Source: Gammaproteobacteria bacterium Gsub (GTDB lineage Bacteria > Pseudomonadota > Gammaproteobacteria > PS1 > Pseudothioglobaceae). From it: a stretch of 64,000 nt of DNA. Where the stretch lies: contig JYIN01000010.1 in NCBI GenBank assembly GCA_002007405.1, positions 62,001 to 126,000 of the forward strand, written 5' to 3'. A program made the translations under genes and the position numbers. Position 1 is the first letter of the stretch. Every line of letters begins with the position of its first letter. Positions 1 to 64,000 of the stretch are shown here, in pieces. Under the pieces are notes generated by a model. That model saw nothing but the letters and a program-made list of their open reading frames with translations, made no database searches and had not been told where the DNA came from.

Positions 1-177
1 ATATTGTGCACTTGAAGACAAGAAAGGCATTTCTGAATCCCAACCCCCAAGCTTGGTTAAACCAGCACGAAAAAAGGCATCGGCTACATACAAACGCACA
101 AATAATTTGAAAATATCGTCTGTATATTTGTGTATCAAAATAAATATTTTATTGTATAAGTTTATGATTTTATTCAT
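1..177 (-). CDS. DoxX family membrane protein (partial, C-terminus outside window)
   Basis: The minus strand reads 59 codons from an ATG at 177 to the window edge. The visible part has a short amphipathic N-terminus and then a segment containing LYVADAFFRAGLTKLGGWD, typical of the first helix of DoxX proteins (small four-helix membrane proteins). The start overlaps the end of bufC by 8 nt, so it is the last visible gene of the bufferin operon. DoxX-type proteins often accompany bufferin and Hvf operons, which supports both the family call and the operon. Its role there is not settled; a redox or quinone-linked membrane function is usually proposed. The rest of the protein is not visible. Confidence 0.8.
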   Translation of the reverse strand, partial: MNKIINLYNKIFILIHKYTDDIFKLFVRLYVADAFFRAGLTKLGGWDSEMPFLSSSAQY

Positions 178-727
178 TTTTTTCCTTGTATTGTTGTTGG
201 GTTATTTTTTCTACTAACACTTGTGCACCTTGTTTGTAAATTTTTAAATAATCACCACCAGTAGATAAATCTAATTGTTCGCTATTTTCGTCAAGTTGCC
301 AAATTTTAATAATGGGGTAATTTGAGTGCATAAAAAATACCGCATTCAACGAAAAATAACAGGCCTCATACAAGGCTTCAAATTTTGCCACATCTGCAAG
401 ATAAGGGAGCGTCCGACAGTGGGGGCTATGGTCGATAAAATCTGCAAACTGATGTCCATAGTCGATAATATTACCAGTTTTTGAGGGATGAGTTTGGATA
501 AATTGCCTGCTTAGCATGTTAAAAAAATCCTCACCCACCAAGCGTTTAACACAACTATAACTATTGCCAAGTGCTTGTGTCAAACTGGCAAAATATTGAT
601 GATGGTAAATGTTCATTAAATCTGCGGCAGAAAAATTGGCATTACCGATATAATCCTGAGTGGTGCTAGGTTCTATCACATTTTGATAGAAGTTTTGTTG
701 CAGGTGTTTGAGGGTTTTATGTCTCAT
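170..727 (-). CDS. bufC: BufC/HvfC-type partner protein of an MNIO RiPP enzyme (DUF2063)
   Basis: The 185-aa protein has the DUF2063 N-terminal helical domain (LQQNFYQNVIEP near residues 9-20, then helices through about residue 100) and a short C-terminal part. Members of this family are partners of DUF692/MNIO enzymes and help present the precursor peptide. The gene begins inside the end of bufB (11-nt overlap), so the two are probably translationally coupled, and it runs into the doxX gene. Pfam once labelled the family putative DNA-binding; given this operon, a RiPP-partner role is far more likely. The product should be cytoplasmic, as no signal peptide or membrane segment is seen. Confidence 0.85.
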   Translation of the reverse strand: MRHKTLKHLQQNFYQNVIEPSTTQDYIGNANFSAADLMNIYHHQYFASLTQALGNSYSCVKRLVGEDFFNMLSRQFIQTHPSKTGNIIDYGHQFADFIDHSPHCRTLPYLADVAKFEALYEACYFSLNAVFFMHSNYPIIKIWQLDENSEQLDLSTGGDYLKIYKQGAQVLVEKITQQQYKEKNE

Positions 728-1532
728 CTAATAAAGTTTGTGCTTTGTTTGCCTCAGATAATAATACTGATAAATCAGGAATATCAGTGTCCCATTCAAT
801 CAAAGTTGGTTTATTACCGATTTTTTTTAGCGTGGTTTGATATAAATCCCACACTTTGTCAGCGACTTTTTGAGAATGGTCATCAATCAGAATAACACCT
901 TGTGGTAGTTTCTTTCGAGTATGCCCTGCCAAATGAATCTGTAACACATCATCAACATCAACATTGTTGATATAATCAGTGGCTTGATACCCATGATTAA
1001 AACAACTGACAAACACATTATTCACATCAAATAATAACCCGCAACCCGACAAACTCGGCAGAGCTGAGAAAAATTCCCATTCGGGAATATTAGACTCTCT
1101 AAAACGCAGATAAGAAGAAGGGTTTTCAAGCAGAATTTGACATCCCAAAAAATCTTGCACCTGTTTGATTTTATCTGCAAAATAATGCAAAGACTTAGTC
1201 GTATAAGGCATTGGCAATAAGTCATTTAGATAATTGCCGTCAATACTAGACCAGCTGAGGTGGTCAGAGACTAAATCTGGTTTAAAACGCACAATAGTAT
1301 CTTTTAAATTTTGTAAATGTTGGAGGTTAATTTTATCAGCCGAGCCTAACGAAAGCCCGATACAGTGCAGACTCAGAGGATAATTATCAGCAATTTTCTC
1401 CAGCTGATAAGTGGCAAGATTATCAAAGAAAAAATTCTCACTATGCACCTCAAACCAATTAACCGCTGGGCGGGTATCTAATACCTGTTGCAAGTGCAAA
1501 TGCCGAAGCCCAATGCCTGCACCTTTAATCAT
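717..1532 (-). CDS. bufB: MNIO family RiPP-modifying enzyme BufB (DUF692)
   Basis: This 271-aa TIM-barrel enzyme has the DUF692 pattern: EVHSENFF near residue 28, SDHLSW near 90, LENPSSYL near 137, FDVNNVF near 170, QIHLAGH near 199 and LIEWDTDIP near 248. The spaced His, Asp and Glu residues fit a multinuclear iron site. Characterised relatives oxidise cysteines in a precursor peptide, giving thiooxazole or oxazolone-thioamide groups that bind copper. Likely substrate: the BufA peptide encoded at 2149-2400, whose four core cysteines are the targets. The gene follows the rhodanese gene by 6 nt and overlaps bufC. The enzyme assignment is firm from the motifs; the exact modification is inferred from the family. 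Confidence 0.9.
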   Translation of the reverse strand: MIKGAGIGLRHLHLQQVLDTRPAVNWFEVHSENFFFDNLATYQLEKIADNYPLSLHCIGLSLGSADKINLQHLQNLKDTIVRFKPDLVSDHLSWSSIDGNYLNDLLPMPYTTKSLHYFADKIKQVQDFLGCQILLENPSSYLRFRESNIPEWEFFSALPSLSGCGLLFDVNNVFVSCFNHGYQATDYINNVDVDDVLQIHLAGHTRKKLPQGVILIDDHSQKVADKVWDLYQTTLKKIGNKPTLIEWDTDIPDLSVLLSEANKAQTLLDET

Positions 1533-1538
1533 TGGTTA

Positions 1539-1979
1539 TTACCAAAATTTATACCAAGGCTTACCACTGCCTGCAGGGATTTTTGTAGTCGCCAGCCCTT
1601 TATCGATCCAGCCATAATTGATGCCCCTATCCAGCTCAAAAATATTACTATATTGGGTTTTTTTATCCAAAAAACGACCAATGGTTTTAGTGCGATTTGC
1701 GTGGGCACAAACCAAAATAAACTCAGCTTCTTTATCAGGTACGATTTTTGCCAAATCAGCCAGCCATTTTTGGACATTATATTTGCCTTTAGTATCAAAA
1801 AAAGTCAATTTATGTGAGCCGGGAATAACACCATATTTTTGATATTCATCAGCCCTGCGCACATCAATAATTGCCACGCCTAATTTTTGTTTTGCTTGCA
1901 CTTGCCCAGCAGAAAGTGCCCTAAAATCGGCCATGACATGCAAACTAACGCCAAATAATGCCAGTATTATTATTCTCAT
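1539..1979 (-). CDS. Secreted rhodanese-domain protein in the bufferin operon
   Basis: A 146-aa protein with an N-terminal signal peptide (about residues 1-17) and a single rhodanese domain. IIDVRRADEYQ lies near residue 37, and the active loop reads C91-AHAN-R96-T, matching the C-x4-R pattern of catalytic rhodaneses. It should therefore be a periplasmic sulfurtransferase or thiol/persulfide-handling protein. It lies between the bufA terminator and bufB, 6 nt before bufB, and so appears to be part of the operon. A rhodanese is not a standard member of bufferin operons. In a sulfur oxidiser it could handle periplasmic sulfane sulfur or protect the bufferin thiol chemistry; that is inference. 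Confidence 0.8.
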   Translation of the reverse strand: MRIIILALFGVSLHVMADFRALSAGQVQAKQKLGVAIIDVRRADEYQKYGVIPGSHKLTFFDTKGKYNVQKWLADLAKIVPDKEAEFILVCAHANRTKTIGRFLDKKTQYSNIFELDRGINYGWIDKGLATTKIPAGSGKPWYKFW

Positions 1980-2070
1980 TTACCCACATAACTCGGATAT
2001 CCCACAATAATTGTTAAAATTTTACCTAAAGCCAACAATATTTTTTTTTCATTATTTACGCTACAAAAAA

Positions 2071-2111
2071 AATCACAATCAAGCAAAGAGGATGGGTGCT
2101 TGATTGTGATT
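2071..2111 (-). terminator. Intrinsic terminator/attenuator between bufA and the rhodanese gene
   Basis: A perfect 15-bp inverted repeat (arms 2071-2085 and 2097-2111, 11-nt loop) is followed, in the bufA transcription direction, by a run of seven T residues. This is a strong rho-independent terminator lying just after bufA and about 90 bp before the rhodanese-bufB-bufC-doxX genes. No clear second promoter is visible after it, so the downstream genes probably depend on partial read-through, which would give excess precursor peptide over enzyme. Confidence 0.85.
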
Positions 2112-2148
2112 TAAGTCGGGTGTTGTTAAAAAAAAACAGCAGTCGAAA

Positions 2149-2400
2149 CTAAGACGAGGTTAAACTGCCACCCACTAACTTACCACACAAACCTGCTGGC
2201 AAGGCAATAAAAGCGTCTTTTTGACCGTCAGTTTTTGAACTGCCAGCACAAGACGAGGTTTTGGTAGCACAATCATTTTGACCAGCTTTAACTACACCAT
2301 AACATTTTTCTTTAGCACCCGCAGCACTCGCTTCCATAGCGACAAAGTTAGATCCCAGTAGTGCTAAACTTGCCAAAGTTATTGTTTTCATTTTATTCAT
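2149..2400 (-). CDS. bufA: Bufferin-type RiPP precursor peptide (DUF2282)
   Basis: The start at 2400 is preferred over an upstream codon because AAGGAAAA lies at the right distance and a signal peptide follows at once. The 83-aa product has a signal peptide (residues 1-27, ending ASA-A) and a small core with Cys33, Cys44, Cys51 and Cys72, the four-cysteine layout of DUF2282 proteins. These are precursors of bufferins, exported peptides whose cysteines are modified by the MNIO enzyme and which sequester copper in the periplasm. The gene leads the operon, has its own strong terminator, and is divergent from an ECF sigma factor gene. Copper as the ligand is inferred from the family. Confidence 0.9.
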   Translation of the reverse strand: MNKMKTITLASLALLGSNFVAMEASAAGAKEKCYGVVKAGQNDCATKTSSCAGSSKTDGQKDAFIALPAGLCGKLVGGSLTSS

Positions 2401-2452
2401 TGTTTTTTCCTTATCAGTTAATAAAGCCATTACGAATGAATGACACTATACT

Positions 2453-2480
2453 ATACGGCATACATTACAAATAAGTTTCA
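2453..2480 (-). promoter_or_regulatory. Candidate ECF-type promoter for bufA
   Basis: On the minus strand, TGAAAC (2480-2475) is followed after 17 nt by CGTAT (2457-2453), resembling the general ECF sigma promoter form (GAAAC / CGTA). It lies about 50 bp before the bufA start and in the gap shared with the divergent ECF sigma gene. This fits control of bufA by the neighbouring sigma factor. The match was found by eye in one place only. Confidence 0.5.
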
Positions 2481-2484
2481 CAAA

Positions 2485-3033
2485 ATGCAAAAAGATATTA
2501 ATATCTATTTTAAAAAACTACAAAAAAACAAAAGTCAAAAAACCTTTAAAATTATATATGAGCTTTCAAAAGTGCAACTTTTTGGGGTCATTTTGCGTAT
2601 ATTAAAAAAGCCAGAATTAAGTGAGGATTGCTTGCAAGAGGTTTATGTGAAAATTTGGCATCAATCAAGCAGTTATTGTGAGAGTAAAGCCAGCGTTATG
2701 ACTTGGATGTCTCGTATTGCTAGAAATCATGCGATTGATTATGTGCGTAGGCGGGAATTACCCATTCAGGAGGATTTTGAATTATCCGTTATTAGTGACG
2801 AACAATTAGATTTGTTAGACAATGTAAATAACCAGCAAATTAATAAACAACTAAGCAAATGTTTGCAAAAACTCAAACCTGAAGTGATGAATATTTTATT
2901 CATGTCATACTTCAACGGACTGACTTATGACAACATTGCCCAAGTTTTAGAAATACCCCCAAGTACAATCAAGACTTGGGTGCGAAGGGCGATGCCAGTG
3001 CTTAAAAAATGTATGGAGGACAGCCATGAGTAA
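2485..3033 (+). CDS. ECF RNA polymerase sigma factor (SigK-like)
   Basis: From the ATG at 2485 the product is about 182 aa; an in-frame codon at 2440 is possible but would extend into the promoter region. Region 2 is visible (LSEDCLQEVYVKIWH, then MTWMSRIARNHAIDYVRRR), as is a region 4 helix-turn-helix near the C-terminus (YDNIAQVLEIPPSTIKTWVRR). The following gene encodes a membrane anti-sigma factor of RskA type, overlapping by 8 nt, so this is a SigK/RskA-type pair. It is divergent from bufA, and a candidate ECF promoter precedes bufA. It probably switches on the bufferin operon, and perhaps the YHS gene, in response to an envelope signal. The signal itself cannot be read from sequence. 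Confidence 0.9.
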   Translation: MQKDINIYFKKLQKNKSQKTFKIIYELSKVQLFGVILRILKKPELSEDCLQEVYVKIWHQSSSYCESKASVMTWMSRIARNHAIDYVRRRELPIQEDFELSVISDEQLDLLDNVNNQQINKQLSKCLQKLKPEVMNILFMSYFNGLTYDNIAQVLEIPPSTIKTWVRRAMPVLKKCMEDSHE

Positions 3034-3634
3034 TAATGACTTTATCGCCTTTGAATACGCATTAGGGTTGTTAGATAGGGAAGATAGGCAGGCGATTGAG
3101 AAAACCAACACATTTGAAAAAACACAAAAGCAGTGGCAACTGCATTTGAGTAAATTAAACACACAGGCGCCTTTGGATAAAAAATCCGCACAAAAAATCT
3201 GGGAAAAAATCAATACTCAAATCAAGCTCGAGAAAACCAATATCATCCAAAGTTGGGTGCAATCTTGGCGTTATTTGCTCGTTGGTTTTACTGGTTTTGC
3301 CCTGATTCTAGGTTTTGTTTTATTTAATCAAAAGAATGTTAATACTGAGCTGGGATGGGACATAAGCACTGATTTGTCCAAACAACAATTATTAATTACT
3401 AGAACCACGCACCAACATCTTGACCAAAATAAAGTTTGCGTTTTATGGGTAAAAAAAGAGGGTAGAATAGTGCGTATTGGGCTGATGCCTCAATTTGGTA
3501 AAAAGATATTCAATATCAGTGTAGAGGCGCATTCAATGATTAAAGGCGGGGAAATGATTATCTCATCTGAGGGTAGAGAAAATCAAGCATTAACCCCAAC
3601 TGTTATTGATTATCAACGAAAATGGAATATTTAA
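3026..3634 (+). CDS. Membrane anti-sigma factor, RskA-like
   Basis: A 202-aa protein. The N-terminal cytoplasmic domain (residues 1-80) starts FIAFEYALGLLDRED, like the sigma-binding helix of anti-sigma K factors. One membrane helix spans about residues 83-101. The C-terminal extracytoplasmic part carries an RskA-like pattern: LWVKKEGRIVRIGLMP and a later block on handling of substituents before the end. It should hold the sigma factor encoded just upstream at the inner membrane until a periplasmic signal releases it. There is no CHCC zinc-binding motif, so a direct thiol-redox sensor of ZAS type is unlikely. The overlap with the sigma gene suggests matched expression. Confidence 0.85.
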   Translation: MSNNDFIAFEYALGLLDREDRQAIEKTNTFEKTQKQWQLHLSKLNTQAPLDKKSAQKIWEKINTQIKLEKTNIIQSWVQSWRYLLVGFTGFALILGFVLFNQKNVNTELGWDISTDLSKQQLLITRTTHQHLDQNKVCVLWVKKEGRIVRIGLMPQFGKKIFNISVEAHSMIKGGEMIISSEGRENQALTPTVIDYQRKWNI

Positions 3635-3649
3635 AAAAAGGAGAAAAAC

Positions 3650-4126
3650 ATGAAGAAAATATTATTAATATTTGTATCTTTGTTTAGTTTGCAAGCCTTG
3701 TCATTAGATTTTGTCTATACTAAACATTCAATTTGGGGTAGTGGCAGTGAGGGCAATGAGTACGCCATTGAGGGCTATGATGCGGTAAATTATTTTACTG
3801 AAAATAAACCTGCCAAGGGTAGCCCTGATTTTGCATTTAAATATAAAAACAAAGAATGGCATTTTAAAAACCCCCAGAATTTGGCCCTGTTTAAAGCCGA
3901 CCCACAAAAATATGCCCCTCAATACGGTGGGCATTGTGCTTGGCGAATGGGTGTTGATGGTGTTGGCGTGTATGGCAGCGCTAAAATTTGGACGATTGTA
4001 GATGATAAACTCTATTTAAATTACAATCGGGAAGTGAATGATCGTTGGGTTAAAGATATTCCAGGCTTTATTAAAAAGGCTGACGGTTTTTGGTTAGGTA
4101 AAAATCAATTCAAATCCCTAAATTAA
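3650..4126 (+). CDS. Exported YHS-domain protein
   Basis: A 158-aa protein with a signal peptide (about 1-18) and a YHS domain (about residues 39-105): an AIEGYDAVNYF start, a K-W-x-F core and GGHCAWRMG at the end. YHS domains occur in copper-handling proteins and in many small exported proteins of marine gammaproteobacteria. It follows the anti-sigma gene by 15 nt behind an AAAAGGAG ribosome site, and is closed by a clear terminator. Its place in the same operon as the sigma pair, opposite the bufferin genes, suggests a shared metal or envelope stress role. Metal binding by this copy is not shown. Confidence 0.8.
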   Translation: MKKILLIFVSLFSLQALSLDFVYTKHSIWGSGSEGNEYAIEGYDAVNYFTENKPAKGSPDFAFKYKNKEWHFKNPQNLALFKADPQKYAPQYGGHCAWRMGVDGVGVYGSAKIWTIVDDKLYLNYNREVNDRWVKDIPGFIKKADGFWLGKNQFKSLN

Positions 4127-4141
4127 TCTAAAAATCAACTA

Positions 4142-4169
4142 AAAAAACCAGCATTTATGCTGGTTTTTT
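4142..4169. terminator. Bidirectional intrinsic terminator
   Basis: Arms 4142-4153 and 4158-4169 form a hairpin (core CCAGCA/TGCTGG, 4-nt loop) flanked by A and T runs, so it can act on both strands. It lies between the end of the YHS gene (+) and the end of the VTT membrane protein gene (-). Confidence 0.85.
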
Positions 4170-4171
4170 GC

Positions 4172-4729
4172 TTATAGAAAATAATCTGCTGATTCAATCA
4201 AATTTTTCCATAAGTAAATGTAAAACGCTGAGGTAATAGAAGTGCCAGCAACAATGCCAATAATAATATTTTTAAATTTAATCCCAATAATGGTTAAAAA
4301 ATAAATCAACACATTGATTGAAATTCCAGGAACAAAACACAGAGCAAAAATAATAGAGATTTCTTTGCTTTTAATTTTATGTTCATAATCAAGGATTTTT
4401 TGTGGCACATTAAAATTTATTTTGTTAGCAAAATTGTAAATAATCAAACAATAACAAACAATTGCCAATTCTAGAGCGAGATAGACTTGCCAAATTGAAA
4501 ACAAATATACCCCAGTAATAACAAAAGCTGTACCCGGAATTAAGGTTAATCCGCGGGTAATTAAAACGGTAATATAAACAATATAAGACCATAAAAAATA
4601 CTCATGGGTTAAGAACGATTTAATCATTTTTGGGCTTAGAAACCCTTCTTGCGAATAGGCATAAGTCAGCAGCCCAAGATTTGCTAAAATGAACAAATAG
4701 AAGATAAATTTTTTGTTAATATTGCTCAT
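4172..4729 (-). CDS. VTT/DedA-like membrane protein (SNARE-associated family)
   Basis: A 185-aa protein with about five hydrophobic segments. The RGLTLIPGTAF motif near residue 60 matches the re-entrant loop signature of VTT/DedA proteins, and a glycine-rich helix (FVPGISINVLIYFLTIIGIKF) lies near residues 130-155. Family members move or flip lipids or small substrates across the inner membrane. It starts inside the end of the upstream ATP-grasp gene (14-nt overlap), so it is the last gene of the cupin/ATP-grasp operon. Its job there could be export or lipid-linked transport of the operon product; that is inference. It ends just before a shared terminator. Confidence 0.7.
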   Translation of the reverse strand: MSNINKKFIFYLFILANLGLLTYAYSQEGFLSPKMIKSFLTHEYFLWSYIVYITVLITRGLTLIPGTAFVITGVYLFSIWQVYLALELAIVCYCLIIYNFANKINFNVPQKILDYEHKIKSKEISIIFALCFVPGISINVLIYFLTIIGIKFKNIIIGIVAGTSITSAFYIYLWKNLIESADYFL

Positions 4730-5615
4730 TATCAGTGAGTTTTATTTTATTGAGTTGGGTATAAAAATCAGATAAATCTTCAGATTTTCCGTATCTAGGC
4801 TTGTCGTGCATTTTAAGAAAAGGACGCGAATTTAGCTCTAAAAAAATGCAAGCTTGTTGGTCAAAATCAATCTCAATACCCTGCTTACAAATCATATCAA
4901 TACCCAAAATATTGGCATCAAAATAATTTAATATTCTTTGTAAATCCCGTTTGTTTTTTTTGCTCAACCTGTTTTTATCAATAATTTCTACGCTGGCACC
5001 TAATTTGAGTGAGATTTTATGGTGTAAATACACCCGATCTCCAGCATTGAGGACCGTGGATAAATTCATTTGTTGTTGTTTGAGGTGTTTTTTAATGCTT
5101 GAATTTTTAGGAATGGGATTGATAACCTGGGCGAGATTCATTTTTTTTCTCAGCCAATTTTCATCGTCAATCAGACTATCAATCGTATTGATGCCATCAC
5201 CAACAACAAAAGGAGGGTAACGCCTAAGTATTGACATAACGCCCAACTTAGTCATAACCACACGGTAATTTTTACCTAATAAATACTGTTCAATCACACT
5301 GACTGGCCAAAATTTTTTAACCCCGATACTGGCTGTGAATAATTGCCAAATATTTTGAATAGGAAAATATGCCCCCCTTGAAAACCCCCCTACATTCGGT
5401 TTAACAACCAGCGGAAAACCATATTTTTGGTAAAATCTAAATGCAACTAACGGATTAACAAAAGTGATGCCTTTAGCATAGGGTAGATTATTTTGGGCAA
5501 AAGCCAGCCTCGCTTGTGCTTTTGATCGGCAAGCACGACGCACTGTGAGTGGGTTATAATCACTACAGTTAGGCAAAAAAAAGTGGGATAAAAATCTATG
5601 GAATAAATGCACCAC
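4716..5615 (-). CDS. ATP-grasp ligase, cyanophycin synthetase/GshF-like
   Basis: A 299-aa protein read from a GTG start. It shows an ATP-grasp fold resembling the N-terminal ligase half of cyanophycin synthetase and the C-terminal half of bifunctional glutathione synthetase GshF: FPLVVKPNVGGFSRG near residue 67, VVGDGINTIDSLI near 137, LNAGDRVYLHHKISLKLGA near 190, and an ILGIDM then FLELNSRPFLKMHDKP block near 240-275, which supplies metal-binding acidic and Asn residues. Such enzymes join an amine to a carboxylate using ATP. It sits 3 nt after another ATP-grasp gene, with a cysteine-dioxygenase-like cupin two genes upstream. The substrate is unknown; an amino-acid-derived product is the reasonable guess. 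Confidence 0.75.
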   Translation of the reverse strand: MVHLFHRFLSHFFLPNCSDYNPLTVRRACRSKAQARLAFAQNNLPYAKGITFVNPLVAFRFYQKYGFPLVVKPNVGGFSRGAYFPIQNIWQLFTASIGVKKFWPVSVIEQYLLGKNYRVVMTKLGVMSILRRYPPFVVGDGINTIDSLIDDENWLRKKMNLAQVINPIPKNSSIKKHLKQQQMNLSTVLNAGDRVYLHHKISLKLGASVEIIDKNRLSKKNKRDLQRILNYFDANILGIDMICKQGIEIDFDQQACIFLELNSRPFLKMHDKPRYGKSEDLSDFYTQLNKIKLTDNEQY

Positions 5616-5618
5616 GAT

Positions 5619-6422
5619 TTAGATTTTTGATTGATAGTGCTTAATCACTTTTTTGAAAAACACCAAGCGATTAAAATATTGCTTAGGAATGGTGTTACTA
5701 ATCTTAACCAAATGATACATACTCTCTTTAATGAATTTATGTTTGGCTTTTTTATCCGTATCTTTATCTAACAAATTAATCGGAAATGGGGCAAATAAAT
5801 TCACCTCAATAATATGGAACACGCCTTGAATCAAATCTTTTTTGGAGTTTGCTCGTAGCCCAATTCGGGCAATACGAAAATTGGGCAATTCTTGCAAATG
5901 TTGTTGGATATTTTGCTTTTGGATAGTGGAAAAACCAGTGCTACAATCTTGATAATACACCGCTGGATTGTTAATATTATTAATCGGATACAGTTCTTTA
6001 GAATTATTGATTGCTTGTGTAATTGTGAAGGTAGTATATCGCTTAGGATAATTAACATCACGAATGTAGAAAATTTCATATTCTTGCGCCTCAGATGCTA
6101 CTTGTTGAACAATATAGGGGATTTTACTGTTGTTCTCGTTAAAAGCCAAAAATTCAGCCTTTGAATCAACCCTGATAATGCCGTTTGAATTTTGCCCCCA
6201 CTCTGGTTTTAAAAATACGGGGAATTGAGTGGGCAGATTGTTGCGATTAAAATAGACTTGTTCCAACCGCCATTTGATTGGGATATAACGATCTATATCA
6301 ATTTTAGAATAAAACCCTTTTTTCTTGTTATACCATTCGGCATTAATCTGAAAATAATACCAAGCAGGAATGCCTAAGCGTATTGACCAATAAATATAAT
6401 AAAAAATCAGCTTAAAGGTCAA
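5619..6422 (-). CDS. Second ATP-grasp-like protein of the cupin operon
   Basis: A 267-aa protein, apparently from a TTG start that overlaps the stop of the cupin gene (TTGA). FPVFLKPEWGQNSNGIIRV near residue 68 looks like the ATP-grasp nucleotide loop, and a later segment, FHIIEVNLFAPFPINLL near residue 205, resembles the metal-binding strand. The first 25 residues are hydrophobic and could lie against the membrane. It differs from its ATP-grasp neighbour, so two separate ligation steps or a heteromeric ligase are possible. The family beyond ATP-grasp is not recognised. Confidence 0.6.
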   Translation of the reverse strand: MTFKLIFYYIYWSIRLGIPAWYYFQINAEWYNKKKGFYSKIDIDRYIPIKWRLEQVYFNRNNLPTQFPVFLKPEWGQNSNGIIRVDSKAEFLAFNENNSKIPYIVQQVASEAQEYEIFYIRDVNYPKRYTTFTITQAINNSKELYPINNINNPAVYYQDCSTGFSTIQKQNIQQHLQELPNFRIARIGLRANSKKDLIQGVFHIIEVNLFAPFPINLLDKDTDKKAKHKFIKESMYHLVKISNTIPKQYFNRLVFFKKVIKHYQSKI

Positions 6423-6901
6423 AATCTTTCTCCCTTGTTCGGATCATCTGAATAAAAATGCAGGCTTAGGCTTTTTTCTTGAGTACTGATTTGGTGAATA
6501 TAATTATCCATTTTGCCTTTAATACCCTTATTGTATAGATATTCCCCCTCATTCAAGGCACTATTTTTAAGTTCTAAAAATGGGTCTTTAGCAAAGTTTT
6601 TATAATTTAGACGACCTCTAATAACATACATAAAAGAAAAATCTGGATGCCCATGAATAGGCGTTGTTGCGTTTTTATCCCAATTTAGTAAACCCAACCA
6701 ACAACTTTTATTATTGATAATAATATTTCTTGTATAACTGTATTGCTCGGTAGGCAAATTTTCTAAATTTAATGCTGGTATTAACATTTTTATTTGCTCA
6801 ATTGCCAGAGCACATTCTCCCTTGTATAGTAGCGCACACAACCTTTCAAAATCAAAATCTGTTGAGGTTGTATAATTATAATTTGTAATTTTTTTTAACA
6901 T
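6419..6901 (-). CDS. Cysteine dioxygenase-type thiol dioxygenase (cupin)
   Basis: The 160-aa protein matches the bacterial cysteine dioxygenase family. It has R58 in YTRN, the iron-binding pair H83-G-H85 in PIHGHPD, the third ligand H136, and the SLHFY block (H148, Y150) equivalent to the catalytic His-Tyr of cysteine dioxygenase. The position equal to the mammalian crosslinked cysteine is Phe90, so there is no Cys-Tyr crosslink. It should oxidise a small thiol (cysteine, 3-mercaptopropionate or a related compound) to a sulfinate. It is the first gene of an operon with two ATP-grasp proteins and a VTT protein, just downstream of an IS30 relic. The exact thiol is not certain. Confidence 0.8.
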   Translation of the reverse strand: MLKKITNYNYTTSTDFDFERLCALLYKGECALAIEQIKMLIPALNLENLPTEQYSYTRNIIINNKSCWLGLLNWDKNATTPIHGHPDFSFMYVIRGRLNYKNFAKDPFLELKNSALNEGEYLYNKGIKGKMDNYIHQISTQEKSLSLHFYSDDPNKGERF

Positions 6902-6904
6902 TTA

Positions 6905-7466
6905 GTAAACTCAACCTATAAGCAACACCACCACGGTTTAAAAAACAGTTCTTACCAGTCGAGTAAAAACCTCCAAAGGGTCTTTTATGCCCCAAACACT
7001 TTCTTAGGTCTATTATTCATTAAATTGAACACCCTAACCACTTCTTTTACATTCTATTGTCCAAACCTAATAGATTTTGGGCATAAACTGCCTTAATAAG
7101 CGATTAGGATTCTCATTTAATTCCCTCCCTCTCCTTCAATATCAGGCAGAAGCAATCTACTATACAATCTAATTTTGGGCTCTGCTGAAGTTAGTGCGGC
7201 AATTTTATCCGATTGACCCATCATATCTGTCCAGCCACCAACACGAAGATGACTATCTACACACTAGGTTGCTCATCTATCAACTTTATTGGTTAATTTG
7301 ATGGCTTTGTTTTTATCTTTTGTCTGCTACATGAGAGTCCGCGGGCTTTCTTGTATAGTTAAATGGGTATATTTTTGCATTATCATTTTATTAGTTGTCA
7401 GCTAGAAAAAGATGGTTGCTATCTCATTTGAGTGCACAAGAAGTGTTGCGACTAGGGTGTGGGTTC
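6905..7466 (-). mobile_element. Decayed IS30-family element (transposase relic)
   Basis: On the minus strand the region begins like an IS30 transposase (MQKYTHL from an ATG near 7378) and, after stops and rearranged sequence, holds ENPNRLLRQFMPK (around 7100-7060) and then, in another frame, VVRVFNLMNNRPKKVFGA (near 7045-6990). Both are C-terminal signatures of IS30 transposases. The edges near 6907 (AAACTCAACCTATAAGC) and 7445-7466 look like degenerate inverted ends. The element has several stops and frame changes and is certainly inactive. A second relic with both ends in common lies at 63416-63683. A central stretch (about 7120-7260) reads open without matching IS30 and may be a foreign insert. 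Confidence 0.75.
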
Positions 7467-8846
7467 AATTTTTTTTAGTTGTGTTCCTGTTGTAATTAAA
7501 CGCTCAAACAATTGGGTTAGCTTGAATTTATCCAATTTAATATTACTAATCAATAAGCGAAATACCAATTGCTTGCCAATATATCCAAGCGACAGTAATG
7601 TTGCTTGCTCTTTGTGCAGTTGATCGCGTAGGCGCTGGTTAAACGCATTTGTATTATGGGCAGTTTTAAAACGAAAACAAACATTAAATGAAAATCGTTT
7701 TGCCACCATTTCAAGCGCAGTACTTTTGTTAATAAAATCCTCAGCAAATTTTGCCAACGCATAATAATTTTCCACCCGCTTGGCAAAACCATATTGGGTA
7801 TAAAATTTCCAATCTAAAAACCATTTTAAACTATCCACGCGGCGTCCGCATTGCAAAGAAGTAGTGCCCAAATCATAATCTAAATTTCTAAAAATATAAC
7901 TATTGTCTCCATTACAACAAGTGAATGAAAGTAAATTTTGATGATTAAGCAACAAAAAATTACACATTAAATTACTGCCAAGCATTTTATGAAAATCCAT
8001 AGTAAAAGAATCCAACTGATCAACATTAGGTAAAAATTTTGCTTTGAGTTTTTTACTCATCAGCGCAGCTCCACCCCAAGCGCCATCACCATGCAACCAA
8101 AAATTGTATCGCTTTTTAAGGTTTAATAGATCTGTTATATTGTCATATGCACCACGCACTGTTGTGCCCAGCGTGGCGCAAACAAAAAATACAATCCCGC
8201 CCTTGTTTTGGGTGGTTTGAATAGATTTTTCAAGTGCTGTGGTGTCTATTGATCCATTTTCAAAAGTTGGAATTTTGATTAAATTATTACTACCAATACC
8301 TAAGATATTAACGGCTTTATCTAATGAATAATGTGCCTCAGCATTAACAAAAGCAAACAATGGTTTTTGCCCAAATAAACCCTCTTTTTTTACTGGCTCT
8401 AACACCTGATTGCGTGCTACCATCATCGCAATCATATTCGCATTTGACGAGCCTGTGGTCATTTGTCCTTCGCCATTTTTAAAACCAACCAATGTTAGCA
8501 TTTGCCTAAGCATGTAGACTTCCATCAATGTTGCAACTGGAGCCGACTCAAAAGTGCAGGCAGAGGTATTGCTTAAAGCGGTAATAATCTCACCCGCAAT
8601 TGAGGGCAGATTAGCGCCAGACCACATGCGGTTAGCAAAATTTTCATGTTTGGTGTTGGGCGAATATTCTAAATATTGTCTAATCCAAACAAATAACTGT
8701 TCCCAGTCTTGGTAGCCCTGTTTATTTAAATCCAGAATTTTACTGAGCGCATCAACTGATTGATAATCAATGGGCCGCTTGTTGGTCTTAAAGTTAGATT
8801 GTTGTAGGGTTTGTGCTATTTTTTGTAGAATTTCATTTTCTTGCAT
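7452..8846 (-). CDS. PLP-dependent amino acid decarboxylase (group II)
   Basis: A 464-aa fold-type I enzyme. It shows TGSSNANM near residue 131, H172 stacking on PLP (AHYSLDKA), HGDGAWGG at 252-259 with the PLP-binding Asp254, and the Schiff-base Lys287 in DFHK. Group II members decarboxylate glutamate, cysteine sulfinate, aspartate, diaminobutyrate or aromatic amino acids, and sequence alone does not settle which. Because a cysteine dioxygenase-like gene lies about 0.5 kb downstream on the same strand, cysteine sulfinate to hypotaurine is an attractive option. It is the last gene of a seven-gene minus-strand operon, 11 nt after a DoxX-like gene. Its 3' end touches the IS30 relic but appears intact. 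Confidence 0.85.
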   Translation of the reverse strand: MQENEILQKIAQTLQQSNFKTNKRPIDYQSVDALSKILDLNKQGYQDWEQLFVWIRQYLEYSPNTKHENFANRMWSGANLPSIAGEIITALSNTSACTFESAPVATLMEVYMLRQMLTLVGFKNGEGQMTTGSSNANMIAMMVARNQVLEPVKKEGLFGQKPLFAFVNAEAHYSLDKAVNILGIGSNNLIKIPTFENGSIDTTALEKSIQTTQNKGGIVFFVCATLGTTVRGAYDNITDLLNLKKRYNFWLHGDGAWGGAALMSKKLKAKFLPNVDQLDSFTMDFHKMLGSNLMCNFLLLNHQNLLSFTCCNGDNSYIFRNLDYDLGTTSLQCGRRVDSLKWFLDWKFYTQYGFAKRVENYYALAKFAEDFINKSTALEMVAKRFSFNVCFRFKTAHNTNAFNQRLRDQLHKEQATLLSLGYIGKQLVFRLLISNIKLDKFKLTQLFERLITTGTQLKKIEPTP

Positions 8847-8857
8847 TGAATGGGTTT

Positions 8858-9358
8858 TTAGCTGTGCTTTTTATTTAAAAACATCATAACCAAACCTAAA
8901 ATTAAAATAGACAAGGCGGCATTAGCCAAACCTGTATCTACACATGAATTAGGTGCTAAAAATACTGCCTCACAAGCCGCCTCATTTGCCACCTGCCAAG
9001 TCGGATTCCAGCCCAATGGTGTAAAAATATGAAAAAATACTGCACCTGCCATAATGAAAGATGCCATCAAACCACCGATACAATGTAGTTTTTTTCTGTG
9101 TTTCCAAAAAACAATCGGTACCAGTAACAATAAAGATGTTGTCAACTCGGCTAAGCCAATTAAAATAGCACCATATTGAACAAACAATTCACCTAATGTG
9201 GTATTTATAGTATCGCTCATCCAAACACCAATAGTGGTAAAAATATGCTGAGGTTCTAAAGCAGACTCGTCAAATTTGTAAAACAAAGAAACGATAAAAA
9301 CATATGACACCCACAAGGCAATCAACCAACTGATAACAGCTTTTATTAGGCTATTCAT
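8858..9358 (-). CDS. DoxX-like four-helix membrane protein
   Basis: A 166-aa protein with four predicted membrane helices (about residues 5-27, 62-84, 92-112 and 142-160). The GLAELTTSLLLLVP and LMASFIMAGAVFFHIF segments resemble the second and third helices of DoxX relatives. The start at 9358 follows a GGGAGGG ribosome site. It precedes the PLP decarboxylase gene by 11 nt and follows the TrpD-like gene by 39 nt. A hydrophilic loop with two cysteines (about residues 128-138) lies before the last helix. Function is unknown; the family call is by pattern only. Confidence 0.55.
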   Translation of the reverse strand: MNSLIKAVISWLIALWVSYVFIVSLFYKFDESALEPQHIFTTIGVWMSDTINTTLGELFVQYGAILIGLAELTTSLLLLVPIVFWKHRKKLHCIGGLMASFIMAGAVFFHIFTPLGWNPTWQVANEAACEAVFLAPNSCVDTGLANAALSILILGLVMMFLNKKHS

Positions 9359-9397
9359 TTTCTCCCTCCCTTTTGATGGTTTTTAAAAGTTTTGTCA

Positions 9398-10459
9398 TTA
9401 TAAACGATTTAGAGCTCTGCCTGAATTTAATATAGCCCTGACTTCGTTGCTGGCAGTAGCCAAGCTAGCAAATTTTTTCGTATGCCAAAGAATCAAAGAT
9501 GCTGATAATACTAGCCCATCATAGAACATACCGCCTTCACCCGAGAGTGCTGCCTTGCCTAATTGAACGGTATAATCTGCTAATTTGGCAATATCATGTT
9601 GCACATCTAATCCCGTTGGAAAGGCAATAGCACGATTATTTTGATGGATGCCAAGCGCTGTTGGATCAATATCAATACGATCTTTTTCATCAGCACCTAT
9701 ATATGAAATTGTCAAACCTTTTTGCCGCAGAGACGGCACCACACCGCCCTCAACACCGCGTACCAATAAAGCACTATCCATACCAGCAGCATTCGCTAAC
9801 TGGGCATAAATCGGTGGGTAGGGTTTGTGTACATAACCTAGAATTGAATGTGTCTTTTTAGCACGCAATGGACCAATCAAGGTTTCTACAGTGTTAATCA
9901 CGCTGCGTTTAACGATTTGATTGCGTAATGGAATAAGGTTGTGCAAATCCTGACAATAACTACGCTGATCAATATATGACCAACCAATGGTGCGGTTTTC
10001 CAATCGTGCCTTAGCAGCAGTTATTGAATGTTGTGCATCTAAACCCAGTGCTTGATTGATATGATGGTGGGTCAAGCCAAATTTAGGTGAGATACTGTCC
10101 AAACCATGAATCACTGTTGGCAAGCCCAATTCTGCCAATACGGGTGGTAGAAAAGAGGAAATAGGGATAGAACGATTATAACCACTGTAAGGATCACCCA
10201 AATCAACCAACGCATCGACATTAACTTGCTGTTTGTCAGTTTGTGCCAAAATCGCTGCCAAAACCCCTTTGACTTCTTCAAGTGTTTCGCGCTTCATACG
10301 CAGGGCAATGAGAAAGATCCCAGCTCGTACATCATCAATTTCACCTCTTAAAATAGCTTGCATTCCGTCTTTGGCTTCCTCAAAATCAATATTTTTACTT
10401 AAATCAGGACCAGTAGCAATGCGCTGAATAATTGAGTGCATGAGTGTTTTGGAATCCAT
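9398..10459 (-). CDS. TrpD-like phosphoribosyltransferase-fold protein (YbiB/TrpD2 type)
   Basis: A 353-aa protein with the fold of anthranilate phosphoribosyltransferase: an N-terminal helical domain (DGMQAILRGEIDDVRAGIFLIALRMK at about 30-55) and a C-terminal alpha/beta domain with SVINTVETLIGPL near 187 and a late GEGGMFYDGLVLSAS block. The canonical PRPP loop (GTGGD) reads LGDPYSGYN, and the anthranilate KHGNR loop reads IHGLDS, so normal TrpD activity is very unlikely. It is close to the TrpD2/YbiB branch, some members of which bind nucleic acid. The gene abuts a Rieske ferredoxin gene with no gap, suggesting a joint role. Its actual reaction is unknown. Confidence 0.75.
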   Translation of the reverse strand: MDSKTLMHSIIQRIATGPDLSKNIDFEEAKDGMQAILRGEIDDVRAGIFLIALRMKRETLEEVKGVLAAILAQTDKQQVNVDALVDLGDPYSGYNRSIPISSFLPPVLAELGLPTVIHGLDSISPKFGLTHHHINQALGLDAQHSITAAKARLENRTIGWSYIDQRSYCQDLHNLIPLRNQIVKRSVINTVETLIGPLRAKKTHSILGYVHKPYPPIYAQLANAAGMDSALLVRGVEGGVVPSLRQKGLTISYIGADEKDRIDIDPTALGIHQNNRAIAFPTGLDVQHDIAKLADYTVQLGKAALSGEGGMFYDGLVLSASLILWHTKKFASLATASNEVRAILNSGRALNRL

Positions 10460-10756
10460 TTAAACCTCTATATAAATTTTATTATTTTCTTGTTTGATTG
10501 GATAAATGGGCATATTTTCAATATCTGTTTGCGAGCTCTCCCCGGTTGCTAAATCAAAACTAAACCCATGTAATGAGCACCTAATTCGCCCGTCTTTTAA
10601 ACAGCCTAAAGTCAGTTTAATGCCTTCATGCGGACAGCGGTTTTCTCCACAATACAAACACCCATTATTCATGGCAATAAATAAATCTTTTCCTTCCAGC
10701 TCAACCTCTACCATAGTGCCTTCTTTAGGTGCTGAATCAAGTGCTTTGACCCACAT
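10460..10756 (-). CDS. Small Rieske [2Fe-2S] ferredoxin-like protein
   Basis: The start at 10756 (MWVKALD) is chosen because it falls 4 nt after the stop of the upstream gene; longer versions would overlap it. The 98-aa protein is a single Rieske domain with C41-x-H43 and C60-x2-H63, sixteen residues apart, and a final beta strand IKQENNKIYIEV. Soluble Rieske proteins of this size act as electron carriers for dioxygenases or as nitrite-reductase small-subunit-like proteins. Two extra cysteines (C33, C36) lie before the cluster motif. No oxygenase partner is nearby, and the adjoining TrpD-like gene is its closest functional companion. Confidence 0.85.
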   Translation of the reverse strand: MWVKALDSAPKEGTMVEVELEGKDLFIAMNNGCLYCGENRCPHEGIKLTLGCLKDGRIRCSLHGFSFDLATGESSQTDIENMPIYPIKQENNKIYIEV

Positions 10757-10760
10757 AGTT

Positions 10761-11366
10761 TTAAAAGAAACGCCAAATATTATTACGGTCCAACTGAGAT
10801 CCACATTGGTCGAGTTGCTGCTTATAACGGATGGCATTTTTCTCAACTACTTTAGCAATTTTGATTAACCACGGCTTATCTTGGTAAGATTTTTTGTTAA
10901 AACCGCCGTGTCCTTCATGATAAGCCAAATATTGGTTATAAGCATCTGATTTTTTAACCCCCGAACGCTGGTTTGTTTGTTGAATATACCAGCCTGTAAA
11001 ATCAGCTGTATCCTCAAAATCATCACGCTCAGCATTATGATTGCTTGTATCTCGTTTATACCATTCCCAAGTATCATCAACAGCCTGTGCAAAGCCATAA
11101 GCCGAAGTCTGTCTAAACCATGGAATGACACCAAACAATTTTTTTCTAGGAGGCTTTGCATCGGATGCAAAACGCGATTCTTGATAAATAATGGCTAATT
11201 GTACAGCCGCAGGTGCGCTGTATTTTTTTTCACTGGCTCTAATAGCTTGATACCAGCTGACTTCTTCGTCTAAAAGCGTGCAGATGTTATCAACCTTAAT
11301 GGGTGGCGTAGAAAAACAACCACTGAGGATTAGGGTCAAAAATAGGGCTAATATTTTTTTTTTCAT
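10761..11366 (-). CDS. SLT-domain lipoprotein (lytic transglycosylase-like)
   Basis: A 201-aa protein with a lipoprotein signal (LILSGC, lipidated Cys17). The catalytic-type glutamate E63 lies in IIYQESRF, followed by SAYGFAQA at 89-96, the lysozyme-like SLT signature, and YLAYHEGHGGF further on. It should cleave peptidoglycan glycan strands from the periplasmic face of a membrane. The tight spacing (10 nt after the cold-shock gene and 4 nt before the Rieske gene) shows co-transcription, but a functional link to those genes is not evident. Confidence 0.85.
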   Translation of the reverse strand: MKKKILALFLTLILSGCFSTPPIKVDNICTLLDEEVSWYQAIRASEKKYSAPAAVQLAIIYQESRFASDAKPPRKKLFGVIPWFRQTSAYGFAQAVDDTWEWYKRDTSNHNAERDDFEDTADFTGWYIQQTNQRSGVKKSDAYNQYLAYHEGHGGFNKKSYQDKPWLIKIAKVVEKNAIRYKQQLDQCGSQLDRNNIWRFF

Positions 11367-11376
11367 TACCTTAGTC

Positions 11377-11682
11377 TCATCGAAAAAATACTTGATAAAC
11401 TACAATAATTTGCACCATAAACCCAACTGCAAATAAACCTTTAATCACACCATCTGATAATCTTGATTGATTAGAGTCTGGATTTTCTAATTGCACATTA
11501 ACTGCCACTAAGCCTTTTTCAGAATTTTGGGTATTAAATATAACTCGGGTGTCAATATTAAGGCGTGATTTATTATAAACATTAGTTTGATGCACAAAAT
11601 ATCTTTGACCATCATCACCAACAATAAAACCATAACCCTTAGTGCCGAATTGTGCAATTGTACCTGCTATTTTTTTTGCCAT
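11377..11682 (-). CDS. Cold-shock domain protein with C-terminal membrane helix
   Basis: The 101-aa protein starts with a cold-shock fold (residues about 4-65) carrying KGYGFIVGDDGQRYFVH, which combines the RNP1-like and RNP2-like strands that bind single-stranded nucleic acid. A linker rich in polar residues leads to one hydrophobic helix at about 80-99. This architecture resembles CSD proteins with a DUF1294 membrane domain, but shortened to one helix. It would tether nucleic-acid binding to the inner membrane. It follows the tpm gene by 8 nt. Its target RNA or DNA is unknown. Confidence 0.75.
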   Translation of the reverse strand: MAKKIAGTIAQFGTKGYGFIVGDDGQRYFVHQTNVYNKSRLNIDTRVIFNTQNSEKGLVAVNVQLENPDSNQSRLSDGVIKGLFAVGFMVQIIVVYQVFFR

Positions 11683-11690
11683 TTTTCCTC

Positions 11691-12338
11691 TTATTTTTTA
11701 TGCAAACAATAAGTTACTTTTTCAATAAAATCCACGCCTTCGTTTTGAAACTTAGGTTCGTTATCAATATCATTAAAACATTCTAGCTGCCGATATTCAA
11801 ATTTTGTAAAAAGTAGCCTGACTTCTTTTGCATTAACTGCATAAGGCGGACCACTGATTTGGGTTTGTGGATAATTGAGTGTTAGTAACAATATCCGACA
11901 ACCGTTTGGTATTATAGCGTATAAATGAATGGCGTATTTTGTTCTTAAATCACCGTCCAATGCGACCAATGCAGCGCGGTCATACACTGCTGAGACTGCA
12001 CTTAATAACATCTTATTTAAGGCAAAATAATCTCCACAATAAAGGCTAATATTCTCAGCTTGATAAACCTTAAATTGCCCACTTTGGTGCTTTGAATAAT
12101 TGAGTTGATTCTCATCAAAAAATTGCTCAATAGCGAGCGCGCTAAGCTCAACACCAATCACCCTAAAACCACATTCTAATAAATACATCATATCTTGGCT
12201 TTTGCCACATAAGGGCACAAAAACAAGGTCGCCCTGTTGTAATTCTAAACAATCAATAAATGCTATTAATCTTGCATTCACTCGGTCTTTATGCCATCCG
12301 ATTTCCCCATTTTTCCAGCGTGCTATCCAATCTGTCAT
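11691..12338 (-). CDS. tpm: Thiopurine S-methyltransferase family protein
   Basis: The ATG at 12338 gives 215 aa starting MTDWIARWKNGEIGWH, the normal N-terminus of bacterial TPMT; an upstream TTG would add residues and run into the divergent gene. It shows LVFVPLCGKSQDMMYLLECGFRVIGVELS (residues about 39-67), the SAM-binding region of this family. Bacterial members methylate thiols and also selenium and tellurium compounds, so a thiol or metalloid detoxifying role fits a sulfur-metabolising bacterium. It is the first gene of a long minus-strand operon and is divergent from a redoxin gene, with only 17 nt between their start codons. Confidence 0.85.
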   Translation of the reverse strand: MTDWIARWKNGEIGWHKDRVNARLIAFIDCLELQQGDLVFVPLCGKSQDMMYLLECGFRVIGVELSALAIEQFFDENQLNYSKHQSGQFKVYQAENISLYCGDYFALNKMLLSAVSAVYDRAALVALDGDLRTKYAIHLYAIIPNGCRILLLTLNYPQTQISGPPYAVNAKEVRLLFTKFEYRQLECFNDIDNEPKFQNEGVDFIEKVTYCLHKK

Positions 12339-12355
12339 TAGGTTATAATGTTTTG

Positions 12356-12838
12356 GTGAAAAAAAGAAAGACAATTTTACAATGGCTAATTGTCATTATT
12401 GCTATTTTTAGTTTTCGCGCCTATCAACACGCCGATCTAAGCCACGGCTTGGTGCCGAGTTTTAACAGTAAAACGCTTACTGGAGAGATTCTATCATCAC
12501 GGGCAAATGAGCCAACCTTAATTCATTTTTGGGCAACTTGGTGCGGAGTTTGTCGTCTAGAGAATGATAATATTCAAGCTATCAGTGATGATTATCGGGT
12601 TTTAAATATTGCCATGCAATCAGGAACGGACGCAGATTTAAAACAATACGCCAGAGAACACGATATGAAATTAGACAATATTATTAACGATAATTCTGCC
12701 TCTCTGGCAAAATTATTTGGTGTGGTGGCAACACCCAGCAGTTTTTTCATATCCAAAGACGGCAACATTGAATTTATTGAAGTTGGTTATGTAACCACCA
12801 TAGGTTACAAACTCAGGCTCTGGTGGGCAGGATTATGA
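12356..12838 (+). CDS. Thioredoxin-fold protein disulfide reductase (ScsD/TlpA-like)
   Basis: The likely start is the GTG at 12356, giving about 160 aa; longer forms overlap tpm on the other strand. A membrane anchor (QWLIVIIAIFSF, about residues 8-19) is followed by a periplasmic redoxin domain with active site W-C-G-V-C, PTLIHFWATWCGVC as its strand-helix context, and a cis-Pro (VATPSS). It should reduce or exchange disulfides of periplasmic proteins, like ScsD or DsbE. A TATAAT at 12344-12349 lies very close to the start, so a leaderless transcript is possible, but no good -35 box is seen. The stop overlaps the ung start (ATGA). Confidence 0.8.
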   Translation: MKKRKTILQWLIVIIAIFSFRAYQHADLSHGLVPSFNSKTLTGEILSSRANEPTLIHFWATWCGVCRLENDNIQAISDDYRVLNIAMQSGTDADLKQYAREHDMKLDNIINDNSASLAKLFGVVATPSSFFISKDGNIEFIEVGYVTTIGYKLRLWWAGL

Positions 12839-13488
12839 TTGCTAACTGGCATAAGGAAGTAAAAATCTTGCTTGCAACGCAGGCAATGGTTGATTTAAAA
12901 AGTTTTTTAAGACAACAAAAACAAGCCAAAAAAATTATTTTTCCAGACTCTAAAAATTGGTTTAGGGCGTTTGAGATTACTCCATTTGATAAAGTTAAGG
13001 TGGTGATTATCGGGCAGGACCCTTATCATCAGCCAGGTCAGGCACATGGTTTGAGTTTTTCAGTGGCAAATGGGGTAGAAATACCACCTTCGCTAAAAAA
13101 TATTTATCAAGAATTACACGCAGATTTATCAATCCCTCCAAGTTCCAGTGGCGATTTAAGCCACTGGGCGGAGCAAGGTGTGTTGCTACTCAATAGCGTT
13201 TTAACAGTTGAGAAGAATACCCCTGGTGCCCATGTAAAAATGGGCTGGGAGGTTTTTACCGATGGCATCATTAGCCTTTTAAACAGTGAAAAACAAAATT
13301 TAGTATTTTTGCTTTGGGGCGCTTATGCACACAAAAAAAATGCCTTAATTAACCAAAACAAACACTTGGTTTTAACCAGCGCACATCCCTCGCCTCTTTC
13401 AGCAAACAAAGGTTTTTTTGGTTGTCGGCATTTTTCCAAAACCAATGCTTATCTACAAAAACACAAGCAGACAAAAATTAATTGGTAA
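12835..13488 (+). CDS. ung: Uracil-DNA glycosylase
   Basis: The ATG at 12835 overlaps the stop of the redoxin gene and gives a 217-aa protein. It carries the water-activating motif GQDPYH at residues 60-65 (catalytic Asp62), the [11 protein letters not shown] strand-loop, and the HPSPLSA DNA-intercalation motif near residue 188. It removes uracil from DNA as the first step of base excision repair. Length is normal for the family (about 220-230 aa). The next gene, pdxB, starts 2 nt after its stop. Confidence 0.96.
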
Positions 13489-13490
13489 AT

Positions 13491-14531
13491 ATGAAATTAG
13501 TGATTGATGATGCCTGCTATGCCTATAGTCAAATTTTTGCTGATTTTGGTGATATTATTGCCTTGCCTGGGGGTGAGATTGATGCAAAATCAGTCCAGGA
13601 TGCTGATATTTTGATTATCCGATCACGCACCAAAGTAGATGATATCCTGCTCTCTGGTAGTAAAGTTCGGTTCGTTGGTTCAACGGTGGCTGGGTTAGAC
13701 CATATCAATCAAACCTATCTTAAATCCAGAGCGATTGAGTTTTTCTCAGCGCAAGGCTGTAATGCCTTAGCGGTGGCTGAGTTTGTGATTAGTGCGATTG
13801 TGAATCTGGCGGCTGAATTGGGTTTTAATTATCAAACCAAAACTCTAGGCATTATCGGGGTTGGCAATGTTGGTTCAAAATTAGCAGCCAAAGCCCAACT
13901 CATGGGGATTCAAACCCTGCTCAACGACCCCCCACGCCAACAAAGGGAAACCCTACCAGATTTTGTGGATTTAAACACTGCCCTGAGTGCTGATATAGTC
14001 TCGTTTCACACTCCGCTGACTTTTGGCGGAAAATATCCATCGTTTAAACTTTTAAATGCGGATAATTTTCACCATATTAGCAATCAAACCATTGTTTTTA
14101 ATGCTGCACGCGGTGGGGTGATTGATGAGGCAATTTGGCAAAAAACCCCGACCCAAGCCAATATTATTGATTGCTGGGAAAACGAGCCAAATATCAACCA
14201 AACTCTACAAAATACCGCTTACTGGGCAACGCCTCATATCGCTGGACATTCGGTTGATGCTAAATTTCAAGGCAGTTTTATGGTGTATATGGCGCTGTGC
14301 AAATTTTTGGCTAAAAAGCCGAAAAACAGCGTTAAAGACCTCATCAATCCCAGCGTTTTAAAAATAGAAAAAAACACCCTTAAAGACACCCTAAATGCAA
14401 TTTACGATTTTCAACAAGACACAAAAGCAATCAAAAACATCAAAAATTTTGAAACTTACCGCAGAAATTACCCAACTCGCTATGGATGGCACCACTTCAG
14501 GACCAAAACCCCTCTGCCAATCGCAGAATAA
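13491..14531 (+). CDS. pdxB: Erythronate-4-phosphate dehydrogenase
   Basis: The ATG at 13491 ([12 protein letters not shown]) gives 346 aa. The D-2-hydroxyacid dehydrogenase fold is clear: substrate-domain N-terminus, [20 protein letters not shown]-binding loop near residue 122, [14 protein letters not shown] and the catalytic His in PHIAGHS near 250, plus a C-terminal PdxB dimerisation part. It oxidises 4-phosphoerythronate in the DXP-dependent pyridoxal phosphate pathway. It is the third gene of the redoxin-ung-pdxB run. After its stop the sequence loses coding character for about 700 bp. Confidence 0.93.
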
Positions 14532-14689
14532 ATTGCATCACCTCTGAGCAAATTTAAAATTTAGGCATTTAATAAGCCAAAAAATAAAACAACTCAAAAC
14601 ACAACACGATGTTATAAAAAATAGTAACAACTATACTAAAAAACTGAAATATTAAACCAAATTTAAAAAGCCTATAAAAAAGAAGAAAT

Positions 14690-15040
14690 GTAGCTAGTAA
14701 TCTTCTTTATTGCTGTTGTGATTATTATAATTACCACATTCTATCTCGTCTTGTGCCATAAATTATAATTTACTCATATTTATCCTATCACTATTTTTAT
14801 CTCTGTTATTGGTTTTATTATTATCCGCCAATACACTAATATCAAACAATTACGCATACAGGAAACCAGAGCACCTCCCTTGCCAGAATGTTTGAAAAAA
14901 TCCGCCATGATGAATTTTTAGGGAAACTATAAACATTTTTTTTAGCCGAATTAGCCAGATCAATCATTGGAAAAAATAACTTAGAGTCAGATAATTTGGT
15001 AGAAATAGTTGTTTCAATACTGAATAAAAAATAAGAAATT
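14690..15040 (+). pseudogene. Possible degraded membrane-anchored protein gene in the 14.5-15.2 kb gap
   Basis: The stretch 14532-15229 holds no convincing gene. On the plus strand an AAAGAAGAA ribosome-like site is followed by a hydrophobic run (LVIFFIAVVIIIITTFYLVL). Further on, two blocks read well: LARMFEKIRHDEFLGKL, and after a stop LAELARSIIGKNNLESDNLVEIVVSILNKK. The stops and frame changes between them suggest a decayed gene for a membrane-anchored protein. The family is not recognised. A 105-codon minus-strand reading across the same bases looks like chance. The gap adjoins a restriction-modification module and may be old insertion debris. Confidence 0.35.
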
Positions 15041-15229
15041 ATATTTTCATTTTTATATTTTGACTTGGAGCACAATAATTTTTTTAAAGTTTCAATATTA
15101 CTGGCTGATACATTTATACAATAGAGCAATATCCATCCATAAAATGGCGTTAACGCCATCAGTTATTTTTTTTGCCCAAACTCCTGTGGTCAGGAAATAA
15201 TGGAGGTAGGTTGTCAGGTGATTTGACAT

Positions 15230-16006
15230 TTATTTAAACTTTTCAAAGTATTCATCAATTTCACTCCGTAGTTCAATTCCTACACGCTCAAAACAGCCTA
15301 ATAAATCATCATATGTACCTTTACCACCAAGAAAATCCCAAAATTCTTCAGCAACTTTTAACTCGTTATCTAAATCAAACATTCCAGCCATAGTCCAACG
15401 ACTATATGGTTTTGGTTCGTAAGGATTGTATGGTATTGCAATTAGGGTATTAATTTTTGCTTTTGGATTGTCAGATAAAACAGTTGCTGACCATTCCAAA
15501 AGTGTTCTCTTAAATTCTTTAAAACCACCTTTGTTTGGTTTGGCAGTTTTTATATCAAAAAAGTATATTTCACCGTCATTACTTTCAAGGCAAATATCTA
15601 TTTTTGTAGGTTTAACAGTTCTCATCTCTCCTTTTTGACAAACCTGCCTGATTATTTCAATTTCTTTTTGCTTATTAGGTTTTCTGTTTGCCGCGGTCAA
15701 TTCATCCATAATTTTTTGAATTTCAAATTGTGCGCCAGTACTTATTTGTGTGCCAGATTTTTTTTGAGATTTTGCAATCTTAAATTTGTTTGAAGCCAAT
15801 GATACTGCAACGGGTTCAAAAATTGTTGTACCAAAATTTGTATTCAAAGAATGTATAAATGAATAAAGTGCAAGTCTGTCTTTTCCAAGTAATCTTGTGT
15901 GAAAAGGCATTATTGCTGGCTCTGGAGAGTAAGTACTGAATTTGTTTTTTAAACTATTCTTAATAACATCTTCTATTAATTTTATTTGTTTTTTAGACAG
16001 GGTCAT
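15230..16006 (-). CDS. Type II restriction endonuclease (TdeIII/MjaII-like)
   Basis: A 258-aa protein with a PD-(D/E)xK nuclease core: D137 in PTKIDICLE and D151-I-K153 in FFDIKTAKPNKGGFKEF. The layout and wording resemble the TdeIII/MjaII family, whose characterised members recognise GGNCC; that site is inference here. It overlaps the end of the adjacent DNA methyltransferase by 14 nt, giving a standard restriction-modification pair in which methylase is translated first. The reading frame is complete. The pair lies between pdxB and moaE, next to decayed sequence, so acquisition by transfer is likely. Confidence 0.75.
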   Translation of the reverse strand: MTLSKKQIKLIEDVIKNSLKNKFSTYSPEPAIMPFHTRLLGKDRLALYSFIHSLNTNFGTTIFEPVAVSLASNKFKIAKSQKKSGTQISTGAQFEIQKIMDELTAANRKPNKQKEIEIIRQVCQKGEMRTVKPTKIDICLESNDGEIYFFDIKTAKPNKGGFKEFKRTLLEWSATVLSDNPKAKINTLIAIPYNPYEPKPYSRWTMAGMFDLDNELKVAEEFWDFLGGKGTYDDLLGCFERVGIELRSEIDEYFEKFK

Positions 16007-17585
16007 TAGCCTTTTCTTTTAAATGAAAAATTGTCTCAGAATAGGCAGATCTGCTTTTTTCAACTCTATTTAACACCGGTCTTTTATGCTCTTTTGTAAT
16101 TTGCATATCAGCCAGTTCAGCAATTTGTGGATATAGATTATATTTATCATTGGCGACTAAAAATATATTGTAATCTGGTTTTAAGTATCGTTTACAATTA
16201 TTCAAAACATCAGATATTCCTTTTACATAAGATTCTCGAGCTTTTAAACCTTGCCCATTAAATAGTGGTCCAATTTCAAATTTATCCTTTCTATCAAAAT
16301 CAAAAAGATCGTAGGCATAAGCATGTTGTTCGTGGTAATTTATCAACCCAACATAGGGTGGACTTGAAAAAATACCAGCAATTTTATCCCTCTCAACAAG
16401 ACCTGAAAGCTTTGTAAATTTAACTTTTAATTCCTCAATAATATTGATGTTCCTACTGTCACCAACTAAACATTTTTGAAAAGTATCGGATTTCAGAGCA
16501 TCAAACTGTTTAATTCTCTTAATTGTGTCTTGAGAATATCTCTGCCACCAATTTAAAATAGAAAACAGTGGTTTACATATTTTGCCATGTTTTTTGCAAT
16601 AATAAGTTGCTGTAACTGGCGCTTTTAATGTTGCTAAATCAGCATGTGTTGTAGCCCTGCACGAGCGGATTGTTCGGCTTAATATCAATGAAAGAACTTT
16701 TTTGGTTTCTTGATTTTTCATTGTATTTATTTTATTAAAGACAAAATCTATTTCATCCCTAATAACCTTCAAGAACCATTTGTCAATGAATGTATCGGTT
16801 GCCTGTTGTTTAAGCTCTATTTGGTGTTCATTTATGAGTCTTTGGTAAATGTGAAAAAACTCATTAGCTTTTTGATTGCCATATTGTTTTTCATTTATTT
16901 CATTTTGTCTTACTTTATATTTGAATTCTGGTGATGGGAAAAATTTATTGTTAAATATCTTTAATTCATTCAAAAGTTTTTGTTCAAATATTACATTATT
17001 TTTTCCTTTTTGAAATGCCTTAAGTTTATGTGTGATTTCCAATGATGACTCTTTTAAATTATCAACATTATGATTTTCTATTTTGACATTGGTTATAAAT
17101 GAATTAAATGCCGAAACATCAATTCCCAATGCGTTAATTCCAAGTTCACTGGCTTGAACTAGGGTGGTTCCGCTTCCACAAAAAGGGTCTAAAACAATAT
17201 CTCCTGGTTTAAAAAAAGATTTATTTTTAAATTTATCAACATGCTTATCCAAAAAATATTCAACTAATTGAGGGATAAACTTCCCCTTATAGGGATGTAA
17301 GCGATGAACATGTTTTGTTGTTTCTGATTCCCTGTATTCAGAGAAAGATAAATCCCAATTTAAATCATCGCCTAAATATTTTTTCCATCTGTCCGCTTTT
17401 GTTTCATAATGAGCTTTGTAATATTTTTCTAGATCATGCTGATTAATTGCAGTAGCTCCATTACCACTTTTTTTAGGTATTCTACCGTATTGAATTAAGT
17501 AGGATATATTTGAAGCAGTAACATTTTTTTTTAAATATTCACTTGCCCAAATACTCGCTTCTTTTACTGTCATTAAATTTTGCAT
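15993..17585 (-). CDS. Type II DNA methyltransferase with N-terminal helix-turn-helix
   Basis: A 530-aa protein. Residues about 1-60 form a MerR/excisionase-like winged helix (LMTVKEASIWASEYL, then a YGRIPKK turn). The SAM-binding motif DPFCGSGTT is at 133-141 and the catalytic SSPPY at 407-411, with the SAM motif preceding the catalytic one. SPPY is typical of N4-cytosine, and less often N6-adenine, amino-methyltransferases. It should protect the site cut by the overlapping endonuclease. The fused HTH may help time expression of the pair after entry into a new cell, as controller proteins do; that is inference. A long central helical insertion probably holds the target recognition domain. 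Confidence 0.85.
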   Translation of the reverse strand: MQNLMTVKEASIWASEYLKKNVTASNISYLIQYGRIPKKSGNGATAINQHDLEKYYKAHYETKADRWKKYLGDDLNWDLSFSEYRESETTKHVHRLHPYKGKFIPQLVEYFLDKHVDKFKNKSFFKPGDIVLDPFCGSGTTLVQASELGINALGIDVSAFNSFITNVKIENHNVDNLKESSLEITHKLKAFQKGKNNVIFEQKLLNELKIFNNKFFPSPEFKYKVRQNEINEKQYGNQKANEFFHIYQRLINEHQIELKQQATDTFIDKWFLKVIRDEIDFVFNKINTMKNQETKKVLSLILSRTIRSCRATTHADLATLKAPVTATYYCKKHGKICKPLFSILNWWQRYSQDTIKRIKQFDALKSDTFQKCLVGDSRNINIIEELKVKFTKLSGLVERDKIAGIFSSPPYVGLINYHEQHAYAYDLFDFDRKDKFEIGPLFNGQGLKARESYVKGISDVLNNCKRYLKPDYNIFLVANDKYNLYPQIAELADMQITKEHKRPVLNRVEKSRSAYSETIFHLKEKANDPV

Positions 17586-17859
17586 TTAACAGTCCATTCT
17601 CTTATACCTTGAATCCAAAGCCCTTGGCTTTGTATACCCATTTGGGCAGATTATAACCTTTTTATATTATTAGAAAAATATTTACAAGAAATACTACTGT
17701 CAAATGGTTTTGTAATTTTTCACTAAGTGAGAATACGCCAATTTAGACACTGTATTAAGTATGAAATTTGGCACTCAGCGATATTTTTAATAGGGGTGTT
17801 CTTTAGAGTTTATACTTGTCTTAAAATACCAATTTGTTTATTGATTTTGTGCTACTTTT

Positions 17860-18300
17860 ATGAAAAAAATCATTGTTCAACAACAAGATTTTGACCTATC
17901 AACTGAGGTGAGGCATGCGCGTGCGGGCAATAATATTGGTGCAGTGGTCAGTTTTATCGGCACAGTGCGGGATTTGGATGATGGGGCAATTCTCAAAATG
18001 TGGTTAGAGCATTATCCGAAAATGAGTGAAAAGGCACTTAGTGCGATTGCTGATAAAGCCTTAGATCGTTGGAAAATCGGCAATGTTACTATTATTCATC
18101 GGGTGGGGGATTTAGCCCCCAATGCACAGATTGTATTGGTCATTACCACCAGCAAACACCGCAAGAGTGCATTTGCGGCTTGTGAATTTATTATTGATTA
18201 TTTAAAAACCCAAGCGCCTTTTTGGAAAAAAGAATATGGCGAACATAATAGCAAATGGGTCAAAGCCAAAGACGAAACCCCAACAAGTCGCTGGGATTAA
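17860..18300 (+). CDS. moaE: Molybdopterin synthase catalytic subunit
   Basis: A 146-aa protein. FIGTVRD near residue 35, LEHYPKM near 49, IIHRVGDL near 78 and the C-terminal FWKKEYGEHNSKWV block (with the active lysines) are the MoaE signature. It transfers sulfur from MoaD thiocarboxylate to precursor Z in molybdenum cofactor synthesis. moaE leads a moaE-moeA-moaC cluster; moaD and moaA are not in the window, and the start of the cluster is next to the restriction-modification module. The ATG at 17860 lacks a strong ribosome site, and the promoter cannot be read with confidence. Confidence 0.93.
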   Translation: MKKIIVQQQDFDLSTEVRHARAGNNIGAVVSFIGTVRDLDDGAILKMWLEHYPKMSEKALSAIADKALDRWKIGNVTIIHRVGDLAPNAQIVLVITTSKHRKSAFAACEFIIDYLKTQAPFWKKEYGEHNSKWVKAKDETPTSRWD

Positions 18301-18319
18301 CTTTATTATAATTATTTTT

Positions 18320-19555
18320 ATGTCAATCAATACCCAATCACAACCGCCTTTATTAAACATGAATAAAGCCTTAGATTTTTTGTTTGAGGCGGCGGTGGTG
18401 GCTAAAAAAACCCAGATGGTAGCACTTGATGAGGCTCTAGACAGAGTGCTGGCGGCTGATATCCATGCTAGTATCAATGTGCCGGGGTTTGATAACAGTG
18501 CAATTGACGGCTATGCCCTTGCCCTAAAATCTGAGCAGACCAATGTTGCCGATAGCCAAAATTTTGAAATAACTGATAGAATATCAGCAGGCAATTCTGG
18601 CAATCCACTCGCTTACGGCTGTGCCGCTAGAATTTTTACAGGCGCACCGATTCCAAAAGGTGCCAATTGCGTGGTTATGCAAGAAGATTGCAAAGTGTTA
18701 GAAAAAGGCAAGCAGATTGAGATTTTGCAAATGCCTCGTTTGGGTGAAAACATCAGATTAAAGGGTGATGATATTCAAATGGGCGCTGTCATTTTGCCTG
18801 CTGGCAAACATATCAAACCCGAAGATATTGCCTTAGTCGCATCCGTTGGCGTGGCTAAATTAGAAGTATTTAAAAAAATCAAAGTCGGGGTGTTTTTTAG
18901 CGGTAATGAATTGGTCGAGCCCGGCAGCCCTTTGCCTTTGGGGAAAATATTTAATTCCAATCGTTATGCTTTAGTGGCACTGCTTAAAAAACTAAATTGT
19001 GAAGTCATCAATCTGGGCAATATCAAAGACAGCCTTAACGCCACCACTCAAGCTTTAACAAAACTCCAAGATGATTGTGATTTGATTATGACCACTGGCG
19101 GCGTCTCTGTTGGTGAGGAAGACTACATCAAGCCCGCAGTGGCAAAGCTGGGTAAATTATCCCTATGGCGGATTAAGATTAAGCCGGGCAAGCCGCTCGC
19201 TTTTGGTAGCGTGGGTAAATCTGCTTTTATGGGGTTGCCGGGCAATCCAGTCTCGGCTATGGTAACTTTTTTTCTGTTTGCACGGCCGTTTATTAAAAAA
19301 ATGCAAGGCATTATCCATTACAAAAATCAATTTACCCAAGTTAGCTGTAACTTTGATTGGCATAAACCAAACCCTAGACGCGAATTTGTGCGTGTGCAAT
19401 TAGATTATTCCACCCTGCCACCGTCTGCCAGCCCTTATCCCAAACAAGGCTCAGGTATTCTAAGTTCTATGGTTTGGGCTGACGGCTTGGTGGAAATAGC
19501 AGAAGACACAACTTTTACCCAAGGAAAAGTGTTAAATTATTACCCCTTAACTTAA
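18320..19555 (+). CDS. moeA: Molybdopterin molybdenumtransferase
   Basis: The ATG at 18320 gives 411 aa, 19 nt after moaE; an upstream in-frame codon would overlap moaE deeply and is rejected. The four MoeA domains are present: [15 protein letters not shown] near residue 53 (an AMP/cofactor-binding part), [17 protein letters not shown] near 150, the MogA-like domain with [13 protein letters not shown] and [14 protein letters not shown] (about 190-270), [13 protein letters not shown] near 310, and a C-terminal beta domain. It inserts molybdate into adenylated molybdopterin. Molybdenum enzymes are therefore expected in this genome. Confidence 0.95.
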
Positions 19556-19566
19556 AGCATAATTTT

Positions 19567-20040
19567 ATGAATAAACTAACTCATATTAACAATAAGGGTG
19601 AGGCACAAATGGTTGATGTTTCTGCCAAAGCCATTACCAGTCGTATTGTGGTGGCAAAATCAGTGGTGGTGATGCAGGCAAAGACTTTGGATTTGATTAC
19701 CTCTGGGCAACATAAAAAAGGGGATGTCTTTGCGGTGGCGCGTATTGCCGGCATTCAGGCGGCTAAAAAATGCGCTGACTTGATTCCGCTGTGCCATCCT
19801 TTAATGCTGACCAAAGTCGGGGTTGAATTAACTGCCAATACTCAAAATCCAAGTGTTGAGATTATTGCCACTGCAAAACTTGACGGTAAAACTGGGGTGG
19901 AAATGGAGGCACTTACTGCCGCCAGTGTGGCAGCACTTACGGTTTATGATATGTGTAAGGCAGTCGACCGTGCGATGGTGATTGGGCAAATCCAAGTTTT
20001 GGAAAAATCGGGCGGAAAATCAGGCGATTGGAGAGCATAA
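19567..20040 (+). CDS. moaC: Cyclic pyranopterin monophosphate synthase
   Basis: A 157-aa protein carrying [18 protein letters not shown] near residue 70 and [23 protein letters not shown] near 118, both diagnostic for MoaC, with KSGGKSG near the end. It converts the MoaA product to cyclic pyranopterin monophosphate in molybdenum cofactor synthesis. It follows moeA by 11 nt and ends the cluster; the 70 bp that follow contain no gene. Length is normal. Confidence 0.95.
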
Positions 20041-20110
20041 AATGAGAAATATTAACCAACCCATTCAAGCGTAAAATAACCCAACAAACCATATTACAAA
20101 ATAATCTTTA

Positions 20111-20950
20111 ATGAAAAAATTTATCTATCTTATGCAGGGAAGGTCTGATCTTATTGATAGATATCAACATTTATCAACAAGGTCTAACGCAGATGCTATT
20201 TTTTTGACCTATGATAAGAAAATTGAAAATGCCATTTTCTTGCCTAATTCAAGTTTTGGGGAAGGTAGAAGTAAACTATTGGAAGCAGCATTATTAAAAG
20301 AAAAATACGACTATTATATTTTTTCCGATGATGATGTTAAATTTGCAACTGGTGGCTGGGATAAATTTGAAGAAGAATTGATTAAAGTAAAACCTTTAGT
20401 CGCTATTCCGTTATTTTTGGCAGTATTTAAAGTCGTAAAATATCATATAAAATCTTTAAAATATCAATTATTTATTGAAAGTGATGAACAATTGATTGCG
20501 TTTCACCGTAGTGTGATTGAAGATGGGATTATTTTCCCTCGTCAGACACAATTTGACAAAAAGAGTTGGTGGATTGGTGCCGAAATCCAGATAGCTTTAA
20601 TTCAAAATTTTTATCATAATAGTGCAGTTCAATTTAATACAATTCAAGTGCTTAATGATGAGAGCCGAAAATATCCCGGTAGAGATCTTGATGCTACTAT
20701 TCATATAAAAGAGGCGAGAAAATGGCTTGATATGCAATTTAGAGGTAATTATAAAGATATAAGAAAACGCAATAAATTATTCTCTTGTAGAACAAATTGT
20801 AGCAAAATAATTTCTTGGTATAGAACCTTAAAATTTATGTTTTTTAATCGTAAAAACAAATCTATTAAAAACATAAGGAATATTTTATATTCTGATTCTA
20901 TTTTATTAAAACAGCACTTGGCAACAATAAATCAAAAATATCCTGATTAA
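20111..20950 (+). CDS. GT-A fold glycosyltransferase-like protein
   Basis: A 279-aa protein. FIYLMQGRSD opens the fold, YDYYIFSDDDVKF (D73-D75) supplies a DxD-type metal and nucleotide-sugar site, and an IIFPRQTQFDKKSWW segment near 140 could form the acceptor side. The C-terminus is basic and helical. It resembles poorly defined glycosyltransferases of polysaccharide loci. It starts a plus-strand trio with two SAM methyltransferase-like genes and is the first gene of the glycan island. Donor and acceptor are unknown. Confidence 0.6.
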   Translation: MKKFIYLMQGRSDLIDRYQHLSTRSNADAIFLTYDKKIENAIFLPNSSFGEGRSKLLEAALLKEKYDYYIFSDDDVKFATGGWDKFEEELIKVKPLVAIPLFLAVFKVVKYHIKSLKYQLFIESDEQLIAFHRSVIEDGIIFPRQTQFDKKSWWIGAEIQIALIQNFYHNSAVQFNTIQVLNDESRKYPGRDLDATIHIKEARKWLDMQFRGNYKDIRKRNKLFSCRTNCSKIISWYRTLKFMFFNRKNKSIKNIRNILYSDSILLKQHLATINQKYPD

Positions 20951-20963
20951 ACAGCATAAACCA

Positions 20964-21671
20964 GTGGTAAAACTCATTAAAAAACATAAATTTAATAAAG
21001 AGTTTAAGATTTTTAAAAAAACTGATAACCAAAGATTTTCTGTTAAAAGTAAAGATCAGTACCCTTGTTTGAACGATAAAGACATGGCAACCAGTTTTGA
21101 TAAACATTATGTTTATCATAGTGCTTGGGCAGCTAGAAAACTAAAGGATATATCACCTAAAAAGCACATAGATATATCCTCTTTTACTTATTTTGCAACT
21201 TTGGTATCAGCGTTTATTCCAATAGATTTTTATGAATACAATCCCACAAAAATAGATTTAGATAATTTAACCCATAAATACGCAGATTTAACTCGATTAC
21301 CGTTTGATGACAATGTTGTTGATTGTTTGTCTTGTATGCATGTTGTTGAGCATATCGGGCTTGGTAGATACAGTGATGCCATAGATGTTGATGGTGATTT
21401 AAAAGCAATTTCAGAATTAAAAAGAGTGGTTGCAAAGGGGGGTTATTTGTTATTCGTTGTGCCGATTGGCGGGCAAGCAAAAGTTATGTTTAATGCCCAT
21501 AGAATATATAATTATCGGCAAATTATATCGTATTTTAAAGAGTTTGAATTAGTCGAGTTTTCGCCGATACCCGATCAATTAGAACAGGGTATTATTATCA
21601 ATGCAACTGAGGAACAATCCAATCAGAAAAAATATGGTTGCGGATGTTTTTTATTACAGAAAAACGGTTAA
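20964..21671 (+). CDS. DUF268 family methyltransferase-like protein
   Basis: From a GTG at 20964 the protein is 235 aa. CMHVVEHIGLGRYSDAIDVDGD near residue 116, ELKRVVAKGGYLLFVVPIGG and MFNAHRIYNY around 150-180 match DUF268, a class I methyltransferase-related family often found in glycan clusters. The usual N-terminal glycine loop is weak, so activity is not certain. It lies between a glycosyltransferase and a classical SAM methyltransferase with tight spacing, suggesting sugar modification. Confidence 0.7.
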   Translation: MVKLIKKHKFNKEFKIFKKTDNQRFSVKSKDQYPCLNDKDMATSFDKHYVYHSAWAARKLKDISPKKHIDISSFTYFATLVSAFIPIDFYEYNPTKIDLDNLTHKYADLTRLPFDDNVVDCLSCMHVVEHIGLGRYSDAIDVDGDLKAISELKRVVAKGGYLLFVVPIGGQAKVMFNAHRIYNYRQIISYFKEFELVEFSPIPDQLEQGIIINATEEQSNQKKYGCGCFLLQKNG

Positions 21672-21674
21672 AAA

Positions 21675-22367
21675 ATGGTAGGCACAAAAAACGAAACAAC
21701 AAGAAATCAGTGGTTAGAAAAAACACTTAGGGCTATTCCTGATAATTATCGTATATTAGATGCTGGTGCGGGTGAATTAGCAAATAAAAAATATTGCACT
21801 CATTTAAGATATGTATCGCAAGATTTTTGTCAATACGAGGGTTTTGGTGATAATTCTGGACTTCAAACTGGTGTTTGGGATACGAATCAAATAGATATTG
21901 TTGGTGATATTGTCAATATCCCAGAAAAAGATGAGTCATTTGATGTTATTTTATGTTCTGAAGTTCTTGAACATTTGCCTAATTCTGTTGAAGCGATTAA
22001 AGAGTTTCAACGACTATTAAAAAAAGATGGAATTTTGATTATTACTGCCCCATTTTGTAGTTTAACGCACTTTGCACCGTATCATTACAGTAGCGGATTT
22101 AATCGCTATTTTTATGAGCATCATTTAAAGAATTTTGGTTTTAAAATTAAAGAAATGTCTAATAATGGTAATTTTTTTGAATATGTAGGGCAGGAAGTTC
22201 GCCGCATTCGTTCAATTGCAAAAAAATATACCACCAAAAAACCTAATATCGTCGAGCGTATCGTTATAAAAATTGTTTTAAGAATGCTTAATAGATTTTC
22301 AATCAATGATAGTGGTAGTAGTGAATTGTTATGTTTTGGCTACCATGTTATAGCCAGAAAGCTATAA
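21675..22367 (+). CDS. Class I SAM-dependent methyltransferase
   Basis: A 230-aa protein with a Rossmann methyltransferase core: YRILDAGAGELANKKY near residue 26 (motif I), VGDIVNIPEKDESFDVILCSEVLEHLPN near 77-103 (motifs II-IV of the Methyltransf_11 family), and LKKDGILIITAPFCS near 115. The substrate is unknown; the gene order suggests a sugar or glycan precursor. It begins 3 nt after the DUF268 gene and ends 6 nt before the convergent fucosyltransferase gene, with no room for a terminator hairpin between them. Confidence 0.8.
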   Translation: MVGTKNETTRNQWLEKTLRAIPDNYRILDAGAGELANKKYCTHLRYVSQDFCQYEGFGDNSGLQTGVWDTNQIDIVGDIVNIPEKDESFDVILCSEVLEHLPNSVEAIKEFQRLLKKDGILIITAPFCSLTHFAPYHYSSGFNRYFYEHHLKNFGFKIKEMSNNGNFFEYVGQEVRRIRSIAKKYTTKKPNIVERIVIKIVLRMLNRFSINDSGSSELLCFGYHVIARKL

Positions 22368-22372
22368 AATTG

Positions 22373-23245
22373 TTATATTCTCACCCAAGGTTTGGGGCAG
22401 AGGTCATCGGTATTTATGCTGCCATCAGCAAACCATTTTTTAGGGGCAATGACTTGTTTATCGGGGTTTTGGTTTAGCCATGCACTCCACCAGCTAAAAC
22501 TACTATTAGCAATAATATTATGACTGCACAAAGACATTAGACGCATATCATTAAAACTTTGTTTGCCAGTATTGTTATCCACAATCAAATAATTGGCATT
22601 GCCTAATAACTTGATAATATTGTGTTTTGTCCAATTTTTATCATCGGAAAATAGCAGATATAAAATATCGTTATTTTTAATATTCAGTTGTTTAATTGCT
22701 TTTTTGTAATAGGCTATATCCATTAAACTATGGGTTATATTTGTATCAACATTAGAGACATAATCACCACGCCTAATGTGGATTGATACACTGGTGTTTT
22801 GTTGTATTTTTTTGGCGGTTTCTTGGTTTTTTAAAGATAATTTTTGCTTAAAAGTAAAGGCTTTTAAAATGTCATCTTGATATTTAATAAAATATTGCTC
22901 AGATTGCCAATAACCTTTAATATAAGCATTATCAGGACAATTAAGAATATTAAAATCGTGATTATGTTGCCTCTCTAAAATGTAGTTTTTGCTTCTAAAC
23001 CAAGAATTTTTACGCATTTTACGCCTCATCCATTCGCTTGATCTCAGCCCTAAAACTTTTTTTATATCGGCTTGCGAGGCGATATTTTCATCTAAATTAA
23101 ACGCATTTTTTAACTCCAAACCATTATGAGCATCACAATCATTTTTTAATAATAATGGAGTATTTTTTTCTAAAGATAAAGACAACCCTAGCGCGTATTG
23201 AAACATTTGATTGCCTAAGCCACCTTGCATTTTAACAATAATCAT
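22373..23245 (-). CDS. Alpha-1,2-fucosyltransferase-like (GT11)
   Basis: A 290-aa protein starting MIIVKMQGGLGNQMFQYALG, the GT11 N-terminal signature, with HIRRGDYV at 156-163 (the GDP-fucose-binding motif) and SSFSWWSAWLN near residue 250. GT11 enzymes add fucose (sometimes galactose analogues) in alpha-1,2 linkage; in bacteria they decorate O-antigens, sometimes mimicking host blood-group glycans. The start overlaps the end of the upstream GT2 gene by 4 nt. No GDP-fucose synthesis gene is in the window. Confidence 0.88.
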   Translation of the reverse strand: MIIVKMQGGLGNQMFQYALGLSLSLEKNTPLLLKNDCDAHNGLELKNAFNLDENIASQADIKKVLGLRSSEWMRRKMRKNSWFRSKNYILERQHNHDFNILNCPDNAYIKGYWQSEQYFIKYQDDILKAFTFKQKLSLKNQETAKKIQQNTSVSIHIRRGDYVSNVDTNITHSLMDIAYYKKAIKQLNIKNNDILYLLFSDDKNWTKHNIIKLLGNANYLIVDNNTGKQSFNDMRLMSLCSHNIIANSSFSWWSAWLNQNPDKQVIAPKKWFADGSINTDDLCPKPWVRI

Positions 23246-24207
23246 TTTTTAATTATTTGTTTTAATTTGTATCTTAAAAAATACAATAATAATATTGGGC
23301 TGATGATATTCCATTGATATTGTAATAAATAAATATGATTTTTAATGGCTCTTTTAAAAATTATTTTGAGATTTTTTTTATTGTGTTTGAGATGTAAATT
23401 TAGGCTTCGATAAAAATGATTAAGTGCGGTTAAAGAAATGTTTTTTGTTGATAAATCAGCAAGCCAATCTAACTCTTTACTATATTGAGGATAAATAACA
23501 CCCAAATAGAATTCCAAATACTCTTTTTTGATTAAATTTGTGCTGTCTTGCTGCTCTTTGTTTTTAATAATGGAAATATTTTCACCATGAATATTGTATT
23601 TTAAAAGCGGTGTTGTTAGATTGGCAAACTTAGCCCCTTGTTTAGCCAAATCTACCCATAATTTATAATCCTCTGCAAAATATTTTGGTTTATATTTAAC
23701 TCTTTTTATAATGTTTTTCCTTAGCATAGCAGATGGATGAGCAATACAGACCCCTCTTGTCAATTCATTTAAACACTGATAATGCTTTTTAGGGAATCTG
23801 GTAATTTTATTTTTTGCTGGGGCAATGGAAAATATTGCCGTGCCCAGAACATCTATATCAGGATTTTTATTAAAAAAATCAATTTGCATGGTAAATCTCT
23901 CAGGTAGGCTTTCATCATCAGCATCCATTCTGGCAATGTATTTACCTTTTGCAATCTCAATACCGTCATTTATAGCAGAAGCAACGCCTTGATTTTTTGG
24001 CTTGTCAATTAAAACAATTCTACTATCGGCAAAACTTTTGATAATATCTTTTGTTTTGTCAGTAGAACCGTCATTAATAATAATAAATTCAAAATCCCTC
24101 AAAGTTTGATTTAGGATAGACTTAATAGCAGTTTTAATGGTTTTTTCTGCATTATAAGCAGGCATTATTACCGATATTAGCGGCATATTATTTGCTTTGG
24201 ATTGCAT
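23242..24207 (-). CDS. Family 2 glycosyltransferase
   Basis: A 321-aa protein with a GT2 core: ISVIMPAYNAEKTI near residue 11, FIIINDGSTD near 41, the metal motif D95-A-D97-D98, and a conserved AEDYKLW near 200. The start may be the internal Met8, which would avoid overlap with the upstream GT25 gene. The C-terminal third is basic and partly hydrophobic. It would add a hexose to a lipid-linked or LPS-core glycan. It lies between the GT25 and GT11 genes in one minus-strand operon. Confidence 0.88.
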   Translation of the reverse strand: MQSKANNMPLISVIMPAYNAEKTIKTAIKSILNQTLRDFEFIIINDGSTDKTKDIIKSFADSRIVLIDKPKNQGVASAINDGIEIAKGKYIARMDADDESLPERFTMQIDFFNKNPDIDVLGTAIFSIAPAKNKITRFPKKHYQCLNELTRGVCIAHPSAMLRKNIIKRVKYKPKYFAEDYKLWVDLAKQGAKFANLTTPLLKYNIHGENISIIKNKEQQDSTNLIKKEYLEFYLGVIYPQYSKELDWLADLSTKNISLTALNHFYRSLNLHLKHNKKNLKIIFKRAIKNHIYLLQYQWNIISPILLLYFLRYKLKQIIKK

Positions 24208-25009
24208 ACAGTAGCTTGCGGAAGCGACATTGTATTTTTTTGTTTATTTTGTATTTAAACCAATGCACAAAACTGGTCAATTCTCTTGCTAAGCGGTAGC
24301 GTTGCCGTAATTGTCTCCTGAGTTTGATGACTTTTGAAAAATCAACATCGCTTATTGTTTGCTTTCTGTTAAACTCCATGCCACTAATCAAGGTTTGATC
24401 AAAATCTGCCACAGTTGGGAGGATTGCATACAGATTGCAAATTTTATAACCACCCGTGTAATAATCAATGGGGTTGCCGATTTTTTGAGTGTGGGTTAGC
24501 ATTTTTTCGCAACCTTTTTGGTTAATGATATAAGCATAAGTGCCACCAAACATCGACATCGGCTTAATAATAGAAAAACCACTAAAATTTTGGTGAGATT
24601 GACATTTGGCATAACAAAGGCGACTATTTTGCCAGCCCAATAAAAATAATTCCCAATCTTTGGGCAGGTGTTTGATATTGTTGATGGTTTGAACAAAATC
24701 AGCCCCTATTAAGGCATCGTCTTCTAAAATAATGGCATAGTCTATATTGTCTGCCAATATCTTTTTATAAATGCCAATATGGCTTAATGCACAGCCGATC
24801 TCGCCTGAGGAAAGGTCTCTTTTTCTAGATTTTCTGGTGGCGCGCCTATCATAAATTTGGTCAATTTTTGTAGCAGATAGTTTGCTACCATCCACTGCCT
24901 CAAAAAAACAATAATTCAAATTCAGGGCGGATAATTGTGCCTTAATTTTGGTTTTTTTATCGGTATCTTTTAATAAATTGATAACGATAATTAAGGGCTG
25001 ATTGTCCAT
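24188..25009 (-). CDS. Family 25 glycosyltransferase (LPS biosynthesis type)
   Basis: The ATG at 25009 (MDNQPLIIVINL) is preferred: it follows the stop of the upstream gene by 7 nt, whereas the longer form overlaps that gene with an added hydrophobic stretch. The 273-aa protein shows GT25 features: INLLKDTDKKTKIKAQLSAL near residue 10, FFEAVDGSKLS near 35, SSGEIGCALSHIGIYKKI near 67 and ILEDDALIG near 95. These transferases act on lipooligosaccharide cores. A basic tail of about 50 residues ends the protein. Confidence 0.85.
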   Translation of the reverse strand: MDNQPLIIVINLLKDTDKKTKIKAQLSALNLNYCFFEAVDGSKLSATKIDQIYDRRATRKSRKRDLSSGEIGCALSHIGIYKKILADNIDYAIILEDDALIGADFVQTINNIKHLPKDWELFLLGWQNSRLCYAKCQSHQNFSGFSIIKPMSMFGGTYAYIINQKGCEKMLTHTQKIGNPIDYYTGGYKICNLYAILPTVADFDQTLISGMEFNRKQTISDVDFSKVIKLRRQLRQRYRLARELTSFVHWFKYKINKKIQCRFRKLLYAIQSK

Positions 25010-25016
25010 ATATGGT

Positions 25017-25733
25017 TTAAGTTTTGGGTTTAATGATTTTAATTTTAGCAAGGTATATGCTATATAGAACAAAGAAATAATAATTACCAGCTTCACGAAA
25101 TTCAGAAATGTTTCCACTTAGGCTGCCATTTTCTCCGTTGATAATGGCAAAACCACTGTGTTCTAAAAAATGTGCAGTTCTTGAGGCGAGAATAGTAATA
25201 GCAAAGCCGACAATAAACCATTTTGATGGAATGAGGTGTCGAATGGGCTTAACAAATTTTTTATCACTAACCAACGGCAAAACAATAAATACCACAAATG
25301 TTAAAAAATCACTCATTTGTTTAAAATATTTAACATTTTGGTTGCCATCGTCATCGCCATCGGTCCAGGGTTGATTGTGCCAGTTTCTATAAATAATGTC
25401 AGTTTTACCGAAAAAATATTCATAAAAATGAATGCCGTAATCCAATTCTTCTAAGAGCATAAAGGTAAAAACCAAAAAACCAATAGCAAAAATCAATTTT
25501 TCTAAAATAGGTACTCGGGTGATGCTCTCTTTTAAAAGTATGATGGTCGTTATTAGTAATAGGATATTTTGGCATTGCTCTAAGATGCCAAACTCACGCC
25601 CAGAAATATTGGGAAAGATTGGAGATGTTATTTGTTGCAGAGTGGCATTGCCAGAAAAATAAAAACCCACAAAGACGATATTAAAAATTAAGGGTATTAG
25701 AATAAATAAAATCAGATTTTGTTTGTGGTACAT
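25017..25733 (-). CDS. Multi-helix membrane protein of unknown function
   Basis: A 238-aa protein with about six hydrophobic segments (near residues 8-28, 54-70, 78-95, 145-162, 173-188 and 215-233). A loop between the third and fourth contains PWTDGDDDGNQNVKYF, an acidic, calcium-site-like patch, beside a cluster of aromatic and His residues (LDYGIHFYEYFFG). No family is recognised. It is the first gene of the minus-strand glycan operon, followed 7 nt later by the GT25 gene. It could be a polymer or lipid-handling membrane protein, but nothing fixes that. Confidence 0.6.
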   Translation of the reverse strand: MYHKQNLILFILIPLIFNIVFVGFYFSGNATLQQITSPIFPNISGREFGILEQCQNILLLITTIILLKESITRVPILEKLIFAIGFLVFTFMLLEELDYGIHFYEYFFGKTDIIYRNWHNQPWTDGDDDGNQNVKYFKQMSDFLTFVVFIVLPLVSDKKFVKPIRHLIPSKWFIVGFAITILASRTAHFLEHSGFAIINGENGSLSGNISEFREAGNYYFFVLYSIYLAKIKIIKPKT

Positions 25734-25855
25734 GTTAAATTTTGAGACCTAATCATTAAACAGTTTCGGAGAAAAACAATAGGCATTATAATCGTTCAGG
25801 GTTTTTGAGACAAAATTTAGAGAAAAAACCTTTTCAAGTGATTATTTTTTTAAAA

Positions 25856-25884
25856 GAGACTTTTGCATCATTATGCAAAAGCCC
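25856..25884. repeat. Palindromic repeat, copy with GAGACTTTTGCAT
   Basis: Arms 25860-25868 and 25873-25881 pair perfectly (CTTTTGCAT/ATGCAAAAG) around a 4-nt loop, preceded by GAGA. It lies in the gap between surE and the membrane-protein gene. A near-identical palindrome occurs at 50752-50781, and half sites lie at 62210-62222 and 63715-63727. The GAGACCTTTGCA form recalls the terminal repeats of some IS5-family elements, so these may be tiny MITE-like remnants. Confidence 0.7.
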
Positions 25885-25910
25885 TAAAAAAATATCAAAT
25901 GATTGTTGGA

Positions 25911-26705
25911 TTAGCCAATAGCAGGCTTGAGAACCTTGTTTTTGTTAGGTTTGGTAGAATTTATCTTGATTTTTTTTAGCCATTTAGATACGGCATCAAT
26001 CTCATTATATTTGGTCAAATCAATCTGTAGAGGTGTTATTGATACATAACCATGTGTAATCGCATGAAAATCAGTGCCAATGCCATTATCAGCCTGTTCG
26101 CCATTATCGCCAATCCAATACGAATATTTGTCATTTTTATCCACTACTGCAGGTTCGGATTTGTGGCGCTTACCCAAGCGTGTGGTTTGAAAACCTTGAA
26201 TATCTTCCAACGCCATATCAGGCACATTTACATTAAGCACCGTATCGTGTGAAAGCTGGGCGTGTGTTATTTGGTTAATAATCTGTTGGGTGATAGCGCC
26301 TGCTGTTGCAAAATGCTGTCCCTCCCAACTTGCCAGTGATATTGCAATCGACGGCAAGCCTAAGAAACGCCCTTCTATTGCTCCAGCAACGGTGCCAGAA
26401 TAAATGACATCATCACCCAGATTTGCACCAAAATTGATGCCAGTTACCACCAGATCAACCGTCTCATTTAAAAAACCACAAAGCGCTAGATGCACACAAT
26501 CGCTTGGGGTGGCATCAATACTGTAAATATTATCGGCGACTTGGATTGGTCTTAGGGGCTTATTTAAGGTCAGCGAACTGCTGGCTGCGGATTTATCCTC
26601 ATTTGGTGCCACCACAATCACTTCATGGTCTTTAGAGAGATATTTGGTCAGTGTTTTTATTCCGGTTGCCCGATAACCGTCATCATTGCTAATTAGGATT
26701 TTCAC
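25911..26705 (-). CDS. surE: 5'/3'-nucleotidase SurE
   Basis: A 264-aa protein from a GTG start that overlaps the clpA stop. It has the SurE metal site: MKILISNDDGY (Asp8, Asp9), SAASSSLTL near residue 43, and GINFGANLGDDVIYSGTVAGA near 94-115. SurE dephosphorylates nucleoside 5'- and 3'-monophosphates and is linked to stationary-phase survival. It is the last gene of the lptG-clpS-clpA-surE operon. The usual partner pcm is not next to it. Confidence 0.95.
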   Translation of the reverse strand: MKILISNDDGYRATGIKTLTKYLSKDHEVIVVAPNEDKSAASSSLTLNKPLRPIQVADNIYSIDATPSDCVHLALCGFLNETVDLVVTGINFGANLGDDVIYSGTVAGAIEGRFLGLPSIAISLASWEGQHFATAGAITQQIINQITHAQLSHDTVLNVNVPDMALEDIQGFQTTRLGKRHKSEPAVVDKNDKYSYWIGDNGEQADNGIGTDFHAITHGYVSITPLQIDLTKYNEIDAVSKWLKKIKINSTKPNKNKVLKPAIG

Positions 26706-28924
26706 TCAATAACCAGTGTAATTTTATCTTTTTCAACCCCCACTTTAACTATGCCACCTGTTATCAATTTGCCAAATAATAATTCATCTGCTAAGGGTTT
26801 GTGAATTTCTTTGGCAATCAAGCGTGCCATGGGTCTGGCGCCCATTTTACTGTCATAACCGTGCTTGGCAAACCATTTTCGTGCAGAATCTGAGACAATT
26901 AAAGACACGCTTTTGTCCTCTAAGGTGGCTTCTAACTCAAATAAAAATTTATTCACCACATACACTATGGTTGTCTCATCTAACGGGTTGAAGTAGATAA
27001 TTTCAGACAAGCGATTTCTGAATTCTGGGGCAAATATTTTTTTTAACTCAGCCGCATAATCCAGCGCATGATCCTGTTCATTAAAACCAATGGATGAGCG
27101 TTCAACACTTTGTGCACCAACATTTGAGGTCATGATTAAAATGACATTTCTAAAATCAACCTTGCGTCCATTGGAATCACTCAATTTACCGTTATCCATC
27201 ACTTGCAATAATAAATTAAAAATATCAGGGTGTGCTTTTTCAACTTCATCTAACAACAATACGGCATATGGGTTAGCATTCACCGCCTCAGTCAATAAAC
27301 CACCTTGTTCATAGCCGACATAGCCCGGTGGTGAGCCAATGAGTTTTGAGACTGAATGCCGCTCTAAATATTCACTCATGTCAAAGCGCAATAATTGGAC
27401 CCCCATGATGCGCGCTAGTTGCTTGCAAATCTCTGTTTTTCCAACCCCAGTTGGTCCCGCAAATAGAAAAGCACCCATTGGTTTATCATCTTGTACTAAA
27501 CCACAGCGCGAGAGTTTAATAGCATTGGATAGAGCATCAACTGCACTGTCTTGCCCAAAGACGCCGAGTTTTAATTCTGCAGTTAAATTTTTTAATAGGG
27601 ATTTATCATTACTACTGACTTGTTGAGATGGAATACGCACCAGTTTGGCAATCATATCTTCAATATCACGCACTCCGATGTTGGTTTTGCGTTTTGATTT
27701 TGGTAGAATTTGTTGTAATGCACCTACCTCATCAATCAAATCAATAGCCTTATCAGGCAATCTGCGGTCGTTTATATAACGATGCGAAAGCTCAGCCGCA
27801 CAGCTGAGTGCTGCAGCAGAATATTTAACCCGATGGTGGTCTTGATAATATTTTTTAAGTCCGTGGAGAATTTTAATCGTATCCTCTACAGACGGCTCAT
27901 CAATATCAATTTTTTGAAAACGGCGTGTCAGTGCATGGTCTTTTTCAAAAATCTTGCGATATTCTGCATAAGTGGTGGAACCGATACATTTTAATGATCC
28001 ATCTGCCAAAGCAGGTTTTAATAAATTAGAAGCATCAAGCGCACCACCTGAGACACTACCAGCACCAATTAAAGTGTGGATTTCATCAATAAATAAAATG
28101 CCATGCGGGATTTTTTCTATATCGCTAAGTACTGATTTCAAGCGTTTTTCAAAATCGCCACGGTATTTACTCCCAGCAATCAACATGCCAATATCTAATG
28201 AATAAATATTGGCGTTTTTTAAGGTCTCAGATGCGACTTTTCCATCAATAATTTGTTTGGCAAGACCCTCGGCAATTGCAGTTTTTCCAACACCTGCTTG
28301 ACCAACAAATAAAGGATTATTTTTACGCCGTCTAGATAATATTTGCACGGTGCGTACGACCTCTGCTTCTCTGCCCAACAGTGTATCAATTTTGCCTGCT
28401 CTGGCTTTTTCACATAAATTAATGGCATAAATATCTAAAGATGATTTTTTTAATTTTTCTCTATCAACGCTATTTTGGGGTGCGGTATCTGTTGATTGTG
28501 GTGTTTTGTTTGAGATTTTTTCTATCACATCTAAACGAGAGATATTGTTTAATTTCAGTAAATACACAGCATGTGATTCTTTTTCAGCAAAAATACTGAC
28601 CAATACATTCATCGCATAAACGGTATTTTTCTGTGCTGATTGTGCTTGATAAACACTGCGTTGTAAAACTCTTTGGAAACCTACAGTTGGCACAATATCA
28701 ACTTCAGAATCTTCGGCAATAAGCGGAGTATGGGTATCAATATAAGATTCTAATTCGACGCGCAATGTATTAACATCAACATCTTTGTTGCGCAAAAAAG
28801 TAACCACTTCGTCAATATTGAGTAACGCCAGCAATAAATGTTCAACCGTTATAAATTCTAAACGGTTATTACGCGCCTGAGTCATGACAAAATTGATCTC
28901 TTGTTGTAGTCCTGTTTCAATCAT
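26702..28924 (-). CDS. clpA: ATP-dependent Clp protease ATP-binding subunit ClpA
   Basis: A 740-aa Hsp100 unfoldase. The N-terminal double Clp-N repeat (residues about 1-140), first AAA+ domain with GQAGVGKTAIAEG and DEIHTLIGAG, and second AAA+ domain with GPTGVGKTEICKQ, LLDEVEKAHPDI and the sensor-2 GARPMAR are all present. A ClpP-docking loop is expected in the second domain. It unfolds substrates for ClpP and takes N-end-rule substrates from ClpS, whose gene is 8 nt upstream. Length is near the usual 750-760 aa. Confidence 0.97.
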   Translation of the reverse strand: MIETGLQQEINFVMTQARNNRLEFITVEHLLLALLNIDEVVTFLRNKDVDVNTLRVELESYIDTHTPLIAEDSEVDIVPTVGFQRVLQRSVYQAQSAQKNTVYAMNVLVSIFAEKESHAVYLLKLNNISRLDVIEKISNKTPQSTDTAPQNSVDREKLKKSSLDIYAINLCEKARAGKIDTLLGREAEVVRTVQILSRRRKNNPLFVGQAGVGKTAIAEGLAKQIIDGKVASETLKNANIYSLDIGMLIAGSKYRGDFEKRLKSVLSDIEKIPHGILFIDEIHTLIGAGSVSGGALDASNLLKPALADGSLKCIGSTTYAEYRKIFEKDHALTRRFQKIDIDEPSVEDTIKILHGLKKYYQDHHRVKYSAAALSCAAELSHRYINDRRLPDKAIDLIDEVGALQQILPKSKRKTNIGVRDIEDMIAKLVRIPSQQVSSNDKSLLKNLTAELKLGVFGQDSAVDALSNAIKLSRCGLVQDDKPMGAFLFAGPTGVGKTEICKQLARIMGVQLLRFDMSEYLERHSVSKLIGSPPGYVGYEQGGLLTEAVNANPYAVLLLDEVEKAHPDIFNLLLQVMDNGKLSDSNGRKVDFRNVILIMTSNVGAQSVERSSIGFNEQDHALDYAAELKKIFAPEFRNRLSEIIYFNPLDETTIVYVVNKFLFELEATLEDKSVSLIVSDSARKWFAKHGYDSKMGARPMARLIAKEIHKPLADELLFGKLITGGIVKVGVEKDKITLVIE

Positions 28925-28932
28925 AGTAACTA

Positions 28933-29244
28933 TTATATACCGCCCAATTCACGAAGCATACATTTTAATGGCTGTTTATTTTTACGCGCAAAATCATTTA
29001 CCTGTGATACTTTAGTCTGGGCAATATCGTATGGGAAAATTCCGCAAACTGCCTCACCTTCGGTATGAATTTTAAGCATAATTGTATTGGCAGTGTCTTT
29101 ATTTTTACCAAAAAACTGCATCAATACGACAACCACAAATTCCATAGGTGTATAGTCGTCATTTAATAACAACACCTCAAAGCGTTTGGGTTTTTTTGCT
29201 TTGGGTTTTTTAATAGTCTGAGTTATAGTAACGGTAATAGGCAT
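28933..29244 (-). CDS. clpS: ClpAP adaptor protein ClpS
   Basis: A 103-aa adaptor with FEVLLLNDDYTPMEFVV (about residues 23-39; the NDD binds the N-terminal amine of substrates), an MLKIHTEGEAVCGIFPYDIA helix near 60, and a basic disordered N-terminus rich in Lys. It binds proteins with bulky N-terminal residues and hands them to ClpA, encoded next. The gene is 4 nt after lptG. Confidence 0.96.
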   Translation of the reverse strand: MPITVTITQTIKKPKAKKPKRFEVLLLNDDYTPMEFVVVVLMQFFGKNKDTANTIMLKIHTEGEAVCGIFPYDIAQTKVSQVNDFARKNKQPLKCMLRELGGI

Positions 29245-29248
29245 AAAT

Positions 29249-30331
29249 TCAAGCGGCTGATTTTCGTCTTAGTAATATAAATACTGCTGCCAAGGCGACT
29301 AAGGTCGGCATTGAGGCACTGAGAAAATAATAATAGTCAAACTTAAGCGAGACAACCCCACTGATACGAGAGAGTAGCTCAAAACACAGGCTCAGCATGA
29401 GACCAAAAAAAATATTTTTACCCAGTGAGGTATTACGAAGTGAACCGAAAATAAACAACATGGAAAATAAAATCATGGCAATTAAAGTCATTGGCCTAAC
29501 TAGGCGTTTATAAAATTCTACCTCAAATTCACCAGAATTCAGACTGTTATTTTTTAAAAAATTGATTTGTTTGTAAAGATGCCAAGTTGATAATTCTTCT
29601 GGCGTTTTCCCTAGACTGTTGATTGATGTTTGGTCAAATGTTACTTTAATATCATCCTTACTGCGGTGCTCTGACTGGATATCCACAAATTTTTTAGCAT
29701 GGTCTAATTGCTGAGTCTCAATGTTTTGTAATTTAAGATTTTGACCATCAAAAAACGCATAATCGGCTTGGGAAATAGAGTCTAATTGTTTTAATTGACT
29801 AATATTGATAAGCACCACATCTTCAAACAAATGCCCACTAAAATTTTTTTTTACATGAATAATAGTATTGCCATCTTTGAGCCAAAAACCCTGTTGGTTG
29901 TCGGCTTCACTATTTTGTCCCAATGCTTTTGCACGAAAATTTTGCGCAGTTTGGGCGCTGATTGGTGCCACCCATTCTCCGATAAAAATAATAATGACAA
30001 CAAACATAAGTGCTGATTTAACGACAATTTTTGCAATTTGCATAATCGACAACCCGCAAGCTCTGATAACAATTAACTGTGAGGTGGCAGCAAGATGGCT
30101 AAGTGCTAACAGCGAACCCAGCAAAATAATCACTGAAGAATGCGAATAAGCCACAGCTGGCAGGTCCATCAAAACATAAATTATTGCTGAATATGTGGTG
30201 TAACCTACCTTACCAATTTTATCAACTTCGTTAATAAAGTTTAAAAATCCATATACACTCAGCCAAATAAACAACACAGCGAGTGTATAAAAAGCCATAG
30301 TTTTAACGATGTAGCGGTCTAAAATTTTCAT
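29249..30331 (-). CDS. lptG: LPS export system permease LptG
   Basis: A 360-aa member of the LptF/LptG family with six membrane helices, three before and three after a large periplasmic beta-jellyroll domain (about residues 130-265). MKILDRYIVKTM at the N-terminus and RLVRPMTLIAMILFSMLFIFG near 270-290 are typical. With LptF and LptB2 it extracts LPS from the inner membrane. LptG is preferred over LptF because of the DRYI start and the SNS-like FxxLG ending, but the partner lptF is not in this window, which is unusual since the two are normally adjacent. It begins the operon with clpS, clpA and surE. Confidence 0.88.
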   Translation of the reverse strand: MKILDRYIVKTMAFYTLAVLFIWLSVYGFLNFINEVDKIGKVGYTTYSAIIYVLMDLPAVAYSHSSVIILLGSLLALSHLAATSQLIVIRACGLSIMQIAKIVVKSALMFVVIIIFIGEWVAPISAQTAQNFRAKALGQNSEADNQQGFWLKDGNTIIHVKKNFSGHLFEDVVLINISQLKQLDSISQADYAFFDGQNLKLQNIETQQLDHAKKFVDIQSEHRSKDDIKVTFDQTSINSLGKTPEELSTWHLYKQINFLKNNSLNSGEFEVEFYKRLVRPMTLIAMILFSMLFIFGSLRNTSLGKNIFFGLMLSLCFELLSRISGVVSLKFDYYYFLSASMPTLVALAAVFILLRRKSAA

Positions 30332-30375
30332 TAAAATATTAGTCTTTAAAATACAATTTTTGGGTAAATACTATT

Positions 30376-31953
30376 ATGACAAATATTCACGCAGATAAAA
30401 TTCTTATTTTAGATTTTGGCTCTCAATACACCCAACTGATTGCTCGTCGGGTGCGTGAATTCGGAGTCTATTGTGAATTATTGCCTTATGATATAGATGA
30501 TAATTTTATCAAGAATTTTAGCCCAAAAGGCGTTATCCTCTCGGGTGGTCCTGACACAGTTACTGCGGATAATACAGCTCGGGTGCCACAAATTGTGTTT
30601 TCCCTCAAAGTGCCAATATTGGGTATTTGTTATGGTATGCAAGCGATGGCAATACAACTGGGCGGCAAGGCAAGCTCCGCTGATAAACACGAATACGGGT
30701 TTGCACAGATCAGGTGTGAAAATGACGAGTGCTATTTATTTAAAGATCTGCGTGATGATACGAATAAAAAAGGCAACATCTTACTTGATGTATGGATGAG
30801 TCACGGTATTGAGGTCAGCGAACTGCCTGAAGGTTTTAAGTCAATTGCCTCAACTGATAATTGCGCCATCGCAGGTTTTGCTAATGTTAAAAAACATTAT
30901 TACGGGCTACAGTTTCACCCAGAAGTTACCCATACCAAACAAGGCAAGCATATTCTTGAGCGTTTTGTTAGTGGCATTTGTAATTGTCAAAAGAATTGGA
31001 CAACGGATAATATCATCTCTGATTTAATTCAAAATCTTAAAAACCAAATCGGCAAGAATGAGATATTACTCGGATTATCAGGTGGGGTTGATTCATCGGT
31101 AGTAGCAGCATTATTGCAGCGAGCAATCGGTCAGCAGCTCACTTGTGTATTTGTAGATAACGGGCTTTTGCGTTTGCATGAGGGTGATGAAGTAATGCAA
31201 ACTTTTGCTGATAATATGGGGATAAAAGTGATTCGTGTTAATGCTGAGGAAAAATTTTATACTGCTTTAGAGAAAGTCAGCGACCCTGAAAAAAAACGCA
31301 AGATTATAGGTCATGTTTTTATTGAAGTGTTTGAAGAACAAGCTGCCAAACTCAACAATATAAAATACTTGGCACAAGGCACCATCTACCCAGATGTGAT
31401 TGAATCGGCGGGGGCAAAATCTGGCAAAGCCAAAATAATTAAGTCGCACCATAATGTGGGCGGATTGCCAAAAAATTTAAAATTTGAATTGGTTGAGCCT
31501 TTAGAAGAATTATTTAAAGATGAAGTGCGTAAAATCGGATTAGAACTCGGCATTCCGGCACAGATTCTTTATCGTCATCCTTTTCCAGGTCCAGGTTTAG
31601 GGGTGCGTATTTTAGGGCAGATAAAGGCAGAATACGCCAATATTTTGCGCGTTGCAGATGCCATTTTTATCAAAGAGCTTTATAATCATAATTTATATCA
31701 CCAAGTGAATCAGGCTTTTACAGTATTTTTACCTGTTAAGTCAGTCGGCGTTACTGGCGATGAGCGCCGTTATGATTTTGTGGTGGCACTTCGTTGTGTT
31801 GAAACCATCGACTTTATGACCGCGCGCTGGGCAAGGCTACCCCACGAGTTCTTAGACTTTGTCTCCAATCGTATTATCAATGAAATCCCGCGTATTTCGC
31901 GCGTGGTGTATGATATTTCTGGCAAACCTCCCGCCACCATTGAATGGGAATAG
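30376..31953 (+). CDS. guaA: GMP synthase (glutamine-hydrolysing)
   Basis: A 525-aa two-domain enzyme. The N-terminal glutamine amidotransferase has [11 protein letters not shown] with catalytic Cys85 and FHPEVTHT near residue 182; the ATP-pyrophosphatase domain has [16 protein letters not shown] near 232; the C-terminal dimerisation domain ends with the usual [10 protein letters not shown]. It converts XMP to GMP. Its last 10 nt overlap the tadA start. guaB, often adjacent, is absent here. The gene is divergent from lptG with a 44-bp gap. Confidence 0.98.
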
Positions 31954-32408
31954 ACTTAAAAGCAGATAAAAAATGGATGGCACTTGCCCTTGAACAGGCT
32001 AAGCTTGCACAAAAATCAGCCGAGGTACCAGTTGGGGCAGTGCTGATACAAGATGATAAATTAGTGGCAAGCGCCTATAACCAGCCTATCTCAAGTAACA
32101 ACCCGATTGCCCATGCGGAAATTCAACTGCTGCGTAAAGCAGGCGCGCAACTTAATAATTACCGCCTACCTAATACCACACTCTATGTTACTTTAGAACC
32201 TTGTACAATGTGTCTGGGTGCGATGGTCCACGCGCGTATATCATGCCTTGTGTTTGGTGCTTATGATGAAAAAACTGGAGTTTGTGGATCATGTATAGAT
32301 CTTACAAACAGTCCCTGTTTTAATCATAAAATTGAAGTCCGTGGCGGGGTGCTATTAGATAATTGCCAACAATTATTGCAACAATTTTTCAAAGAACGCA
32401 GGCGTTAG
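31944..32408 (+). CDS. tadA: tRNA-specific adenosine deaminase
   Basis: A 154-aa cytidine-deaminase-fold enzyme with the zinc site HAEIQLL (near residue 55, catalytic Glu) and [14 protein letters not shown] (near 88). It converts A34 of tRNA-Arg(ACG) to inosine. The start overlaps guaA by 10 nt, implying translational coupling. Its stop overlaps the convergent fabG stop by 4 nt. Confidence 0.95.
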
Positions 32409-33151
32409 ACCGTATACATGCCACCATTCACATGGATGGTTTGAGCAGTGATATAGGCACTGGCATCACTGGCTAAAAACAGCACCACACTGGCAACCTC
32501 ATCCACACAACCCAAACGACCCAGCGGGATTTTTTCTGCCAGTGCCATTTTTTGTGCCTCAGGCAGGGCATCGGTCATGGCAGTTTTGATAAAGCCGGGG
32601 GCTACGGTATTAACTGTAATCCCGCGATTACCCACCTCTTGTGCCAAAGATTTGCTAAAACCCATAATCCCAGCTTTGGCAGCAGCGTAGTTGGCTTGCC
32701 CTGCATTACCCATTGCCCCGACAACTGAGGTGATAGAAATAATCCGTCCAGCTCTTTTCTTTATCATCCCCCGTAAAACTGTTTTTGACATTTTATAAAC
32801 TGAGGTCAAATTGGTATTTATAATAGCGTCCCATTCTTCTTCCTTCATGCGTATTAGCAAGTTATCGCGAGTGATTCCGGCATTGTTGATTAAAATATCT
32901 ATGTCACCATAGGTGTTGGTAATATTTTTTATTAACTCAGCAATTTGTTCTTTATCAACCACATCAAGCCGCATCCCAGTGCCGGTAATACCACTATCAC
33001 CCAGCTTAGTGCTAATAGCATCAGCCCTTGAATCACTCGTTGCAGTGCCAATAACACAAGCGCCTGCACCCCCCAAAGACAGTGCAATCGCTTCTCCAAT
33101 ACCACGACTTGCCCCAGTAACCAATGCAATTTTCCCTGTTAAATCTACCAT
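32405..33151 (-). CDS. fabG: 3-oxoacyl-[acyl-carrier-protein] reductase
   Basis: A 248-aa classical short-chain dehydrogenase: TGASRGIGEAIA near residue 14 (NADPH loop), NNAGITRD near 88, the catalytic ITSVVG serine and YAAAK Tyr-Lys pair near 140-158, and PGFIKTAM near 184. The pattern, including the terminal HVNGGMYT, is that of FabG, which reduces beta-ketoacyl-ACP in fatty acid synthesis. A GGGGA ribosome site precedes the ATG. The usual neighbours fabD and acpP are missing, so the fab cluster is split in this genome. Confidence 0.93.
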   Translation of the reverse strand: MVDLTGKIALVTGASRGIGEAIALSLGGAGACVIGTATSDSRADAISTKLGDSGITGTGMRLDVVDKEQIAELIKNITNTYGDIDILINNAGITRDNLLIRMKEEEWDAIINTNLTSVYKMSKTVLRGMIKKRAGRIISITSVVGAMGNAGQANYAAAKAGIMGFSKSLAQEVGNRGITVNTVAPGFIKTAMTDALPEAQKMALAEKIPLGRLGCVDEVASVVLFLASDASAYITAQTIHVNGGMYTV

Positions 33152-33351
33152 ATTTTATCCCCTTGTTTGCTCATATTAAATGCCTTACCATCGTCGTTGA
33201 TAATGATAAGCCCTGTATTCGTTTCTTTTACCTCTGTTAGTATTATTAAAATTGAATTTTTTTGTTTTTATTTTATCTTTGAAGATTTTGCATAATTGAT
33301 AATTTTTTATTCTAAATTCAAGTTGATTGTTTTTTTTAAAAAAATTGGCTA

Positions 33352-35316
33352 TTATTCAATAGGGTCAATGTCTAAATACCAACGCACTCGTTTTTTTAAT
33401 CCTAAGCCGTCAATATGGGCATGGAAAGTTGCTAACATTTGGTGTAGTGCCGCTCTATTATTTGATTGTAAATAAAGATTAAAATAATAATGGTCTGATT
33501 TTTTTTCAATAACCCCTGCCACAGGTCCCCAAATTTCCACAGTATTGATTTGGATATTGTTGAGTAGATTTTTGACCACATGTAGGAAATCTTCAGCATT
33601 TTGTTTGTTTTTAGCATTTGCGCATAACAGTGCTTGATACGAAAATGGCGGTAGCATTGCCTGCATGCGCTGTTTCATCAGTTTGCCAGCAAATTGTGTG
33701 TAGCGGTTGGAGAGAATATAGTTAAAAATTGGATGTTCGGGGTAGCGCGTTTGAATCATCACCCCACCTTGCTCAACACCTCTGCCAGCACGCCCAGAAA
33801 CCTGAATCAGCAACTGTGCCAAATGTTCGGTAGCACGAAAATCAGTAGCAAGCAAACCAGCATCAATATCCAAAATACTAACCATTGCTAGATTAGAAAA
33901 ATCATGCCCTTTAGCAAGCATTTGAGTGCCTACAATAATGCACGGCATTCCAGTATTAATTTGTCTAAGGTGTTCGGAAAAGGCTTTTTTACGCCTAGTG
34001 CTATCACGGTCAATACGAATAATTGGAGTATCAGCAAAGTGTGATTGTAGGGTTTCTTCCAATCTTTGGGTGCCATAACCCAATACCTCAAGGCTGGGCT
34101 GTTTGCAATCAAGGCAAGTATGTTGTGGCATTTCTTCACCACCGCAGTGGTGGCATTTTAGCCGATTGATAGAGCGATGATAAACCATAGTTGAATCACA
34201 GCGTCCGCATTGTGCACTCCAGCCACACTGGGTGCAAAAATACACCGGTGCATAGCCACGGCGATTAATAAACAACATTATCTGTTTTCTCTGACCCAAA
34301 TAATGTTGCATTTTTTCAATCAACAAAGCGGACAACACACCATTAGAATTTTGCCGCATGTCAATTAAACTCACTTTTGGCAAGCTTGCCCCACCTGCGC
34401 GTTTTGTTAATGTTAGGTGGATGATTTTTTTATCCATTACATTTTTTAGCATCTCTAACGAGGGCGTTGCCGTGCCTAGTATTAGGGGAATTTTGGCTTG
34501 TTTGGCACGAATAACCCCCAAATCTCGAGCCGAATAACGCAAGCCAGATTGTTGTTTAAATGAAATATCATGCTCTTCATCAATGATAATCAAACCTAGA
34601 TTTGGCATCGGCGTAAAAATCGCACTACGAGTTCCCAGCACCACATTTGCCTCAATATTTTTTGCCAGCAAATAGGAGTCAAGTTTTTGAGTTTCATTGA
34701 GTTGCGAATGAATTGAGACGATTGTGGTTTTGAGTCGCGCCCTAAAGCGGGCAATCATCTGTGGTGTAAGACCAATCTCAGGTACTAATACCAATATTTG
34801 TTTATTATCATTTAGAATGGCTTGGGCAATGTGCAAATAAACTTCAGTTTTTCCACTCCCAGTAACGCCATGTAGCAAAAACCCTTGATAGATGTTTTTT
34901 TTACTCAGAATTTGTTCAATGGCATGATTTTGCTCGGTGTTGGTTTTAAAATTAGACTGGGTGATTTTGGCAACTGGGGCTATTGTTTTTTTTATTTTTG
35001 CTGCTTTGCCCAGACGCAAATTTTTAGGCAATGCAGTGGCTACAACTTCGCCAATCGGGTGATGGTAATATCGGGCAGTCCAAAATAGAAAATCTAAAAT
35101 GGGTTTGTCTAAAATAGGCTTGTGATCTAATATTTCAATAACCGATTTTAGGTTTTCAAATTCGCTAATTTTTTTGTGTGTCAGCACAATGCCGATGACT
35201 GTTTTGCCCGCAAAAGGCACCCGAACTCGTGCCCCCTGGGTAACTTTTTCAGCACAAGAATAATCAAAAGTTTTGTTTAGTGGCACAGCGATAGCCACTT
35301 CAATGATTGATGACAA
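33352..35316 (-). CDS. priA: Primosomal replication protein N' (PriA helicase)
   Basis: A 654-aa DEAH-type helicase: N-terminal DNA-binding domain (DYSC start), Walker A GVTGSGKTEVYL near residue 150, IIIDEEHDISFKQ near 240, the zinc-binding Cys cluster CTQCGWSAQCGRCDS ... CHHCG ... CLDCKQ around 360-405, and the C-terminal motif VSGRAGRG near 500. It reloads the replisome at stalled forks. It is shorter than the 730-aa E. coli protein, mainly in the N-terminal domain. Upstream is a divergent gap of about 50 bp to ybeY. Confidence 0.95.
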   Translation of the reverse strand: MSSIIEVAIAVPLNKTFDYSCAEKVTQGARVRVPFAGKTVIGIVLTHKKISEFENLKSVIEILDHKPILDKPILDFLFWTARYYHHPIGEVVATALPKNLRLGKAAKIKKTIAPVAKITQSNFKTNTEQNHAIEQILSKKNIYQGFLLHGVTGSGKTEVYLHIAQAILNDNKQILVLVPEIGLTPQMIARFRARLKTTIVSIHSQLNETQKLDSYLLAKNIEANVVLGTRSAIFTPMPNLGLIIIDEEHDISFKQQSGLRYSARDLGVIRAKQAKIPLILGTATPSLEMLKNVMDKKIIHLTLTKRAGGASLPKVSLIDMRQNSNGVLSALLIEKMQHYLGQRKQIMLFINRRGYAPVYFCTQCGWSAQCGRCDSTMVYHRSINRLKCHHCGGEEMPQHTCLDCKQPSLEVLGYGTQRLEETLQSHFADTPIIRIDRDSTRRKKAFSEHLRQINTGMPCIIVGTQMLAKGHDFSNLAMVSILDIDAGLLATDFRATEHLAQLLIQVSGRAGRGVEQGGVMIQTRYPEHPIFNYILSNRYTQFAGKLMKQRMQAMLPPFSYQALLCANAKNKQNAEDFLHVVKNLLNNIQINTVEIWGPVAGVIEKKSDHYYFNLYLQSNNRAALHQMLATFHAHIDGLGLKKRVRWYLDIDPIE

Positions 35317-35366
35317 GGTAGAAGTATGCGATAAAATGAACTATTTTATTCTTAAAAACTTTGGTT

Positions 35367-35804
35367 ATGGTCGTTATTCAAAATACTGTTTTTGATGTGC
35401 GTATCAATGAGCAAAATTTGTCTAATATTTTACAAAAAGTAATCACAGATTTAGGCAGAAGCAAGAGCGAATTGCTGGTTCGTATCGTTGATAAAACACA
35501 GATGCAAACACTAAATAAAACTTACCGTCAGCAAGACAAGCCCACCAATGTATTATCATTTGCCAGTGATTTTCCCCCTCAGATTAGGGAGGATACCCTA
35601 GGTGATGTTGTGATTTGTAGTGAGGTCGTAGCAGCAGAAGCCAGCATCCAGAATAAAACCTTCAAAGACCATTTAACTCATCTTGCCATCCACGGCACTT
35701 TGCATTTGTTGGGTTTTAACCATATCGACCCCCAAGATGCCAAGCAGATGGAAGCATTAGAGGTGCAGATTTTACACAAATTCAAAATTGCTAATCCTTA
35801 TTAG
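35367..35804 (+). CDS. ybeY: Endoribonuclease YbeY
   Basis: The ATG at 35367 is preferred to a TTG two codons before. The 145-aa protein has the zinc-binding H-x3-H-x5-H pattern in HLAIHGTLHLLGFNH near residue 110, and NKTYRQQDKPTNVLSF near 54. YbeY takes part in 16S rRNA 3' maturation and 70S quality control. Its end overlaps the convergent tilS end by 14 nt. The usual partners ybeZ and ybeX are not here. Confidence 0.95.
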   Translation: MVVIQNTVFDVRINEQNLSNILQKVITDLGRSKSELLVRIVDKTQMQTLNKTYRQQDKPTNVLSFASDFPPQIREDTLGDVVICSEVVAAEASIQNKTFKDHLTHLAIHGTLHLLGFNHIDPQDAKQMEALEVQILHKFKIANPY

Positions 35805-36978
35805 TTTTATCCGCGTGTTGCATTCTGCCAATACGCTCCATTGCACGCAGTTCGTTGTCAATGTAATACATTTTTAACCCAGCGCGCTCCCACGGAGGAA
35901 TGCCTGCAGCCTGCAGGATTTTTTTTAATGACTGTGAATGTTTTTTTCCTGCCAATTTAACGCGCTGTCCTTCGGTACGATAACGAATAGAGAAATTTGG
36001 TAGTTTTCTAAGCTCAGCATGAAAAGGACAATTTTCTTCTATCGGTGCGTGATTATCAATAAAATACAATGCGTTTTGGTAACGGCGGATTTTATACTGA
36101 TGCCAGCTAACCAAAGGTTCACTGTCTTTTTTGGCAGACAATAGGGCAATAATTTGCTGCATTATCTTATCCGAAGGCGGAGTAAAATTTAGTGAATTGA
36201 GCCAATATCTAAGGACATTTTTAAGCCGATAAGTCTCAAGCTCAACCAAACGAGGAATATTCAGCTGATTATTACCATTATCTAGGCGTTGATTTTTAAT
36301 ATCAATCACTGCTAAGGCTTGTGTAAGTTGCAAGGCTTCTGCCTGATGTTTGGCAACCCGAGCAAGGGTTTTAGTCAAATTTTGATAGACTGTTGAGAGT
36401 TTTGGGATTATTTTTAATCTTAAAAAATTACGCCGAAAATGGGTATTGGTGTTGTTATCATCTTCAATCCATGAGAGGTTATTTTTACTGGCATAATCAA
36501 CGATGGCTGATTTTTCAATGTTTAAAAAAGGACGATAGTGGATGCCGTCTTCCAGCAGCTTTGTATGGGGCATGGCCGCTAATCCAGCAACCCCACTGCC
36601 TCTAAAAAGCTGCAATAATAAAGTCTCTGCTTGGTCGTTTTTATGGTGTGCGGTGCATAGAATTTCATCTTTTTTGAGATTGATAGATAACGCATGATAG
36701 CGTTTTTTGCGTCCATTTTCCTCAATATTAACTGTATTTTCTACGAAAATATCAATATTTTTATATTTAATATTAAGGTTTTTACAAAAATCTTGGCAAA
36801 ATTTACTCCATTCGTCGCAGTGTTTTGAGAGGTGGTGGTTACAGTGAATGGCACGCAAATTATCAGCATAATGAACATATAAATAGTGTAGTAAAACAAC
36901 AGAGTCAATGCCGCCACTAAAGGCAACAACTAACTTTTTATCCTTGAGAAAAGGGTCTTTATTCGTTAAATTTTCCAA
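35791..36978 (-). CDS. tilS: tRNA(Ile)-lysidine synthase
   Basis: A 395-aa protein read from a TTG at 36978 that overlaps accA by 20 nt; no ATG lies near the PP-loop, so this start is provisional. The PP-loop motif [16 protein letters not shown] is near residue 18 and HCNHHLS near 44. The [26 protein letters not shown] block lies near 115, and a C-terminal TilS domain covers about 320-395. It modifies C34 of tRNA-Ile2 to lysidine so it reads AUA. Confidence 0.94.
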
Positions 36979-37906
36979 AGTTTAGAAGTTTTTCTTGTCG
37001 AGCACGGAGCAGTTGTTCAATGGTTGGTTTTTTTATCGCTTGTAATTGTTGTTTTAAGGCATTTTTGAGTAATTGTTTTGCTGCATTAGGGTCGCGGTGG
37101 ATACCGCCCAGTGGCTCAGAAATAATTTCATCAATCAACCCTGCTTTTTTTAGATGGGTACTGGTGAGTTTAAGTGATTCAGCAGCAGCGCTGGCTTTGG
37201 TTGCATCTTTATACAAAATAGAGGCACAGCCTTCTGGTGAAATGACCGAATAAATACCGTATTCAAACATCATCATCACATCTGCAACCCCAATTGCCAA
37301 CGCACCGCCAGAGCCACCTTCTCCAATCACCACTGAGATAATTGGGGTTGCTAAAACGCACATTTCAAACAGATTTTTGGCAATCGCCTCAGATTGACCG
37401 CGTTCTTCTGCACCGATGCCGGGATAGGCACCTGGGGTGTCAATAAAAGTAATAATTGGTAATGAAAATTTTTCTGCCATTTTCATTAAACGCAAAGCCT
37501 TACGGTAGCCTTCAGGACGCGGCATACCAAAATTATATTTGAGTTTTTCCTTAGTAGAGCGCCCTTTTTGCTGACCGATAAATATCAATGCTTGCCCGTC
37601 CAATTTAGCAATGCCACCGATGATTGCGCAATCATCGGCATAAGTGCGGTCGCCATGCAACTCAATAAAATCATCAAATATATCAATGTAATCAAGCGTG
37701 TAGAGGCGTTGTGGGTGGCGGGCAAGTTGTGAAATTTGCCAATCGTTAAGGGATGAAAATATCTTTTTGGTTAAGGCATCGCTTTTGGTTTTTAGTGCCT
37801 CTAATTCATTAACAATACCCGCTTTGTCCTTAACATTATAAAGGGCTTGAATCTTACTTTCTAAATCAGCGATGGGCTGTTCAAAATCAAGATAATCTAA
37901 ATTCAT
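36959..37906 (-). CDS. accA: Acetyl-CoA carboxylase carboxyltransferase subunit alpha
   Basis: A 315-aa protein with the crotonase-like fold of Acc[20 protein letters not shown] at the start, [11 protein letters not shown] near residue 63, [21 protein letters not shown] near 155-176 and the oxyanion [15 protein letters not shown] near 193. It transfers carboxyl to acetyl-CoA in the first step of fatty acid synthesis together with AccD. It precedes tilS in a two-gene minus-strand operon, an order also seen in other gammaproteobacteria. Confidence 0.97.
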
Positions 37907-38017
37907 GGTTGTGTTTTATCCTTAAGTAGAGTTGGATTATAGCAGATGCGCCCTAAATTAGGCTTTGGTCTTTGTAAATAAAATACAGGCGTTGGTTTTA
38001 GAAATTTTAAAAAACAC

Positions 38018-38229
38018 TTGACACTTGAGTTTTTGTTATAGAAAATTTACGCTAGGTAAGAAAATTAGCAAAAAAAGAGGAGGAATATGGCAAGGGGCAA
38101 TACGGCGTTGGATATGCACGCTATTAACAAAATTTTATATTGGATGTGATTACCCTGCCCGCAGGTGCTTTGATGTCAATTTTATTTTTTCCTTGTCCCT
38201 GTGGGGTGCACTCGGTGTGTAACTCATGA
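38018..38229 (+). pseudogene. Frameshifted small membrane-protein gene upstream of bolA
   Basis: A strong ribosome site (AGGAGG, 38079-38084 region) precedes an ATG at 38087, which opens MARGNTALDMHAINKILYWM and then stops. Moving one base brings VITLPAGALMSILFFPCPCG into frame, a hydrophobic segment, and that frame ends with a TGA that overlaps the bolA ATG (ATGA), as a coupled upstream gene would. Restoring one base gives about 47 aa. A -35-like TTGACA lies at 38018 but its -10 is weak. It may be a decayed gene, a sequencing error, or less likely a programmed shift. The family is not recognised. Confidence 0.4.
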
Positions 38230-38453
38230 CATTAGAAGAGATTCAAGCCAAACTTGAGAGTGGCATTAAAAATGCAACAGTAACCGTAGAGGGCGATGGT
38301 TGTAATTGTTCTACTTTGGTGGTCTCAACGGCTTTTGAAGGCTTGTCTTTATTGGCACGGCAGAAAATGGTATTAGCAGTTGTGCGTGATGAAATCAACA
38401 GTGGTGAGTTACATGCACTAAGTATCAAGGCGCGAACTCCAGAAGAAAATTAA
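38226..38453 (+). CDS. BolA/IbaG family protein
   Basis: A 75-aa BolA-fold protein: ESGIKNATVTVEGDG near residue 11, the FEGLSLLARQKMVLAVVRDEI helix near 38 and the final GELHALSIKARTPEE. The short length and ending fit the IbaG (YrbA) branch, which works with monothiol glutaredoxins on iron-sulfur cluster handling. In place of a classic conserved His in the loop there is CNCSTLVV, whose cysteines could bind a cluster. The start overlaps the end of the frameshifted small gene upstream. mla genes, its usual neighbours, are absent. Confidence 0.88.
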   Translation: MTLEEIQAKLESGIKNATVTVEGDGCNCSTLVVSTAFEGLSLLARQKMVLAVVRDEINSGELHALSIKARTPEEN

Positions 38454-38711
38454 AAAAACTCTATTTTAGTGCTAAATTTGTCAGCAGAGATGTTTGGTTA
38501 AGGCTTATCAGCCATGTCAATATCAACTAGATTGCCATTTTTATCAAACATTTTCTAAATTCCCACGAAAAAATCTAATTTACTGTTTTTAAATCTTTAA
38601 CAACTAGCTTTTGATAGCTGTCTATTTTTTAATAAAATTCGCCATAGACATTAATATCAATCCAGGTTAATAGTAATAGTATTTGCGAAGGGTCTTGTTA
38701 TATATAAAAAT

Positions 38712-39341
38712 TTACCTACAATAACTTTTTTCCGTTACCATAACTGCAACCTCCACTCTAGATGATAGGTCTAGTTTTTTCAAAATAGATTTTACATGTA
38801 GCTTAACCGTGCCATCGGATATGCCCAGTTCTCGGGCAATAATCTTGTTACTATGACCGTTGGCAATTTGACATGCGACCTCTTGTTCGCGATTGGTTAG
38901 GGCATCAAAGGTGGTTTTGTTGTCGCTCAGTTCATTCTTTAATACCGTTGCCAATATATGTGTCATATCTTGTGCAACCACAATCGAACCATCAACAGCC
39001 TCATCTAGAGCGCCAACCAGTTCATCTGGATCCATGTTTTTTAATAAATATCCTTGGGCACCGTATTTTAGGCAATCGCGTAAATCACTCTCTTCAGCGC
39101 TGGTGGTTAAAATAACAATCGGGGTTTGTTCATTTTTTGTTTTGAGGGTTTTTAACACGGTGATACCAGACATGCTGGGCATGTTTAAATCTAGGAGAAT
39201 AATGTCTAATTTTAGGTTGGGTATCTCTGCCAAACCTTGTTCTGGTGAAGTTGCTGCTTGGGCATTGATTCCCCTAGACTCTAGTAAAGCTATAAGCCCA
39301 TTACGAAACAAGGTGTGGTCATCAATAATATAAACATTCAT
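38712..39341 (-). CDS. NarL/FixJ family response regulator
   Basis: A 209-aa protein with a receiver domain (DDHTLFRNGL at residue 7, phospho-acceptor Asp in IILLDLNMPSMSG near 53, TSAEE and LLKNMDPDEL) and a C-terminal LuxR-type helix-turn-helix (LTNREQEVACQIANGHSNKIIARELGISDGTVKLHVKSI near 146-190). It overlaps the upstream histidine kinase by 4 nt. NarL-type regulators commonly answer nitrate, nitrite or redox state; the actual signal here is inferred from the kinase. Confidence 0.93.
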   Translation of the reverse strand: MNVYIIDDHTLFRNGLIALLESRGINAQAATSPEQGLAEIPNLKLDIILLDLNMPSMSGITVLKTLKTKNEQTPIVILTTSAEESDLRDCLKYGAQGYLLKNMDPDELVGALDEAVDGSIVVAQDMTHILATVLKNELSDNKTTFDALTNREQEVACQIANGHSNKIIARELGISDGTVKLHVKSILKKLDLSSRVEVAVMVTEKSYCR

Positions 39342-40819
39342 GTTTTATTTTTAAATGTCACAATAACGCGCGTGCCCTCATTTATTTCTGATTCAATCTC
39401 AATTTTTGCCCCCATTCTCTCGGCGCGTTCTTGCATAATGTTCATGCCAATATTATGCCCCATTACCCCAGTATCAAGTGTATCTTTTTTAAAACCAATG
39501 CCGTCATCCTCAATCAATAGCTGACAATGCGGACCAGATACAAGGAAAATACGAACATTGTGCGCCTTAGCGTGTTTGCGAATATTAGACAGTGCTTCTT
39601 GGGTGATGCGCATTATTTGTATTTCCACTTCTGGGGAAAATTTAGCCCTGCCCTTTATTTGCAGGTAAGTAGCAATGCCCTCTTCGGCTTTAAAGCGATT
39701 TGCTAAATTAGCCAACGATACTTCAATACCTTTAGGGTCTAATGGTACCCGAAAATTATACATTAACGCCCGAAGTTCCTGATTGGCTTGGTTGATATTG
39801 GATTTTAGTCCAGTAATTTTTTCACCAGCCGCCCTTAGTGTGCCTTGTTTTAACATATCTTCTAACACACTCACTTGTAGTTTTAGACTGTAGATGGTCT
39901 GTGCTAGGGAATCGTGAATTTCTTGTGATAAAAATAGCCCTTCTTGCGACAGTGCCATGCGTTTGGTTTGGGTATCTAATCTGGCTTTATCAAGTGCAAT
40001 GGCAACATTGTTAGCAATTGATTGTAGCAATGCGCGTTCGTCAAAAGCCAATGAAGGCTCGTTATCAAAAAATAAATTAAACATCCCTAAAGTTTTTCCA
40101 TGACATTGAAGTGGAATAAAAATCGTTCCCACATTAGCCTTGGCAGCTGATTTCTCGCCCACACATTTGCAACAAGTATGTACGCTAAATTGCACTCGTA
40201 CATCTTGTGCCATTGCCACATCAAAACAAATACAATCGCTTTTTGTAATATTGGCCATTTGCCCGTGTGTATCAACCACACCGTGTTGAGTGACTAAGCG
40301 CAGTTTGCCATCACTCAGATTACGCGCCACGCCAGAAGATGCACCTGTCATATTCACAAAAATAGCCAAAAAATTTTCAAATAATGCTGTGCTTGAATGT
40401 AGGGTATTGAGTTTTGAAGAGACGCTATATAGGGTTTCTAAAGAAGCAGATTTTTTACTCAAACGCTGAATCTGTTTATTAAGAATATCTTTCATATCAT
40501 CATACAAATACTGGTTTTCATCAACGAGATGGTTAATTGCCACGGCTACTGGTTGGAAAGTACTTTTTTGCTTGTCGTTGAGGCGTGCACTTTGGTCAAT
40601 ATTGTAGTTCTTAACCCAAGTTTGCAAATCATTAAACGGCGATAAAAAATCCTTGCGAATTGATAAATACAAGCCTAAATAAAGTAATAAAATCAATAAT
40701 AATCCTGCAATATCAGCCCCATTAGCGAAGTGATAAACCCGTCTTGATTCATAAGCCAATAACAGTGACAAGGCAATGGTGGTCAGTAAATAAAAATAGA
40801 ACTTTGCTTTAATTTTCAT
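39338..40819 (-). CDS. NarX/NreB-like sensor histidine kinase with cysteine-rich GAF domain
   Basis: A 493-aa kinase. Two membrane helices near residues 8-22 and 36-52 leave almost no periplasmic domain, so it lacks the nitrate-binding P-box domain of NarX. A coiled linker leads to a GAF-like domain (about 130-280) holding Cys196-I-Cys198 and Cys216-Cys217-x-Cys219. The HisKA_3 histidine is His302 in SQEIHDSLAQTIY, and the ATPase ends with EDDGIGFKK. The five clustered cysteines could bind an iron-sulfur cluster or act as a thiol switch, sensing oxygen or redox state inside the cell. It is co-transcribed with its response regulator. Confidence 0.88.
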   Translation of the reverse strand: MKIKAKFYFYLLTTIALSLLLAYESRRVYHFANGADIAGLLLILLLYLGLYLSIRKDFLSPFNDLQTWVKNYNIDQSARLNDKQKSTFQPVAVAINHLVDENQYLYDDMKDILNKQIQRLSKKSASLETLYSVSSKLNTLHSSTALFENFLAIFVNMTGASSGVARNLSDGKLRLVTQHGVVDTHGQMANITKSDCICFDVAMAQDVRVQFSVHTCCKCVGEKSAAKANVGTIFIPLQCHGKTLGMFNLFFDNEPSLAFDERALLQSIANNVAIALDKARLDTQTKRMALSQEGLFLSQEIHDSLAQTIYSLKLQVSVLEDMLKQGTLRAAGEKITGLKSNINQANQELRALMYNFRVPLDPKGIEVSLANLANRFKAEEGIATYLQIKGRAKFSPEVEIQIMRITQEALSNIRKHAKAHNVRIFLVSGPHCQLLIEDDGIGFKKDTLDTGVMGHNIGMNIMQERAERMGAKIEIESEINEGTRVIVTFKNKT

Positions 40820-40822
40820 CTG

Positions 40823-42163
40823 CTATTTGCCAATACAAAATAGGGAAAAAATCTCACCCAACAAATCATCATTTGAAAATTCGCCGGTGATACTGCCCAA
40901 ATGTTGCCCACAATAGCGTAAATCTTGTGCCATTAAAGCAATATCAAAACTCTCTAAATGAATAAGCGCATGGTTAATATCGGCAAGTGCGTGTTTAAGT
41001 GCGGTGATATGACGCTGTCTTGCCAAACCTATATTTTCTGTGGTGTCATCCAAGCCCGCAATGTCGGCTAAGGTCTCTTTTAATAAGCCTACGCCACTGT
41101 TATGTTTGGCAGAAATTGATAATTGCAATTTCCCGCCTAAGTGTGTTTTACCAACTCTATCATCGGTGAGGTCAATTTTATTTTTAATCAACAACACGCT
41201 TTTATCATCAATGCCATCTGGTAATAGCCCTAAATCAGGAACACCGTCAACACCATCATACATAAGTAACACTACATCGGCACGCTTGATGGCAGCGTGA
41301 GCTCGTTTGATGCCTTCTTTTTCTATCAAATTATCACTTTTGTGTAATCCAGCGGTGTCAATAATATTAAGTGGCATCCCTTTTATGTGTATAGTTTCAC
41401 GCAGGACATCACGGGTTGTGCCCGCAATATCGGTTACAATCGCACTGGGTTGTTGGGTTAGGGCATTTAGCAGTGAAGATTTGCCAGCATTCGGACGCCC
41501 AGCGATGGCAATATCTAACCCTTCTCTTAAAATCGCACCTTGCTGGGCAGATTTGAGGACAGCTTTGATTTTTTGTTGGCTGTCTTGAATTTTTTTTGTT
41601 ACTTGTTCAGCATGCAAAAAATCAATTTCTTCATCAGTAAAATCAATGCTTGCCTCAACAAACACACGCAGCTCAATAATTGTTTTGGTGAGTGTATTTA
41701 TTTGTTTGGAAAATTCACCCGACAATGACTTTAGTGCCCCTCTAACGGCTTGTTGAGAGCTGGCATCAATAATATCTGCCACCGCCTCAGCTTGGACCAA
41801 ATCCATTTTACCATTGAGAAAAGCGCGCTTTGAAAATTCACCCGGCTCAGCTATTACAGCACCCAGTTTAATGGCTGATTTAATTAAAGCCTGCATCACG
41901 CTTATACCGCCATGACCTTGAAATTCAATAACATCTTCGCCAGTAAAGGAGTGTGGTGCGGGAAAAAACAGCGCAATGCCTTTGTCTATTTCAATTTTAT
42001 TTTGGTCAAAAAAAGAGCCATAATGCGCATACCGTGCCTTGGGTGCAAAACCCAGCATTTTTTTAGCAATCGTTCTAGACAGCCCCCCAGACACGCGCAT
42101 CACACCAACGCCTCCTTTACCGACACTACTGGCTAATGCACAAATTGTAGTGGTATTATTCAT
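40823..42163 (-). CDS. mnmE: tRNA modification GTPase MnmE
   Basis: A 446-aa protein with the folate-binding N-terminal domain (ICALASSVGKGGVGVMRVSG), a helical domain, an inserted G domain (GRPNAGKSSLLNAL near residue 218, DIAGTTRD, DTAGLH, NKIDL) and the terminal FCIGK whose Cys aids the reaction. With MnmG it forms the aminomethyl uridine modification at wobble U34. The gene lies between gshA (8-nt overlap) and the histidine kinase gene (3-nt gap). Confidence 0.97.
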   Translation of the reverse strand: MNNTTTICALASSVGKGGVGVMRVSGGLSRTIAKKMLGFAPKARYAHYGSFFDQNKIEIDKGIALFFPAPHSFTGEDVIEFQGHGGISVMQALIKSAIKLGAVIAEPGEFSKRAFLNGKMDLVQAEAVADIIDASSQQAVRGALKSLSGEFSKQINTLTKTIIELRVFVEASIDFTDEEIDFLHAEQVTKKIQDSQQKIKAVLKSAQQGAILREGLDIAIAGRPNAGKSSLLNALTQQPSAIVTDIAGTTRDVLRETIHIKGMPLNIIDTAGLHKSDNLIEKEGIKRAHAAIKRADVVLLMYDGVDGVPDLGLLPDGIDDKSVLLIKNKIDLTDDRVGKTHLGGKLQLSISAKHNSGVGLLKETLADIAGLDDTTENIGLARQRHITALKHALADINHALIHLESFDIALMAQDLRYCGQHLGSITGEFSNDDLLGEIFSLFCIGK

Positions 42164-43727
42164 GATTATATGTATTCTTGTTGAGAAAATATCGACCTAA
42201 AAATTCATCAAAATCCAGCTTATCATCTATTTCTATTTGTTGTTGTTTTTGGCAAGACAGTTGCGCTTGTCTGTCTAGATAATCAAAATGCGATTTATCA
42301 ATTTTTCTGTTGAGGAATGCCTTTTGGTAAAGGCTGGCAAAGGTATTCGTATAATCAAAAAACCCTTGATTTTTAGCACGCATCATCTCAAGCACTTGTG
42401 CAGAAGGGGTGCGACTTGGGTTGTCAAAGCGCTTGCCAATTTCCAAAACCTGTGTTTGATAATCCGCACCGAGCAATTGCCCACATTGTGCGATTTCTGT
42501 TATCAGTGCATTACCCCAATTTTTCAATGGGGTTGGTTTTGAGAGATTTTTTAACATCAAGTTAGGCTGCCGCCCCTCATGTGCCACTAATTGGTCGTTG
42601 TTATCAATATCAAATTGCTCGCGCGTGGCAATGGCTGGTGAATCTTTTAACAGGCAAAATAATAAAAATGCTTCTAAAAAATGCACCTGCGCTATATCAA
42701 TGCCGAGTGGCAATAATGAATTGATGTCTAACGATCTAAGTTCAATATAACTGATGCCATTATCATCTAAATTGTCTAAAGGTTTTTTATTTGGCAAAAA
42801 CAAAGGCTTGGGTCTAACTGTGGCATAATATTCATTTTCTATTTGTAAAATATTGGCGTTAAGTTGTTGATATTTATCACCTTTCTTAACGCCTATTTTT
42901 TCATATTCGGCGCAGGGCGTACTCATTCCCGCTTTTAATGAATGAATATAATGGGACAGAGAATTATAATTAGCCTTAACGCCAGCCTCATCTTCGCGCA
43001 AATTTTGATAGCCAATATCACCCATACGCAGTGAGGTAGCATAGGGCTCATATAAAGTTGAGTCGTTAAATGCAATCAAAGAATGTTGATGATAACCCTT
43101 GAGAAAAGATTTACAAACGGCAGGTGAAGCGCCAAATAAATAAGGGATCATCCAGCCATAACGCACCACATTGCGTGTTAAGCCCATATAGCAACTATTA
43201 GTGAAATTTACAAGCGTCTTATTTGACGCCATTAACAAATGATATTGTCCAAAGAAATTTTGAGAAAACGAATAATTAAAATGAATCCCAGCGATGGTTT
43301 GCATTACACTACCATAACGATAAGCCAGCCCACGCCTATAGACGGTTTTCATCATACCTAGATTAGACGAACCATATTGAGCAATGGGAATATAAGTCTC
43401 CCCACGAATCACACAAGGCATGCTCGCTGGCCAAAAATTCTGATCTTTTGGCAGGTGATGATATAAATATTGCTGAGTATTGGATAAAAATAACAACATC
43501 TCATCAGCGCTGTGCATCGGCGGGGTTACCATCTCAATCAATGATTCGGAAAAATCAGTCGTAATGTTTTCATGGGTTAAGGCACAACCAAAGGCGCGTG
43601 GGTGTGGCGCTTGGGAAAGCCCACCTTTTCGTGATACCCTTAATCCCTCTTTTTCAATGCCCATTAAATTATCTTTGAGTAGCCCTTTATATTGCGCTAA
43701 TCTGTGAATTTTATCTGCTAGATTCAA
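42156..43727 (-). CDS. gshA: Glutamate-cysteine ligase
   Basis: A 523-aa proteobacterial GshA, read from a TTG start. GIEKEGLRVSRKG near residue 23 and the TDFSESLIEMVTPP block near 57 match the Escherichia-type enzyme, as do ISYIELRSLDINSLLPLGI near 325-345 and ARAMSPS-like TPSAQVLEMM near 460. It joins glutamate and cysteine in the first step of glutathione synthesis. gshB is not in this window. The start is uncertain because no ATG suits; the codon falls 14 nt inside the divergent gap before the mutT gene. Confidence 0.95.
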   Translation of the reverse strand: MNLADKIHRLAQYKGLLKDNLMGIEKEGLRVSRKGGLSQAPHPRAFGCALTHENITTDFSESLIEMVTPPMHSADEMLLFLSNTQQYLYHHLPKDQNFWPASMPCVIRGETYIPIAQYGSSNLGMMKTVYRRGLAYRYGSVMQTIAGIHFNYSFSQNFFGQYHLLMASNKTLVNFTNSCYMGLTRNVVRYGWMIPYLFGASPAVCKSFLKGYHQHSLIAFNDSTLYEPYATSLRMGDIGYQNLREDEAGVKANYNSLSHYIHSLKAGMSTPCAEYEKIGVKKGDKYQQLNANILQIENEYYATVRPKPLFLPNKKPLDNLDDNGISYIELRSLDINSLLPLGIDIAQVHFLEAFLLFCLLKDSPAIATREQFDIDNNDQLVAHEGRQPNLMLKNLSKPTPLKNWGNALITEIAQCGQLLGADYQTQVLEIGKRFDNPSRTPSAQVLEMMRAKNQGFFDYTNTFASLYQKAFLNRKIDKSHFDYLDRQAQLSCQKQQQIEIDDKLDFDEFLGRYFLNKNTYNHE

Positions 43728-43777
43728 TACCTTATCTATAATGCTAAAATATTGCTATTTTACCACTTCAAATATTA

Positions 43778-44701
43778 ATGCAAATAATCAAGGCTGTTGT
43801 TGGCGTTTTACGCAACGACAAAGATCAATTGTTGATTTCCAAACGCCAAAAATATCAATTCAAAGGTGGTTATTGGGAATTGCCCGGTGGCAAAATAAAG
43901 ATTGGCGAATCTGGCGAGCAAGCCATTGTTCGTGAATTAGGTGAAGAGCTTGGCATTGTGGTTAATTCCCTCAGCCTACGGCAAACCATGCAACACACAT
44001 ACAGTGATAGAAAAATCAAACTCAACATTTACAACATTAATCGTTATCAAAATGCGCCCCAAGGAGTAGAAGGGCAACAGATCGCTTGGGTGAGGCTACA
44101 AGATTTGTATAACTATCCACTATTACCTACCATGCGGGCATTTATTAACGGTGCTGTATTGCCAAATAAATATTGGATTACCCCTGCTACAAATCACCAA
44201 AGCAGTACTTGGCAGGCTAAATTTGAGGAAAAAATCACTCAAGGCATTGAACTCATACAATTGCGCAGCAAAGTTCCATTAGATACTACATTTATCAAAG
44301 AACTTAATGACAAATGCGAGCGACATAATCTAAAATTGTTGCTCAATACTCCCGACAAAACTTTTAAAGAGCCTTATTGCGCGGGCTGGCATATCACCAC
44401 CAATGAAATGTTAAAACTCAAGAAAAGACCTATTACCAAGGGAAAATTACTCGGTGCCTCAACCCATAACCTTAATGAGGCATTAGTTGCACAGGTAATG
44501 GGTGCTGATTTTGTTGTTATTTCCCCTGTCCAGACCACTTCAACCCACCCCAATATCATTCCATTAGGTTGGGAAGCAGCACAAAAGGTGGTTGATAAAC
44601 TCAATATCCCAACTTATTTTCTAGGCGGTATGCGCCTTGAAGATTTGCCTAAAACATTACAACTTGGCGCTCAAGGTATTGCTGGTGTTAGTGCTTTTTA
44701 A
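43778..44701 (+). CDS. MutT nudix hydrolase fused to a thiamine phosphate synthase (TenI-like) domain
   Basis: A 307-aa protein. The N-terminal nudix domain (1-125) carries the full box: G38, E44, R52-E53-L-G-E56-E57-x-G59. A linker leads to a TIM-barrel of the TMP synthase/TenI family (about 135-307) with ELIQLRSKVPLD, LLLNTPD, LGASTHN, DFVVISPVQTT and FLGGMRLEDL. The nudix half should remove 8-oxo-dGTP. The C-terminal half may make or handle a thiazole-derived phosphate but lacks a neighbour of the thiamine pathway. This fusion is known in proteobacteria. The gene is divergent from gshA. Confidence 0.9.
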   Translation: MQIIKAVVGVLRNDKDQLLISKRQKYQFKGGYWELPGGKIKIGESGEQAIVRELGEELGIVVNSLSLRQTMQHTYSDRKIKLNIYNINRYQNAPQGVEGQQIAWVRLQDLYNYPLLPTMRAFINGAVLPNKYWITPATNHQSSTWQAKFEEKITQGIELIQLRSKVPLDTTFIKELNDKCERHNLKLLLNTPDKTFKEPYCAGWHITTNEMLKLKKRPITKGKLLGASTHNLNEALVAQVMGADFVVISPVQTTSTHPNIIPLGWEAAQKVVDKLNIPTYFLGGMRLEDLPKTLQLGAQGIAGVSAF

Positions 44702-44805
44702 AGTTTGAGCCACAACACCTCCCGTAACAAGCTTTGTCTATTGTTAAAACACTGTCAAGAAAATCCTGTCAAAGTCAAAAAACCTTTGTTTGCTAATGAG
44801 GGGTT

Positions 44806-46470
44806 TTAATCGGTAACTGCACCCTCAGAGGCAGATTTAGCAAGTTTGGCGAATTTTGCTAACACACCTTTATTGTAGTTGGGTTTAGGTTGTATCCAAT
44901 TAGATAGGCGCTTATCAATAATAGATTGTTTAACTAACAATTCTAAGGCATTGTTTTGGGCGTCAATTAAGATTTCATCACCATCTTCAACCACAGCCAA
45001 AACTCCACCTTTAAAGGCTTCTGGGGTGATATGACCAACCACAAAGCCATGTGTGCCGCCAGAAAAGCGTCCATCGGTAATCAGTGCCACTCCGTTACCA
45101 AGATTTTTACCCATTACAGCTGAGGTTGGAGCAAGCATTTCGCGCATACCAGGACCACCAGCAGGGCCCTCAAAACGAATAACAATGACATCACCTTTGC
45201 TGATTTTGTTATTCAAAATAGCCAGAAGTGCCTCTTCTTCACAGTCAAAACATTTGGCTTGACCTTTAAAACTCAACCCTTCTTTACCAGTGATTTTGGC
45301 AACTGCCCCTTCTTTGGCTAAATTGCCACGCAAAATTCTAAGGTGGGAATCTTTTTTAATGGGGTTGTTTAACGGTTTGATGATTTTTTGTGAATCCGTA
45401 TATGGCTTAACATTTTTCAGGTTTTCTGCCAGTGTTTGCCCAGTTACTGTCATGCAACTGCCATGTAGCATGCCAGCATCTAAGAGCATTTTCATCAGTG
45501 GTAGTGTGCCACCGATGGCAACCAACTCACTCATCATATATTTGCCCGAAGGTTTGAGGTCAGCAAGCACTGGCACATTTTTACCAATCCTATTAAAATC
45601 ATCAATATTTAAAGCCACTCCAGCAGCATTTGCCATGGCGATTAGATGCAGGACAGCATTGGTTGAACCGCCGAGGGCAATTACCACAGTGATGGCATTT
45701 TCAAATGCAGGCAAGGTCATAATATCACGCGGTTTTATGTCTTTTTCCAATAAATTAAGCACCGCCGAACCTGCGCGAATACAGTCGTTATTTTTATCCG
45801 TTGAAATGGCATTTTGTGCGCTTGAGTTTGGTAGGCTCATGCCCAGTGCTTCAATTGCACTCGCCATAGTGTTGGCAGTATACATGCCACCACAAGACCC
45901 AGCGCCGGGGATGGCATTTTTTTCAATGTTTTCTAGTTCAATTGCATCAATGGTGTTATTTGCATATTTGCCAACGGCTTCAAACACGCTGACAATATCA
46001 GTGTGATTTTTCCCTGGTTTAATCGTACCACCATAAATAAAAATACTCGGACGATTAAGGCGCGCAAGTCCAATAATACAGCCCGGCATGTTTTTATCAC
46101 AACCACCAATTGCCACCACCCCATCAAAGCCTTGGCAGGCGACCACAGTTTCAATTGAATCAGCAATGACTTCACGCGACACTAAGGAATATTTCATTCC
46201 CTCAGAGCCCATAGAAATACCATCTGAGATAGTAATAGTATTAAAAATAACAGCCTTACCAGCGGCATTATTCACCCCTTTTTCCGCCTCTTTGGCGAGT
46301 TTATCAATATGCATATTACAAGGGGTAACCATTGACCAAGTGCTGGCAATGCCAACTTGGGGTTTATTAAAATCTTGCTTTTTAAAACCAACGGGATATA
46401 GCATCGCACGAGAGGGCGCGCGCTCAAAACCATCAACCACTTGTTGAGAGTGTTTTCTAGTATTAGGCAT
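44806..46470 (-). CDS. ilvD: Dihydroxy-acid dehydratase
   Basis: A 554-aa protein of the IlvD/Edd family. Cluster and active-site motifs are GCDKNMPGC near residue 122, GAGSCGGMYTANTM near 190-205, GGSTNAVLHL near 270, and TDGRFSGGTHGFVVGHI near 460. It dehydrates dihydroxy-isovalerate and -methylvalerate in branched-chain amino acid synthesis. It stands alone, with no ilv neighbours. The first 20 residues match the family start (RKHSQQVVDG). A weak hairpin near its end could terminate transcription. Confidence 0.97.
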   Translation of the reverse strand: MPNTRKHSQQVVDGFERAPSRAMLYPVGFKKQDFNKPQVGIASTWSMVTPCNMHIDKLAKEAEKGVNNAAGKAVIFNTITISDGISMGSEGMKYSLVSREVIADSIETVVACQGFDGVVAIGGCDKNMPGCIIGLARLNRPSIFIYGGTIKPGKNHTDIVSVFEAVGKYANNTIDAIELENIEKNAIPGAGSCGGMYTANTMASAIEALGMSLPNSSAQNAISTDKNNDCIRAGSAVLNLLEKDIKPRDIMTLPAFENAITVVIALGGSTNAVLHLIAMANAAGVALNIDDFNRIGKNVPVLADLKPSGKYMMSELVAIGGTLPLMKMLLDAGMLHGSCMTVTGQTLAENLKNVKPYTDSQKIIKPLNNPIKKDSHLRILRGNLAKEGAVAKITGKEGLSFKGQAKCFDCEEEALLAILNNKISKGDVIVIRFEGPAGGPGMREMLAPTSAVMGKNLGNGVALITDGRFSGGTHGFVVGHITPEAFKGGVLAVVEDGDEILIDAQNNALELLVKQSIIDKRLSNWIQPKPNYNKGVLAKFAKLAKSASEGAVTD

Positions 46471-46511
46471 AATGATTTAGTTTGTATAAAAAAGTTAGAT
46501 TTTAGACTAAA

Positions 46512-46943
46512 ATGATTATCCTCATGGATAAAACCAAACAAATTCTAGCATTGATTAAGCCATTTGTTGCCCAGGGAAAAATTCTTCCAAGAGGCTATCA
46601 ACAAATTAAATCTGAGGAGTTTATTGTCCTCTATGATGGGCAAAAGCCAGTTGCCTGTGGTGGGTTAAGAGATTGTAAAATTGATTGTATTGCTGAGATT
46701 TATGCTATATGCGTCCATCAGCAATACCAACATCAAGGCTGGGCAAAGCGATTATTATCAGAGTTATTAAAACAAGCTAGAGAGGCGGGATTTGGGCGTG
46801 TTTTCGCCCTGAGTAAATACAACAGCGATTGGTTTTTTAAACAAGGATTTTCTAAAGCAACGCTCGTTGATTTGCCATTTGCACGCCAACAGGAATTTAA
46901 CAAAGTTCGTAATTCTTTGATATTTTTTAAAAATGTTAATTAA
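46512..46943 (+). CDS. GNAT family N-acetyltransferase
   Basis: A 143-aa acetyltransferase; the start could be at 46524 instead. AEIYAICVHQQYQHQGWAKRLLSELLKQAREAGFG (residues about 60-95) holds the acetyl-CoA pyrophosphate loop (Q/R-x-x-G-x-A), and SKYNSDWFFKQGF near 100 closes the fold. The core resembles the N-acetylglutamate synthase-type GNAT, so an amino-acid amine is a possible substrate, but that is not firm. Its end overlaps the rnt start by 11 nt. Confidence 0.8.
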   Translation: MIILMDKTKQILALIKPFVAQGKILPRGYQQIKSEEFIVLYDGQKPVACGGLRDCKIDCIAEIYAICVHQQYQHQGWAKRLLSELLKQAREAGFGRVFALSKYNSDWFFKQGFSKATLVDLPFARQQEFNKVRNSLIFFKNVN

Positions 46944-47520
46944 AGATAGGATTCGCCAGTATCTACCCGTTGTGATTGATATTGAAACCAGCGGTTTTGA
47001 CCATCAAACAAACACTATTTTGGAGATTTGTGCCATTATTATTGGGGTTGATAATGAGGGCGCATTCTATCCTAAAACGCTCAAGCATTTTCATGTAGAA
47101 CCTTTTAAAGGCAGTGTTCTTGACCCAGTTGCGTTGAAGTTTAATCACATTGATGTGGATAACCCCTTGCGTTTAGCAGTAAGTGAGAAACAAGCTTTGA
47201 ATGATATTTTTACCCAAGTTACAGCCGAAATTAGCGCACAACAGTGTACCCGTGCTATTTTGGTCGGTCATAATGCGTTTTTTGATTTAGGATTTTTGCA
47301 TGCTGGTGCCAATCGCACAAAACTAAAAAGTCCGTTTCACCAATTTTCAACCATTGACACGGTAAGTCTTTCAGCGCTTTGTTATGGTGAGACCGTATTG
47401 GCAAAAGCGGTTCGTGCTGCTAATATTGATTGGGATGATGTTAGCGCACATTCGGCTTTGTATGACACTCAAAAGACAGCGGAGCTTTTTTGCCAGATTT
47501 TTAATCAACAAAATTTTTAA
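46933..47520 (+). CDS. rnt: Ribonuclease T
   Basis: A 195-aa DEDDh exonuclease: VIDIETSGFD near residue 15, LVGHNAFFDLGFL near 112-124 and HSALYDTQKTAELF near 177. It trims 3' ends of tRNA and other stable RNAs. The length and the position after a small acetyltransferase fit. It converges with the acyltransferase gene, overlapping by 4 nt. Confidence 0.94.
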   Translation: MLIKDRIRQYLPVVIDIETSGFDHQTNTILEICAIIIGVDNEGAFYPKTLKHFHVEPFKGSVLDPVALKFNHIDVDNPLRLAVSEKQALNDIFTQVTAEISAQQCTRAILVGHNAFFDLGFLHAGANRTKLKSPFHQFSTIDTVSLSALCYGETVLAKAVRAANIDWDDVSAHSALYDTQKTAELFCQIFNQQNF

Positions 47521-48227
47521 CTCAGACTTTCTTTCAGTGCTTGTGATTTTGTCCAATCATTGATTTCTTCGGCTAATTTTGTGCTAGATTTTCCCGTTAC
47601 GGAAATTGGCTTCCCAATGGTTACGGTAATTATCCCAGCATATTTGATAAAACTGCCTTTAGCCCAATATTTACCTGCATTGTGATATACAGGCAGTAAA
47701 TCTACTTTTGCCGCTTTGGCGATTGCCACACCTCCTTTTTGGTATTTACCAAGCATGCCGTAAGGTTGGCGTGTGCCTTCTGGGAAAATAATCACAAAAA
47801 TACCTTGATGAATTTTATCAACACCTTGTTTGGTGATTTTTTTAAGGGCATTTAGCCTTTCACCACGATTGATAATAATTGGCTTTAACAGTGCCAAGCC
47901 CCAACCAAAAATAGGAATCCATAACAATCCTCTTTTTAATACCCAAGTTTGTTGTGGGAATATTTTTTGAAAAGCAAAAGTCTCCCAAGTGGATTGGTGA
48001 TTAGAGACAATAATACAAGCAGTTTTTGGAATATTTTCCATGCCAACTACCTTGAGTTTGACTCCGCAAGTAACCCCTAACCACCAGGTATTAAACTTTC
48101 CCCACAGCGCAAGTATTTTATAACGCTGTTTTAAGGGTAGAAAAAATGTTAAAAATGCCAGTATTACCACAAAAATTAGTACCACTTCCGAGCCTAAAAG
48201 GAACAAAAAAGAGCGAATAAATAGCAT
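47517..48227 (-). CDS. plsC: 1-acyl-sn-glycerol-3-phosphate acyltransferase (PlsC family)
   Basis: A 236-aa membrane acyltransferase. A hydrophobic N-terminal pair of segments (about 2-28) precedes NHQSTWETF near residue 76, a HX4E form of the usual HX4D catalytic motif that is common in this branch, and then FPEGTRQ near 150, the substrate-binding motif. It would add the second acyl chain to lysophosphatidic acid. It is divergent from gph with a 32-bp gap. Confidence 0.9.
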   Translation of the reverse strand: MLFIRSFLFLLGSEVVLIFVVILAFLTFFLPLKQRYKILALWGKFNTWWLGVTCGVKLKVVGMENIPKTACIIVSNHQSTWETFAFQKIFPQQTWVLKRGLLWIPIFGWGLALLKPIIINRGERLNALKKITKQGVDKIHQGIFVIIFPEGTRQPYGMLGKYQKGGVAIAKAAKVDLLPVYHNAGKYWAKGSFIKYAGIITVTIGKPISVTGKSSTKLAEEINDWTKSQALKESLS

Positions 48228-48259
48228 AAAATTGTGCCAACTAAATCCACTAATTTTAT

Positions 48260-48898
48260 ATGAATATTAGCGCAATTTTATTTGATTTGGACGGCACATT
48301 GGTTGATAGCGCACCAGATTTAGCACATGCTTTAAATACTTTGTTGGCGGAAAACGGCTTAAACTCAAAACCATATTCACAAATTAAACCATTGGTGGCA
48401 TTAGGGGCTAGGGTTTTAGTAAAATTTGGTTTTGATTGTGATGAATCTGACCCTGAATTTAAGAATCGGCATCAGCGAGTTTTGCAAATTTATCGCCAAA
48501 ATATTGATAAATTTTCCAAGCCATTTGCTGGCATAGAAGCCCTAATTAAAATCATTAAACAGCAAAAAATATTTTGGGGCGTGGTTACTAATAAGCCCGA
48601 AGATCTTGCCCATTTATTATTGGATAAATTAGGCTTAAAACCTGATGTGGTCGTTGGTGGCGATACCCTTGCCTTTAACAAACCACATCCAGCACCACTA
48701 CTCTATGCCACAGCACAATTATCCGTGTTACCTAGTCAATGTTTGTTTATTGGCGATGATGAAAACGATATAATTGCTGGCAGGAATGCACAAATAAAAA
48801 CAGTGGCAGTGCGTTATGGTTACGGCACAGTTTTTGCTGATTGGGGCTATGATTTTGTGGTTGATAAACCTGAGGAAATAACACAATGGATTTTATAA
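48260..48898 (+). CDS. gph: Phosphoglycolate phosphatase
   Basis: A 212-aa HAD hydrolase: FDLDGTLVDSAPDLA at residue 7 (nucleophile Asp), VVTNKPEDLA near 113 and IGDDENDIIAGRNA near 158. The sequence SAPDLAHALN and the cap domain fit Gph, which clears 2-phosphoglycolate formed by Rubisco oxygenase activity or DNA repair. In a carbon-fixing sulfur oxidiser both sources would apply. It overlaps the rmuC start by 13 nt. Confidence 0.9.
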   Translation: MNISAILFDLDGTLVDSAPDLAHALNTLLAENGLNSKPYSQIKPLVALGARVLVKFGFDCDESDPEFKNRHQRVLQIYRQNIDKFSKPFAGIEALIKIIKQQKIFWGVVTNKPEDLAHLLLDKLGLKPDVVVGGDTLAFNKPHPAPLLYATAQLSVLPSQCLFIGDDENDIIAGRNAQIKTVAVRYGYGTVFADWGYDFVVDKPEEITQWIL

Positions 48899-50001
48899 TT
48901 TTTATTATTGGTACTGTATTAGGTGCTATTATTTTGTATTTTGTATTGGTGCCAAAATTACAACAAGAAAACGCAAAATTACAAGCAATTTTGACGGAAA
49001 GAGAAAAGAATGATGAGTCTTTAAAGTCATCAAAGGCACAAATGAATGATGATTTTCAAAAAATTGCCCGTATGGTATTAAAACAAGATAGCCTCAATTT
49101 GAGTGAAAAAAATGCAGATTTATTAACCCCGTTAAAAACTCAAATAGAGAATTTTCGTACCAAAATAGAGAGTTTATCCACTGAACAAGTTAAAGATAGA
49201 AGCGCTTTAAAAGAACAGATTAGGGCTTTAACCGATGCCCACAAAACCACCTTAGCAGGGGCAGAAAAACTCACCAATGCCTTAACTTATGACAATAAAC
49301 AGCAAGGCGATTGGGGCGAGATGGTGCTAGAGACTATTTTGCAAAGTTCGGGGCTACAAAAAAACCGAGAATACGAACTACAAAAAAAATATCAAAATGA
49401 AGAGGGCAAACATTTCAAGCCCGATGTTATTGTGCATTTGCCTGAAGGAAAAGACATTGTGATTGATTCCAAAGTCTCATTGGTCAGCTATCAAAATTAC
49501 CTAGAAAGTGGCGATAAAAATGACCTTAGGGCACATATTATCTCTGTCGAAAAGCACATTAGAGACATTAGTTTAAAAGGTTATGAAAACTTGCATAACA
49601 TCAATACATTGGATTATATTTTTGTGTTTTTTCCCATTGAGGCATCGTTGTTGATTGTTTTAGAACAAAGACCTAATTTATTTACTGATGCGATTAAAAA
49701 AAATGTCGCTTTGGTATCACCCTCAACCCTGGTAATGAGTTTAAAACTCATTCATCACATTTGGCAAAGTGAAAAACAAAACAAAAACACTGATGAAATC
49801 GTCCGTTTATCCGCGGCCATGTATGATAAATTAGCGGGCTTTGTGGATTCTTTGGACAATATCAACACTCACTTAGAAAAAGCTGTCCAGAGTTATGCAG
49901 CAGCCAAAAACCGTCTCAGAGACGGTAAGGGCAATATTTTTAACATTGCTGATAAAATCAAACAATTAGGCGTTCCCAGCAAAAAACAACTTAAACAATG
50001 A
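48886..50001 (+). CDS. rmuC: DNA recombination protein RmuC
   Basis: A 371-aa protein. One N-terminal membrane helix (about 2-24) is followed by a coiled coil (25-140) and a conserved nuclease-like domain: QQGDWGEMVLETILQSSGL near residue 143, FKPDVIVHLPEGKDIVIDSKVSL near 182-203 (restriction-like D..DxK core) and FVFFPIEAS near 250. RmuC limits recombination at inverted repeats in E. coli. It overlaps gph and the following SDR gene by 13 and 4 nt. Confidence 0.93.
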   Translation: MDFIIFIIGTVLGAIILYFVLVPKLQQENAKLQAILTEREKNDESLKSSKAQMNDDFQKIARMVLKQDSLNLSEKNADLLTPLKTQIENFRTKIESLSTEQVKDRSALKEQIRALTDAHKTTLAGAEKLTNALTYDNKQQGDWGEMVLETILQSSGLQKNREYELQKKYQNEEGKHFKPDVIVHLPEGKDIVIDSKVSLVSYQNYLESGDKNDLRAHIISVEKHIRDISLKGYENLHNINTLDYIFVFFPIEASLLIVLEQRPNLFTDAIKKNVALVSPSTLVMSLKLIHHIWQSEKQNKNTDEIVRLSAAMYDKLAGFVDSLDNINTHLEKAVQSYAAAKNRLRDGKGNIFNIADKIKQLGVPSKKQLKQ

Positions 50002-50753
50002 ACATATCCACCCACTACGAAATTAGCAAAAATGAGTTAAAGGATAAAATAATTTTGCTAACTGGGGCGAATCGTGGTTTTGGCAGGGCAATAACCCTTG
50101 ATTTAGCGAAGGCAGGGGCAAGCGTGATTATGCTTGGGCGTGATTTAGGTGGGTTAGAAACCGTTTATGATGAGGTGGTTGGTTTGGGTTATCAACAGCC
50201 TATTTTGCATCCATTAGATTTAGAGGGAGCAACGCCAGAGCACTATCAGCAGTTACAGAGCGAGATTTTAGATAATTTTGGGCGTCTTGATGGCTTGATT
50301 CACAACGCTGCCATTATCGGCACGATGATGCCGATTGAGCAATACGATATTAAACTATGGTACTCCACCCTACAAATTAACCTTAATGCACCGTTTATGC
50401 TGACCCAATTTTTAATACCAGTTTTAAGCCAATCTGTTGATGCGCGTATATTATTTTTTTCTTCATCAGTAGGGCGTGAAGCACGGGCTTATTGGGGGGC
50501 GTATGGGGTGAGTAAATTTGCCATTGAAGGATTGAGCAAAACCCTTGCAGAAGAGTTGGAAAAAACCAATATTAAAGTCAATTCCGTAGATCCAAAACAG
50601 ATGAGAACAAAGATGCGGCAAACCGCCTATCCTGCCGAGAATACTGATAACATCCCCCCGCCAGAGTTAATCAGTCCAGCGATTGTCTATTTAATGAGTA
50701 AAAAATCCAAAAACCTAAACGGCAAACAACTGGTTTTAGAATTTAATAAATGA
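49998..50753 (+). CDS. Short-chain dehydrogenase (YciK-like)
   Basis: A 251-aa SDR: LLTGANRGFGRAITLDLA near residue 20 (NAD(P) loop), HNAAIIGTMMPIEQ near 98, SSSVGREARAYWGAYGVSKFAIEG near 155-175 with the catalytic Ser-Tyr-Lys. The layout resembles YciK-type SDRs that often follow gph in gammaproteobacteria, where gph is part of the ubiquinone gene cluster. The substrate is unknown. The stop is embedded in a palindromic repeat. Confidence 0.85.
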   Translation: MNISTHYEISKNELKDKIILLTGANRGFGRAITLDLAKAGASVIMLGRDLGGLETVYDEVVGLGYQQPILHPLDLEGATPEHYQQLQSEILDNFGRLDGLIHNAAIIGTMMPIEQYDIKLWYSTLQINLNAPFMLTQFLIPVLSQSVDARILFFSSSVGREARAYWGAYGVSKFAIEGLSKTLAEELEKTNIKVNSVDPKQMRTKMRQTAYPAENTDNIPPPELISPAIVYLMSKKSKNLNGKQLVLEFNK

Positions 50754-50781
50754 GACCTTTGCATAATGATGCAAAGACCTC
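50752..50781. repeat. Palindromic repeat, copy with GAGACCTTTGCAT
   Basis: Arms 50757-50764 and 50769-50776 (CTTTGCAT/ATGCAAAG) form a hairpin with a 4-nt loop, flanked by GAGAC and GACCTC. It overlaps the stop of the SDR gene and lies between it and the convergent ssrA 3' end, so it may help end transcription from both sides. It is closely related to the palindrome at 25856-25884. Confidence 0.7.
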
Positions 50782-50810
50782 AAATAAGCGATTGGTTATT
50801 TTTTTAAAGT

Positions 50811-51156
50811 TGGTGGAGATGGGGGGAGTCGAACCCCCGTCCAAAAATCTTCAACCACACAATCTACATGCTTAGTTTGCTCTATTAGTTTAACAATTTA
50901 TCACCCGAGCCACAGGGATATAAACCGCGATTTTAGTTTGTTTAACCTAATTACCCTAAAAGCAATAATTAAGCGAGTCTACTAAATGACCGTTAGCTTA
51001 AAAACGCAGACAATTTAAAAGTAACGGTTAGCTTAAGCAGCTAAAGCGTAGTTGTCTTCGTTTGCAACTATTTTTTAAAGCCATGTTAACGAGTAAGCCT
51101 TATTCCCGACATGCATGCATGACATCGGTATTCTTGTCGAAACCTGAATCATCCCC
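50811..51156 (-). ncRNA. ssrA: Transfer-messenger RNA (tmRNA)
   Basis: The 346-nt one-piece tmRNA runs from GGGGATG at 51156 to the encoded CCA at 50811. The 5' acceptor strand (GGGGATG) pairs with CATCTCC before ACCA, and the T-arm GTTCGA-type loop lies near 50833. The mRNA-like part reads GCA AAC GAA GAC AAC TAC GCT TTA GCT GCT TAA around 51067-51035, so the tag is ANEDNYALAA after the resume alanine position. The tag ends with the ClpXP/ClpAP-degradable LAA. Pseudoknot stems flank the tag region. It rescues stalled ribosomes; smpB is not in this window. Confidence 0.96.
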
Positions 51157-51215
51157 AATTCTTAAAATCAGTTAGGTATTATTTTACGCTTAAAGTATTT
51201 ATTTAGTTGCAAAAG

Positions 51216-51827
51216 ATGACAACACCACATTATTGGCAAGAGGCGTTGGATTATTTATCCAAAGATGAAGTGATGTTTGGCTTGATTGCAAATTATCCAA
51301 ATTTAACCTTACAAAGCAGGGGTAATGCGTTTGAAACCTTGCTTCGTTCTATTGTTGGACAACAAATTTCTGTTATTGCAGCACAGAGTATTTGGCAAAG
51401 AATTGAACAACAAATTAAACCATTGACACCTGATGTGTTAAGTCAATACCCGATAGAACAACTCAAAAAACTTGGTCTATCTAATCAAAAATCTCATTAT
51501 CTACACAATATTGCCAGTTATTTTTTAAACAATAAAGTTAATACACAGTATTTTAAAAATCGATCTTTTGCAGAGATACAAACAGAACTTATTAGCATCA
51601 AAGGGATTGGTCCATGGACAATTGAGATGTTTGCTATTTTTTACCTCACTGAACCTGATATTTTCCCAATTAAAGATTTGGGGTTAATCAAAGCAGTGCA
51701 AAGACAGTATGGGGATAATTTAGATATTGAAAAAATTAAGGAATTAGCCAGTAAGTGGCAACCTTATCGTACCGTTGCTACTTGGTATTTATGGCGGTCT
51801 ATTGATAATGAAGTGGTGCAGTATTAA
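51216..51827 (+). CDS. DNA-3-methyladenine glycosylase II-type HhH-GPD protein
   Basis: The ATG at 51216 is preferred over an upstream TTG. The 203-aa protein is a helix-hairpin-helix glycosylase: LLRSIVGQQISVIAAQSIWQRI near residue 46-67, the hairpin ISIKGIGPWTIEMFAIF near 130, and PDIFPIKDLGL near 150 with the catalytic Asp. This fits AlkA/MAG-type enzymes that remove alkylated purines; it lacks the N-terminal AlkA domain of E. coli. It is divergent from ssrA and converges with the HAD gene. Confidence 0.9.
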   Translation: MTTPHYWQEALDYLSKDEVMFGLIANYPNLTLQSRGNAFETLLRSIVGQQISVIAAQSIWQRIEQQIKPLTPDVLSQYPIEQLKKLGLSNQKSHYLHNIASYFLNNKVNTQYFKNRSFAEIQTELISIKGIGPWTIEMFAIFYLTEPDIFPIKDLGLIKAVQRQYGDNLDIEKIKELASKWQPYRTVATWYLWRSIDNEVVQY

Positions 51828-52688
51828 CCTAATCTCTCATCAATTTGAAATTGATGTTTGTCCTTTTGTAATAAGATATTAGCCATCATACTATCTAAAA
51901 TATATCGCACTCTTTGATACAGTTTTTCTCCTTTTGTATAATCGGCTGGTGCAAAGTAATCAATACGCTTATCTTGAAATAATTGCCGACAAGTCTCTTT
52001 GCCTTTATGGTTTTTAGGGGGATAAACGGCAATAGCATGACCGCCATTTTCACGCGTTAGTGTCATACACGGCACATCGGTTTCCCCATCACCAATATAT
52101 AAAATGTTTTCAAATGGAATGGGTCGGTCTTCTTTAGGCATGTGCTTATTAATGGAGTCATTAACATCTTCTTTACCTTTATTGATACGAAATAGATACT
52201 GGGTTTTAGAGGTGTCATTCACGACAATGGTGGGGAATTTAGCCACACCATTTTCAAAATAATATTCACAAGCAAAAATATTAGCAAATTCATTTTTAAT
52301 CGTTACCCCATTGAGTATCTCTTTAAGTCCTGCAGAAATAATATAATGTTTAATATTAACCTGTTGTTTGGACTGGCTTTTAATATAATCATTAATTTGT
52401 GAAAACCATTGTTCTACCCCTGCAAAATATGACACATTTTGACCTAAATTTTGTAAGACAGATTTAGGTAAGTCTTTCTCTTTAAAATCTATCGCTTTAA
52501 CCAAACGACGCATATAAGTCAGCATTTTATCTGCTTTGTGTTTTTTTTGCCTCTTGTTCGCATTCCGCCCAAAAATCTTTTCCACTAATATCTAGTTCAG
52601 GCAGAATTGTATATTCCTGCATAGGTTGAGGACTCAGCGTGCCATCAAAATCATAGACAATGGCGATGGTATTTTGTTTAAAACTCAT
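51824..52688 (-). pseudogene. HAD-family phosphatase gene with a single-base frameshift
   Basis: The gene begins at 52688 (overlapping the upstream redoxin stop as ATGA) with MSFKQNTIAIVYDFDGTLS, the HAD motif I with nucleophile Asp13 and acid Asp15. It reads into FWAECEQEAKK and then hits a stop. A run of eight A on the coding strand (52541-52548) sits there; with seven A the frame continues as HKADKMLTYMRRLVKAI and on to motif IV, YIGDGETDVPCM, for a 287-aa protein. So a one-base insertion breaks the gene as written. Sequencing error, transcriptional slippage, phase variation or true decay are all possible. The downstream part alone lacks motif I. Confidence 0.85.
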
Positions 52689-53269
52689 TGTATTGTTTCT
52701 GTTAATAAGTGTTGAATACTTGCCTCTATTTTTTGTGCACGCTTATCGCCTTTATGTGTCTCGCCAATAAACTTCTCACGAATATTACCTTGTTTATCTA
52801 CTAAATAAAAAGTTGGCCAATAGCGGTTATTCATTGCTTTCCAGTAACTAAAGTCAGAATCAACCATCACAGGATGGTGTAATTTAAATTCTTTAATTTT
52901 AGCTGCAATTCTATTTAAATCTTTTTCATGCTCAAACTCCGGCGTATGAACACCAATGACTAAAAAATCTTTATCTTTTAAGCGTTCTTCTAAATCATTT
53001 AGCCAAGGAAAAGAACGATAACAATTCCAGCAACCAAATGTCCAAAAATCAATCAAAACTACTTTGCCTTTTAAGTCACTCAATGCTAAAGGTTGGCTAT
53101 TGAACCAATCAGATGGGTTTTGATGGGTAAATTCTGGCAGTTTATTACCAACTGAATCATTAAAGATATTAAAAAAGGCAGATAGTTTTGAAAAATAAGC
53201 GGTTAAGAAAACCACCAAAATAACCAGCAATACGCTTTTAAAAAAGTTGAGTGATTTCTGTAGAATCAT
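52685..53269 (-). CDS. Membrane-anchored TlpA/DipZ-like thiol redoxin
   Basis: A 194-aa protein with a membrane anchor (about 10-27) and a periplasmic redoxin domain: KVVLIDFWTFGCWNCYRSFPW (residues about 69-90; CxxC is C-W-N-C), a family insert after FLVIGVHTPEFEHEKDL, and YWPTFYLVDKQG near 155 with the cis-Pro. The F-W-T-x-x-C-x-N-C context resembles the C-terminal domain of DipZ and other thioredoxin-like thiol reductases. It would handle periplasmic disulfides. Its stop overlaps the start of the frameshifted HAD gene. Confidence 0.85.
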   Translation of the reverse strand: MILQKSLNFFKSVLLVILVVFLTAYFSKLSAFFNIFNDSVGNKLPEFTHQNPSDWFNSQPLALSDLKGKVVLIDFWTFGCWNCYRSFPWLNDLEERLKDKDFLVIGVHTPEFEHEKDLNRIAAKIKEFKLHHPVMVDSDFSYWKAMNNRYWPTFYLVDKQGNIREKFIGETHKGDKRAQKIEASIQHLLTETIQ

Positions 53270-53285
53270 TTCTTAACTGATTAAA

Positions 53286-54464
53286 TTAAATGATACTTAT
53301 TTTAGCAAATTTGCGTTTCCCTACTTGATAAATTCCTGAGATAACTTTAAATTCTTTATTTTCTATTTTTTTTCCATCAAGTTTAACCGCCCCTTGTTTA
53401 ATCATACGATAACCATCAGAGGTGCTGGCGACTAAATCTGCATCTTTTAAAGCGTTGGCAATTTTAATTCCTGATAAAAATTCAAACTCAGGAATATTAT
53501 CAGGGATTTTATTTTTGGAAAACTGGTTGATAAAATTTTGTTGGGCTTGTTTTGTTTCGTCAGCATTGTAAAAACGGGCAATCATTTCTTCTGCGAGAAT
53601 AAACTTAATGTCTCTTGGGTTTTTGCCTGCTGCCATTTGCTTTTTTAAATCTTTAATTTCTTGCAAAGGTTTAAAGCTTAATAATTCAAAATACCGCCAC
53701 ATTAGATTATCTGAGATAGACATAATTTTGCCAAACATTGCATCAGGCGGATCATCAATACCAATGTAATTATTAAGCGACTTAAGCATTTTAGCCACAC
53801 CGTCTAAACCTTCTAAAATCGGCATGGTTAAAATGGCTTGCATTGATTTTCCGTAGTTTTTTTGTAGTTCTCGGCCCATGAGTAAATTAAATTTTTGGTC
53901 GCTACCACCGAGCTCTAAATCAGACTCAAGGGCGACTGAATCATAGCCTTGTAGCAAAGGATATAAAAATTCATGGATAGAAATCGGTTGATTATTTTGA
54001 TAACGCTTAGAAAAATCATCGCGCTCTAACATTCTTGCCACAGTTTGTTTGGCGGCTAATTTAACCATATCTGCTGAGCTCAGTTTATTTAACCAGTTAG
54101 AGTTAAAAACAACATTGGTTTTTTTCTTATCAAGGATTTTAAAAATCTGGGTTTGGTAAGTTTTGGCATTTTCCAGAACCTGTTTTTTAGACAAAGGCAC
54201 TCTGGTGGCTGACTTGCCAGCAGGGTCGCCAATCATCGCTGTAAAATCACCCACGACAAAATAAATCTCATGTCCTAAGTTTTGTAATTGTTTGAGTTTA
54301 TTGATTAAAACCGTATGTCCTAAGTGCAAATCAGGCGCAGTTGGATCAAACCCCGCTTTTACTTTTAAAGGTTTCCCTGTTTTTAATTTTTCTTTAAACT
54401 CATCTAGTGGCAAAATTTCATCAACACCACGACTGATAATTTCTAATTGTTGATCTATATTCAT
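53286..54464 (-). CDS. tyrS: Tyrosyl-tRNA synthetase with altered KMSKS loop
   Basis: A 392-aa class Ic synthetase of the TyrRS branch that has HLGHT (residues 47-51, HIGH motif), [16 protein letters not shown] near 187, and a C-terminal S4 RNA-binding domain (about 330-392). The KMSKS loop reads K225-M-L-K-S229, so the first serine is replaced by leucine. That serine is not among the residues most needed for tyrosine activation, but the change is uncommon. It forms Tyr-tRNA. The gene is 16 nt after the redoxin gene's start side and stands with an upstream gap of about 57 bp. Confidence 0.93.
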
Positions 54465-54521
54465 TTATAAAAAGGAAACCCAATATTTATTGAGTTTATT
54501 AAAATAAATATATAGAATATA

Positions 54522-54875
54522 TTAACGACTCTTCCCGTAGCCAAAACCACCTAAAGCACCTGCTACAAAAGACAAAAACGGGATAACAATATCTTTATGT
54601 CCAAAAAATATCATTGCAGTAATAAACGCGATTAACACAACCAATACAAATGATAAAATCAAATATAATCGCCTAGTATTGGTTAATCTAAAATCTTTTT
54701 CTTGTTCTAAACCGTGTTTTTTAGTTTCTAGTTCGGTCTTAGCAGTTCGTTCTGACATGGCGATTTCTGCCAATCTAACCTCTTTATCATTATCTGATTT
54801 GTGCTTTTCAACTGCGGAAATTCTATCAAATAATTGAATTTCTTTATCGTTTTGTGCGGGTAATATATCAGACAT
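54522..54875 (-). CDS. Unknown coiled-coil membrane protein (two helices)
   Basis: A 117-aa protein of unknown family. Residues about 5-65 are charged and helical, likely a coiled coil (FDRISAVEKHKSDNDKEVRLAEIAMSERTAKTELETKK). Two hydrophobic helices follow near 70-90 and 96-112, ending in a glycine-rich GALGGFGYGKSR. The start overlaps the stop of a second small gene (TAATG), so the two form a cassette. It lies between tyrS and proA. The layout suggests a small membrane effector or anchor such as a holin-like or scaffold protein, but nothing supports one reading over another. Confidence 0.6.
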   Translation of the reverse strand: MSDILPAQNDKEIQLFDRISAVEKHKSDNDKEVRLAEIAMSERTAKTELETKKHGLEQEKDFRLTNTRRLYLILSFVLVVLIAFITAMIFFGHKDIVIPFLSFVAGALGGFGYGKSR

Positions 54876-55066
54876 TAAATTGTTTTTTCTCTCAATGTTG
54901 GACGGTCGTATTCAACGAAAAAATAGCCTGTGTCCACATCATTCCAATCATGATTAATTTCATAGCGAGTGCGAATAATGTTGGCACGAAGTGTTTCATC
55001 AGACATCACCTTTGTATATTCACTGATAGTTAACTTTTCTGATTTAATAGGACTTAATATTTCCAT
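54875..55066 (-). CDS. Unknown 63-residue protein paired with the coiled-coil membrane protein
   Basis: A 63-aa protein rich in charged residues with no membrane segment. The C-terminal half, WNDVDTGYFFVEYDRPTLREK, looks folded around aromatics. No family is recognised. It begins the two-gene cassette; its stop shares one base with the start of the membrane-protein gene, so co-translation is expected. The upstream 80 bp before the convergent-side proA end contain no clear promoter. Confidence 0.5.
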   Translation of the reverse strand: MEILSPIKSEKLTISEYTKVMSDETLRANIIRTRYEINHDWNDVDTGYFFVEYDRPTLREKTI

Positions 55067-55146
55067 ATTTCTTATGTCTAAATAAATTATCTAATATGCC
55101 AGGATTTGATTTTATTCTAGTTAATATAGAATATCAACCAGTTTGT

Positions 55147-56406
55147 TTATGCTCGAATATGCCCATCGCCTAACACGATGTATTTTTGTGAGGTTAAGCC
55201 CTCTAATCCAACCGGACCACGCACATGGAATTTATCAGTGCTGATGCCAATTTCTGCACCTAGACCGTATTCAAAACCATCAGCAAAGCTAGTTGAGGCG
55301 TTAATCATCACCGAGGCTGAATCCACTTCAGCGATAAAGCGGCGTCCAGAGGTGTAATTTTCGCTAATGATGGATTCGGTATGCCCTGAGCCGTGTTTTT
55401 CAATGTGTTCAATTGCCTCACTCATTGAACTGACAATACGAATAGAGAGAATCGCGGATAGATACTCGGTGTCCCAATCTTGTTGAGTGGCAGCAGTAAT
55501 TTGGTCTGATAATTGCATGGTTTTTTCACAGCCTCGTAATGCCACCCCTTTTGCTAAGTATTGGGCAATCAACTCAGGTAATATTCTGTCTGCTGCTGAT
55601 GCGTGAACTAACAATGTTTCGGTAGCGTTACACACCCCATAGCGGCGGGTTTTGGCATTAAAAGCAATACTGATGGCCTTTTGAGTATCGGCATCCTTAT
55701 CAATATAAGTATGGCATACGCCGTGCAAGTGTTTAATTATTTGCACTTTGGCGTTTTTGCTAATGGCTTCTACCAAGCTTTTACCACCACGCGGAATAAT
55801 CGCATCAATATAATCTTTAGCGCGTGTTAATTCACCTACTACCTCACGATTAGTGGTTTGTATAAGTTGGGCGCAATTTTCATCAAGCCCAGCATCGAGT
55901 AAGCCTTGTTTAATACATTGGTAAAGCCCAAGATTGGAATGAATGGCTTCAGATCCACCACGCAGAATCAGCGCATTACCTGATTTTAGACAAAGTGCTC
56001 CAGCATCAATAGTAACATTTGGGCGCGATTCATAAATAATGCCCAACACCCCCAATGGTACACGCATTTTTCCTACTTGAATACCACTTGGACGGAATCT
56101 AAGATCGGTGATTTCGCCAATTGGGTCAGGCAATGCAATAATTTGATTAAGGCTTTTAATAATGGCGTTAATTCGCTCATCGTTAAGCATCAGCCGATCA
56201 AGCAAGGCATCATTTAACCCAGCATTTTTGCCTTGGGCTAAATCTTTTTGGTTAGCAGATAGTAGCGTTTTTTTATTTTGTTTAATTTGCTTAGCAATAT
56301 TTGTTAAAGCAGTGTTTTTTGTCTGTGTTTTGGTACTGCGTAATGATTTTGCCGCATTTTTTGCATTTTTACCTAAACGAATTATTAAGTTTTCTACCGA
56401 TTCCAT
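55147..56406 (-). CDS. proA: Gamma-glutamyl phosphate reductase
   Basis: A 419-aa aldehyde-dehydrogenase-fold enzyme: [41 protein letters not shown] near residues 107-147, the catalytic-Cys block [13 protein letters not shown] near 255, and the closing [23 protein letters not shown]. It reduces gamma-glutamyl phosphate in proline synthesis. Its start overlaps the end of holA by 13 nt. proB is not in this window. Confidence 0.97.
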
Positions 56407-57413
56407 TGTGTTTTTCCAGCTAAATTTAATAATAATGTGCGTAACTCATTAACCACAAGCAAATTATCCATACCTTTGATTGAGCGTTCAATACGCCCCA
56501 GTGATAATAATAATTTTTGCAAGCCTTGATAAGAAAAGCGTTTAAGTATATGGGTTACCATTGGTTTGCGGTTTTTCCAAACATAGTGGTTTTGCATGAT
56601 TGTATCAATTTGCCTAACCTGCTTTAGTTCAATTGCCATCTCAATCAATGATTTTATCTCTTTATATAAGACATTACTTATTTGGATTGGCATCACCCCA
56701 TCGCTCAGTAGCATTGGATAAATTTTTAATACCTGATGAACATCACCCAAAAGGGCAGCATCAAGGAGACCATAGGGGGTGTATTTAGATTGTTGATTGG
56801 CTTGTTCTAAATACGCTTTAGTGTCGATTTTGCCATCGGGATAGGCTATTTTCAATTTTTGAATTTCCTGCATGGAAGCCAGTAAATTACCCTGTGTGCA
56901 AAAGGCAATGCTTTGTGCAACTTCTGAGTTAGAGTCGAGCCCCAATTCGTTCATGTGGTTAGTAATCCAGCCGACCAAATATTTAGGTTTAACATCCCAA
57001 TGTTGAACGATGTTGCCATTTTGTTTTAAAACTTTAAACCATTTGCTTTTTTGCTGGTTGCTGTCTAGTTTACCGACGATAATAATCAAAACAATATCAT
57101 CTGGTAAGGTGGTGGCAATTTCACTCAGTGCTTTTGCGCCTTTGACACCAATTTTTCCAGTTTTAAGTCGGCATTCAATGATGCGTTTTGGAGAAAAAAG
57201 TGAGGCCGCATAAATTTCAGCAATAATCAGGTTCCAATCAAAATTAACATCAATTTCAAAGCTAACTTTATCACCAAACCCTTGTTTTTTAGCGGCAATT
57301 CTAATTTGTGTTAGACTTTGTTCAACCAACAATAATTCAGCACCGAAAACCAAATAAAGGGATTCAAGCGTTTTTTTTAACACATGCTTGAGTTGTTCTG
57401 GTTTGATTTCCAT
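56394..57413 (-). CDS. holA: DNA polymerase III subunit delta
   Basis: A 339-aa clamp-loader subunit. [28 protein letters not shown] near residues 19-46 and [22 protein letters not shown] near 72-95 fit HolA, as does the C-terminal helical collar that contains [28 protein letters not shown] near 235. It opens the beta clamp with the gamma complex. It sits in the classic lptE-holA order and is followed by proA. Confidence 0.92.
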
Positions 57414-57446
57414 AAAAAGCTATTTTTAAACAAAGGTTTTGGATAA

Positions 57447-57893
57447 TTAGACCTTTAACCGCTTTAGTTTTTGCAACAATTTTTTTACCAAGGTGTTGCG
57501 AAGCTGTTCGTAACGCTCGTTAATTTGCAGCCTATCTGCTTGAGTGGCATCTATTCTAGCAAGGTAGAGGCTGGCAGTTAAATTATCAGTTAATAATAAT
57601 TTTTTTTCTTTGCTAAACACTTTGAGGGGTACATTGAGGCTTAATGCGTAACTGCGTATTTCACCACTTTTATCAAATGCGGTGGCTTGTTTTTTTTGAA
57701 TTTCATCCCCAATTTGAATAACCAAAGATTTTGTAGTAGCTGGGTTTAGGCGTTTTTTCAGTGCAATCGCAAAAGCATTGTTTGGATTGGCTATTACTGA
57801 GGCGTTGAGGCTTGCTTTATGAGGCGCGTAAAAGCCACAAGCACTGAGTGATGCGGTAATCAAAATAATGGATAAAAAGTGTATTTTTGACAT
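57447..57893 (-). CDS. lptE: LPS assembly lipoprotein LptE
   Basis: A 148-aa lipoprotein with LSACGFY (lipidated Cys19), a beta-rich body and a helical C-terminus (ERYEQLRNTLVKKLLQKLKRLK). LptE plugs the LptD barrel and helps LPS insertion into the outer membrane. Sequence conservation in this family is low; the call rests on the lipobox, size, LNVPL-type strand pattern and the position before holA. leuS, often upstream, is not here. Confidence 0.85.
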   Translation of the reverse strand: MSKIHFLSIILITASLSACGFYAPHKASLNASVIANPNNAFAIALKKRLNPATTKSLVIQIGDEIQKKQATAFDKSGEIRSYALSLNVPLKVFSKEKKLLLTDNLTASLYLARIDATQADRLQINERYEQLRNTLVKKLLQKLKRLKV

Positions 57894-57958
57894 AATTTTA
57901 TGTTTTTTTATTACAGGCGGGAATTATGACAGAATTTGAATTTATTTGTTGCAAAACC

Positions 57959-57987
57959 TTGAAAAAAATACCATCAATCTATATATT
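57959..57987 (+). promoter_or_regulatory. Candidate sigma-70-type promoter for ftsH
   Basis: TTGAAA at 57959-57964 is followed after exactly 17 nt by TATATT at 57982-57987, placing transcription start near 57994, about 50 nt before the ftsH ATG. The -35 in its context (CTTGAAA) also resembles a heat-shock sigma-32 -35, which would suit ftsH, but no CCCCAT-type -10 follows. Confidence 0.55.
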
Positions 57988-58044
57988 GGTCTTGTGATAG
58001 GGTATAGTTATCGCTCTTAATTTTTTTAATAAAACTTCATACTT

Positions 58045-59958
58045 ATGTTTAAGAATTTGTTGCTTTGGCTGGTTTTAGGTAGTATTTTGGTCTCAGTTTT
58101 TAATCAGTTCCGATCTGACAGTCAAAAAAATGAGATTACTTATTCTCAGTTTATCCAAAGTGTTAAGCAGGGCGATGTTTCTAGCGTGAGCATTGCAGGC
58201 AATAAAATTCAAGGTATCGGCGCTGGCGGGCAACAATTCTCTACTTATAGTCCAGGTGATTTAGGCATGATGGGCGATTTGCTCAATAATGGGGTTAATG
58301 TAGTTGCCAAACCACCTGAAAAAGATAGTTTTTTTAAACAACTCATTATCTCTTTAGCGCCAATCTTATTGTTGATTGGGGTGATTCTTTATACTATGCG
58401 GGGGGTAGGCGGTCCAATGGGTGGTAAAAATCCAATGAGTTTTGGCAGGTCTAAAGCGCGTTTAATTAGAAAAGACGAGTCCAATGTTACCTTTAAAGAT
58501 GTCGCTGGTGTGGAAGAAGCCAAAGAAGAAGTAATGGAACTAGTTGAATTTCTCTCCGACCCAGGAAAATTTACCAAAGTGGGGGGTAAGATTCCTAAAG
58601 GGGTTTTGATGGTTGGTCCACCGGGAACGGGAAAAACTCTATTAGCAAAAGCGATTGCTGGTGAAGCCGAGGTGCCATTTTTCTTTATTTCTGGCTCTGA
58701 TTTTGTTGAGATGTTTGTCGGCGTTGGTGCTTCACGCGTGCGTGATATGTTTGAACAAGCGAAGAAAAATGCCCCTTGTATTATCTTTATTGATGAAATT
58801 GATGCCGTTGGACGCCAACGCGGTGCTGGCATGGGTGGCGGGCATGATGAGCGTGAGCAGACTTTAAACCAAATGCTGGTTGAAATGGACGGCTTTGAAG
58901 GTAACGAAGGAATCATTGTCATTGCTGCTACCAATCGTCCCGATGTTTTGGACCCAGCACTGCTCAGACCTGGTCGTTTTGATCGCCAAGTTACTGTAGG
59001 TTTGCCAGATATTAATGGTCGTGATGCAATCCTTAAAGTACATATGCGTAAATTGCCTATTGCAAAAAATGTTAAATCTATCAACATTGCCAAAGGCACC
59101 CCGGGTTTTTCTGGTGCTGACCTTGCCAACCTTTGTAATGAAGCGGCACTGATTGCCGCAGGCAAAGAAAAAAAATTGGTTGGTATGCAAGAGTTTGAAA
59201 AAGCCAAAGACAAAATTATGATGGGATCTGAGCGTAAAACCATGGTGATGGATGAGGCAGAAAAAGAAATGACTGCCTATCATGAGGCTGGCCACGCAAT
59301 TGTAGGGCGTTTAATGCCTGAGCATGACCCAGTCTACAAGGTGAGTATCATCCCCCGAGGCAGGGCGCTGGGAGTGACTATGTTTCTACCTGAAAAAGAC
59401 AGCTACAGCATCTCCAAGCAAAAACTCAATTCACAAATAGCCTCACTGTTTGGTGGGCGTATTGCAGAAGAGTTGATTTATGGTGCTGATGCAATAACCA
59501 CAGGGGCGAGCAATGATATTGAACATGCGAGCGAAATTGCACATAAAATGGTCAAACTTTGGGGCATGTCTGAGTTAATGGGACCTTTGGCGTATGGTGA
59601 AGAAGAGGGTGAGGTGTTTTTAGGTCGTCAGGTAACCAAACACAAGCATATCTCAGATAAAACTTTTGACTTAATTGACAGTGAAATTCGCAAGATTATT
59701 GACAAAAATTATGACAATGCTTACAAAATATTAGAGGAAAACAAAGATATTTTGCACGCTATGAGCAAAGCCTTGGTTGAGTTTGAAACCATTGATAAAG
59801 GACAAATTGATGATTTGATGAACAGAAAACCTATGCGTAAAGCAGCGGTTATTGTTGATTCTGATGTGGCTTCTACCGAACTTGGCAAAGGTGTGGATAT
59901 AGAAGGCGATAGCGATAAAAAACCATTTAGCGACGGCGATACTGAACAACTCGCTTAA
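58045..59958 (+). CDS. ftsH: ATP-dependent zinc metalloprotease FtsH
   Basis: A 637-aa membrane AAA+ protease. Two membrane helices (about 4-20 and 99-117) frame a small periplasmic domain; the AAA+ domain has Walker A GPPGTGKT at 191-198, [15 protein letters not shown] near 250 and the [23 protein letters not shown] near 300. The zinc site HEAGH lies near residue 420, with the third ligand in the [10 protein letters not shown] region. It degrades membrane and regulatory proteins such as LpxC. It begins the ftsH-folP-glmM run found in many gammaproteobacteria. Confidence 0.98.
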
Positions 59959-59976
59959 TTCTGTGTCGTCCGTTTG

Positions 59977-60783
59977 ATGAAAATACAGCCAAAAATTATG
60001 GGTGTATTGAATGTTACCCCTGATTCATTTTTTGACGGTGGTAAGTATTTAGATATTGACAGCGCTATCAAACAAGCTCAACTAATGGTGGCACAAGGTG
60101 CTGATATTATTGATATTGGTGGTGAATCGACTCGTCCTGGCGCTGAAACTATAACCATTGATGAAGAGTTGGAGCGCACTATTCCAGTCATTGAAGCACT
60201 TTTTGAACAGGTTAGAATTCCTATTTCTATTGACACTTCCAAACCTGAGGTAATGCAACAAGCGGTGTTTGCTGGCGCTAGTCTAATCAATGATGTTAAT
60301 GCATTGCAAGCTGATGGCGGGCTTGAGATGGCAGCGAGATTGGATTGTGATGTTTGTTTAATGCATCGGCGCGGTAATACTAAAACCATGCAAAATAAAC
60401 CCATTTATAATGATGTGGTAGAAGAGATAGGGCGTTTTTTTACTCAGCGGCTTGAGGTTTGCAGCAATTTTGGTATCAAGCGCGATAAAATTATCTTAGA
60501 CCCTGGTTTTGGCTTTGGTAAAACCTTAATCCATAATTTAGAGATTTTAAAACGCTTGGGAGAATTTAAAAATTTTGGTTTGCCACTTTTGGTCGGCATT
60601 TCTAGAAAATCAATGATCGGGGCTCTACTGAATGATAGGGATGTTGATGATAGACTTATCGGTAGCACTGTCGCAACTATAATGGCGGTGCAAAAAGGGG
60701 CAAATATTGTGCGTGTGCATGATGTTTTGGCAATCAAAGACGCGCTGACAATTTTACAAAGTGTAGAAGAGGAGAGAGCTTGA
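59977..60783 (+). CDS. folP: Dihydropteroate synthase
   Basis: Start at the ATG 59977; an overlapping TTG one codon earlier is less likely. The 268-aa TIM-barrel has [16 protein letters not shown] near residue 8, [12 protein letters not shown] near 45, [10 protein letters not shown] near 85, [10 protein letters not shown] near 167 and [10 protein letters not shown] near 205. It joins pterin pyrophosphate and p-aminobenzoate and is the sulfonamide target. It sits between ftsH (18-nt gap) and glmM (4-nt overlap). Confidence 0.96.
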
Positions 60784-62111
60784 ATAATTATTTTGGCACT
60801 GATGGCATACGCGGCAGAGTAGGGGAGAAGCCGATTACGGCTGATTTTTTCTTAAAACTCGGCTGGGCAGTCGGATCGGTGTTAGCACAAAAAACCCCAC
60901 ATGCTAGTGTGATAATTGGCAAAGACACACGCATCTCAGGGTATATGTTTGAATCCGCACTTGAGGCAGGTTTTCTCTCGGCAGGTGTTGATGTAGGGTT
61001 GTTAGGACCGATGCCAACACCTGCGATTGCCTATCTTACCCAAACTTATAATGCCACTGCTGGAGTGGTGATTAGTGCTTCACACAATCATTTTCAAGAT
61101 AACGGGGTTAAATTTTTCTCTGCCAAAGGTTTTAAATTCAGTAACGAAGACCAAAAAAAAATTGAACAAAAACTCTCACAACCTATGTTGAGTGTGAGTA
61201 GCGAAAATATTGGTAAGGCGATTCGGCACCAACAATCTTTAGATAAATATGTTGATTTTTGTAAATCTAGTTTTGAGTCTTCGCTTAATTTATCTACTCT
61301 AAGTATTGTTATTGACTGTGCAAACGGTGCAAGCTATCATATTGCTGAGAGGGTATTTTTAGAGCTTGGCGCTAAGGTTGTGGCGATTAACAATACCCCA
61401 GATGGTTTTAACATTAATAAAAACTGCGGCGCAACCCATACCCAGCACCTACGACAGACTGTACTTGAGAATAAATTTGACCTCGGGATTGCTTTTGACG
61501 GCGATGGCGATCGGCTCATGATGATTGATAGTAAGGGAGAGTTAGTTGATGGCGATGAATTGGTTTTTATCATTGCTAAATTTTGGCAAACCCACGATAG
61601 ATTAACAAACAATAAAGTTGTCGGCACGCAAATGACCAATTTAGGCATGCGTCATGGCTACCGTAATTTGGGCATTGATTTTATTGAGGCGGGTGTGGGT
61701 GATCGTTTTGTACTTGAGAAAATGCAAGCTTTTGGTGCGGTTCTCGGTGGGGAGAGCTCTGGGCATATTATTTGTCTTAATAAAACTACCTCAGGTGATG
61801 GCATTATTGCCGCTTTGCAAGTATTAGAAGTACTGGTTAAATGCAATAAAACTTTGGTTGAGTTGAAATCTAGAGTAGAAAAATACCCACAGGTGCTTAT
61901 CAATGTTAAAACCACTGACAAAATTAACCTGAAGAAAAATAAAGCCCTACAACAAGCACAATTTGAAGTGGAAGAAACTTTAGGTGAGGGCAGAGTACTG
62001 ATTCGTCCCTCAGGCACCGAGCCTTTAATTCGAATTATGGTTGAGGGTAGGGATTTGACAATTATCCAAAAAAGTGCACAAAAATTAGCCGATATTGTGA
62101 AAAATAACTAA
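60780..62111 (+). CDS. glmM: Phosphoglucosamine mutase
   Basis: A 443-aa enzyme from a TTG start that overlaps the folP stop. [11 protein letters not shown] opens the protein; the phosphoserine loop is [13 protein letters not shown] near residue 100, the metal site [12 protein letters not shown] near 240, GGESSGHII near 325 and the phosphate-binding [15 protein letters not shown] near 402. It makes glucosamine-1-phosphate for UDP-GlcNAc, hence peptidoglycan and LPS. Confidence 0.97.
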
Positions 62112-62221
62112 CAGCAATCTTTGATATAATTATAAATAATCATCAAGATACAACTTCCACCAATTCGGCAAAATCTCCCATTTTGCTAATATATCAACTA
62201 TGCAAACTTATGCAAAGCTCT

Positions 62222-63346
62222 CTAACGGTATTGGCGTAAATACCACCAGCCAAACATTTTTTTAGCCCAGTGCATAAAACGAAGATTTGGCAACATAAAG
62301 CTATTTTTTATGTTGCGTGATATGTAGATTCCTTTGTTATTAGAATCGACAATACACCTGAGCTCAATTTTAAAAGTATGGCTGGGTGGTTTATTATCCA
62401 GTATATCCAATGCGTTTTTAGCCGCGGCTTGGGCCTGAAGGTCTGCCATATGGGCTTGTTTTGGCATCCACTCTGGTCCCGGAAAACTGCCCGAATCCCC
62501 TGCAACAAAAACATTTTTAAGCGATGTTTGGCAATATTTATCTGCCTTTAATAATCCGCCCTCACTAAGCACAAGATTGGTGTTTTGAAACCATTTATTG
62601 CCTGTCATTCCCGGCATAAATAAAATCAAATCTGCGTTAAATTCACCCCCTTCAGTAATTATTTTTCCGTCTTCAAAGGATTTTATTTTATGCCCCAGAT
62701 GGGTTTTTATGTTGCGTTTTTGCATTTGTGATAAAAGCTTTTTAACCGCCTTTTCACCAAGACGAATGCCTGGATTTTTAGCAGGGGTGAAAAAAATCAG
62801 GTTGAATTTATCGCGCCTACCTTGTTGGCGTAATTGGGTATCTATGCCAAATAAAAATTCAAACATTGGTCCACCACGCATGGCGCTTGATTCTTTTGGA
62901 TTGGAAGAAAAACCAATGGCAATATTGCCACTGTTCATAGTTTTGAGACGAGTACGAATTGCCTGAGCAGCAGTCAAACCTTCGCACGGTATAATGCTAT
63001 TTTGAATGCCGGGAAGTTTTTTTATAAAGCGCCCGCCTGAGGCAATAATCAAGGCGTCATTTTCAAAATTCCCCATCTCACTCAGCACTGTTCTGCCACC
63101 GTTTTCCAGCCCAATAACCTGACTTGCTATATGTGCTACATTCATGCGTTTGAAAAAATTATTAAGAGGTACAATGATATCTCGTTTATCAACTGCAGCA
63201 GAAGGTAGCCAAATCAAACTAGGCATATAGATCAATTCTGCTTTAGGAGAAATAAGGTTAATTTGGCAATGTTTATCCTGCTTGCGAATAGTCCTAACTG
63301 CTGTTAAACCTGCAAATCCTGAGCCAATAATGGTGATTTTTTTCAT
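62222..63346 (-). CDS. Sulfide:quinone oxidoreductase-like FAD flavoprotein
   Basis: The ATG at 63346 follows an AAAGGATT ribosome site and opens MKKITIIGSGFAGLTAVRTIRK, the FAD loop; an in-frame upstream codon is rejected. The 374-aa protein has IIASGGRFIKKLPGI near residue 104, a VFVAGDSGSFPGPEWMPKQAHMADLQAQAAAKN block near 293-325, and cysteines at about 122, 282 and 341. This is the SQR/FCSD flavoprotein family. It would oxidise sulfide to sulfane sulfur and pass electrons to quinone. It ends with a basic amphipathic WAKKMFGWWYLRQY helix that could bind the membrane. NADH dehydrogenase activity is the main alternative. Confidence 0.75.
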   Translation of the reverse strand: MKKITIIGSGFAGLTAVRTIRKQDKHCQINLISPKAELIYMPSLIWLPSAAVDKRDIIVPLNNFFKRMNVAHIASQVIGLENGGRTVLSEMGNFENDALIIASGGRFIKKLPGIQNSIIPCEGLTAAQAIRTRLKTMNSGNIAIGFSSNPKESSAMRGGPMFEFLFGIDTQLRQQGRRDKFNLIFFTPAKNPGIRLGEKAVKKLLSQMQKRNIKTHLGHKIKSFEDGKIITEGGEFNADLILFMPGMTGNKWFQNTNLVLSEGGLLKADKYCQTSLKNVFVAGDSGSFPGPEWMPKQAHMADLQAQAAAKNALDILDNKPPSHTFKIELRCIVDSNNKGIYISRNIKNSFMLPNLRFMHWAKKMFGWWYLRQYR

Positions 63347-63415
63347 CTTAATCCTTTGATTTATGAACCAAGATACATTATCAGGATTTTCCACACCTTT
63401 TGCAACTCATTAAAA

Positions 63416-63683
63416 AAGCAAACTCAACCCATAAGCAACACCACGGTCTAAAAACAGTTTTTATGTGTCTTAACCCGGCTCATTGATATATTTTTATTGA
63501 TTGTTTTGGTAAGATTTGTTAATCAATTTTGTTATTTTTTCATTAGCTAAATATGGTATCTTTCTGGTTTAGATAAATGGGTATATTTTTGCATTATCAC
63601 TTTATTGGTTGTCAGTTAAAAGGACGGTGGCTATTTTATTTGAGCGCACAAGAATCGTTGTGCTTAGGGCGGGTCGAAGAAGG
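63416..63683 (-). mobile_element. Short decayed IS30-family element
   Basis: On the minus strand the transposase start MQKYTHLSKPERYHI (ATG near 63593) is followed by a stop and then directly by the element end, GTTGCTTATGGGTTGAGTTTGC, near 63440-63416. Most of the transposase is deleted. It shares both flanks with the longer relic at 6905-7466: the stretch around 63571-63683 aligns with 7357-7466 with few gaps, and the edge near 63416-63460 aligns with 6905-6950. The rest of the 63395-63782 gap holds a half palindrome at 63715-63727 and no gene. Confidence 0.75.
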
Positions 63684-63714
63684 TTCGGGTATAGTGTTGT
63701 ATCAACAGTAAAAT

Positions 63715-63727
63715 ATGCAAAGGTCTC
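63715..63727. repeat. Half copy of the GAGACCTTTGCAT palindrome
   Basis: ATGCAAAGGTCTC at 63715-63727 equals one arm and flank of the palindrome at 50752-50781. A similar but less exact half site, ATGCAAAGCTCTC, overlaps the end of the SQR-like gene at 62210-62222. Together they bracket the SQR-like gene and the IS30 relic. Confidence 0.55.
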
Positions 63728-63782
63728 CATACAAAGGTTTTATGATCTAATATCAGTTTTATAATTCTTGGAGGTATTTTTA

Positions 63783-64000
63783 ATGCTTGATAATGACAGT
63801 TTAGATATTTTATTTAATAAAGCTAGAAGCCATAACGGCTGGTTAGACGAGGCGGTGTCTGATACACAAATTCAACAAATCTATGCCTTGATGAAATTTT
63901 GCCCAACCGCTGCTAATTGTTGCCCAGCACGCTTTGTTTTTATTAAATCAAATGTTGCCAAACAACGGCTAAAACCTCATTTGGATGAAGGTAATATTGA
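63783..64000 (+). CDS. RutE-like nitroreductase family protein (partial, 3' end outside window)
   Basis: An ATG at 63783 with GGAGG at 63770-63774 opens a frame of 72 codons to the window edge. LFNKARSHNGWLDEAVSDTQIQQIYALMKFCPTAANCCPARFVFI contains the FMN-site beginning typical of RutE/HadB nitroreductases, which reduce malonic semialdehyde or other small carbonyl or nitro compounds with NAD(P)H. The E. coli RutE start aligns well by eye. The remaining two-thirds of the protein is not visible, so the exact subfamily is open. Confidence 0.85.
   Translation, partial: MLDNDSLDILFNKARSHNGWLDEAVSDTQIQQIYALMKFCPTAANCCPARFVFIKSNVAKQRLKPHLDEGNI

Follow-up and report, generated by a model that had tools for sequence, protein, structure and literature searches.

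A gene neighbourhood that has not been described before recurs in sulfur-oxidising bacteria related to the symbionts of deep-sea clams and mussels, and in scattered other bacteria from the sea; its content suggests that it makes a new sulfur metabolite. We analysed this set in a 64,000-nucleotide stretch of DNA (hereafter the window) from a genome of 1.37 Mb, whose family takes in Ruthia, Vesicomyosocius and the thiotrophic Bathymodiolus symbionts, as seen from matching contigs and the AG1 tree. An earlier note had described a four-gene operon here, and all four open reading frames were found on the minus strand, with short overlaps or gaps between them: a cysteine dioxygenase (CDO)-like cupin of 160 aa (CUP, 6419 to 6901; Pfam CDO_I and CDO profile matches), a divergent ATP-grasp protein of 267 aa with a TTG start (AG1, 5619 to 6422; assigned by its predicted fold), a cyanophycin synthetase/GshF-type ATP-grasp ligase of 299 aa with a GTG start (AG2, 4716 to 5615; TIGR02068 and PDB profiles) and a VTT (DedA-like) membrane protein of 185 aa (4172 to 4729; Pfam VTT_dom). 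The CUP and AG1 frames overlap by 4 bases, AG2 starts 3 bases after AG1, and the VTT and AG2 frames overlap by 14 bases. The order of these genes was conserved in relatives, but the unit proved larger than the four genes. In particular, a PLP-dependent acidic amino acid decarboxylase of 464 aa, judged from its sequence to be a probable cysteine-sulfinate decarboxylase, or CSAD (DEC, 7452 to 8846, minus strand; Pfam Pyridoxal_deC), lies upstream of CUP, and 11 bases upstream of it, also on the minus strand, is a gene for a DoxX-like membrane protein (8858 to 9358; weak DoxX_2 match). A member of a YHS-domain (seleno)protein family (3650 to 4126, plus strand; NCBIfam NF041384), which often belongs to the unit, is convergent with the VTT gene. 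DEC and CUP are 550 bp apart in the window, whereas in relatives DEC overlaps or touches CUP; the translated gap (6902 to 7451) includes a decayed insertion-like fragment, NNRPKKVFG, which by eye resembles the end of an IS30-type transposase.

The wider distribution of these genes was consistent with a conserved unit. In a first sample of the family, AG2 was present in ten genomes including that of the window, the others at 67-70% identity, and most of the ten showed the order decarboxylase, cupin, AG1, AG2, VTT. An AG1 profile then gave 162 relatives among named genomes, from which 80 loci were retained. The neighbour clusters of these 80 loci comprised AG1 (78), AG2 (75), MFS (54), DoxX-like (48), YHS (36), decarboxylase (25), cupin (25), DinB (19), VTT (18) and TANGO2-like (9) proteins, and in 22 of the 80 both DEC and CUP were present, touching each other and usually AG1 too. 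The unit that is conserved can be written (YHS)(DoxX-like)(decarboxylase-cupin)-AG1-AG2-(VTT or MFS), and it is carried by Gammaproteobacteria, Desulfobacterota, SAR324 and a single Arcobacter. The four genes noted earlier are therefore genuine, and their adjacency reflects conservation and not chance. Each gene evolves under purifying selection, as most pairwise dN/dS values across five genes were about 0.06-0.2; higher values came from the most similar CUP and VTT pairs, for which dS is small. As read from the AG1 tree, linked DEC-CUP pairs occur in several separate lineages, namely Desulfobacterota, SAR324, Sedimenticola/Chromatiaceae and the symbiont family, and a gammaproteobacterial clade of 28 rows, mostly heterotrophs, had no linked DEC-CUP. 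The Arcobacter AG1 falls inside the symbiont clade (96/82) and was the only one found among 249 genomes of its phylum, and it was therefore probably acquired by horizontal transfer. A search of genome contigs with the single AG2 protein returned no matches, and no viral contigs were found.

The sequence features of CUP bear out the cysteine-dioxygenase signature that had been assigned to it. Against Pfam CDO_I, CUP scored just under the cut-off of 23 (22.2 bits, E=1.1e-4), and a relative in another locus (L073) scored over it (24.6 bits). A profile of 22 CUP relatives matched rat and human CDO1 at 4e-13 to 4e-12 and Bacillus subtilis CDO at 2e-10. It matched 6xb9, annotated as 'cysteine dioxygenase type I protein' and presumably a 3-mercaptopropionate-type enzyme, no better than at 4e-4. 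The three-histidine iron site is present as H83, H85 and H136, which are invariant in the 22 relatives and are the counterparts of H86, H88 and H140 of rat CDO, with H136 placed by its motif because the HMMER alignment slips there. More broadly, the motifs Y56-x-R58, HGH (83-85), IH136 and S146-x-H148-x-Y150 are kept: the arginine that reads the carboxylate (Arg60 of CDO) is present, with Y56-[TS]-R58 aligning with Y-T-R-N of CDO1 and the arginine replaced by Lys in one symbiont (L045), and of the Ser-His-Tyr outer triad S146 and H148 are invariant and Y150 nearly so.

DEC matched Pfam Pyridoxal_deC at 3e-69, and the nearest PDB entry to its profile was human CSAD (2jis, 6e-103), followed by mouse CSAD, GADL1 and GAD67; since GADL1 and GAD67 were close behind CSAD, rank alone leaves its substrate unsettled. 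The pocket in the window is formed by R73, W75, S95, C97, K287 and R430, of which the PLP lysine K287, the substrate arginine R430 (R494 of GADL1), R73, W75 and S95 were invariant in 23 DEC sequences. The aromatic residue and serine at W75 and S95 are like those of CSAD and GADL1, whereas GAD has Ser and Asn there; compared with known CSADs, DEC has R73 for Gln and C97 for Tyr. Agnello and colleagues are said to have described, in 2013, a Phe/Ser/Tyr triplet for CSA recognition. As the window has W75/S95/C97 instead of this triplet, we describe DEC as CSAD-like and do not file it as a member. In GAD, GADL1 and CSAD the size of the pocket is set by a Ser, Tyr or Phe, and GADL1 binds its substrate through Gln120 and Arg494 (PMC7367687); the corresponding residues of DEC are W75, R73 and R430. 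A pocket with W75 and S95 speaks for a small acidic substrate and against glutamate, although it departs from the Phe/Ser/Tyr triplet. In two other genomes (G224 and G291) the DEC pocket is Q/W/S/Y, and in a third (G082) it is Q/F/S/Y, the CSAD triplet.

Of the two ATP-grasp proteins, AG2 resembled cyanophycin synthetase and GshF, as had been noticed before. It aligned across the whole ATP-grasp domain of these enzymes (PDB profiles 7wac, 1e-32, and GshF 3ln6, 1.5e-23), its ATP-grasp part matched NCBIfam TIGR02068 at E=1e-36, and its model (pLDDT 92) matched 7ta5 in Foldseek at 4e-23. Unlike them, AG2 stands alone at 299 aa with its own conserved N-terminus; it has neither the second, Mur-ligase-like domain of cyanophycin synthetase nor a GshA domain, and its score of 126 bits against TIGR02068 is far under the 850-bit cut-off for cyanophycin synthetase. 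K72, G77, G81, D240, E260 and N262, which represent the Lys, Gly loop and Mg-ATP residues, were invariant in 57 sequences, and the ATP/Mg site of AG2 is complete. AG1 was indeed divergent, with weak ATP-grasp matches only in Pfam and NCBIfam. Its AlphaFold model (pLDDT 90) adopts an ATP-grasp fold: the best Foldseek matches were D-Ala-D-Ala ligases and synapsin, and VIA gave Z of about 13 to synapsin, cyanophycin synthetase, LysX and RimK. Such values to several families at once indicate the fold and not the function, and identity to D-Ala-D-Ala ligase, synapsin, LysX and RimK was about 8-15%. K40, K72, G76-Q77-N78, G81, E206 and N208 of AG1 were invariant. In a motif alignment, as opposed to a structure overlay, Gly188 stands where Ddl has Asp257; one usual magnesium-binding acid thus seems to be missing, and the usable ATP sites expected of both proteins were confirmed for AG2 and only in part for AG1. 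A near-paralogous relationship between AG1 and AG2 was rejected, as profile comparison aligned the Lys/Gly-loop segment only. Selenocysteine in AG1 was likewise rejected; '1 TGA' was flagged in three genomes, and the alignment has no internal stop, so that the flag most likely marks the end codon.

The VTT match was over its cut-off (36.4 bits against 33.9, E=8.5e-9), which agrees with the reading of the last gene as a membrane protein, but in most other lineages an MFS protein takes its place. VTT was present in 18 and MFS in 54 of the 80 loci and the two never together (0/80), as if they do the same job. The DoxX-like family lay beside AG1-AG2 in 48 of the 80 loci and the YHS family close to it in 36 of the 80; the YHS protein of the window matched NF041384 at 3e-41, over the cut-off.

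On this basis, we proposed that the cluster makes a hypotaurine-containing amide, from cysteine through cysteine sulfinate to hypotaurine and then by ligation with the ATP-grasp pair, a reading to which we give an even chance. CUP would oxidise free cysteine to cysteine sulfinate, and DEC would take off its carboxyl group to give hypotaurine; the substrates of these two steps are strongly indicated, and hypotaurine synthesis by the DEC-CUP pair is probable and has good genomic support. AG2 would then use ATP to activate a carboxylic acid, either an amino acid or a short peptide, for coupling to the amine of hypotaurine or of taurine formed from hypotaurine, and AG1 would perform another ligation or act as the partner of AG2. 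With moderate confidence we infer that ligation is to hypotaurine, and whether the AG1/AG2 ligases use this compound is in our judgement evenly balanced. Since DEC, which the earlier note overlooked, neighbours CUP, hypotaurine or taurine is a likelier component of the amide than the cysteine sulfinate suggested in that note. VTT here, or MFS in other lineages, might move the finished compound, or one of its precursors, through the membrane, which we suggest only weakly, and the DoxX-like and YHS proteins could provide a redox step. Free hypotaurine binds sulfide or sulfane sulfur, forming thiotaurine. It is conceivable, though a long shot, that the product is a small peptide bearing hypotaurine, that its sulfinate group captures sulfur in the same way, and that it serves as a new low-molecular-weight sulfur carrier in marine bacteria, exchanged between chemosynthetic symbiont and animal host.

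The enzyme families, their conservation and their co-occurrence are established at the sequence level. Among 369 Gammaproteobacteria, AG1 (strong matches) was found in 11 genomes, DEC (E<1e-90) in 7 and both in 6 (Fisher p=9e-10, a test that ignores relatedness, as do all those given here); the seventh DEC genome (G372) is 71% complete, and its DEC gene reaches a contig end. In 52 genomes of the phylum of G431, which was taken to be SAR324 from the close relatives of that genome, AG1 was present in 5 and DEC in 4, and all four DEC genomes had AG1 (p=2e-5). Across 83 genomes of the family of the window, tallied by hand from tables, intact DEC was present in 19, intact AG1 in 22 and both in 18. 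Importantly, in G224, G291 and G082 DEC and AG1 are on separate contigs and DEC has a CDO-like cupin next to it, as if one and the same chemistry had been recruited independently. Such differently built DEC-CUP versions, occurring with AG1, are the strongest hint that their product feeds the ligase pathway. Both the breadth of the synteny and the co-occurrence across whole genomes support the single shared pathway advanced earlier; scattering of the genes in relatives, named earlier as grounds against it, was not the rule, for DEC-CUP is unlinked in a minority of genomes, yet co-occurs with AG1.

The principal alternative is that two modules share the operon, with hypotaurine or taurine as the end product of DEC-CUP and AG1-AG2 and the transporter making something unrelated. 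Agreeing with this, bacterial synthesis of taurine by CDO and CSAD is already known (Agnello 2013, as cited in PMC8153620 and PMC10356861), and about half or more of the AG1-AG2 clusters, mostly in heterotrophic Gammaproteobacteria, had no DEC-CUP nearby. When 32 genomes with AG1-AG2, mostly lacking an adjacent cupin, were searched genome-wide, the cluster-cupin profile found no match in 26; this profile misses canonical CDOs (for example in G402), and a second search therefore used Pfam CDO_I, which matched in only 5 of the 32 and in turn misses members of the CUP family, such as that of the window's own genome. Losses were also seen on either side, indicating that the two halves are partly separable. 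In the Bathymodiolus heckerae symbiont BHECKSOX2 (L015/L051), DEC and CUP are joint remnants and AG1, AG2 and VTT are open; in B. brooksi SOXC (L044), DEC and CUP are both lost and AG1-AG2-VTT is intact; and in L054 the cupin alone is absent. Conversely, in the endoseptemdiera symbiont (L075; G462), AG1 and AG2 are broken and DEC and CUP are intact, so hypotaurine has a use without AG1 and AG2. Under the two-module explanation, hypotaurine or taurine would serve as an osmolyte, an antioxidant or a sulfide buffer, perhaps for the host. However, DEC tracks AG1 genome-wide even when unlinked or of a different pocket type, and linked DEC-CUP recurs in several separate lineages of the AG1 tree; we therefore consider two unrelated modules unlikely, although they deserve more weight than the remaining alternatives.

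For the proposed hypotaurine amide, clusters without DEC-CUP could reflect an external supply of the amine. Bacteria in or on animals rich in hypotaurine or taurine could drop the first two steps and take the amine from outside; vent animals are rich in hypotaurine (PMC10548688), and the loss of DEC-CUP with AG1-AG2-VTT intact in mussel symbionts fits host supply. Autotrophs and anaerobes may produce the amine themselves and heterotrophs take it up, an inference that agrees with the AG1 tree. Should taurine from outside fail to account for these clusters, the ligases would act on another substrate and DEC-CUP would be an add-on.

Alternatively, DEC might convert aspartate to beta-alanine, or cysteate to taurine, and the ligases might incorporate the resulting beta-alanine or taurine into a dipeptide, with the cupin as an accessory. 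The departures of the DEC pocket from CSAD at R73 and C97 would suit this, and GADL1, which is almost as close to DEC, uses aspartate (PMC7367687). DEC is present in G430 (L054) and G406 (L065), where neither the cluster-cupin profile nor Pfam CDO_I detected a CDO, and a further decarboxylase type with a K/Y/T/H pocket occurs in four AG1 genomes. Against this, a CDO-like cupin stands beside DEC in most genomes, the three unlinked and differently built pairs included, and we regard this alternative as rather improbable. Still more doubtful is modification of a protein, peptide or lipid head group by AG1-AG2 in the manner of RimK or graspetide enzymes, with VTT or MFS handling lipid: the ATP-grasp relatives include RimK, LysX/ArgX and PsnB, and VTT proteins act on membrane lipids in other systems, but AG2 is nearer in sequence to cyanophycin synthetase and GshF than to RimK, and the neighbour clusters (open reading frames of at least 90 aa) contained no conserved small precursor.

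As had been stated earlier, no pathway with this gene set was found described in the open-access literature. The nearest known system is the bacterial taurine pathway of the Synechococcus PCC 7335 type, reportedly consisting of CDO and CSAD in the account of Agnello and colleagues. The cluster is like it in that a CDO-like cupin adjoins a GAD/CSAD-family decarboxylase with an aromatic residue and Ser in the pocket; it differs in adding two ATP-grasp proteins and a transporter, and in the Arg for Gln and Cys for Tyr of DEC. Operons that combine a cupin with ATP-grasp ligases, for which a small peptide product was predicted, have also been described (Iyer et al. 2010; PMC2922099). Identity of the cluster with those operons was ruled out, as the families are different: a MetRS-like protein is encoded there, or else a lysine monooxygenase together with an oxygenase-cupin of another kind.

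Taken together, the proposed hypotaurine conjugation would connect the two reactions from cysteine to hypotaurine, which are known but have been little studied, with two unassigned ligase families that occur side by side in marine bacteria of several phyla. Culturable carriers, namely Psychromonas, Colwellia, Neptunomonas and Endozoicomonas, mean that the product could be sought by mass spectrometry and gene deletion. Clam and mussel symbiont genomes that have shrunk to about 1 Mb still keep the gene set. Animals of vents and seeps characteristically contain hypotaurine and thiotaurine as solutes, and a symbiont pathway that both produced and conjugated hypotaurine would therefore bear on the question of which partner produces these compounds.

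The cluster has decayed by halves in two symbionts. The decarboxylase and the cysteine dioxygenase (CDO)-like cupin of the Bathymodiolus heckerae symbiont BHECKSOX2 were present as joint pseudogene remnants (locus L015, 14430-14965); the ligase genes there were intact. In Thiodubiliella endoseptemdiera (L075, 10001-11461), AG1, the divergent ATP-grasp protein, and AG2, the cyanophycin synthetase/GshF-type ligase, were both broken, and the decarboxylase and cupin were intact. In the window, a decayed fragment resembling, by eye, the end of an IS30-type transposase separates decarboxylase from cupin (6902-7451).

Four genomes with AG1 hold another type of acidic-amino-acid decarboxylase, with Lys/Leu/Tyr/Thr/His at the substrate-pocket positions (L167, 5302-6696; L168, 6150-7565; L170, 5411-6838; L171, 5761-7203); at these four loci, no CDO neighbour was found beside it.

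The surroundings of the cluster were also recorded. By eye, window 170-3634 resembles a bufferin-type copper cluster (DUF2063-like, DUF692-like, rhodanese-like and small Cys-rich proteins) with adjoining sigma and anti-sigma factor genes, and several relatives (L019, L022) have a similar block after the AG1-AG2 cluster. Osedax symbionts and a small number of further lineages carry, beside AG1, a fusion of a VTT domain with a MerA/lipoamide-dehydrogenase-like flavoprotein (L108, 7424-9589; also L097, L112, L117, L061 and L096). DinB-family and TANGO2-family genes follow the MFS gene at L084 and L104 (12915-14290), an order observed in Colwellia and Neptunomonas, among others; in Arcobacter (L053), they lie before AG1.

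The AG1-AG2-VTT set of this Arcobacteraceae MAG (L053, 10001-12254) is of the symbiont type and nests within the gammaproteobacterial symbiont clade, which makes transfer its likely origin.
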